Below, piece after piece: positions 1-64,000 of a DNA stretch of 64,000 bases; position 1 is the first letter of the stretch; the number at the start of each line of letters is the position of its first letter. Source of the stretch: Scatophagus argus (taxonomy: Eukaryota; Chordata; Actinopteri; Scatophagidae); the NCBI RefSeq assembly GCF_020382885.2, contig NC_058508.1:9523917-9587916 (forward strand). Reading direction: 5' to 3'. Made by a program: the position numbers and the translations under genes. Under the pieces are notes generated by a model. That model searched no databases. It saw only the letters and a program-made list of their open reading frames with translations, and had not been told where the DNA came from.

Positions 1-3000
1 TGAAATCCCCCGTAGTTTTGTATAGTTTCTGCATTTATTTTGGTTATTATGTTGCTGATCTGACAGGTTTACACAGCGATCTAACTCGAAGGCTTCCACA
101 ATCTAATTTTCAGTCCTCTTACTTCTGTTTCCAAACTTAACATAATCTCATTGACTAGCAGATCTGTGCTATGTGAACAAACCAACAGAGCGATGGCAAG
201 CTAGATGGCTGCGCTGATTGGATAAATTACTTAAAGTGGCTCTTCAGTGGATGATGTGTTGTAAATAATGCAACATGGGTTATTGCAGGCAGTTTTGTGG
301 ATAAATTGCTTGTGCCAAAAAAGACCTCTCTTTAATGCAGTATTGTTTGAATGGTGCATACTGAGAAAACAGAAAAGCTGTTTCAAGTCTGGTTATAGTC
401 TACAGGACATTTAAAAACTGAGGAAAAAAAGACCATTTTGACTATGGATTGTGGTTGCTGTTAAATTATATAATGGTATTTTTTTTTTGGGTTTAGATTT
501 CTCACACCCAATCCAGGTTAGTCATCGTCACTGTTAGCCACTTTGACCTCTACGGGACTGGACATCTTTTGAATTTTTTTTTGTAATAGTTATGATGCAT
601 ACAAATTAGATTTTATACTAAAAATATACTTTTTTGATATTTTACTAAGAGAAAATTCTCGAATGCTGTATTTTGTCACTTTATCAGCTGCGCAAGTGCA
701 TCCCAAATACAGGTGAAATTAAAAACAAAATGAAATCTGCTTCCCAACTCTGCTCCAACACACCGCACTTGCACTACGGAGAGGAGTTGGTCCTTATCTT
801 GGCCCTTATGCAGGCAAAATAACCAACTATTGAGAGATAATGTACAATATGTTGGAGAAGAGTTCAAGTTTGAATGTTTGAATCCCTGACCTTTTTTTTT
901 TTTGATAGTATTTATTAAGGACACATATCACATGGTTAGGAAGGAAGTATTGAGGTGTGATCTTCAGTCCTAGCACTCAAAAGAGAAGTCCACTCCTGTA
1001 ACACTGTTTGTCTTACAATGTGCAGGTTAAAAAAAACAAAAGAAAAAAACATAACAATCACTGCTGAGAAAGAAATATCATCTTCCTCCTTCCTTGTCAA
1101 AATATGGCACCTACATTGACCACAATGCAACTTGACTGCCAGCAGTTCAGGTGTTAGTTGCAGCTTATGTTGCTCTGCGCTGCTAACCTCAAAGCAGAGC
1201 TGAGGCGCAGCCTGAAGAGGTCTGGTAACTGTTTAACTTCACACCCACCCCAGATTTTTTTTTTCCTTTTCTTACTTGTAGCCTTCATCCCCAACTGACG
1301 CTAAGTCAAGTGACATCACCTGCGGCCATTTATCAGGCTTTGCAGCTCCCTTTGGAGCCACTAACGGATTTATTCAAGTTTTTAAACATATGCTGTAGTA
1401 ATCCCTAAGACCTGTATACAGACTTTGCCGTATGTAAAATCAGTGGAGTTCCCCCTAAATCCCAAATGCATGTCTTGCGTAGACTTTCAGTGTCGCGGAA
1501 GCCTCCGGTAACTATAGCTGTGTATCATGCAGCTTACGGCAGGAGACGACTTGCACAGCAAGAACCAACTAGAGGAAGTGAGAAAAACAGTCTGTTCTTT
1601 GATACTTAAAGAATGATATGGCTGCATTGCTGTGTTATCTGGTGTTGTTTTCCTGTGTCACTCTGTGCATGCAACAAGAAGTCTCTCAGTTGCTCTCTCC
1701 GACCCGAAACACTCACTCACAGCTGAGCAGCCAAAAGCATGCTATTGGCAGGCAAGGAATTTGTGCTTTTATGGACACACAGAGGCCCCATTTGGAAAAT
1801 CGGTGCTGTATTCTCAGTTCCTGTTTGGCTAACACCCAGCTGTATATGGCGGACACAACAGAACAGAGACGAGGGTTAGATGGAGGGGCAGAGAGACAAA
1901 CCAGTTTTTTGTGTTGCAACGTGGAGTTTTGTGTTTGCACACGTTTGATTTGTTGTGGTTCGTCAGATTGTATGTCTTGTGTTCACACATTATTTTTGCT
2001 GAGAGTATCCAACTGTGTTCAGTATGTCATCAGGTCATCATCTTGTGGTTTTCTTTTGTGTTTGCATTTGTCCGATTTGTTAGCTTGCCTGTGTTGAGTT
2101 ATGACGGCCTTTAACTCCCATGCCAACACTGATTTGCAACGGTAAATGAAACTGAGCTGACACACATAAGTGGGTTATGTAACCTAACTCGAGAACAAGG
2201 TCCAGTGTTATTAAACTTAATGGAGAAGCAGTTTATGAATCTATGTTACATCCTCCTCTTTGACTTTAAGGTCTTTCAGATTTGATAACAACATTGACAT
2301 TCATGGTCTGGTATTCTGTTATAGTCCTGCAGCAGAACAGAATACAATTTTCTTCTTCAGAGTAATAAATCCTCTTCTGCAGTTTGACACATTAGGTTCA
2401 TGCTTGGTTGAATTCGCCAGATACAGGAAGTTGGGTTCTTTCAACATTCAAATGTCGAAAACATTCGGGGAGGAGAAGTTTGAGCACATAGTTGACAGTT
2501 GACCTGTTGAGGAATGTTTTGTCATTGGCAAAAAAAACAAAAAGCCAGATTGAATTATGAATAAACAAAATGTGACCTGACCCCACAGCTAAATCTGCTG
2601 CATTTCCTATTTGATTACTTAGAAGTATCAGTTCTCCTAACCAGCTATTAATGACTTTTTTTCCCCGCATCAGGAAAGCATGTTGTAGTTTGGTTAAGTC
2701 AACCGTTATTAAAAGAGCTCAAACACCATTAGGCTGATGTGTTCGTGCTCTCTGAGGACTGCAGGCAGAACGAAAGCAGAATAGACCACACAGAACAGCG
2801 TTACGAGCGTACCATCATCCAGCTGCTCTTGGCTTGTGCAGGTGTTGATCTACTTAGCTATGCCCAGCATGTGTGCACCAGATGTTATTAATAGATAACT
2901 TTCTTTTTTTTTGTTATTTTCGAGCTCCACAGCATTTTATGAGCAACGATTGAGTTTTGCTTTCAGAAAATGAATATGAACTCGGCATGTTGGTGTGCTG

Positions 3001-4110
3001 TTCCCTGCTCAGGGTGTGTCGCTGCAGCTGGGTGTAGCTAGCCACAGTTATTAGCGTTATTATTGGCTGTTTTTCTGCTGTGTGGCAGCAGTGTGTGGCA
3101 GAGGAGAGACAAGTGAAGGAGAAACCCTGGAGCTGAGATAATCATCGGTTTTCAGACCAACGGCCCCTGCTGTATGTCAGACACTGAGAAGGTTGGACGG
3201 TTACATGTCCTGGCTCTCTTCTTTGCTAGTGCGTACATTTGTGTGCTCGCGTATGTGCTTATGTCTGAGGTACGCAGACACAATAAAACAGCCTCATCTT
3301 CTGTCAGAAATAATGACACAGTGACCCAGGAGAATCCACACGGAGCTTGTTGTGAATTGTGTTGTATTGAGGAAGAAGTTGTGACACATTGTGAACATTT
3401 GGGGGTTGGTCTCAGTTTATTCAGGTGATAAACAATAATGAAAGTGTGACATAAAGTCAGCTGCCTGCTCCAGTTCCTATGCAAATATACCGTATGTGGA
3501 GAAACAGAAGTTAGCTCAGTTCAGTGGAGGTTTTTAGCTTAGCAGCCACCATAAGCACAGATATGTTACAATCTTTGTAGGATGAGATAGAAACTGATTT
3601 ACAGTTCATGATAAGAACAAAAATTAACACAAAAACAAAAAGAAACTATAGGACGCACTGGGATTGAACATGTGACACTCACCTCTGCCACAGGATAATT
3701 GCACCAAAGGGAGAGCGGCGCAGGGGAGGGCGAATACAATTTATCGGGAGGTACCACAGAAGAAGAATTGAGTGGGGAGGGGCCCCAAAAGTTCACAGCT
3801 AAATACAGAAACTGCCGAACCTCCGACAAGCATGCATGAAAGCAGCCTAGAACATACTTTGTGTAATTTTAACAGTTTTATTTTTGACCAGGTTACAAAA
3901 GCAAATTCTGTTATGCTCCAAACTTCAGCAAATCACATGGAGAATATCAGGATAAATAGACAGCTAACAGAGAGGGTTTTATTCATGGTGTTTCTGTCTA
4001 CACAAACTGCTGCTGTATATTGCGAGAACCCACAGGTCAGAGTTCACTGAGGTGAGAAGACAAGTGTTGTTGTGTACTAACCAGTCCTCTCTGCTGTCAC
4101 TGTCTCGCTG
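1..4110. other. Non-coding stretch upstream of arhgdia
   Basis: I see no supported coding exon here. The open frames present, the longest being 159 codons at 1618-2097, lack splice sites, recognisable domains or homology I can recall. The segment should contain the arhgdia promoter and one or more untranslated first exons, because the first coding exon looks like it starts at an internal acceptor (ctgtgattag just before the ATG). I could not place those exons. A/T-rich homopolymers occur near 890-903 and 2904-2912. Confidence 0.5.
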
Positions 4111-4123
4111 TGATTAGTACACA

Positions 4124-6655
4124 ATGGCTGAGCAGGAGCCCACACCAGAGCAGCTGGCAGCGATTGCAGTAGTCAACGAAGACGCCGAAGGCCAAGTCAA
4201 CTACAAACCTCCCGCCCAGAAGAGCTTACAGGAGATCCAGGAGCTGGACAAAGATGATGAGAGCCTGCGCAAGTACAAGGAGGCCCTGCTGGGCAAGACT
4301 GCTGTGGCTGCAGGTTAGCGATGCTTGCTAATTAACTCTTCCATAGCACGTGTAATTTTAGCCATTAACTAAGCACACACTTACACATTTCGATTTCATG
4401 CATCTGGTGTCAAAACGGTGGCAAATTATTATTATTATTTATTTATTTATTTATTTTTTTATTTTTTATTTTTTTTTAAAAATCTTTCCTCTACGTTTGC
4501 CTTACGTTTGTCTCTGTTATGTCTTCAAAGGTCTAATGTGTTTGTGTGTTTATTCATAACATTAGTGCCAACAGCTGTAGTTGTGTGTTTGCACTACCAA
4601 TAGTACAGGGACTCAAACCTCAGCTATTTGTTATGAAAACAGTTTAGATACTTAAGAGGTCTACTCTTTACTTGAACAGATGTCTGATTTTAAGTTAGTT
4701 TGTCTATATTAAATGTTTTAAATGACTGAGTCAGCACCAAGAAGTTAGACCAGGTCCAAAAAGGACGAGAAAATGCCATTAAGTATACAAATGTTTAGAA
4801 TATTGAGGTTCTTACTTTTGTTTTCAAAATCGCAAAATTCAGGCATTAAGCAATATTTGCTGTTGTGTTGAAGAGAAGATCAACAACACTTCTTGAAATA
4901 TTGATTGATAAATCAGAAAAAAATATTTCAGCATTTCTCTCAGGTGCTGTACATGAACGATTTCATCTCATCGGTGTGGATGCTGTTTCCTTTCTCTCTG
5001 TCTTAGATCCCACCTGCCCTAACGTCCAGGTGTTGCGAATGACCTTAGTCTGTGACTCAGCGCCACAACAGCTGGCACTCGACCTGACAGGTGAGTAGAA
5101 CAAACATGGAAGTTTAAAACTCAATGCAAGTTTTGGTTTAGGTTTTTTTTTGTTTTTTTTTGTGAAAATAGATCATTTCTAGTCTACATTTGAAAGCACA
5201 AGAGCCCACATTCAAGCAGCTGTCTTTCCTTACAACAGACACACTGAAAGAATTAGCTCATAGTAACAATTATGAACAATAATCGCTCCCATCCTTGTGT
5301 GCAAACATAGACTGAATGACCTGCTGAGTCGTTAGTCAGCTAATTAATAATGACATGACTCCTGTGTAAGTGGGTTAATGAGCCATTTCCTGATGGCACT
5401 CCTGCTCTCCCTTGGTGGTCACACTGAGCTACAACAGAGCAGGGCTCACTTGAGGTACTCTGCCTCCTGGTGGTCAGTATCGTTCCTACAGGCTATTGAA
5501 AATCAAAATACTTAAAATACTTAGGGTAAAGTTTCTGCTTGTTTGTTAACCATGTTTTAGACTGGGTATGAATGTTTGCATGTTATTTCAAAATAAATTT
5601 ATGTAGCTAGACTTTTGTTTTTACGCTGTGTTGCTTTCCCTGCCAGGAGACTTAGAGAACTTCAAGAAGAACCCGATGATGCTGAAGGAGGGAGTTGAAT
5701 ACAGAATAAAGATCACCTTCAAGGTTAGAGAATCTGGCCTTTGGTCCCGGGGTTTCTCTCTGTTTGTTGTCTCAAGCTGTCGAAGGCATTTGGATGTTAA
5801 TGCAGCTGTGGTGAAGTGTCACTGGATGTACTGGAACAGGATATATGATGTTTGCTTTTTTGCAGGTCAATAAGGAGATTGTGTCAGGCCTGAAGTACTG
5901 TCAGCAGACATTCAGGAAAGGAGTAAAGGGTAAGACAGTAATTTCATTTAATCTCTGCAAATCCTTAGGTGGATTAGGTGGACTCTGACTTCAAACAATA
6001 CTTTGACATTTTATGAAAAATGATTGTTTGCTGTCTTTCTGAGTTAATGAGGTGAGAAGGGTGGAGGGGGTACAGCACTTCTAAATCTCACTAATGAATG
6101 TTTTCTTCAGCTGATAGCATTGCATTGAACAAAACTGAAGTCACACGGTAAAAACTCTTCACACATCCGAAGTCTGTGTGAAGTTGTTTTTTTCACGCAG
6201 CATGTATACACATTTTCTCCTTTGGAATTCCTTTTACAGTTTTGAAAATGTGGCTTCACTATTAGGTGTCATTTGTTAAATGCAGACAGAAAAAAGTGTG
6301 AAAACATTACCTTTGGACAAAACCAGACTGGCTGTTTCCAGCTCTCTCCAGTACTATGCTAAGTTACGCTATAGAGCTGCTGACTAGAGTTACATAATTA
6401 CAGTACAAATGGTCATCTGACCAATTAGCATCTTTTCCAAAAACCTGTTGAACGATTCCTTTAAAACACTCCCATTTTAAAAGGTTCCAAATGAACCTGC
6501 CTTCCTGTTGGAAAGCTGCAGGTCATACTGTATGTTGTGAGGACTGTTTAATGTACACTGTATGGTGAAATTCCCCTTAGTAATTTCCTATGCACTTTTG
6601 CTGAATCCACAAATTAGGATGTGTATAAAATTCCCAAGAAGCTTCTTACAACTCA

Positions 6656-6696
<41 letters not shown>

Positions 6697-6907
6697 ATGT
6701 ACAGTGGACAAATCAGATTACATGGTCGGCAGCTACGGGCCCAGGCCAAACGAGGAATACGAGTTCCTGACCACCGTGGAGGAGTCACCCAAAGGGATGT
6801 TTGCCCGCGGCACCTACACCATCAAGTCCAAGTTCACTGATGACGACAAACACGATCATCTCTCCTGGGAATGGAATCTCACTATCAAGAAGGATTGGAA
6901 AGATTGA
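4124..6907 (+). CDS. arhgdia: Rho GDP-dissociation inhibitor alpha (RhoGDI1)
   Basis: Cytosolic chaperone and inhibitor of Rho-family GTPases: the family binds prenylated RhoA, Rac1 and Cdc42, blocks GDP release and extracts them from membranes. Coding exons read as 4124-4313, 5007-5090, 5647-5723, 5866-5929 and 6705-6907, total 618 nt, 205 aa (human 204). The product starts [20 protein letters not shown]. Residues 1-65 are the acidic, helical regulatory arm ([28 protein letters not shown], almost identical to human). The rest is the immunoglobulin-like prenyl-binding fold with [19 protein letters not shown] and the C-terminal [15 protein letters not shown]. All junctions are GT-AG. An acceptor-like site just before the ATG implies an upstream non-coding exon. 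It lies tail to tail with cdr2l. The alpha paralogue is chosen over beta or gamma because the N-terminal arm matches alpha so closely. Confidence 0.96.
4426..4479. repeat. A/T-rich simple repeat in arhgdia intron 1
   Basis: A run of ATT, then ATTT units, then poly-T lies about 110 bp downstream of the first coding exon's donor. It is low-complexity sequence with no evident function. Confidence 0.8.
6660..6693 (+). repeat. (CT)17 microsatellite in the last arhgdia intron
   Basis: About 34 bp of uninterrupted CT dinucleotide ends roughly 11 bp before the acceptor AG at 6703-6704 of the final coding exon. On the transcript it forms a pure pyrimidine tract and so probably doubles as the polypyrimidine tract of that acceptor. 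Confidence 0.9.
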
Positions 6908-8345
6908 TTCCTCTTGGCCACCCATCACCAACATCTTCCTCTATTTTGCCCCTCTTTCTTTTTCCTTCTCTGATTCCCGTCTGGATCCATCTCTGGATTA
7001 CGTGTGGATTTAAGCTTTTGCTCTCTCCGTCCATTGACACCAGCTCTTAGTTTCCTATTTTTTTTTTTTCAATTCTAAATTCCAATTGCATCACCATTCC
7101 TCCCATCTTAATCATTTCATTTGTTTGCACCTGCTCTTTTGTTAGTATTAAATCCTTTAATACGGAGAAAGCAAACAGTGCGCACAATCCAGATTTTTCG
7201 TTTGTTTATAAAATAGAAACAAGTTAAAAAAAAAATCTGATAAAAGTGATGATTCCTGCTGCCCCCTTTCCTTATTCTTTTCTTCCCCCCTTTGACTCTT
7301 CTCTATTTTTCAGATTCTTTTGTATGATTACCGCGATCTGCCTTTGAATGCATTGTACAGGAAGTAGTAGTGCTGTATGTACGTGGCCACTGAGCAATCA
7401 TTGCTGGACACAAGTCTTTGACACAGCCCTCCTAAAGCCTTTGAGCAGATTATTTGTACCAGGGTCTTGGTAAATTATTTGGAATTCAGGCTACCTCTTT
7501 TTCAAATGATTTAGCACTGTACAAAGTCTGCTGAGAGAACGGGGGAGGGGATGGCCTCCTTGTGACTCCTTACTTTAGGTGTAGCTGTTCCTCTTCTGAT
7601 CAGGGTATTTTGGCAGTTTGTTCAGCAGCCACGTGGCCTTAACGAGAACCCCTGGGAAGAAAAAGACAACCCAGTTGAGCCATTTGCCTTCATATTATAT
7701 TTACCAGACCAGCACGTGAGCCTGTTTCAACAGTACTTGTAATACATGAATGGGGCATCAGGACTGCAAATTTTTAACACCTTTATTTCAGGTAGAAGGT
7801 AGAAACCATTATGTGTTGGTGTGGAGCGTAGCTCTATTTACAAACACCTTTTTCATTGCAGTAGTTCTCCAAATATCAGTTAAATGAACTTGTTTTTTTA
7901 GATCATTTACAACAACTGTAAATACAAGTCTGAGTTGTACTAATGGCTTTTTGTTACCCAGTGTCCTCTCTAGTCCCTGAGGCCATATTTTCCAGTTTAA
8001 AGATTACCAACACTGACTGTGCCTCCAGCCTCATACAACCACATGCTGCTCCCACTGAGTCAGCAGCACTCTGAGCTCAACACCAGTGAGGTGAAACACT
8101 GTCTGTAATTGACTTTTAAACCAGTACGGAGACATCAGCCCACAAGGAGACATCAATTGAGAACACACTTGCCATATTAAAGTGATTTGTTGTTTTTTTT
8201 TTGTTTTTTTAAATACACTCCATAAATCTGCTGTCATGGACTGATGTTTCTCTCAGTGGGTTGGGTTTGACTCAATGTGTGCTACTTGTATTACCTACAG
8301 TTTACTGATCTCCTGTGTTCACATTAAAGTGTTCAGACTGGGCCT
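6908..8345 (+). other. arhgdia: arhgdia 3' UTR (inferred)
   Basis: About 1.4 kb follows the stop codon without a further coding exon. A poly(A) signal variant, ATTAAA, at 8323-8328 sits upstream of a G/T-containing stretch and would give a 3' UTR of a length similar to that of mammalian ARHGDIA. The end is inferred; AATAAA occurs further on, near 8685. Confidence 0.55.
8323..8328 (+). terminator. arhgdia: Candidate poly(A) signal of arhgdia (ATTAAA)
   Basis: Common hexamer variant, followed within 30 bp by TG-containing sequence. It is the first plausible signal at the end of a long transcribed-looking region. Inference only. Confidence 0.45.
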
Positions 8346-8606
8346 GCATGTTTTCCATTGTTTTATTCAACCAAACACATATGATCTAATTTTTTTTTTA
8401 ACACTCAGTACTTCATATTCAACCTGTTGTATGATGTGAAATGTTGCCTCGCTGAGCATGTGACAAAAAAAATAATGGTCAGTGCATTTCTTATTTTAGT
8501 GAACAGAAGACTTTTTCTTGAAGGGCCTACTGCAGGAATAACTTAGATAATGCTAATTTGACAAAGCTGGTTTGATTTCTGTCTGCTTTTAAAGACTGAT
8601 TCAGTG

Positions 8607-8643
8607 TTTATTAGACCGATACAAGCTTCTAATGCTGTTTATT
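8607..8643 (-). terminator. cdr2l: Candidate poly(A) signals of cdr2l
   Basis: Two AATAAA hexamers on the minus strand (8607-8612 and 8638-8643) lie about 390-425 bp beyond the cdr2l stop codon. Either could end the transcript, leaving only a few hundred bases between the convergent arhgdia and cdr2l ends. Confidence 0.35.
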
Positions 8644-9030
8644 TTTCTCTTTTTATATTATTTGGTTTAATTACTGTTCTCCATAAATAAATTTTCCATT
8701 CTGATTATTTTTCAGTTACGGTCACTCAAAGTAAAAAGCCATTTCATCCACATCACCAATTTCCCATCCACATATTGAAATCTAACCTTTGTCAGTTTCA
8801 AATTGAATCAGTGTAGCTTCCTTTCTAGAGAGCAAACTGAGGTGTCCACTGCTCGCAATATGCATCATTAATCACCCAACCTCTTGATTACAGGCATCCA
8901 CCCATTAGGTCACCAGCTGTCAGATGCAAGACAAAATGTCTTCAAAACACTGAGGTACATTAAGATAAATCTTACGTAGTCACTGTTTTCATAGCCTGTA
9001 GTATCAGTAGCTGTTACAATGAGCTCCAGC

Positions 9031-14745
<5,715 letters not shown>

Positions 14746-15682
14746 CTACACTGATGAACTTCTTCTTCTTCACCGGCGACGTGAGCTACTAATTGACCGA
14801 CAGGCTCGCCCGGAAGTGACAACAAACAACAGCGGCGCAGCCTCCCCGCGACTGTAACCCTTTGAGACAAATTACTTAAAAATCCCCACAGCGCACCTGC
14901 TTCGTGAACCATCTGCAGACGAGAAAGAAACCACATCCGATTGTCCAAACGTGTAGAGCTGCAGATCTGCAATAAAACAGCTGCTGGAGAATTTCACCGC
15001 GTTTCTCGTGTTGGTCTCATCAGCCTATGATGTGCAGCCGGGCCCTGTAGACGCAGGTTGACAGACCCGCTCGCAGCTCAGTGAGGCAATGCTGCTGCTG
15101 CTGCGTTCAAGTCCAGCTGGAAATACTGCATGAGATGTGCGAGGTTTTAACTCTTTACTAGGCTGCACTTTTGCAGGTCGGTTTAGCACTGCAGTGGACC
15201 TACAAGATTAAATCGTCGCTGATTGGTAATTTACTTCAAATGTGTTTATTTAATACCAGAGGCTATCGTTGTGATATTTTACTGTTTGCAAGTCAAAAGG
15301 TGCAACTTCTGTCTAGATAAATAGATGCTCCATCTTCTTCATTGTAATTTAAAATATGCAGAAAGTCAAGCTGTAGTTTAAATCTACTTGCCTGATCCTA
15401 GATTTGCTGTTCGATATTTGATTAAACACTTAAAACTGGCACTAAACGAGCGCAAACCTGAAATAATAGAGCTCGAAATCCTGATAACTAAAGCAAGTTA
15501 CGAGGTGCACCTGAAGGCAGCCGCACTGGAGGTGACGTCAGTGTCTATTTAACAGCGTTCCCGGCACGGACGTCTCCCCCCCCCAGTTCAGCCCCCAAAG
15601 CTTAAGTTTAATAGTCCAGTTGAAGACATGAACTAACACACAGTCTCAGACTGTTGTTGGTCTGTTCCTGTTCAGCAGAGAC
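14746..15682. promoter_or_regulatory. cdr2l: cdr2l 5' flank, probable promoter region
   Basis: Sequence upstream of the cdr2l start, locally CpG-richer (for example around 14770-15080) than its surroundings. It contains a perfect CRE palindrome at 15533-15540. No coding exon is supported. The exact transcription start is not visible. Confidence 0.45.
15533..15540. promoter_or_regulatory. Perfect CRE palindrome (TGACGTCA)
   Basis: Full consensus binding site of CREB/ATF factors, followed 9 bp later on the plus strand by TATTTAA. It lies about 0.8 kb upstream of the cdr2l start codon and beyond the probable recql5 3' end. Binding is inferred from the consensus only. Confidence 0.5.
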
Positions 15683-15688
15683 TTTATT
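15683..15688 (-). terminator. recql5: Candidate poly(A) signal of recql5
   Basis: AATAAA on the minus strand about 1.35 kb beyond the recql5 stop codon. It is followed in transcript sense by a GTGTGTT-type element (from 15636-15650), the usual arrangement for cleavage and polyadenylation. If it is used, the recql5 3' UTR includes the repeat at 16225-16605. Confidence 0.45.
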
Positions 15689-16224
15689 GTAAACATGTAG
15701 GAACAAAGAGTAGACAGGCTATAGCTGTTCTGACTGTATGCACAGCCAGGCATCTGTCTGTGTCCATCAGTGGGTTACCTCCTGACTGTGAAAAACAAAA
15801 ACTGTGGCCTCACAGGCACTATAACATTTCCCACATCGGAAACTATGTTGCTAAAGAAGAGAACAGCTTCACTCTGCAGAAGAGATATAACCTAAGCCAG
15901 AACTGAATGTTGTTTTAAATGACAGAAAACATAAACAGCATGGTTTTACATCATACAGTGTGTCATTTATGTCCTTTTACTTTGTTGTCTGTTCCGCGGT
16001 CCAACGGCCAAAGACAAAATATGTAGCAGCACTAAAAATATCTATTAGGCTCAAGCAAAACAGATCCATCTGGTTTATGTCAAATACTAAGAAACTGTTT
16101 TATGGTGTTACTTTAATCACAGTTCACCTCAAATTATGTATTCTTAAAATTATTGTCAACCATTTCCAGTGTGCATTTAGCTGTGCTGTTGGTGTGGCTC
16201 TACAGATGGAAACGTCAGTCCATT

Positions 16225-16605
16225 AGTTACTCAGACCACCGCTTTGGTCCCCATTGAAATATATCAACAGCCAGACAGCCATGAAATTTGGTACATACTT
16301 AAATGGTGCCCAGAGGATGACTTTTCATCTGGCAGTCAGATCAAAATTTCAATGTGTCCAGTACTTTGCAACCTGCAAAATTAATGACATTCCTATGTGC
16401 CTCATCTGTACTTTCTATTAGGTGCTAATTAGCAAAATATTTGCATGCCAACACGCTAAACTAAAATGGCAAACATCACACTGGCTAAATGTCAGCACAT
16501 CAGCACGGCCACCATGTGTATGTTAGTGTGTTAGAGTGCTAACATTAGCATTTAGCTCATGGCCTCACAGAGGTGCTAGCATAGATGCTGATTTTTTTTC
16601 CCCTA
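16225..16605 (+). mobile_element. Dispersed teleost repeat (GCTAAC/AGCATGCT-rich family)
   Basis: The block contains ATGAAATTTGGTACA, GACTTTTCATCT, CAAAATTTCAATGTGTCCA, GTGCTAATTAGCAAA, GCCAACACGCTAAACTAAAA and repeated TTAGCATTTAGC-type words, ending in CCTCACAGAGGTGCTAGCAT. I recognise this order of motifs as a high-copy non-coding repeat of teleost genomes. It has no open frame. It lies between the recql5 stop and its probable poly(A) signal, so it may be part of that 3' UTR. Confidence 0.7.
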
Positions 16606-17040
16606 TTCAGTTTTAGGCTGAAGTGCAGACTGACACTGAAAATCAAACAGCACAGTATCACAAAACATTCATACCGTAGCAAAATAAATGAAGATCAGTT
16701 CTTCTTGTAGAATGAGAATTAAACTTAAAGATTGGGGTCATGAGCAACGAAAAGTGTACATAATCCACAGTTTCAAGTAAATGAGCTCAAACATAAAGCA
16801 AACATATTGGTATGCACAGTATAACCTTTGCTCTCTCAGACTTATTCCACATTACTGCTTAATCATAAGCTACTGTAGCAGTAACAAGCCTGGAAAAAAG
16901 CACAGACCTAGCAGCAAATCAACCATAAACCTGGTCAGCAGGCATCTGTGGCGAAGCCTGATATCAGTGGAACAAGGGAAGCTTAGGCACTGACAAAGAG
17001 GAAGGGTTTGACCCTAAAAACAACTACATTTCCCTTCTCA

Positions 17041-27946
<10,906 letters not shown>

Positions 27947-28004
27947 CGTCGGTGCCTCTGTAAGAACTCATATAGACCTCTCCGACGACGACGTCGCACA
28001 CAGA

Positions 28005-28012
28005 TGACGTCA
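28005..28012. promoter_or_regulatory. recql5: Perfect CRE palindrome in the recql5 promoter
   Basis: TGACGTCA about 59 bp upstream of the recql5 start codon, next to a second CpG-containing ACGTC word (27990-27995). Its position close to the presumed transcription start makes CREB/ATF control of recql5 plausible. Consensus match only. Confidence 0.55.
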
Positions 28013-29093
28013 TCTGTTGCGTAGAAAATCTGAGCATAAACATAACTTGTAAAATCTGTTTACTGACCCCGTATAATTTATTCACATAGTTTACTCAACT
28101 CTCTATCTCTTTGTTATTGTTATTACATTAATATATTTTCTCACATTTCTTTTTTATTGTTATTGTTAATGTAAATGTTGTATTATGACATAAATTTGCT
28201 ATTTAACTAGTAACTAAAGCTTAAAATTAGTGTAAAGAAATAAAAAGTACATTAGTTAACTATGAAGTTTGCCTCTAGAAGTATAAAGTATATAAAGTGG
28301 AAATATGAGTAAACTAACTAAAGTAACAAAGAACTGTACTTAAGTACAGCAGTCTACTTGAGCAACTGTGTTTCGTCACATTCCACCACTGAGCGAAACC
28401 ATAATGTTCCGTAGGTTCGACATTCAAAATTTTAAATATTATCAACAACATATCCTTAAAGTATCAAAAGTAAAAGCACTCAATATGCAGGGATGGTGCG
28501 GAGAGAAAAACATGAGAAGCTGCTGAGGCTGATGAGTGGCACCACAAACTGATTTATCAGATACTGTAAGCTGTCAGGGCCTGGGTTTGACCACATACCG
28601 CACAATTCAGCTCTCACGTCAGATATCTCCCTCGAGGAATTAGACACTAGAAGTTCATCTATCTTTGTCAGTGCTTGCCGGAGAGTGATTCCCGTTTTTG
28701 TGGTGTATATACAGATCACTGCATAATAAACACATCAAGAAATAGGTCATGGATTTGGTTTATTTATTATTCACAGAAACGCATTCTTATTGCAGGGTTA
28801 ACATTGTACAACGCCTTACATTAATATGACAGGTTTCCTTTCAAGTATATGAAAATACATCATGTATTCGAGCAAAGTGTAGTACTATAGCTCTAGAATG
28901 AGAAAGTGGTTGCAACGATCACGTTAAAGCAGCAGCACAGAGCTTGGTCATACAGTGGAGCTATTCAATAGCACGATGATTGTGTTTTACATCAGGATCT
29001 CTGATTACTTCCAGTGATTATTATATAACCTGATTTGTTAGATTTTTTTATGATATCTACTGGCTTTTAAAGGTGCATGTGGAAGAAGGAGAC
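28013..29093. other. Intergenic region between recql5 and the PRY-SPRY gene
   Basis: About 1.1 kb with the repeat at 28225-28485 and no coding exon. Minus-strand AATAAA motifs at 28759-28768 could terminate the PRY-SPRY transcript about 330 bp beyond its stop codon. Confidence 0.5.
28225..28485 (-). mobile_element. Teleost ACTTAAGTAC repeat, minus orientation
   Basis: Contains GAAGTATAAAGTATATAAAG, GTGGAAATATGAGTAA, CTGTACTTAAGTACAGCAGT, TTCCACCACTGA and, further on, GTATCAAAAGTAAAAGCACT. These are the reverse complement of the words in the copy at 46845-47010. It is non-coding and lies upstream of recql5. Confidence 0.65.
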
Positions 29094-31895
29094 TCAACCC
29101 CAGACGCAAAGTGTGGGGCAGAGAAATTGGGATTTAGCTGCTGGAGACTTGATCACCAGATCCTTGACGATCTCCACCGTACCAAACAAGGGAAACAGCT
29201 TCTCAGTGAAGCTCTCATTGTAGGTGTAAATGTGACAGCGCTTGTCTACATCATAGAAGGACAGCTGGCCACAGTCGTAGTCGAGGTAGATGCCCACCTT
29301 GCGGGGAATGAAGCCCGGGGACAGGGCAGTGAAGGGCACTGTCAGTGCCTTCAGCTCGGTGCCCCTCTCCAGTCGCAGGGTCAGATATCCCGTATCTGTG
29401 TTCAGGGACTTGAAGCCCTTCCTCAAGGCTGACTCTTTGGCCACACCCAGCCGCCAGTCACGCTCGCCCACCTCCACCTCCCAGTAGCGGCGGCCGGAGT
29501 TAAAGCCCTCCATCCCCACAGCACACCACCAGCCGTCGAAGCGCTGGTGGTAGTTGGGGACATCCTTCCTCTCAAAGCCACATCGCATCTTCTTCTCGTC
29601 AGCAGAGATGAGCAGATCAGGGTTCGCTGTGTCCAAATCCAGGGTCACCTCCACTAAAGAGAGGGTTAAATAAACCAGACAGGTGTGGTAAAAAATATAC
29701 TAATTAATTACAAATGTAAAAATAAAAAAAAATAAATGCAGTACCTGCAGCATCTGAGATCCAATCCCACACTGCAAAAAAAACATATAGGAGATTATGT
29801 GATAATGAGAATGTTGTACCAAAAGCTGATGCAACATATGTTATCTAAATGGTCTTCTGCAGGGCAGCACGGTAATAGCAAGAGGGTTCCAGGTTCGCAT
29901 CCCAGTCTGGGCCCTTCTATGTGGAGTTTGCATGTTCTCCCTGTGCCTGCGTTGGTTTTCTGTTGGTACTCCGGCTTCCTCCCACAATACCAAAGACATG
30001 CACATTAGGTTAATTGGCTCCTCTACATTGCCCCTAGGTGTGAGTGTGAGAGTGTGTGGTTGTCTGTCTTTGTGTGTCGGCCCTGCGATTGACTGGCGAC
30101 CAGTCCAGGGTGTACCCCGCCTCTCGCCCATAGTCAGCTGGGATAGGATCCAGCCCCCCGCGACCCTGATGGATAAGTGGTATAGAAAATGGATGGATGG
30201 ATGGCCTTCTGCAAGCGAACATCCATTTAAACAATAATGGGCTACATATGACATAACATATGTTTTGTTTTGTTTTTTTATTTTGCAGGTAACTCATTTG
30301 GTTTTCAGTGTGTAAGCAGATATACAGTATATCACTCACCTGGCTGAGGAATGTAGGATATGGCACCTGGAAAAAGACAGTAACTCATAAGGAATTATAT
30401 TTATATTTATATTTATACCAAAATCCAGCTTGATTCAGTACTAATTTACAAACCACTCTTCTGAGTCCTCTGCTTCCACATGAGCCACTGCTGTGGTAGG
30501 GTGTCCTGCAAGGACACATCAAACAGGTTTGCACTACAGCTACATAATAAACTGATGCACTGCAGATAATACACAAGGAGTTAAACATACTTTATAAACT
30601 TGGACTCCTCTACCTTATCTGGGCGCTGCACCATTAAAGTCCACATAACCAGCTCCATAGCGGTCAGCAGGTTGGATGTGCGACCCCAGCGCCAGGCGGA
30701 CTGGAGGTCCTCCAGAACCTTTGCTACAGGTTCCCCGGGCCACACACTTTGCTACAGGATGATCACAGTAAATAAAACATGTCTACTGAGTACATTTTTT
30801 TCATAATTTTATTTGAATGTTTCCCACCTCAGGCTGAGCTCTCAGGTCCTTGATCCAGTTGAGGACCACAGTTTTGGCCTGCTGGAGATCTTGCTCATTA
30901 ATCAGTTTTGGCTGTTTGCCCTCATCCATCTCGGGCCAGCCATCTGTCTGCATGGGCCTCTTCTGCATGCAGACACATACGTGTGTTTAGTGAATAAATC
31001 TCTACATCTTAAGTATCATCATTTTCTGTACGTATACTCTTTTCTGGAAATGGATGATTTTCTCAGATTAGCACCTTGCTCTCCAACATGGAAGCCCACT
31101 GCAGGATAAAAGCCCTGCAAAGAGAAGTGGGCCAAACGTCATCCTGGTTCCAGATGTGCTCCAGGACTGCTGACCTCTGCAAAACAGAGGAGTTAGGTTT
31201 GGTGATTGGTAGACAAAGAGGTAAAAACAAGGCCTTGTAATGCCCTTGAAAAAGATGATTTGAAACTGGTCAAATCATCGGGCAGTGACTCTGATTGGTT
31301 AACAGTTTCTGGTTTGATGAGTGAGTTGTTACCTGGCACACTCGGCTGAGATCTTGGGCCAGCTCCACAACAAACAACTGATCCTCGTCCAGAGGCTCCC
31401 TCTTGTCCTTCTTCGTTCTCTTGTGTGTTTCCTGCAAGGAAATTCAAAAAGATTTTCTGTGGAAAACTATTTAAAAAGAATTCTCATTAAAAAAGGCATT
31501 TGGAGGACATTAGTGCTGCTTTACAAGTGCTTTAGAGAGAAATAAGGTCAAACTAGAAAGGAGGTGGTCACTCAGCCTGATCAAAATGCGCATCGTGGCT
31601 CTGTCCCTGTCAGCAGAAAATGAACCCCCCCCCCCCCCCCCCCCAAGACTCTCTCTCAGTTCATCTCCCCAACAACAGTAGATCTCTCTTGTTAAATTAA
31701 ACAAGGAAAGGAGAAATGAGTGCAGTCACATGGTACTAAAAACATTGCCATGTCAACTGTCAGTAAGTATGAAAGGTGACCCAAAAAAGGCAGGTTTTCA
31801 CATTAAACACACAATGTTGCACCAAAACATAATACCTTTATCTTGGCCGTTAAGGTTTTGGCCGGCTCCACCATGAAGTGAAAACACTGCATCAT
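29094..31895 (-). CDS. Uncharacterised PRY-SPRY (B30.2) domain protein without RING or B-box
   Basis: Nine coding exons on the minus strand: 31836-31895, 31333-31431, 31075-31176, 30828-30962, 30614-30751, 30454-30505, 30340-30366, 29745-29771 and 29094-29653; 1200 nt, 399 aa. The start is MMQCFHFMVEPAKT: an in-frame TAA precedes it across the upstream junction, so the exon ending at 33313 is 5' UTR. Residues 1-195 are helical and Trp-rich (HIWNQDDVWPTSLCRAFILQ, VVLNWIKDLRAQPE, LQSAWRWGRTSNLLTAMELV), with no RING or B-box cysteines. Residues about 214-390 are a clear PRY-SPRY domain: LDLDTANPDLLIS, RRYWEVEVGERDWRLGVAKE, GIYLDYDCGQLSFYDV and LFPLFG. SPRY domains bind partner proteins in TRIM and butyrophilin families. 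I cannot assign a named orthologue or function. The sixth exon's donor is weak; two in-frame choices differ by one codon. Confidence 0.82.
29862..30207 (+). mobile_element. tRNA-derived SINE with ATGG tail
   Basis: Recognisable teleost SINE words in order: GAGGGTTCCAGGTTCGCATC (B-box), GTGGAGTTTGCATGTTCTCC, GGCTTCCTCCCACAATACCA, AAAGACATGCACATTAGGTT, GCGACCAGTCCAGGGTGTAC, CCCGCCTCTCGCCCATAGTC and a terminal ATGGATGGATGG. At the 5' end GCAGCACGGT is joined directly to AATAGCAAGAGGG, so the A-box segment normally between them seems deleted. It lies in an intron of the PRY-SPRY gene, antisense. Confidence 0.85.
30396..30418. repeat. TTTATA tandem repeat
   Basis: Short tandem repeat of the hexamer TTTATA, three to four copies, in the intron next to a 27-nt exon of the PRY-SPRY gene. 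Confidence 0.8.
31625..31644. repeat. Poly-C tract of 20 bases
   Basis: Uninterrupted run of C on the plus strand (poly-G in the PRY-SPRY gene transcript), inside the intron between its first two coding exons. Confidence 0.9.
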
Positions 31896-31918
31896 CTTGG
31901 CTGGTGTGTAACAGAACC

Positions 31919-33312
31919 CTACAGAGAATAACATGTTAGTTTGATAATCCATATCTTATTTACCCAGCAAAACTCAGGTAGTTTACCAATACTGTTTAAT
32001 GAAAGGCAAATCATTTCATTGTAAACGTTTAAATTCTAATTTTATATGATGAAGTCCAGATCCATTATTAGTTTTAATCTCAGATTTGAAACGTTCTTAC
32101 TGGCCTTCAGTCAGCCTGTGAACTAGAACACCTCTGATGTTTACTTCCAAAACACCAGTAAGTCGTGTAAATCATCAAACACGTGATGGAAAGTTTGCAT
32201 GGCTCTTCAGGAAACAACAACTGACTATTATCACAACAGCTTGTGCTATTAATCCTCGCCTCACCAGAGACTAAAGGTACCACTAATGAGACATGAGTGT
32301 TCAAAAGGGAGTCTTATGAGGAGATCACATCAGGCCAATCATTTATATGAGCTGAATCAAGCAGTAAAAGCAGGACATCTGCAACATGACTGGTCCTGCA
32401 CACTTGCAGAGCCTCAGTAATGCCTCAGCTGACCGTGTTCTTGGTTAATCGCTTCCTCACTCTCTCTTTCTTTCTGCCTGTCATTCTCATTTTCTCTTTA
32501 TGTCCCTCTCACTCTGTCTCCACCGTCATCTGCAGGACAAATACATGAGCTCAGTCTGTATCTTGCTGGCACCGAAGCAGTTAGGATGACCAGTCCAAAC
32601 GGGTTTTCATCCATGATTACTTGTTGCACTTGCATAAATAAATCTGTATTTCACCTCATTTGGTTCTGTAAAACTATTGCCTTATCCACAGTTTTTAATA
32701 AACATAGTGACAAACAGACCCAGTCAGGCTGTGAATGAAGTTATTCAAGATAATAAAAAAGGGGGTCCGCCTCAGCTCAGTCAAGCTCTTCGAATCTGCA
32801 GCACTCACGTATTTGTACACATGCTATATGAGTACGAGGCTCATATTTTGTGTTTTGATACAGTATATGCAGTGACGTGATTCATACAAAGCTCAATGTT
32901 AAATTCAGTTACATTTCTGCACGTGCACGTGAACAGACACTGAATTGTGAAGACTGAAAACATGCGATACGCCGTCTGAACTGAAAATACTCCATCAGTA
33001 AGGTTTTTTAATGTCATGGGAAAACATGACCAGTCAGGTTTTTATTGCAGCGTAAGAGTGACCCACTTCGAGGCCAGATGACTACTGCGCATGAGGTAAA
33101 CACACACCGGCCGTGTGACTTTGCGGCAAACTCGGATTATAGAAGCAACGCGACTCCTTATACACGGTGCAAACCGATTTATCTGCAGCTGCACATGTAA
33201 CAGAATGACATGTTTGAAACATGCATTGTGATGATGCCATGTAAAACATCCACACAACGCGTCCTACTCAATGACACAAATAACACAGAGCCGATCATGA
33301 CGCACAGCTTAC
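31919..33312 (-). other. 5' intron of the PRY-SPRY gene
   Basis: Inferred intron between a non-coding first exon, whose donor gtaagc is the complement of 33307-33312, and the first coding exon, whose acceptor is at 31919-31921. No coding exon or clear repeat was found within it. Confidence 0.5.
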
Positions 33313-33560
33313 CTTTCTGCTCAGACGTTAGATTAAAAAAAATTATTCTTCTCTTGCGTTAAAACTAAGCAGCCAATCTGTGCTGAAAGTGTTTGATCCG
33401 ACTGCTGCAGTGTCTGACCTTGTTTACATACCAGACTGGGAGTCGGCTGGTCGGGCAGGTTCGGCTTTTTCCGTCAGTGACGAGACAAGATTCTCCGGTA
33501 GACACGGTGCGTAGCCATGATTGTAAGGTCATAATGAAGACGTCGATAGTGACGCATCAT
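33313..33560 (-). promoter_or_regulatory. Probable untranslated first exon and promoter of the PRY-SPRY gene
   Basis: The sequence just above a good splice donor contains an in-frame TAA and no ATG in frame, and is CpG-richer further upstream (33460-33550). It is therefore read as 5' UTR exon plus promoter. The transcription start is not resolved. Confidence 0.4.
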
Positions 33561-34081
33561 TATGACCTGCTCTCATACTTGAACTGATGAAGATATTTTG
33601 AATTTGAGCCTGATACGCCGGCTTTTCACAGTAGATTGCTGGTTTAATGATCTTTGACTTGATATGGGAAATGTAATGTAAAAAAAAAATAATAGTTAGG
33701 GTTATATACTTGGTTATGTTATTGAAACGGTCCTATTTTCCACATCATAAAGTCAAATACATAAAACCTCAGAAGTGTTCAGATTTTGACGAATAAGATA
33801 AAAAAAGAAACACAAGACATCTTCTAATCAGTGTAAAAGTGATTTCTTTCTTAGATAATGATTCTACACAATGATGATCCTACACAAATAGGAGGCAATA
33901 AACAAAATAAAAATAGACAATTGGTGAAAAACAGCTGTAGAAGGTTGAAGATTTAAGATAAAAGAACAGTAAATGAAATAGAAAAAGGATTGACAATCAA
34001 TATAGGAATGATACAGTTTAAAACCAATAAGCTAAAAGGGGCAGCAAAAAGACAATAAAAAGACAGACAACATCACATAAA

Positions 34082-34600
34082 AGCCAGTCTATAAATGTGG
34101 GTTTTGAAAAGTGATTTAAAACAAGTCATTGACCTTGTAAGCCTTATTTCCTCAGACAGGTTGTTCCAAACCCAAGCGGCTCTGACAGCAAAAGCCCGGT
34201 CACCTTTAGTCTTTAACCTCGATTTTGGAACGACCAGAAGGGCTCCACTGGAGGATCTCAGGCCTCGGGTTGGCTCGTATGGGTGCTTTAAAAGTGATCA
34301 ATAAAATCTTAAGATTAATTCTAAAGTGGACTGACAGCCAGTGGAGGGAGGCTAGGATAGGCTGATGTGATGCTGTCTGTTAAAACTCTTAGTGAGAAGT
34401 CCAGCTGCTGCGTTCAGGACTACTTGCAGGCGTGAGAGGGACTTGTGGAAGATGCTGGACAGGAGAGGATCACAGTAGTCTAACCTGGAGAAAATGAAGG
34501 TATGGATTACCTTTTCGAGATCAGACTGTGGGAGGAGTGTTTTGATTCTGTAGATCGTAGCTAAAGAGCTGACAGACAAAGATCATAAGACCTAGAAAGA
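34082..34600 (-). pseudogene. Degenerate LINE reverse transcriptase C-terminal fragment
   Basis: On the minus strand, 34579-34352 reads SDLEKVIHTFIFSRLDYCD and SLSRLQVVLNAAAGLL, the classic region after the catalytic core of non-LTR retrotransposon reverse transcriptases. The homology continues in shifted frames through ASLHWLSVHFRI and, between 34265 and 34082, SRLKTKGDRAFAVRAAWVWN to a C-terminal end. A deletion and at least one frameshift near 34290-34345 break it. It is a 5'-truncated, dead copy in the gap between the PRY-SPRY gene and the membrane protein gene. Confidence 0.8.
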
Positions 34601-35723
34601 AAAGTGCAAAAACAGTCAAGGAGCTGCAGTCAAAATCAGGATCAATGGGAAGGAATTTCTCAACAAATTAATTTAATCAGTCTAAGGACACAGAATAGAA
34701 AGTCTGTGAGAAACTAGTTGGAAAAAGTCTCCTTTCTCTCTCTCTCTCTCACACACACACATACACACACACATATAAACAGTACAGCCATGGAAATAAA
34801 AATAAACATTCAAAGCCTTGCTATGAGTGGTAATGATATTGTTTGTAACTGCTGATGTTTAAGCATTTATTAAATATTCATAATGTGCCGCTGTTATTAC
34901 AATAGTCCATCAACAAAACAATAAAAGCATTCATTACACTGGTTTGAGAGAAGTAATGAGAAGTCGCTCATTTTTCTTCAATAAATACAGTAGATGACAA
35001 TGTGCAGGACAAACATTTGGCATGTGTTTTCATTTCACATTCACTCTGAAGGCTTTTGGAGAGCAGAACAACAGAGCCAACACTAAAAAGGATAAAATGT
35101 TTCAACAGAAAGTGAGAAATCATAGGGTCCCATCTGTTTTAACAAAAGCAAAGTGGTATAAAAAAAAAACGTGTTGTGATACATGTGATACATTATAACT
35201 TCATGGAACACACTCTCATTAGCACCTTTATAAATTCTCCCTCTCACAGGCTGAACCGCGATCTGGAGCAGCGTGCTTCGGCTGCACACAGAAGCATACA
35301 CGACCATCTCACAAACCAGACAATGAGGCCTCTGGCTCAGGAACAGCAGAATAAAATAAGAGGGCAAACAGCAGAGACAAGTTTTTCACTGACATATAAT
35401 CAACAAAGTAAATAGTGGTTAATTTTTTGGTATGTTGCAGTCCTGTAGTCTTCAAGATGTACCAGCCACCTCAGTAAATGTCACAAAGTGTTTTTTACAG
35501 CCAAATGATCCCAGCCAAAGGTGTCCCTTCCTGGAGGGTGTGTCGCACCTCTTTGGTCGCTCGGCTATCAGCTTTCCCTCAACATAAACTCAGTCTTGAG
35601 GTATCTGAATCAGCTCACATGAAGTGTGAAGGATCCAATCGTGATCACATTCTCTGTCTGTCTGTATGAAAGCTGTCAAATGTTTTTTCTCATTCGTGGC
35701 GCAGCTGGAGCACTTGATCAGCA
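34601..35723. other. Non-coding interval downstream of the membrane protein gene
   Basis: Contains short CT and CA runs (34738-34774) and A/T-rich sequence, likely including the 3' UTR of the membrane protein gene. Several minus-strand AATAAA-like motifs exist and I could not choose between them. Confidence 0.4.
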
Positions 35724-37637
35724 TCACACAGGTAGAACAGCGCTGTCGGGGTCAGAGCTGACCGGATGAGGTGTGTCAGGTCCTGAACTGGTGTAGATGC
35801 CCTGAGGAGGGGAGACATCCAGACTAGATGAGAGGATGTTGTATGGCAGCTCCATCGACTGGCGGATACTCTCCTCATATGTTGGAGGAGGCTGGAGGAA
35901 AAGCGAGAAAGAGTTTGAAAATACAAATACCTCTCAGTATAATGCAGCCCAGTATAACACCTCCTTTAACTAGGATGATAGCATGTATTTACACATTGCA
36001 CACATTTATTTTTATTACCTTTAAAAAAGACAGATGATATACCAGGGATTCTGCACTGGATTGTATTCAATTGTACAGGTGTGCCAAATAAAGTGGACAC
36101 AGAGGACAAATAACAAAAGCAAAGCATCAGGATGAAAGGTGTTATTTCATTCTGTTGGCAACAGGACACGTTGCAGAGCAGAACTTTGAGGCTGCACTAA
36201 TCAATACTGCTATATCAAAAGGAATCAGGTTTTATTGCCAAGGAGGTTTTCACACTTGAGGAATTTGCCTTGGTGTTTTGTGCATAGGAATAAACATGGT
36301 TCGTAAAGAAAAAGAGAAATAAAAGTAAGTATTGCAAGTACACACTAGCAGCACAAACAGAAAATAGACAACTGATAAAAGTTGTAATGATAAAAAAAAA
36401 AGTGCAATATGTTTTTAAAAGATGTAGTCTTGTGAGGGAATGTGTAAAGTATTCAACAGGGAAAATGCAGATGTTTGCACTATAAAAATATGCCAAATGT
36501 GCTATGTGACCAAGGATCATATTCATATTGATTTTGCCTTTGATGCTTGTATAAAAAATAAAACAAACACTCGTGAGAGTGTGTGTCGCTCATAGAGATG
36601 AAATCCACAGAGAGTCATCACCTGACTGACTGCCTCTGACTCGTTGCAGGCCACAGTTTTACTGTTTGGTTCACTTTCTCATAAGCCTCATTTCCAGCCA
36701 AAGCGCCCATCAACACAATGCAGCTTTTAGCAGCAAAAGAGACAAATATTTACCTCAGGACTTGGTGGAGAGCAAAAACATAGCAGAAAGAAAGTGGATA
36801 TTCTGCTCATGTTTGCTCAGTGGATACAAAGATGACTGGAGGTGAATGTTAATGTCCCTTTGTGTCTGCTGGATGTGTACGTAAGCATAAGTTTATCAGG
36901 TTATAATAAAAATATAACTAATAAAATAACGAATAACTAATACAGGTTCATTTCATGAATAACAGATTCAAATTCTGCTCTCGTTGTAACCTTAGAGGAG
37001 ATTTCATGTGTTCTTCTATCTTTTCAGTTTTTTTGGAGCTTTTCCTCTCTTGCTACCTTTCTAATATAAGTTTGTGATTCTGTTTAAGACTATTATTGTG
37101 GTTTATGCATGCAAGTGAGAAACACTACTGAATATAATAACCACAAAATTCTTCAGGAAAATTAAAATATCAGAAATAGGCAGACAGAAAATATTATTTC
37201 CCAGGATGAATGTGTTGGTTGGAAAACATCTTTAGGTCTGATATCTATGCCTGAAAATAAATGGAACATGTCTGTATTTACATTACTGATTCATCAGTCT
37301 CCACAACAGACACCTGAACATATTTTTTCCAATGGATTATCTTTCTGATCACATCAGGCAGATTCATGCTGACTGAGTCTTCTTATCTTTTAATTGCTTG
37401 GGGACCCTCAGGCGACAAGAGCAACCCTACAACATCACCCTTTGTCTGACACACACACACACACATGCACACACAACAGGCCACCAAGTTTTACAACTGT
37501 CCTGCCTCAGGCCATAGGACAGACATGGGTACCTAAATTAATCATCTGAACTCCTCACACAGTCTAAGGAGGGGTGGGGGGCTGACTCTACTAGTGATGG
37601 GTTGACTGGAAAGAACTGTGTGTGAATGTCCTTTCTT

Positions 37638-37668
<31 letters not shown>

Positions 37669-40600
37669 CAGGCAGTCATGCTAGGGACTGTTTAATTAAG
37701 GAAAAAAGGGAGGTCAACGAAGAAGAAAAAAAATACGAAAGACAGGAGCACAAAGCTGCATTCCCAGCCCTGTTTGCACTCAGGATGCAGGCTTTAATTA
37801 TGTTTGATGTGCCTTTTTCTCATTACCTTGTTTGCTCGAGCGTTATGGGAGTCAAAAGCAAAAGATCGACGCGGTAAAACCTTGAAACGCAGCCGCCAGC
37901 ACAATTCAGCAGTGAGCATTAGATAAGCTGATAGCGCATCCTGTTTACTGCACCCTGAATGCAGTCTAATCTTTGAACAAGCTCTTGTTACAATATTGTA
38001 TGACAGTGTGGTCATAATGGAGAGCCAGCTTCCTATTATCTCCATTCATTGTGAAACTACAGTTGATGGGGGGGCTCCATAATAACACGAGTTTATACGA
38101 GCTTTAGCATCCTTTGAAACTGTAATAGGAGTAAAATATCCTCTCTACTCCCAGGCTTAACAACAGCACCTGAAACACTTTGTTGTCAAAGTATTCGTGA
38201 CTGTATCAAGTGCTGAGACACAGTCCTAATCCTTAACTTAGCCTACCTCAGTCACAATGGGTCCATTGAGGCCGAAGCGATCTGCGATCATCATGTGGAT
38301 CTGCCTCTGGCGGTCCTTCTTTCGGACACTCTCGTAGGAGGGGAGCCTCGGCAGGGGGGTCTCCAGTGTTGGCAGGCTGTAGCTGGAGGGCACACCGATG
38401 TAGAACAGCTGACCTGCCTGCTGAAACACACGCACAGGCCCAAACACATAGTGACAGATATGTGGGACTGAAAAACAGAGGTTTTGATGTGCTGATGATT
38501 TGTGAAGAGTGATTCAAAATATACCCCATCACTGAACTGTCAGACAGTAAGCTGCAGTCACTGAAACATTCACTTCAGAGCCCGATCGACCCACTGATGT
38601 GTGTACTGTGCACTGTGTGTTCAAAGAGGGAGCTGAGAGGATGTCTATTTACTGCAGCAGCACACACAGGGAGGAAGCTGATGCTTTGCGTGGCTGATAG
38701 CAGATTTTGCCAGTGCAATAATAGGCTCTCTCACCTGAGCGTTGCTGCCATCCATGATCTGAGTCTGCTCGAGACAAGGAGATCCCACCAGAGTCTGCCT
38801 GCTGCTGTAGTACTGAGGAGGAGCATCCTGTAAAACAGGTAACAATGGCTGTCACAAGAGTGTCTCAGAGAGCAGAGCCTTAGTTATTCTTTAAACCATT
38901 TCTGTTAATCAGTTTATATTTTAATCAAATGCTCTACATGGTGGTTCGTTGTCGCTCTGCTGCAATTAGTCAGAAATCCACTCATTTCAGCCCAATTGAC
39001 CAATTTTCATGCCTTGTTTATTCACTGTAGACACTGGCTGGTTTGGCAATACCATAAATTATCTTATCAATAAGACAAACACCCTCCGATTTCCGTGCCT
39101 CCTCCCTGTCCCACCCCCTGTAAAACAAGACCTGTCAGAGTCTCACTGTATGAGGTGCAGGAATCCTGAAAAAAGGCTGCCAGGAAAACAAGGTAATTGC
39201 CTTGGGTCTAAATGAGTCCCCTTTGTGTGCAGGACAATGTGGTGTCCTACTGTGTCATCAGGGTCCCTAGGCAACAAACCACACCGTGTGGTCTTTGCTC
39301 TCTCTTCCCTTTGTAACTGCAGCAGGTACCGCTTAACGAGCGCGCTCCAATACACATTATGGCCTCGTATGTCATTTGAGACGGCATTACAACAAAGTCA
39401 ATTTGTTGCCTGACTGAGATTTAAATCCAGCATGAGGATAAGAAATATCGGGACAATATTTGTCCTTATCACTAAGGAGATTTCCTCAGACTAAAAGGCA
39501 ACACAACTGGGAGTTCAGCGTGCAGCAACACTGAGTAGTATTGAAAACTCAATACACAATATTTCAGTACTACTACTTCAGTAGTATTGAAATATCAGAT
39601 TTATCATTTTCCCAGGCCAGTTAGACAATGACATCACTCACGCTAAAAGTGACGCACTCTACCGACCTTTGCCATAACCCTCACATCATTTTAGAGACAG
39701 AGAGAGACACAACACCAAAAGGTGATGTCAAAGGTCACTTTCCCTCACTGGTTAGTACTTTTAAGAACCAAAAAAAAGGTCCTCAGGAAAGAGGAAAAAA
39801 AGAAGACTTGTCCTTTTGTCTCCTGCCATTGATTCAGCCAGTGTGAAAAAGCACAACCGTGTAAAATCAGTGTTGAAGTCGGGGGAGGAACCCAGCGGCA
39901 GTGTGCCTCTTTCACGGCCGCAAACCTAAAGGAGATCCATTGTCCCTCTTGTGTCCCCAACACCCACAGTGGGGTCTGCCCACTATTCATGGTGCAAACT
40001 GAAGCAGGGAAAGGTATGTGACTATGAAGTTGAAGACATGAAATGTCCCACAGCAACACAATGAAAGAGTGTTTGTGTGCACGTTCCTCTCTGGGAATGA
40101 CTTCACTTTCCGTCTCCATGTAATGAAAAACATTTCTCAATCATATTCATCAGTTACATATTCAGGAACAATATCTGCCAACTAAATAAGTCTACAGTAA
40201 GAGTGCAGGCTCTGGCATTCACTGACACGATAGTATCATGTCTTATCAGCCGCTCTGTGAATGAATACAGCTGTAACCGCAGGTCAGTACGAACCAGTTT
40301 GTACCAGTGAAACACTGTGTTAGTTCCTTAAACGGGACAACAAATCTTCTCCAGTAAAACCACGACTGAGCAGAACTTCCTGTCCATTAGGAGGAGGGGG
40401 GTGTGAGTTGTGTCTCTGCAATCCGAAGATAACTCTCAAACTTCACCCCTGGGACTCACAGGGGTGAGAAACAAGTCAGGAAGAGGAAGCAGAGAGACTG
40501 GGCGACCAATGAAAGGTTACCTCAGTGGTGTGTTTACATTTCCTTTTCACCTCATCCTGGACCGTTGCCTTTACACACACTCAAACAGTTATCAGTTATC

Positions 40601-41890
40601 TGGCCTCTGTAAACAACTGGATTAATAATGATATAAAATGCCACATGCTCACTTAAAAACCTAAAAGATTGGATTGTTTTGCTTAACCTGCTGTGCCTGA
40701 TGTTAGAGGTAAAATCTGATTTGTAATGATTTCATTACACTGGTGCTGAACTAGCCTCAATATGCATGCTAAGTGCTAATTCTGTCCAATTCCATTAGAG
40801 CTACCGTGATGCTCAGAGATATCTCTGGAGGGCAGCTAATTTAACTGAAGCAAATCCATTGCCTGACAGTGATCATATCAAGTTTATTCTGGTCCTTTTC
40901 CCACAGACTTGCAAATTGAATCTGATAGCTACTTCTTTATGTTGGTACAATGGGTGCACGCAGTGTGTTTGAGCCCGGATCCTCTCTCTCTCTCTCCCTG
41001 TTTAAAACTGAACATACGGGTCACTTTAAACAAGAAAGAAAACTCAGCACAAAGATCATTTTCTCTATCTTTTTCTCTAAGGGCTCACCATATCTGCATG
41101 TGTCCCCTGGCAGGAGCGGAGCTTGCAGCACTGAGGATCCTTACGGTAAATTATGGACAGAAGCACCACGATAACCACAAAGAACACCAGGGAAGACACT
41201 GCAGAGGAGAAACAAATGTTTGGTGATCAGAGCTAAACAGACAATGTGTCTGAGTCATGTAAAACACCCTGTTGCTCAACTTGCAAAAAAACAGTGTCTG
41301 GAAAGTTTTAACAGTTTAAATCTGTCACTTCTGTAAAGTTCAGCAAATGAAATACAAGCTCATTCACTTTGAACACTTGACTGACAGTCTGTCTTTACAG
41401 TTTGGACACTTACAGGTGTAACTGCTCCGCTTTGCTCTATCAAAAACAATGACAGCTTGAAAATAAGACTTGACGAACTAATTCTGTCACTGTATTACGT
41501 TCTGAGCTTTGAGTGGCAATTGGATTAGCTGCTGTCTGTCTACTGTCCCTACATGTGCAAGATGGGAAAGAAAGAAGTGATCAAAAACGATCATTCTCAT
41601 AATGCTGCAATGTGGCAACATTAAGTGCCAACACTCAGCAAGAAGAAAAGTAAACATCTGTTGGATTTTATCATTAAAATTACTTATTTTCTTTGGTGTT
41701 TTTTTTCAACGTTTATGAGAGTTTAAAGGTTTCACTTACAGGATGCAGCAACCACTGTGAGTTGATCGGATGTCAGCTGTGAGGAGGGAATGGTTGGACT
41801 TGCAGTAGTGGACATTTCCTCTGTGTAGACTGTTAGTGTTCCCTTCAGAAATCCTCCTAAACTCGTCAGACTCAACGCAAAGGCTCTCAT
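35724..41890 (-). CDS. Uncharacterised single-pass membrane protein with PPxY motif
   Basis: Five coding exons on the minus strand: 41740-41890, 41089-41198, 38735-38827, 38247-38420 and 35724-35891; 696 nt, 231 aa if the start is MRAFALSLTS. A second start, MSTTASPTIPSS, would give 206 aa; an open frame continues further upstream, so the N-terminus is uncertain. Residues about 26-47 are Ser/Thr-rich and probably outside the cell. The membrane span is SLSSLVFFVVIVVLLSIIY (about 50-69), followed by basic and cysteine residues (RKDPQCCKLRSC). The cytoplasmic tail has APPQYY, a basic helix SVRKKDRQRQIHMMIADRFG, and PPPTYEES, a consensus PPxY ligand for WW domains such as those of NEDD4-type ubiquitin ligases (family knowledge; binding inferred). 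I do not recognise a named orthologue. It is divergent to xylt2. Confidence 0.8.
36225..36445 (+). mobile_element. Dispersed repeat beginning TTTATTGCCAAG
   Basis: GGTTTTATTGCCAAGGAGGT, GAGGAATTTGCCTTGGTGTT and AGTAAGTATTGCAAGTACAC are words I associate with a common fish repeat that forms the 3' part of retroposed elements. It has no coding capacity. Confidence 0.5.
37638..37662. repeat. (TG)n microsatellite
   Basis: About 25 bp of TG dinucleotide in the membrane protein gene's intron 4; a shorter CA run lies at about 37449-37463. Confidence 0.9.
38828..41088 (-). other. Intron 2 of the membrane protein gene
   Basis: A 2.26 kb intron between the transmembrane exon and the APPQYY exon. It contains a 16-bp-stem inverted repeat at 39559-39595. 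No coding exon is supported. Confidence 0.7.
39559..39595. repeat. Short perfect-stem hairpin
   Basis: Arms ATATTTCAGTACTACT (39559-39574) and AGTAGTATTGAAATAT (39580-39595) are complementary over 16 positions, with a single G-T type mismatch, around a 5-nt loop. A further direct copy of AGTAGTATTGAAA lies at 39534-39546. Confidence 0.8.
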
Positions 41891-44168
41891 CTTATATACC
41901 GAAGAAAAAGAACAGGAGACTGACTCTTCCTCATCGTCTGTTTGCTCCCGGACAGAGTGCTCACATGCGCTCGGCAGGTCGGACCAAACTGTGCACTCGG
42001 TGTCCACGGCACAGCGTGTGTGTGGGGAGCCAGAGGAGGCGCACTGAGAAGCTCTCCTCTCGGCGGCGTGACGTCGCTCTGCCTCTGCTTCATAGGCTGA
42101 CACGGAGCAGCAGCCTCTAAAGCCAGCAAACTTATTACTTAGGCTGATTGGCATGGATTTATATATTTATTTTTAACAAAAAACGTGCGTAAAAGAGATT
42201 TCTTACTTGAGAGGGAAGGTTCCAAAATGATTGAAGGTCCAGCTTAATTTCGACATGTAGTCGATATTCCTTATTATATCGGGACTAGGAAACAGTCCGA
42301 TTATGTTCAAAAAGCAGGAAAATACTGCTTCCTCCGCCGCCTATAATTAATCCATCCAGACCAGTAGGTTAACTCGCTGGATGTCTGAGCTGGACTCCCG
42401 TCGCCCAGGAGACCGGGGCTGATTTCTATACAGACAAAGAACAGAAATGTAGCATTAGTATTCATGGAGGGAAATATGGACTAAAGAGATCTGGTCTAAA
42501 ATTAGAGGACATGCTGTGAGAAATGTCTCCGAATTTCGTTTTAATCAGAGGTGGCCGTGACCTTGATCTTCCACAGAGGCAGTCAAATTCATGTGAAGAT
42601 GCACTGATAGACTTGATGATGAAAAATATACATAAAGATTTTTTAAAATACTTTTTGTAAACGATTAAGTTTAAGTAATGTGGATGATCAATTAAGCAAA
42701 ATGTAGGGGACTTCTGTAAAAAACAAACAAACAAAAAAAACCATCCAATAAGATAACATCAAATGTGGGCTAAATTATTTTTGCAGACTTTGGAGAGTGA
42801 AAGCGTTTGAAAACACTGCAGGGTTGAAGAGATAAAAAGATTCAGAATTTCATGAGAAAATGGGAAGAATATACATTGCTTTGTGTAACAAAGTATCAGA
42901 CGATCCCCTGCAGGGTCCTGATTTGTTGGGAAACTCAAAGTTAAATTGTTGGGCTTTTCAGTTTAGCAACTCTTTTCTCTTTGGACTTCTGTCTCACAAT
43001 ACTATGGACATAAACATTAACATTTCAAGTTTGCAAATGTCAGACTCAGGTTGTCTGAGGACCAGGGGTGAAAAATAAAGAAAAATGGAGGGTAAGGTTG
43101 TTGATCAGAATCTGAATTTCTTTATTTATCCCCAAGGGGAAATTCTTTAAACATACTGTCCCATGTGATGTGCTCATGACAGTTGCAAACCCGGGCTAAG
43201 ATACAAATTGTTTTAAAATATGAATTTGATTTAAACTATAACTACTACACTTACGTAATAATGACACACAGGGAACTGTTAAGTATTTCACCCAACTCAT
43301 TTTTAAATATGTCAGCCTCCCTAGAGGTCACAATTTTATCTTTCCTATCTACCCAAGAAGGCGCATTTGCAGTGTGATTTCTCACAAAAATCTTCTTCAC
43401 ATATTTTATGTTTGCACTCACACATTTATATTGCAACTGCTGCACAAAAAATTCTGTGGGGTAAATAAAGTGATCTTATCTTCTGTAGAGAATGAAAGAG
43501 TTCAGAAATATTACATCACTAGAAAAAAGCTTCAAGGGTTTTTCTTAGTTATGATTTATTCATGAATCTACGAAACATGTTAAATCCAAGAGATATTAAA
43601 GTAAGAATGTTTTCTTCAAAAAGCGGAGAAAATGTTTCAAATTAGTTATCTTGGCAACACAGTGTGTGTTTTTTAGAGACTGAAATCTTTGACATTGTAC
43701 GAGTTTTGTAGCAGACATGTAAATTGCCAACAAATACTGTGATTTGACGTTTTCAGAATAAGTCGGTGGTACATAATTTTTGCTTGTGAATAACGTAAAT
43801 GTGACTGATCACTGTGCCCCCTGTGTGTGTCTGTGTTTTCCTCCAGTTCAACCAAAAGGTCTTTCTTTCCTGGAATCTTTCTCTCTTTCTCTTTTATGTC
43901 TATTTTAAATTGTATTTTGCTGCACATTAATCTGACTCCGCAAAAATCAAACTGTATTTTATTTTTTCTTATCTTTACACATCGCTGTGTGACAGACAAG
44001 GGACTACGGGGCTTCCACTATGCGTAAAACACTCAAAACAATGAAACGGCCAAGCGAAATGACAAACTTGGCAGCAACTTGAGGACTGCGAGCGACATCT
44101 CGTGCGCGCGCAGTTCAGAATTCTCCCGGCACGCGCTCCTCGCCTCCTAGTCAGCCGGAGCCGAAAAA
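41891..44168. promoter_or_regulatory. Divergent intergenic region between the membrane protein gene and xylt2
   Basis: About 2.3 kb separating two start codons that point away from each other. CpG-rich blocks lie at each end (41940-42110 and 44090-44168), as expected for two promoters. A CRE-like TGACGTCG occurs near 42068. The middle holds a retroposon-tail-like segment at 43100-43150 and A/T-rich sequence. No coding exon is seen. Confidence 0.5.
43100..43150 (+). mobile_element. Retroposon-type tail fragment
   Basis: GAATCTGAATTTCTTTATTT and ATCCCCAAGGGGAAATTCTT resemble the widespread fish sequence of AGAATC repeats followed by TTTATTGATCCCC. A related fragment lies at 47673-47722. Confidence 0.5.
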
Positions 44169-47100
44169 ATGGTGGCCAGCGCTCGAGTGCAGAAGCTCCT
44201 CCGACGATATAAACTAGCAATTGCCGCCGCATTGACTATCCTTCTGATCCAAGGGCTTGTGGTATGGAGTCTGAGAAGTTTGGAAGAAGGCGAGGCGGAG
44301 GTGAGCTACAGCCCCGCCAGTTTTTTCTGTCTCGATAGTCATTCGAGTGGGTTTAATTGTAGTGCTAGCCGTTAGCGCTTTGCTTAGCTCGCGGTGTGTT
44401 ATGATACGGTCACGTTAGCTGACGTTAGCCAAGTTAGCGGTTGGAGAATAGCACTACCTCGAAACATTTCAGTACAATGGGATCATCCCTGTCTCCTCTG
44501 TCTGTGACCACAGCATCAGACCAGAACAGTGCAGTACACTGTGCCACATGTTCATAACTATTAATGTACTGGTACAGATAGTACTCTTTACATGTGAGAT
44601 TAGTTAAGTTGTTTAAGGAGCAGCAGTGGTCCTCGCACGGGTGATGGTCACTGAGTCACTGAGAAGAATGTAATGATGGGCAGACAGGAAACGGACAAAC
44701 CCGTTTTTCCCACAGAAACACAAGAGGATGTCTGTGAGGTGATGCAACTTTTTGGGGACTTACTGCGTAATGACGCGTTGATCGTTAACAGTTCATCAGT
44801 GTAAGCTGACTCGCTACATGCCAGGATATTCAGAGTCTGTTCTACTTTATTTTTGCCATTCTCACTCATTTATGTTCACTAGAGGCTTTTCCCTGTGAGG
44901 CTGCTCTTTCCCTGTGACCTTCACTAATCTTTGAATCATACCAGAGAGGAAGCATGTCCCAGGGGTAAATAAAGGCTAAAGTTAAACAGAGAGTTGCCTC
45001 CACTGCACACCTCTGAAACAGTTTATTTAACATTAGCTCATCTCTTCCCCCCCCCCCCCATACACACCTGGAGCACACTACCTTGAGGCATTTCATGTTC
45101 CTCCCCTAAATAAGGTATGGAGAGTCGTTAACAGATGTGACCTGTGCAGGACCGAGTCAAAGGAATGCAAGCTGGAACCTGAGTTGGGAATGGTGCTGTC
45201 TGCCTATCGTGATAATGCAAGTTTGTAAGGTGTATAAAATTCCTCCTGACATAGATGGATTGCAGATCTGTACCTGGAGGGTGAGGCAGGCAGCAGATGT
45301 AATGCGGTGGCTTCAGTGGCAGAAGGACATTTATCAGAAAGGGGAAAAGAGCGATCATGATTCTGTTTTCAGTGAACTCTGTCCAAAAAGACATTGATGT
45401 GGGCCAGTAAACACAAAGCTAATTCACAGCGAGAAGCTGTCATTTGATAAGAGTGTCACTAGTCTAGATAAAGTAATCTTTCTCCTTTTTGCAAAGTTAA
45501 ATGCAGCATTGTGACAGAATAGGAAATGAGATGTGTCGTTCATCATATTGCAGAAGTAATGTTCCTTTTGACTTCTATCACCTGTTTGCATTATAAGCCT
45601 CCAGGATTGCTGATTCCTTATCAGGTGCATTCAGGCTTAAACATGCTTCAGCAAAGATACAGAGGAATGTCTGAAGAGGTTTGTGGTTAACTGTAGTGTG
45701 CATTGGACTCTAAAGGAGCAGAAGTGCAGACCTCATTAATCTCAACACAACTACATGCATTGTTTTATCAGTAATCTAATTTCAATGTTAGTTTTTTTCA
45801 CAAATAATTAAAGAGGTGGAGACAGGTCTCATTCCTTCCTTGTGAACTTCGCTTCAGAAATATGACACTGCTGCTCACCCTTGATGCGAAAGTATGTTGG
45901 CAGACATCTATGCAAATGTCCGTGCACAAGGTCTTGGAATGCTCGGAGACTCAGATTCACGTTTCAGGCTTAAGAAAGCATGTCAATCATCACCACCTCT
46001 GAATGGCGCTAAGGCTGGATTTGTCCATGCTCTGTTGTCTCTGCTCTGATTAGTGGCTTGCTGTGCCTCATTTATGAAGTTAAAGCCTTTGTACAGAAGA
46101 GGAAAAGGATGTTGAGGACAGTATAAGACTCTGCCATCCTTGTGTCAACCTCTGCTTTCTTGCGCTCTCCTATGGAGGGGAGTGCTTGCTGCTGCTTCCC
46201 ACTTCAGCAGATGGCAACGCTGATATGGTTTCACTCCGCTTTAATTGAAAAGTAAAGACTCTGCTTGGCTTGCCTTTGAATCAATACATTTTTGACATGA
46301 TGGTGTTAATTGAAAGTTGTGAAAACGACTGATAAGGAAAATTGAAACATTAGCCCCTGCTGTATGCTTGTCTTCTGTGTGGGAACATTTACTCTTGTGG
46401 CTATAAAATGAGTTTCTTTATCATTTTTTGCAGACAAAATGCATACATCTTCATTAAAATGTTTGTATTAACTGTGCAGAATTAAAATATCCCTATTGAA
46501 GAAAGTTTGAAATACTTAAAAATTTTGCACGATGCTGAGAACAACTCTTTTATTATTGTAATTAGTTCCCAAAATATGAAGTACTTTAATGTCACAATTT
46601 GTGTCTGCACCAAAACTGAGACTAAAATTGGAATACAAAGTTGTGTATATCATTGCTGGTTTTTAGCTTTGCGGTTTAGCAGGCCTCCCCTAGCAATGAC
46701 CCCGCTTACATGCATTGCAAAATGGATTTCTGAGAAATCAGATTAAGACAGAAATCGGAAAACCACCGTTTTACAATGACGCAACGGTGTTAAGGAGACT
46801 GATAACCGATATTTGTAGTCTAAGTGTCAATTTAGAATAACCAGTGATGGAATCTAACTGAAAAAAAATTTACTCAAGCACTGTACTTAAGTACAGTTTT
46901 GAGGCGCTTTACGTGAGTATTTCAATTTTCTACTTTATACTTCCACTTCACTACATTTTCAAAGCAAACATTGTACTACATTTATTTTATAACTATTGTC
47001 ACTATGCATATTCAGATTGATGTTGATAGGCTATTACTCGTGACACAAAATGCTTAATATTGGACCTGATAATCGTCCATACCGATAATCCGTCTGCCCA

Positions 47101-48128
47101 CAGTATCAAAGTTTAAAATGCTCTTTTTCGTGACAACCTTAAGTGCATGTAAGCTCACTGAAAGAAGCTTGCACTGCAATGACTGCTATGTAACTGGGCT
47201 CCACAATGCCATTTACTGTAATGGGTTTGAGAATGCAGTTGGCAGTCGTTTGCTGACTGTTCTGTGTTGGTTGGCAGCTGGCTTATTGGCAATGTATTAT
47301 CTGGCTCCTTGTCCTGCCACACAGCCCCACTCCCTCTTCTGTTCCCACCGTTTCTGCGCTGTTAGCGTGCCAGCGGCGCGAGTCGAGCTAGCTTGCATTC
47401 TGCCATATCGTCTGACAGAGGCAGAAAGCTCTCAGCCCACTCACTGTTCTTCTTCCTCTTCTCCAAATGCACATTTTGAAGGGCTTTTTGTGTTATTCAG
47501 TAATCTGCTGCACCAAAGCTGTGATGCTGTTTGGCTAGGAGATTTAAAAATGGCTCAAGTCATTTTTTCAAAGCATGCTTTCGGGTTTTGGAGGTGTGCT
47601 TTGTGCTCCAGTAAGACTTATTCTCTCTATATAGTTGCATTAAAATGGTATTATACACTTATGACATTTAAAGTGTAGGAATCAGAATCAGAAACAGAAT
47701 TCTTTTATTTATCCCCCTTTTAGTGATGGTTGTGATGTATCCAACACTGGACAAAAAAAAAAAAAAAAGGAAAAAAAAAACAGATGAAAAGTCTACATAC
47801 ATTTTAGATAAGTTCTAGCTCTTTTTTTTATATTAACTACAATTTTCTATTGCAGGAATGCACAGCTCAACACACCCTGTCTCTATCTATATGACAAATG
47901 ATTTCTGGGTGTTATAGTCTAATACTGCTACTATGGGACACTTGAATAATTTTATTACTTCAAAGCGGATATACTGTAAGAGGATCACGTCTTGACATTT
48001 GAAGGAGTCTAGAAAATGTAAATGCCACACACAGATCATGAAGTCATGATGAAATGCTTTGATGTTAAAGATTTATTTATTTATTTATTTTTTCAGCTCA
48101 GTTTTTCTCTCTGTATTTTATGTGTTTT

Positions 48129-48160
<32 letters not shown>

Positions 48161-51100
48161 AGAACATGTGACATATGCACTGGATATATTTTCCTGCATT
48201 TTCAACTGGAGGGTGCAGACAAGAGGTTTGTTGAGGTCTCTACAGTGAGTCTGTGTGTGTGTGTGAGTGAGTGTGAGCGCTGCGTTTTGCAGATTAGCTC
48301 CACAAAAAGGCAGAGGCTCAGCTAAAAATAACCCATATCAGAGAAATGAAAAAACCAAAACCAAATAAATACCACATCTTTCCCTCTAGGCCTTTTCAGT
48401 TGTTGTTTTAGTGGTCTTTGTATACCTTATGTCATTCTTGGATTTTGAATCAACACCTCCCCTTAGTACTGTTTGTTCAAGAAGTTCATATGGAATACAG
48501 CATACCTGGATTTAAAATGTGTTTTTGTTCTGTGTATGTCTCATTCTTTACCCCCCCCCCTCTCCTCAGAGAAAAATACAACAGTCTAAGCTGCCTGACC
48601 ACAACAGCCAGGACGCCAAGAGAGACACTGCACTTTGGGATAAACAAAAGTCAGGGAGGAACAAGGGCAGATGGAGTGGAAGGTTGGAGAGGACGGGTGG
48701 CACAGCAGCCAGTGCACTAAGGAGAGGAACCAGCCGCAAAGGAGAAAAGTCCAGCATCAGGCACAAGTCTCCCCAGGAGCGGGGGATGACAAGAACTGGA
48801 TTGGATGGTGTGGTCCTCCATGACCTGTCCAGCAGCCGTAACTTCAGCGACACCCGAGGAGTCACTGATGGGGCGGCCAAGTTACCTGCTGCCGCCATAG
48901 CTGGGGAGCCGGGCAGTGTGGACGGAGCACACCAAGCCCCCAGCAGTGACTTTGTGCCTAAATGCGATATCATAGGCAAGGATGCGTTGTCTGCCCTTCA
49001 TCGCGCCGGCTCACAGCAGTGCAGACAGGAGATTGCTAACATTGTTTGTCAGCATCAGGCCGGGCAGCTCATGCCAGATGCACTTCCTCAGTTCTGCCCA
49101 CAGCTCGGTGAGGACCCTGTGGCATGTGTTCATGATGCTAAGTTTGTAGACAATCTACACAGTGAGATTGCTGATCATTTATTTGTCTAATTTTTACTGA
49201 CCTATTGATTTTTCAATCAAAAATCCCAAAACTGTGTTGTGAATTTTCTTTTCTTTTTTCAGTTATTTCACTAGACGATAATTAAATATAATCATACTGT
49301 CTCTTCATGTAAACCTATCATGACAAAATGTTTATTTGAAGAGAGTGTGGTGTACAGTTCGGAAGTCTAAATGAAGGACATTCACATACTTTAGAATATT
49401 TTTTAGGCCTGTGGGATTTGTTCTCGTAAAATCCTAAAAACAACATTTGATTTGTTAGATGTCAAAGGCAGCCAATCAAATTGCAAGTATCAGATTTTTT
49501 TGTTAACACACAGTAAACTTGTGTTTAGCTGTAGTACACAACTGTTGTCCAGTGGGACACTGTTTAGTGGGACAACCCACGCCTGATTTGTGCATACCAG
49601 TGAACACAGCTGGCAGCGTTTATGTGTGTGGGAAGCTTTGATGGTGGAAAAATTACAATTAAGGACAAAATGTCATCACTCCCTTTTATTTTTGTGCATT
49701 TCATACATTAACCTTTAATGTAACCTTTTAAAAGCAAATATTATCCATTGTACTGCGTCTGTCTCTGCAATCATAGATACTTGTCTTTGAAACCCTCAAG
49801 ACCCCACTGAGTCAGTCCTTTATGTCTCCGTCTTCTTTGGCCAGGTGTATCTAATCAGGTCCAGGCTGTTGGTGAGCTGGACAATAGCCTGTCCAAAGTG
49901 GAGAACCCTGTCAGAGTGGCTTTCGTTCTGATGGTACACGGTCGCGCTGTACGACAGCTCAAACGACTCATCAAAGCCATATATCACCGTGACCACTACT
50001 ACTATATCCATGTGGACAAGGTAAGCCCTAAAAGGAGTAATACTGTACACTTTCCATTATATGTGCAGCTGTCCTTGCTTACACACAGACCAGTGTAATC
50101 CAAATAAGAGACAATTTATTCTTCTGTCTGGAAGAGATCACATCTGGAAAAGGTTCTGCTAGTGATACTAGCTTACAGTACTGTTTATTTATGCTCAAGC
50201 TGAAGAGTATTTGGCAACCTGCTTGGTGCTGGCTACAGTCAGACATGCTTGTGTCGGTTGGGTCTTCTTGCATTATGAAAGTCAAATTTATCCTGCAGGT
50301 CCCACAGTGTGTTAAAGGGGATTAGCCTGGATAGAGTAAAGTGTGGTTATTCTTAGAGGCTGGATTTGGGAAGGAAAAGTCTGCTCTCATGTGCAGCTGG
50401 AAGGCAAAAGACAAATGTATGACTGAGTGGCGAAACTGAGCCTCAGGTGTTTTCAGCGCACACAGCAGAGAAACAGGTGCACGTTGTCAGTGCACCTGCG
50501 TGGCCGGAAAGGTTGTCGAGTCCTGCGGAGTTGGTCTGTTCTGCTGCCAAGGGACCGTGGAGAGGCTCACGGGAGGCAGTAATGAATAAGAAGTCAGTAG
50601 GACAGTCTCACCATAGATGCCGTCTTAGACACTTTTCCAACAGCACCTCATTTATCTTTGAGGCAAAAACCTGTTTGAGAGATGAGGCTGTAAAGCAGGT
50701 CAGGTTGTACTGGAATCAGTCTGCCAGCTCCTCTGCACTCCACTACCCAAACCTATTTTTTGCCCTGCTGTCTGCGAATGAGGACTGTGACTTTGTGAGT
50801 CATTCTGTTGCCTTTTCTCTCTGTGGGTTGGACACGGTCAGGATACCGCACACATTCTTGCAATGTCTGAAAAAGTCCTGGCTAAATTTAAGGCTTTTGA
50901 ACAGGAGTCACTTGTCTAAGCAACACATTGGCATGGCTCTTGTGCACACAGTTTGTGCTTCACTAAACACAATTAGACTTCACATCCCCAAACAGCTAAT
51001 TTCAATGTGCCTTTTTCTGTTAAAGTGCCCATTTGTCACTTCAGAACCTTTTATTAGCTGTGTTTGCTTGGAAAAAAGGCTGCTTGTTAATTAGTTGATA

Positions 51101-54100
51101 ATTAATGTAATTTAACTTCAATAGGAAATTTAAAAAAAAACCAAAGGTTATTTGAACTTACAGATTTTGGCTTTCTGCAATCAAACGGTCACACATGCTC
51201 ACTCGTACCTGCACCTCCCACCACCTTTTAATGTCTCCGCATAAAGCTTGACAGCTGCTGAGCTCTCTGACTTCTTCTGTCTCATCCTCCATCCCCCGCT
51301 GCAGTTTAATCCCCATTTGACGTTTTTTCTTTTTTCTTTCCCTTTTTTTTCTTAATTTTTTTTTTTTTAACAGTGAATCCCTTAAGCTCAGTTCCTCTTA
51401 GCGTTGGGTCTTGCCAGTTCGAGAGAGAAATAGCTCTTCTTAATTTTCTCTTTCTATAATCTCAGTGACCCATAGTACAAAGCACCATGTGGCTGTTGTT
51501 CGGTTTAGATCAAATTCTCTTCTCTCAACATGAGCCATTTCTTCATGCTTAGCTGCAGTGAGCACAGTTTTGACTCAATTAGCTGTTTGACCTTTTGCTT
51601 TGAAATTCTTCAGCGGTCCAGCTACATGCACCGGGAGGTGCTTGAGATAGCCCAGCAGTACCCAAACATACGAGCCACGCCCTGGCGGATGGTCACCATC
51701 TGGGGTGGTGCCAGCCTACTGAAGGCCTACCTCCGCAGTATGCAGGACCTGCTCTCCATGCTGGACTGGAAGTGGGATTTTTTCATCAACCTAAGCGCCA
51801 CAGACTTCCCCACCAGGTTGGTCCAGCAGAGCAAGATTGTATAATGTCCCTGTATCCCTGTATAACTTCGTACTTGCTGCCTTTAACTCCATTCAAGTGT
51901 TAAATACAGTATGTTCATTGTAAATATTGTTGCTGGCATCAGTCTTGACCTTGACAACTTTTCTACTTTGTGTTGATTCCCTTTCTCATTGATAGTTTAA
52001 TCTTTCAATACTGCATGGAAATTTGATTTCCTCTCTTGCCTACAGTGACTGTGACTCTTACTGCAAAATTAAAAATTAGCAGCAGGAACAAAAGGGTAGC
52101 TGGTAGCAGCATTAAATGAATTGTTTTGATCATCAAATCATAGAGTTGGCAGTAAACTGTCTTCTTTTTTGTTCATCAGCTTTGTTTGGCTTCTTTGTGT
52201 CGAAATTGTTCTTTGGGCTGCTTTTATGTTCAGATTGGGTGGGTACACACTGACCAAAGTAACCGACTTCACTCATGGATATTATCAGCAGTTTATTTCC
52301 AAGTAATCTTGGGGGAATTTTTTCTATCTTGAACTGCCTGTTCTTTCTTTTTCTTCTTCTCTTTCCATTCTCACCTGAACACTCTCCTGCAGGACCAATG
52401 ATGAACTGGTTGCGTTCCTGTCGCAGCAAAGAGACAAGAATTTCCTCAAGTCCCACGGGAGAGAAAATGCCCGGTGAGTATACCAGCTGTAAGGTACACT
52501 AGTAGCTAAAACACACTTTTGGTTGATGAAACATTTAACTCTTTTCATTTAACTGTTTCCCCTCTGTAAATTAAAGGGATAGTTTGGTATAGTTGGTCTT
52601 ATAATTTGTTTGTTTTTTTTTTAATAGTTATTTAGGGAGCAATTTGTATTTACTCAGTGATTTTGGTAAACGATGCATGGACATAAGCTCACTCTGTGGA
52701 TCCTGTGGCGATATTGTCGTGAGTCTGCAGCAACAAATGGGACAAATTAATAAAACATTTTAAACTCCACATGCACACAGTAGGAAAAAAATGATGAACT
52801 AATTCTTCTATCATTATTTAATAAAGCCTAGCAGCTCAGACAAAAATGGTTTCTTTGATTTCTTACTTTGATGATTGCTGGAAATAGCATTTTCTCTTCC
52901 ACACATCAATTAAACTGTGCTCTGTGTTGAAGGTTTATTAAGAAGCAGGGCCTTGACCGTCTTTTCCACGAGTGTGACAACCACATGTGGCGTCTCGGCG
53001 AACGCAGTATCCCAGAAGGCCTGGAGGTCTCAGGCGGCTCTGATTGGTTTGCGCTCACCCGCCGCTTTGTGGAGTACGTCATCAACTCCCAGGATGACCT
53101 GGTGTCGGGTCTGAAGCAGTTCTATTCCTACGCTCTGCTCCCTGCTGAGGTAAGTAAGCCTTAGGTGGTCTGTTTATCTCTTGTGGTTGTGACAGACAGT
53201 TTGATATACAAGTCTGTCTCATGCTCGTCCTCCCCTGCCAAGTCAGAGGAGCCTAGCAGCAGAGATAGTGTAATACTTTAAGCTTTCAGGCGCAGTGTGC
53301 AGCAGAGGTGCCAGACGAGAGTAGGGTTCATTTGAGTTTATTTGAGTGTATTGTTTAATGCCTCAGAGGAGGTGCAGTGGTTGGTTCCTTGTTGTTTGGT
53401 GCTGTAGAGGCGTGCCCCTTCACAATTTCAAGTCAATGGATAAAAGCTGGTTGTCACAGTACACGGCCTTTGCGTTGCACAGCACACTGCAGAAATGATG
53501 CATTTTTTTTTCCCCTTATTCCCAGTCTTTCTTCCACACGGTGCTCGGGAACAGTCATATGTGTGACACTCTGGTGGACAACAACCTGCGTGTCACCAAC
53601 TGGAATCGTAAGCTGGGCTGCAAATGTCAGTACAAGCACATTGTGGACTGGTGTGGCTGCTCTCCCAATGATTTCAAACCACAAGACCTCATTCGGATTC
53701 AGGTGAGTGATCCAGATGGGGACCAGATGTGTTTTCCCCAATCTCCCATGTTTATTATTCCCAGCTTGGTTCATTGTCTTATAGGCTTATTTCTGTTTTC
53801 TTTTTTAATCCACAGCAATTGACCCGTCCGACATTCTTTGCCCGTAAGTTTGAGTCAACAGTAAATCAAGAGGCCATAGACATCCTGGACACTCACCTGT
53901 ATGGCCAGTACGCTCCAGGCACCGTTGCCATTAAGGCGTACTGGGAGAGCCTGTTCGAGCAGTTGGATGGCATGGGCTCACTCAGTGACGTGGCTCTCAC
54001 TGCTTACATGTCTTTCTTTCGCCTGGGCCTCAGGAATCTAGCAACTGTTCAGAGCAACACAGAGGCCTGCAGGTTTGTAGACAACTTTCTTTTTTTTGGG

Positions 54101-55943
54101 ATCTGCATGATACACAAGGATGGAGTTCTTTTTTAAAAATTTTAATATTAAAATTTTAATTTTCTAAGAATAACTTGATCATACAAGCAGACTGTTTTTC
54201 ATGGGGAAGCAGGCAGGCAAATGTGTCCTAAAAGTGAGGGGAAAATAATGAGTACAGGTAGCACCAGTTTGGGAAGAGATGTTTGACAGTGGAGCATTGT
54301 CTAACTGTCTGCATAGGAGTGTGAACTGAATGGTCACTGTGAGTTAATGCAAATTTTCTGAGGGTTGGCCTGACAATCCCAAACATAGGAATGCATAGGA
54401 ATTCTGCATATAATACATGTATTTATATGCTGAATAGAAATGATTTTCATCTCGTTTGTGATATTTTTTTTCTACTCTGTGCAGGTTCGAACCAGTAGGC
54501 TATCCTCTATCAGTACACTTGTACTTTTATGACGACCGCTTCCAAGGATACCTGGTGCGTCAGGAGGTCCAGGCTGTAGGTTCAAAGGTCAGGGAGACAC
54601 TGGAGATGTGGACAGTGCCCCAAGCCACTCTGATCCTTGAGACAAACCTTAAAGAATTTGAAAGGCTCAAAAATCTGGAAGTAAGTCTAGTTCTTGTCTT
54701 GTCCTCTTGTTCTAAAGAAGATGAAGATTCTTCATTATCATTGAAGTTTCTGTGCTTTACAGCTTTTGATATCAAGGTACCTTAAGAAAATTGCCGTGTA
54801 GGAGGATTTTCTTCCTGATATGAAAAAAGTGGGGTGGTTTTATCAGGGCTTGATGTGGCCAAAACTTAACTTTTCAAGTACAGAAGGTGCCAACATATTT
54901 TCTCACTGTGTCCTCAAATACAATATGAAAGTCAAAGACCGTGATTCCTTTTGTCTTTCTCCTTGACAGATCGGCACGGAGTGGGATCCTAAAGAAAGAA
55001 TCTTTCGTAACTTTGGCGGGGTGGTCGGCCCTTTGAGTGAACCGCTGGCAGTCCAGAAGTGGGCACGCGGTCCCAATCTCACAGCCACTATTGTATGGAT
55101 TGACCCGGCTCTGGTGGTTGCAGCTTCGTATGACATCACTGTGGATGTGGATGCGGAGTACACTCAGTACAAACCTCCGCTGCAGCGCCCGCTGCGGCCC
55201 GGTACCTGGACTGTACGGGTGTTAAAACAGTGGGAGCGCGTGGCAGAGGTTCGCTTCCTTGTCATGCCCTTAACCTTCAAAGATAAGGAACCACTACGCA
55301 AAGGTGAGATTTAGATGAATCTGTATTTTTCTTCTTGAGACAATTCCCACAAAAGACCAAAAAAACAATGTGTTAGTCTGTCTCTAAATGAAGGAACACG
55401 CCATCATTGCAATAGTGGGCCTCTTTACCGCATTGGATGTCTAACAAAGATGACTGAACAATACCTGGTTTTGGATACACAGGCATTATGTTTGCATGGG
55501 ATTGTCAAAGATAAGAAAAATGATATCACTGTACCTAACCCTTATTGACGATTTAAATGTGATAAATCTCATTTCCCTTTTCATTTTCTCTTTGTATGCA
55601 AATCTGATTGACCACTGCAGACGTGGACAGCTGGCTCCATGCAGGCCCTCCAGGGAACCTGTACCTGGAGCAAAGCTTCCAGCAGTTGAGCTCTGTGCTG
55701 AAGCTACCTCCCCAGGAGTCTGCCATGCAGGAGGCGCAGCGTAAGGCCCAGCTGGTGGGTCAACCCCTTGAAGCGTGGGTGGACAGCAGTGTAGCGAACT
55801 TCTGGGCTACAGGCGACCTGTGCGCCACACAGACTTCATCTTGCCCAGCCATGGGGCTTTGCTCCAAGACCTCCTGGAGTTCTTTGTCCCCTGACCCCAA
55901 ATCTGAACTGGGCCCAGTCAAAAATGATGGCCGCATCAGGTAG
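44169..55943 (+). CDS. xylt2: Xylosyltransferase 2
   Basis: Golgi type II membrane glycosyltransferase (GT14 family) that transfers xylose from UDP-xylose to serines of proteoglycan core proteins, the first step of heparan and chondroitin sulfate synthesis. Eleven coding exons: 44169-44300, 48570-49107, 49845-50020, 51614-51816, 52393-52473, 52933-53149, 53526-53702, 53816-54072, 54485-54680, 54970-55303 and 55621-55943; 2634 nt, 877 aa (human XYLT2 865). Order: short cytosolic [15 protein letters not shown], membrane anchor about residues 15-36, Ser/Arg-rich stem in exon 2, cysteine region [16 protein letters not shown], catalytic core ([83 protein letters not shown]), then the xylosyltransferase C-terminal domain ending [24 protein letters not shown]1 is less likely: the N-terminus and exon 2 size match XYLT2. 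Confidence 0.97.
46845..47010 (+). mobile_element. Teleost ACTTAAGTAC repeat
   Basis: CAGTGATGGAATCTAACTGA, TTTACTCAAGCACTGTACTT, AAGTACAGTTTTGAGGCGCT, GAGTATTTCAATTTTCTACT and TTTATACTTCCACTTCACTA follow the order of a very common fish repeat. Copies in other places here: 28225-28485 (reverse), 26385-26490, and around 60985-61540. Confidence 0.75.
47673..47800 (+). mobile_element. Retroposon-type tail with A-rich run
   Basis: GAATCAGAATCAGAAACAGA is followed by TTCTTTTATTTATCCCCCTT, then runs of A at 47751-47780. It is the same family of tail as at 43100-43150. Confidence 0.5.
48138..48159. repeat. (GA)n microsatellite
   Basis: About 22 bp of GA dinucleotide, preceded by a short TG run, in xylt2 intron 1. 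Confidence 0.9.
50021..51613 (+). other. xylt2: xylt2 intron 3
   Basis: A 1.6 kb intron between exons encoding YYYIHVDK and [11 protein letters not shown]. It contains a 215-codon open frame (50447-51094) with no domain, no family resemblance and no splice support, treated as chance. T-rich runs lie at 51320-51369. Confidence 0.75.
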
Positions 55944-56984
55944 CCCCAACAGAGGAGAGACTGTAGATGAATGTGCAGGAAGACTGAGGGAGCTGGACCT
56001 GCACCGGACAGCTCCAGGAGAACCTGTGTGAACCGGATATTGTCTCAGAGGTTGACGCAGACCTCAAGGGCACATAAACAACATGACAACTTAGTGCACT
56101 GAGCAGTTGAGATATTTTCAGTGCAGGGATAATACAGACTTTAAAAGAAGAGGATACGACTGCTGGAAATTTGCACAAAGTAATTTGCAAGCGCAAAGAC
56201 TTTTGTCATTGTTTTCTGAATGGTTACATGTCAGATGTATTGTATTGTTTTACTGGCACACAGATTTTCAGTCTGAGCTTGTCAGGGTTCGAGTTTGAAA
56301 AGAATCCTCTGCGCATGTTTGAATGCACAGCTTTCAGTTTGCCTCTGCTTTAAAAGAATCAGGAAGCAGTTGTCAAAACTCAACAACGTGCTCCTTGCTG
56401 TGTTCTGTCTTCATTTCAAGGGTGAACCTTTGAATCTAATTATTGTGCTTATTTTGAAGCATTGTGGCGTAAGTATATGGAGCAGACAGATGAAGTGCAC
56501 TTTACTGTAAGATTATGTTACACGGAGATCACTTGGTTACAGTGTGAGAAGTCATGTATAAGGTCACATCACTTCATTTTGCAGTAGGGCAAATAGCTGC
56601 ACTACGGTCACTCCCCTGCAGACACATCACTAAATACTTGGACTTACAACCTGTATTAGGAGAAAAAAATGAGCAAAGCAAGTGAGGGTTCTTAGGTTTG
56701 TAGTCTTAAGTCTTTTCTTTAAGTTCTGTTAACCGTGTCTTAACATTTTTGAACATGTGATACTTTGTCAGTTTTGTGAACGTTCACAATTCTTCCATGA
56801 TAAATGACAACATCGACTCGAAACATCTTGCTATAGCTGAAACATTCTGTGAGAAATTGGCTCTCAAGCTGAGACTCTTTTGTCAGCTGTTGTTTCAAAG
56901 GTGAAATCCCATCAGTTTGGTGTGCTCTTGGCTCCAGAACTCTTAAAAACCAGTTTAGCAAGATGAAGAAAATTAGGATAAAAC

Positions 56985-57375
56985 TTTAAAGGAATAATTT
57001 TCTAAATCGGGCGTTTGATTCTGCTCTTGTGTGAAGCTACATCCAATAGCCAGCAGAGGGAAACAGCTCACCTGGCTTCCAAATGTAATAAAATCAGCCG
57101 TAGCTCACTTGTTTATTTAATCTGTGCAAAAAAAGTGCCATTTTACTGATGCTTTTTCCTTGTTTGGGACTAACTAATGTTATTTAAATAGTCCTTACCA
57201 AGAAATGGTCTACATACCCATCAATGAAACAGCAATTTGTCATTTTCACAAATTTTGTCAGTGAGCTCTGCTGGTAGGAGGCTTTTGTTACTTTGGAACA
57301 GAGGAAGACTAACTCTTTCCTGTCTTTGTACAAGCCTAACTGCCTGCTGGTAGCCATAACCACACAAACATCTGC
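56985..57375. mobile_element. Second inverted-pair repeat, same family as 23010-23600
   Basis: The left part has GGGAAACAGCTCACCTGGCT, ATAAAATCAGCC and GTTTATTTAATCTGTGCAAA. The right part has their counterparts reversed (GGAGGCTTTTGTTACTTTGG, AGCAATTTGTCATTTTCACA). Diverged, but the motif order matches the family seen in recql5 intron 7. Confidence 0.45.
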
Positions 57376-58244
57376 TCATCTGTCCCTTGACAAGACAGCG
57401 AATGTGCACATAAAATGACTAAAATGTCTACCTTTTGTTTTAAATGCAAGACTTTTAATTTGTAAACTTGGTTTTACGTCCTGTGTGCCAGTTAGTATGC
57501 AGTATTAATAGTGTGTGTGAAAGTGTGTGCTCTGTTTGCTTCAGAGGTTGGTTATGGTTCACATGTCATTTCATAAGGTCCATCTAATCTCCTAGTCCAC
57601 CAACCAAGAGAACAGACCACTTTTTGTTTGTGTTTTTATTTTCACATGATCAAGAGACTCTAAGCTGCCTTTACACACTTGAAAAGATGAGCTGTTTACT
57701 ATGGGATCATAGCTTCCAGAGATGTGCAATGAATACCTTTTTAGTTGACAGTGAAACCCCCTGTCTGTGTCTTAGTTTGCAATTTATTTCCAGTTTTATG
57801 TGACCTTTTTATGTTCTTAAATAACAGCTGGCCACCATATGAGTTTTTAAGTGACCTTGTTTGACTTGCACAACACAGTTGCTTCAGTGAAGCCCCAGTT
57901 TTATTGATACGAGAGAGCAGAATAATCAGTGTAACAGATGTTATTTTTCTATACTGTTTGAGAGGAAGTGTGTATGTTGTCCATTCATCTCCAGTACCAG
58001 ATAAGACTATTTAAAAAACAAAAAAAACAACAACAAAACCTGTCTGATTATGTTGTATCTGGCCTGTTCAGTGCCGTCTGAAGCAGGCCTGATTTCGGTG
58101 GGTGGGGGTGGCGGGTGGACTGTTGTCACCGTCCATGCAGCAGTCCTGAGTCATCCTGAACTTCGTGACTTTTATCTGAGAGCTTCAGCCTGTCACTGAT
58201 TGCCTGTGGGGAGGCTGTAGGATAAGCATCGTGACTGAAGACTC

Positions 58245-58250
58245 AATAAA
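58245..58250 (+). terminator. xylt2: Candidate poly(A) signal of xylt2
   Basis: Canonical AATAAA about 2.3 kb after the stop codon and about 390 bp before the rab37 TATA box, so it marks a sensible boundary between the tandem genes. Confidence 0.5.
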
Positions 58251-58639
58251 AAAAACACACTTTAATGAAGGTTGTTGTCATGCTGTGTCTTCCTACCTCG
58301 CCTGTCATCTTCAGCTGGTGGTTGCCTTATTCCTGGTGGGTGTTTTTATATATATATACAAGATGTTTTATATTAAACCCACTTATTTTGTCTTACCTGT
58401 TTTCTGTGTTGAGGAGGTCTTTTTCCTCATGTTTAGGGCATGTTTAGGAAAAGCAGAAGCGCTCTCCAGGGTGCTGAACTCCTCGTTGTCACTTCCTTGT
58501 AGAAATGCACGACATGGTTTTACCTCATAAATACTGTAAACTTACACCTCCGTGTTTGTCTCTTCAGTATTAATATTTAGTCCGGTGTGTGCGCGCTTAA
58601 ACCACACGACCCGAGCTTGTTTTACGTCTTTGATGAGGA

Positions 58640-58645
58640 TATAAA
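58640..58645 (+). promoter_or_regulatory. rab37: TATA box upstream of rab37 exon 1
   Basis: TATAAA in a G-rich context, 165 bp upstream of the rab37 start codon. A RUNX-type AACCACA word lies about 40 bp further upstream (58599-58605). A TATA-containing promoter fits a tissue-restricted gene; factor binding is inferred. Confidence 0.5.
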
Positions 58646-58804
58646 CCGGGGAGGGGGACATGCAGAAAAGGGAGGGACGAAGGTGATGAAGAGGAGGTGT
58701 AAACGTTTGCTTTGTTGACAGAAGCTCATCTGTTTTTTGTTCTTTGTTTCTTTTGTTGTTGTTTTTTCACCTGATTAACTCGATTAAACTGCAGAAGAAG
58801 CGGG

Positions 58805-61800
58805 ATGGACGGCGCATGCGAGTGCCAGGAGCAGCTGGACAGGAAGCTGGTGTCCTCGGACAGCGCGTACGGCTCATCCGCGGTGGACACGGACATGGAG
58901 GACGGACAGACGCCCACAGCGTCTTCATTCCCTTACAATGAAGACATGACGCATAAGGTGACCACTTCTGGCAAGTTCAAAATGTAGTGCCAACGTGTAG
59001 TAGATTAAAGATATTTAAAGATTGATATTGGCATTTTTCACTACTTACACTTTTTACTGAAAAAAAAAAATCAAAGAAATTTTTAAACAACTTGTGTGAC
59101 ACCCTCATCACAAATTTGATATGCTGATGAGCCCTGAGCAGGTCAAAGAGATTTTACCTTCTTCAGCCGTTTCATTTAAACATGTCCAGGGTCTCAAAAG
59201 GCAAAAAACACTTGCACAGTGTAATGAAATCCAGCATAACATCTCTGTATATGAATTACTAAATTTCACAGAGAAACTCACAGTAGTTCATTCATTTTGC
59301 TGTTGACAGGTTATTAAAATTAATTCACCTAGAAAATCCCTCAGGACTCTTACGTTGGTTGGAAGTTCTGTTTTTCATGTTAAAATCCTCAGCCGAATTA
59401 GCGTCACCTTTAAATGCTGCGCTGTTATCTTCACATCACATGGTGAGTACAGCATTAGTATTAAAACTCAAAATGATCACATGCAGCAAATCAGGAGTCA
59501 TCTCCCTCACCTAGATGCACAAATCTGCTTGTATGCATGATACACACACCCACACACACAGGTAAGTGTTTTTCTCCTAATAAAAAAACAAACAAACAAA
59601 AAAAAACCATCAGAGTAAGAGCCTGTTATTCTTCCTGAAACTCAACCAAATCTGCTTTAATCAACAACTGTACTGTCTGTATTTACCAATATTTAACACT
59701 TTGAAATACATGTTACTTAAGTAAGCTGTGTGGTGAGTTAACTGCTGGCTTACCAGCTAGACATTTACATACACACTGCCAGTGAGTGGATTCACTGGGC
59801 TCTCACATGTGAGGGTTTCCTCTCATCAGTTTCATGGCGACAATCTCATTATGAGACATGACATGACAATCTCATTATGAGACATGGCTGCTGCTCATTC
59901 TTGATGAACCCAAACGTCTCAGGGAAATCTCATATTTCCAGCATTTCTATCCCTGCTGTAGGACCCCTCCCACATTAACCTCCACCCTCCACCTCCACCC
60001 TCATACATGTATTCAGTTTGCATGTGCTTCCTGGAGGTAAACTGCCCCCTCGCTGCTGCTCTTTTCTTCCAACAGTGTTTGTCCTGAGAACGTTCACATG
60101 CCGCCATCAACATTTGATGAAGGAGGCATGAAATAGTAATATGTTGATTTCACACTGGCTGGTTAAACGCTGCACAACCTCCCCTTCAAGCAGTGCGTCA
60201 TGCACACAGCGACTTGCCTCTGTTCTGCATCATTTGTACTTGAGGACTCATCTGTCCTTGTACCCACTCACACTGTGGAGGAACGTCTGTGGTCAACCTC
60301 AGAAAACATTTACTATCAATTCCTGCTATTCAACAATAAAACCACAGCCTCCTATAAAAGATTATCTATGATTATTTATGTCTTGTGTACTTTTTTTTTT
60401 TTTTTTTAATGATCACAGTCTCTCAGCTGGATTTCTGAAGCTTTTTCTGTATTTGCAGTATAAAAACGTTGCTCTTGCTCAGCATTTTGTAAGGCTGCAT
60501 CTTCAAAGAGAGCTCTGCAAAACATCCAACTTTAAAGCACCACAGAGTCTCTGATATCCTGTAGATATCTGTATATCTGCTCAAACTGTCAGGATGTTAT
60601 GTTTTTAATGGGAGTCGAATGTTTGGAAGCTGTGGATGTCAGTGATGAAAGTGAACATATTGCGAGCTGCAGAGCGCTGCATGCTGTAATGCTGCGTCTT
60701 ATGTGGGCTCTTTGAGACTGCAGATGAGAGACAGGCTGCAGGGGCCACCCTGCCGGGGGACGGTGGTGGTGGTGGGGGGATAAATGTCAAGAGGCTGCGT
60801 GCACCAGCAGCCCCCACATTGAGACAATAACCATGGTGACAAGGCCGATTGATGCCTGCATCCCGTACTGCGGTGACGCACGACCTTTGGCCACGAGAGC
60901 TGGTGGTTTGTTTTGTGATTTGTGCATTCACATCCTGTGCTTTAGTAAAGGTAGCAATAAAACTGTAAAAAGATATTCCATTTCAAGTTAAAGTTGCATA
61001 TTTAAAACTATATGTATAAGATAAAGTCTCAAAAGTAAAAGTATTATCTTTGAAGAGGCCCCTTTGTCTGATTTATTATAACATAATGATGCCTGACTCT
61101 GTCAAAGCCTCACGTATGTAAATCTGAAGAATGATTGTATTTATTTTTCAAACATTTGTCTAATTTTTGTTGTTTTTTTTTATTTAATGTTTTTCTTTTT
61201 TTGAAATACTGGATAATTTTGTTTCTGTGAGCCCTGAACAAATACTGAAATGAAAACAGATGTTGGTGGAGCAGCTGACATCTCACTGACATCAACAACA
61301 ACAGGACACTGCTTTACATCAGGGGTTGGGAGATTTAAACTTTAATGGTTTCAACTTTAATAACACATTGTATTAATGTCTCAGTCTGTCAGTCAGTCTA
61401 TATGTAGTGTAGTAAGAAGTAGCCGACAAAATTTTGCTCTTAACTGTGGTGGAGTAGAAGTATAAAGTGGAGTAAAATGGTAAAACTTAAATCAGAATTG
61501 TACATTAACTCAAGTCCTGTACTTTACTTTCTACCATTGCAACAGAGATAGTTGTGGTCAGTGTGTCCCTGTGGGTCAGCCTGAGATGTGAGCAGCTATC
61601 TCTGATACAGTTTCAGGCCCAAGTGCACACACACAGACACACACACACACACACACACATCCTCCAGTACATGCCCAGTTCACCACTGCACATTGCCCTT
61701 CCCTCCTGTAGGCACTGTGCCAACCTCCAGCTGCCACACTGCATTACAGAACACCAAGCTGTGCACTGAGCAACAGATGAACATGATGCGCAGTAACCTA

Positions 61801-62007
61801 CACCATGTGCCCACACAGTGTGCTGGCCTCAGGCTGGGAGGCAGCAGAAGGAGCCCGGATTCATTATGTCGCCTCTTTCTGTGACTCTCTGTGCAGACAA
61901 TCCTGGTTGGAGACAGTGGAGTGGGCAAGACCTCTCTGGTGGTTCAGTACGACCAGGGCAAGTTCATCCCAGGGTCCTTCACTGCCACCGTCGGCGTTGG
62001 TTTCACA
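58805..62007 (+). CDS. rab37: Ras-related protein Rab-37, first two coding exons (partial)
   Basis: Small GTPase of the Rab26/Rab37 group that regulates secretory vesicle exocytosis. Exon 1 is 58805-58957 (MDGACECQEQLDRKLVSSDS ... EDMTHK, 51 codons). Exon 2 is 61897-62007 (37 codons) and carries the P-loop GDSGVGKTS and the switch I stretch GKFIPGSFTATVGVGFT. Frames join without a split codon at HK|TILVGDSGVGK. Human RAB37 has an isoform with almost the same junction (HKTILVGDSGVGKTSL ... VGIGFT), which separates it from RAB26. Exons with the DTAGQE, NKAD and ETSAK motifs and the C-terminal cysteines are not found before the window ends, so the gene is cut by the window edge, not broken. The same-strand neighbour upstream is xylt2. 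Confidence 0.88.
59840..59886. repeat. Direct repeat of a 21-bp unit containing a palindrome
   Basis: Identical 21-mers at 59840-59860 and 59866-59886, separated by 5 bp. Each contains TCTCATTATGAGA, an inverted repeat with a single central base. Confidence 0.9.
60985..61540. mobile_element. Fragments of the ACTTAAGTAC repeat family
   Basis: At 61025-61105: CTCAAAAGTAAAAGTATTAT and GGCCCCTTTGTCTGATTTAT. At 61445-61540: GGTGGAGTAGAAGTATAAAG, TGTACATTAACTCAAGTCCT and TACTTTACTTTCTACCATT. Both belong to the family seen at 28225-28485 and 46845-47010, here split by unrelated sequence. Confidence 0.55.
61625..61659. repeat. (CA)n microsatellite
   Basis: About 35 bp, mostly CA, with one interruption (CAGACA), roughly 240 bp upstream of rab37 exon 2. 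Confidence 0.95.
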
Positions 62008-64000
62008 GTGAGTCCTCTACCCACACCCCCACCCCCCCCTCCGTTATGCAGCTCACTTCACCCGAGTGTTGAGAAGGACATGTCACTGCGATGGGCTGTT
62101 CGTACTGAAGCGGCGACATGACAGCAGAGCAAATCTTCTCTCTTTCTCTGCTGTTTGTGTGTCAGTGTCAGTGAAGCACAGCATGAATCAGTGGTGTTCT
62201 CCAATGTGGGATGTCGCATCTTCTCACTGCATTCATTACAATCCATAGCACTATGTGTGTGTGTGTGAGAAGACTGAGGGGGGGGCATCACTGCTATGAT
62301 TAAATTACTGTGACGAGAGCACAGCTAATGAATGCCACGGTGGCAGGCTGCTTGCTGCTGGATGTTTGTAACAAAGCTGTTTTAAACAAGAGTGATTTTA
62401 TGCTTTATGACATGTGAGGAGGGGGCTGCAAGAGGAGACAAACAGGAAAGATGTGAGGATCATTTAGCTGATGATTTTTCAGCGGTGGCAGCGGTAACTT
62501 TGGCTTTGTGTCACTGCCATTAGAGCAGCACAGAGAAGGCAGAAATGTGTAGGAAAGTATGAAATTGGCTTTGCCATTTTGCATTAGCAAAGGTTTGTGG
62601 AAGTGTGTGATTCAAGGTTCAGAAACCGTGCAGAGAAATGCACAACAGGAACGGAATAAGTCACTCTGCTACATATGTCTGCTGGATTTAAAGTCAAGCA
62701 TGAGACAGCTCCTGCAAAAATGTATTTACATACTGCTTTAAATGCATGCAAGTTGAAAATATATCCGCTTGCCTGTGCTGCTTCGTGAGCATTTGTTGTC
62801 GTGAGCCTGACATTTTTCAGCCTTTTTTTAAGAGATATTTTAGATGCACTTTTTTCCACTTGTTCTTGATTCCTTTCAGAATTAAATGAGTCAGTTCAAT
62901 TCACTCAGCTCCATCTACGTATTAATGAATGAATGAATGTCTTATCACTATGTTCTCGTCAGAGGGGCTGCAGCAGCCCATTCACACAGCGTGATGAGGC
63001 CTGGAACAACAGATTACATGACAGCTATGCAACATAAGTGATCTCTGAGCGTGTGTCATTTAGTCCCGTCGCCACGCAGAGCTGGAGAGACGCGCTTCTT
63101 CTGGACTTGAACACTAGGGGGAGACAAACACTGCAGGACAAGGTTAATTTTCAGACTTGAGTGTGGAGTCTAGATGAAACCATTTCAGGCATGTATGACA
63201 AGCTAATTAAATGAAGGGATTTGGGTTATTTATAGGATCGTGTGTTCTTGACAAATAGAGACTTGGATCATTTCTTCCTCAAATGGGTTGATGAAGAAGA
63301 TGGTGTAAAAGAAAAATAGAAAAAGGATTAGGCACTACCTTCTTTATGATGATATGAGATGGTCTTCTCAAGATATTCCTGCGATAGCCTTTTCTTAAAG
63401 GAAACATGTTTCTGGACAAGGTTTCTGTGCCCCTTTACGCGCAATTTAAGGAACAGTTTATGTATCGTCAGGGGGGAAATTTATCTCATACATGAAGTGT
63501 GTGTTTAAGCTAACAGGTCACAGACTGAGCCTCTCTGCTCTTCTGCGGGTGTGTGACTCTTTGCTCTGACCCTCTCAATGATCGAGCACCACCTGTGGCG
63601 GGTGAGTCAGCCAGCAGCGCAAAGCGACCCCCGCAGCCGTGTTTTTGAGAAGGGGGTCACTGTGAGCCTGAGAGGGGGGCCGATGTTTCACTCGTGAGGA
63701 AGTACGGTGTTGTTTGAGCTGCCGATGTCCCCTGCACACTCAGTTAATCATCTGCCCACGCCAGGATGCACAGCTCCGCTCTGCAGATTCAGAGAAATGT
63801 TTCCGCCTGTTTGTCAGCACCGCTTTTTTGACTGGTCCGCGTAGACGCCGAAGCACCGCCGCTGCCGCCGCCGCCGCCGCCACTGCTGATTGTTTTTCAA
63901 GTTTTCATCATCGCTTCCGTCTTCTGACAGCGTGATCTCAAGGTGTGATTTTCCTCGAGAAGCGCTCTCGGTGATCATTTTGTGGCCACACGCAGTAATG
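62008..64000 (+). other. Sequence downstream of rab37 exon 2; GC-rich block at the right edge
   Basis: No exon with Rab motifs was found here. The first 1.4 kb is ordinary intron-like sequence. From about 63500 the base composition becomes CpG-richer, with a (CCG)n run at 63857-63881 and an ATG as the last three bases of the window. This could be a second rab37 promoter and first exon, or the start of another gene. Confidence 0.4.
63857..63881. repeat. (CCG)n trinucleotide repeat
   Basis: Seven to eight CCG/GCC units with one CTG interruption, within the GC-rich block near the right end. It is probably untranslated leader of an unidentified first exon. Confidence 0.85.

Follow-up and report, generated by a model that had tools for sequence, protein, structure and literature searches.

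Structure of the SPRY gene

The window, i.e., the whole 64-kb stretch of DNA analysed (C16:9523917-9587916 of its own assembly, which has 570.7 Mb in 48 contigs), carries on its minus strand a SPRY gene, here called copy A. It extends from 31918 to 29094 in nine exons, with a coding span that starts at 31895 and ends at 29094 and a spliced product of 399 aa. All introns (8/8) are of the GT...AG type; the first five junctions are in phase 0 and the last three in phase 1. Exon lengths are 83 (20 coding codons), 99, 102, 135, 138, 52, 27, 27, and 560 bp, the two 27-bp micro-exons preceding a single 560-bp exon with the whole PRY-SPRY domain. A second gene on C21, described below, is called copy B. 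The features of the locus are:

33315..33480, minus strand: possible 5′ untranslated exon with a donor-like 3′ end (AAAG/GTAAGC), its limits guessed by eye
31836..31918, minus strand: exon 2, the first coding exon (ATG at 31895-31893, MMQCFHFMVEPAKTLTAKIK), from splice sites, frame, and the copy B counterpart
31333..31431, minus strand: exon 3, 33 codons, phase 0; the copy B exon has equal length and 55% identity
31075..31176, minus strand: exon 4, Trp-rich, 34 codons; the copy B exon has equal length and 56% identity
30828..30962, minus strand: exon 5, 45 codons, with the lowest conservation of all exons (29%)
30614..30751, minus strand: exon 6, 46 codons, with a VWPGEPV motif common to both copies
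30454..30505, minus strand: exon 7, phase 1 at its end, from splice and frame reading and copy B
30340..30366, minus strand: exon 8, 27-bp micro-exon, phase 1-1, from splice and frame reading and copy B
29745..29771, minus strand: exon 9, 27-bp micro-exon, phase 1-1 (VWDWISDAA), from splice and frame reading and copy B
29094..29653, minus strand: exon 10, with the entire PRY-SPRY (B30.2) and the stop codon; Pfam PRY and SPRY, best PDB match BTN3A3 (E 7.1e-40)

By coding scores trained on genes of the window, exons 2-8 exceed stop-free chance windows, each only at the 4-11% level, while exon 9 stands at 46% and exon 10 at 45%. That the N-terminal exons alone score only modestly above chance as coding is one argument against the interpretation favored below. 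The test was superseded when copy B was found: because this has the same nine-exon structure and phases, the frame of copy A is not a product of chance. With legal splice sites, consistent phases, and a second copy of matching structure, the nine-exon, 399-aa frame of the original prediction is upheld, and copy A looks like a real, intact protein-coding gene.

Several other features were seen in the window and on C21. A SINE-like repeat at 29830-30234, in the intron that separates the two micro-exons, has up to 91% identity (translated) to L007:6284-6427 on C21. A scrap at 34076-34362, with a relative at L006:768-1072, resembles the end of a LINE reverse transcriptase. Exon-like ORFs at 35724-35933 and 38238-38513 (minus strand) have PPxY-like motifs (PPPTYEES, LPSYESV) and no Pfam match, and are perhaps the next gene upstream. 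A short stretch common to the left end of the window (85-411) and C21 (L005 5052-5342), in several frames, resembles a repeat and not a gene; C21 also has a two-kb tandem repeat (L013 7212-9241) open in several frames on both strands.

A second copy on C21

The only other DNA match to the SPRY exon in the assembly is on C21, where a complete gene (C21:3940258-3943779, minus strand) encodes 409 aa in nine exons of 64 (start set by hand), 99, 102, 159, 141, 52, 27, 27, and 560 bp, with phases identical to those of copy A. Copy B replicates the gene model of copy A. The two proteins are 58% identical overall, 48% in the N-terminus and 72% in the PRY-SPRY.

Both halves of the pair show a substitution pattern of constraint. 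Third codon positions differ most, in the N-terminus (0.385, 0.282, and 0.559 for the three positions) as in the PRY-SPRY (0.177, 0.146, and 0.462). NG86 dN/dS values are 0.43/2.89 for the N-terminus, where dS is saturated so that only the direction counts, and 0.20/0.96 for the PRY-SPRY. Exon 5, with 29% identity and a dN of 0.82, is poorly conserved, so the N-terminus may consist in part of a loose linker.

The PRY-SPRY domain

Both domains of the C-terminal part are well above their Pfam cut-offs: PRY at residues 216-264 (E 2.9e-17, 62.4 bits against a cut-off of 27.5) and SPRY at 268-371 (E 2.4e-19, 70 bits against 26.3), which places copy A in the PRY-SPRY (B30.2) superfamily. In the PDB, BTN3A3 (E 7.1e-40) and BTN3A1 (E 1.4e-38) match best, followed by TRIM58 (E 1.3e-35), TRIM7, pyrin, TRIM21, and BTN2A (among the best 60 of 95 at E <=0.1). 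By these comparisons the SPRY domain is an ordinary one, and its description as a textbook PRY-SPRY was correct. Up to E 10, Pfam finds no domain in copy A besides these two, which bears out the predicted lack of a RING, B-box, or death fold. AlphaFold, given the SPRY exon alone with no alignment, was uninformative (pLDDT 34.8).

A genome search with the SPRY, in which 150 of 244 candidates were scored, gave at least 136 matches with E <=1e-8, counting the pair. Apart from the pair itself, the nearest SPRY among those scored is that of a RING/B-box TRIM on C23; this locus (L037, C23:12509-12518.7 kb) holds one or more TRIM genes, with several SPRY matches nearby on C23. In a ten-row SPRY tree, copies A and B group firmly (100/99), their branch being long (0.88 changes per column), and are placed beside TRIM SPRYs with weak support (67/80), BTN3A3 falling outside this weakly supported group. 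Not included in the tree are loci L031, L032, and L034, all apparently similar to L030, and the SPRY of a C21 TRIM that is split by an intron.

The N-terminal part

Residues 1-213 alone match no Pfam family (0), the whole 399-aa protein matches no NCBIfam family (0), and nothing in the PDB matches the N-terminus at better than E 0.34, with either a single sequence or a two-sequence profile. The original prediction of a novel N-terminus unlike known families holds, with novelty meaning absence from Pfam, NCBIfam, and PDB, the databases searched. Response-regulator matches in the PDB (E 0.34-1.4; 0.34-0.40 with the profile) and a match to a Jumonji helical domain in one of the two members only (E 0.17) were taken as chance.

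The part is Trp-rich, as predicted, with 13 Trp in 213 residues in copy A and 10 in 223 in copy B, nine of them common to both (62, 68, 80, 123, 136, 152, 185, 206, and 208). VWPGEPV and NLLxAMELVM motifs are also common to both copies. No 19-residue stretch is strongly hydrophobic (the highest mean Kyte-Doolittle value is 0.99 in copy A and 1.38 in copy B). The helical fold, an impression of the original prediction, is putative. An internal duplication of exons 3-4 and 5-6 was considered and rejected: the best local score, 24, was reached by 66% of 2000 shuffles.

In genome searches with the two N-termini (up to E 10; 10 and 9 candidates scored), 9 of 11 rows with one and 9 of 10 with the other fall on the two genes. 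The three remaining rows, on C7, C3, and C8, are weak and stop-bearing, and were taken as chance. The C7 match (E 0.0065) crosses the exon 3/4 border, with one stop within it and others flanking it; searched alone, its 3-kb locus gives 41% identity over query residues 20-62 (E 3.6e-7) and no credible SPRY match, and it could be a decayed retrocopy. The C3 match (E 0.63) has three stops and the C8 match (E 0.0047) seven. Among viral contigs there were 92 pattern matches and no (0) relatives at E 1e-3, and phage records gave no match.

The N-terminal part probably forms a functional domain that has yet to be described, since a second full copy was retained in the same fish from an old segment duplication. 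In the open-licence PMC literature, titles and abstract openings of the matches listed recognizably described neither the gene, nor the order of its neighbors, nor SPRY proteins of fish that lack a RING; RECQL and TRIM65 go unmentioned in the available part of PMC3137616. It is quite likely that fish orthologues are already in databases under an “uncharacterised” or “TRIM-like” name.

Gene neighborhood and origin of the pair

Downstream of copy A, on the same strand, is RECQL5 (PDB RecQ5, E 3.1e-59), inside which a SMIM5-family gene lies on the opposite strand (window 24232-24523, plus strand; Pfam PF15831, E 4.6e-11). On the other side of copy A is a xylosyltransferase (PDB XYLT1, E 1.3e-30). 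A further nearby gene, with no PDB match, is one we take to be CDR2L.

Near copy B, Pfam places a SMIM5-family gene just below the cut-off (E 1.7e-6, 28.8 bits against 29.3); the alignment score of the SMIM5-family genes of the two loci was reached by 0.15% of 2000 shuffles. Also near copy B are integrin beta-4 (PDB E 8.5e-23), UNK (E 3.9e-26), a RUN-like fragment (20.8 bits, cut-off 22), C2-like exons below cut-off (E 0.0017 and 0.0081), taken here for UNC13D, and an exon without a Pfam match taken for SAP30BP. About 41 kb from copy B lies a TRIM with a RING above cut-off, a B-box just below it, and a PRY. This gene (L012 6459-9998, C21:3984-3988 kb, minus strand), with a RING, a B-box-like part, and a split PRY-SPRY, is perhaps TRIM47 or TRIM65.

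A CDR2L query found one strong second locus, in two pieces with 75 and 51% identity (C21:3871843-3872963), and weaker matches at C21:14.88 Mb and C16:12.60 Mb. CDR2L(−), the SMIM5-family gene(+), and the SPRY gene(−) are found in the same order and orientation on C16 and C21. This collinearity makes the origin of the pair from an old segment duplication well supported, as judged from gene order; the duplication was probably that of the whole teleost genome. UNK has one match on each contig, at C21:3955498 and, 6.8 Mb from copy A, at C16:16332043. Two results speak against a duplication. When 1050 ORFs of the window were compared with 108 kb of C21 (E 1e-4), the SPRY gene was the only shared gene among 27 rows, the others being apparent repeats and one on the SPRY of the C21 TRIM; the xylosyltransferase has no C21 match (three rows, C16 twice and C2). 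Reciprocal gene loss would account for the few shared C21 genes and the missing xylosyltransferase. Both loci echo what we take to be the human 17q25.1 order, RECQL5-SMIM5-SMIM6-SAP30BP-ITGB4-GALK1-H3-3B-UNK-UNC13D-WBP2-TRIM47-TRIM65.

Possible function and alternative explanations

PRY-SPRY domains bind partners via variable loops and a concave face, according to the available part of PMC8203840. The majority of SPRY proteins in humans show ligase activity or serve as substrate adaptors, according to that of PMC13175477. The interpretation favored here, which has about an even chance of being right, is that copy A encodes a RING-less adaptor of 399 aa whose N-terminal domain is uncharacterised, and that both genes have been retained since an old duplication of the segment. 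This would fit the original suggestion of an adaptor or sensor without ligase activity, although its immune-sensor half is weakened. The C-terminal PRY-SPRY would bind a protein or peptide ligand, while the Trp-rich N-terminal part of ~200 residues would hold a partner, which may be a second molecule of the protein or an effector, for example a ligase complex; because of this proposed partner the protein would work as an adaptor and not as a ligase, presumably in the cytosol. Since it has no RING of its own, a target bound via the SPRY and a partner via the N-terminus seem the most likely arrangement, a proposal that could equally well prove right or wrong.

The suggestion that the 399-aa protein is a fragment, to which an unseen upstream exon adds another domain, appears highly improbable. 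In both copies the reading frame stays open upstream of the ATG as far as the exon-2 acceptor, in apparently equal phase (copy B acceptor by eye), but this stretch is short (7 codons in copy A, 9 by hand count in copy B) and hardly similar between the copies, which both start with MM and have A at −3 (by eye). Neither the 32 kb of the window upstream of copy A nor the 4 kb upstream of copy B contains a RING or B-box pattern, and the frame joined to the donor near 33315 hits a stop, with no ATG (by eye). An origin from a TRIM gene by loss of the RING and B-box, leaving an N-terminus that is a worn coiled coil and linker, is unlikely. To our knowledge, neither the Trp and VWPGEP motifs nor the exon pattern 99/102/135/138/52/27/27 is recognizable as that of a TRIM. 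Both N-termini weakly match one and the same coiled-coil-like place in L037, with E 0.36 and 0.15 in a search of this single 9.7-kb locus, but both matches extend beyond where the coiled-coil exon probably ends (by eye), and the genome searches with the N-termini, to E 10, gave no TRIM coiled coil among the 10 and 9 candidates scored. The weak placement of the pair beside TRIM SPRYs (67/80) and the presence of a TRIM ~41 kb from copy B on C21 favor such an origin, while the long branch of the pair (0.88 changes per column) speaks against it. TRIM-like genes that lost domains have been described, as the available parts of PMC2533329 and PMC10445537 indicate.

Descent from a butyrophilin that lost its Ig and membrane parts and kept its juxtamembrane micro-exons and B30.2, yielding an intracellular protein, is quite improbable. 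The phase-1 27-bp micro-exons before the B30.2 exon would fit, as would the best PDB matches, with alignments to some chains beginning as early as residue 167 or 185; however, TRIM58, TRIM7, and pyrin score almost equally, BTN3A3 lies outside the tree group of the pair, and neither an Ig domain (Pfam) nor a clear membrane span was found. The phosphoantigen pocket of BTN3A1 consists of W350, H351, H378, W391, K393, R412, R418, and R469, as listed in the available part of PMC4337483. At these positions, numbered by hand on the BTN3A3 alignment, copy A has G, W, R, F, S, K, F, and G, so that 0 of 8 are identical, with H378 and R412 appearing as R and K; by that list it lacks the pocket of a phosphoantigen receptor of the BTN3A1 type. 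Between copies A and B, 6 of the 8 equivalent positions are identical, which would fit an unvarying endogenous ligand more than an arms race, although eight positions are few. This also bears on the immune role that was originally suggested; a fast-evolving innate sensor or restriction factor is distinctly unlikely. The use of B30.2 domains in fish immunity and the diversified TRIM genes there (available part of PMC2657112) speak for it; against it, only two genes with the N-terminal domain were found in the genome (10 and 9 candidates scored), and their SPRY domains are 72% identical, with a dN (0.20) well below dS and most pocket positions unchanged. Two conserved, unexpanded copies argue mildly against such a sensor.

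An extension of the adaptor interpretation, somewhat doubtful as it stands, is that residues 1-213 form a new domain that predates the teleost genome duplication, was lost or is unrecognised in mammals, and has a non-RING output, the pair then representing an undescribed class of vertebrate SPRY adaptors. The SPRY domain is mostly known as the reading head of ubiquitin ligases and membrane butyrophilins, and a conserved SPRY protein with an unmatched front part would reveal another use of it. The pair would offer a clean two-gene system, free of the many expanded fish SPRY genes, and if its N-terminal domain is without a mammalian relative, it would be an old vertebrate gene lost on the human line.

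Comparison with known SPRY proteins

By domain content, copy A would not be a TRIM in the strict sense. Pfam finds no RING or B-box in the protein, and neither pattern occurs in six frames of the 64-kb window or in the locus around copy B (L003); as controls, the RING pattern found the RING of the C21 TRIM (L012), and the B-box pattern missed the B-box of that gene and found that of the C23 TRIM (L037). Like class IV TRIMs (RING-B-box-coiled coil-PRY-SPRY), it has its PRY-SPRY in one last exon, and such a gene has the closest SPRY outside the pair among the scored candidates in the genome; unlike them it lacks the RING and B-box, and its N-terminus appears unrelated by sequence search. RNF135 (Riplet) retains a RING and BSPRY a B-box, and FSD1 and FSD2 have an FN3 domain, all absent from copy A by Pfam. 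These proteins share with it a SPRY and the absence of part of the tripartite motif, and are called “TRIM-like” in the available part of PMC10445537.

Butyrophilins (BTN3A) are the best PDB matches of its SPRY. Copy A has micro-exons before its SPRY exon, and butyrophilin genes likewise have them before B30.2. It does not, however, appear to be a butyrophilin, as it has no Ig domain in Pfam, no clear membrane span (maximum 19-residue hydropathy 0.99), and no phosphoantigen pocket. Nor does Pfam, up to E 10, find the NACHT/LRR or death-fold domains of NLR-B30.2 proteins and pyrin. The pair, whose N-terminal domain was found in just two genes (10 and 9 candidates scored), contrasts with the SPRY families that are expanded in this genome (at least 136 matches). 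A parallel in mode of action may be the SPRY substrate adaptors of the SPSB and FBXO45 kind, in which the SPRY binds the target and another domain recruits the effector: Pfam (up to E 10) finds neither a SOCS box nor an F-box in copy A, but by the proposal made here it would work alike.
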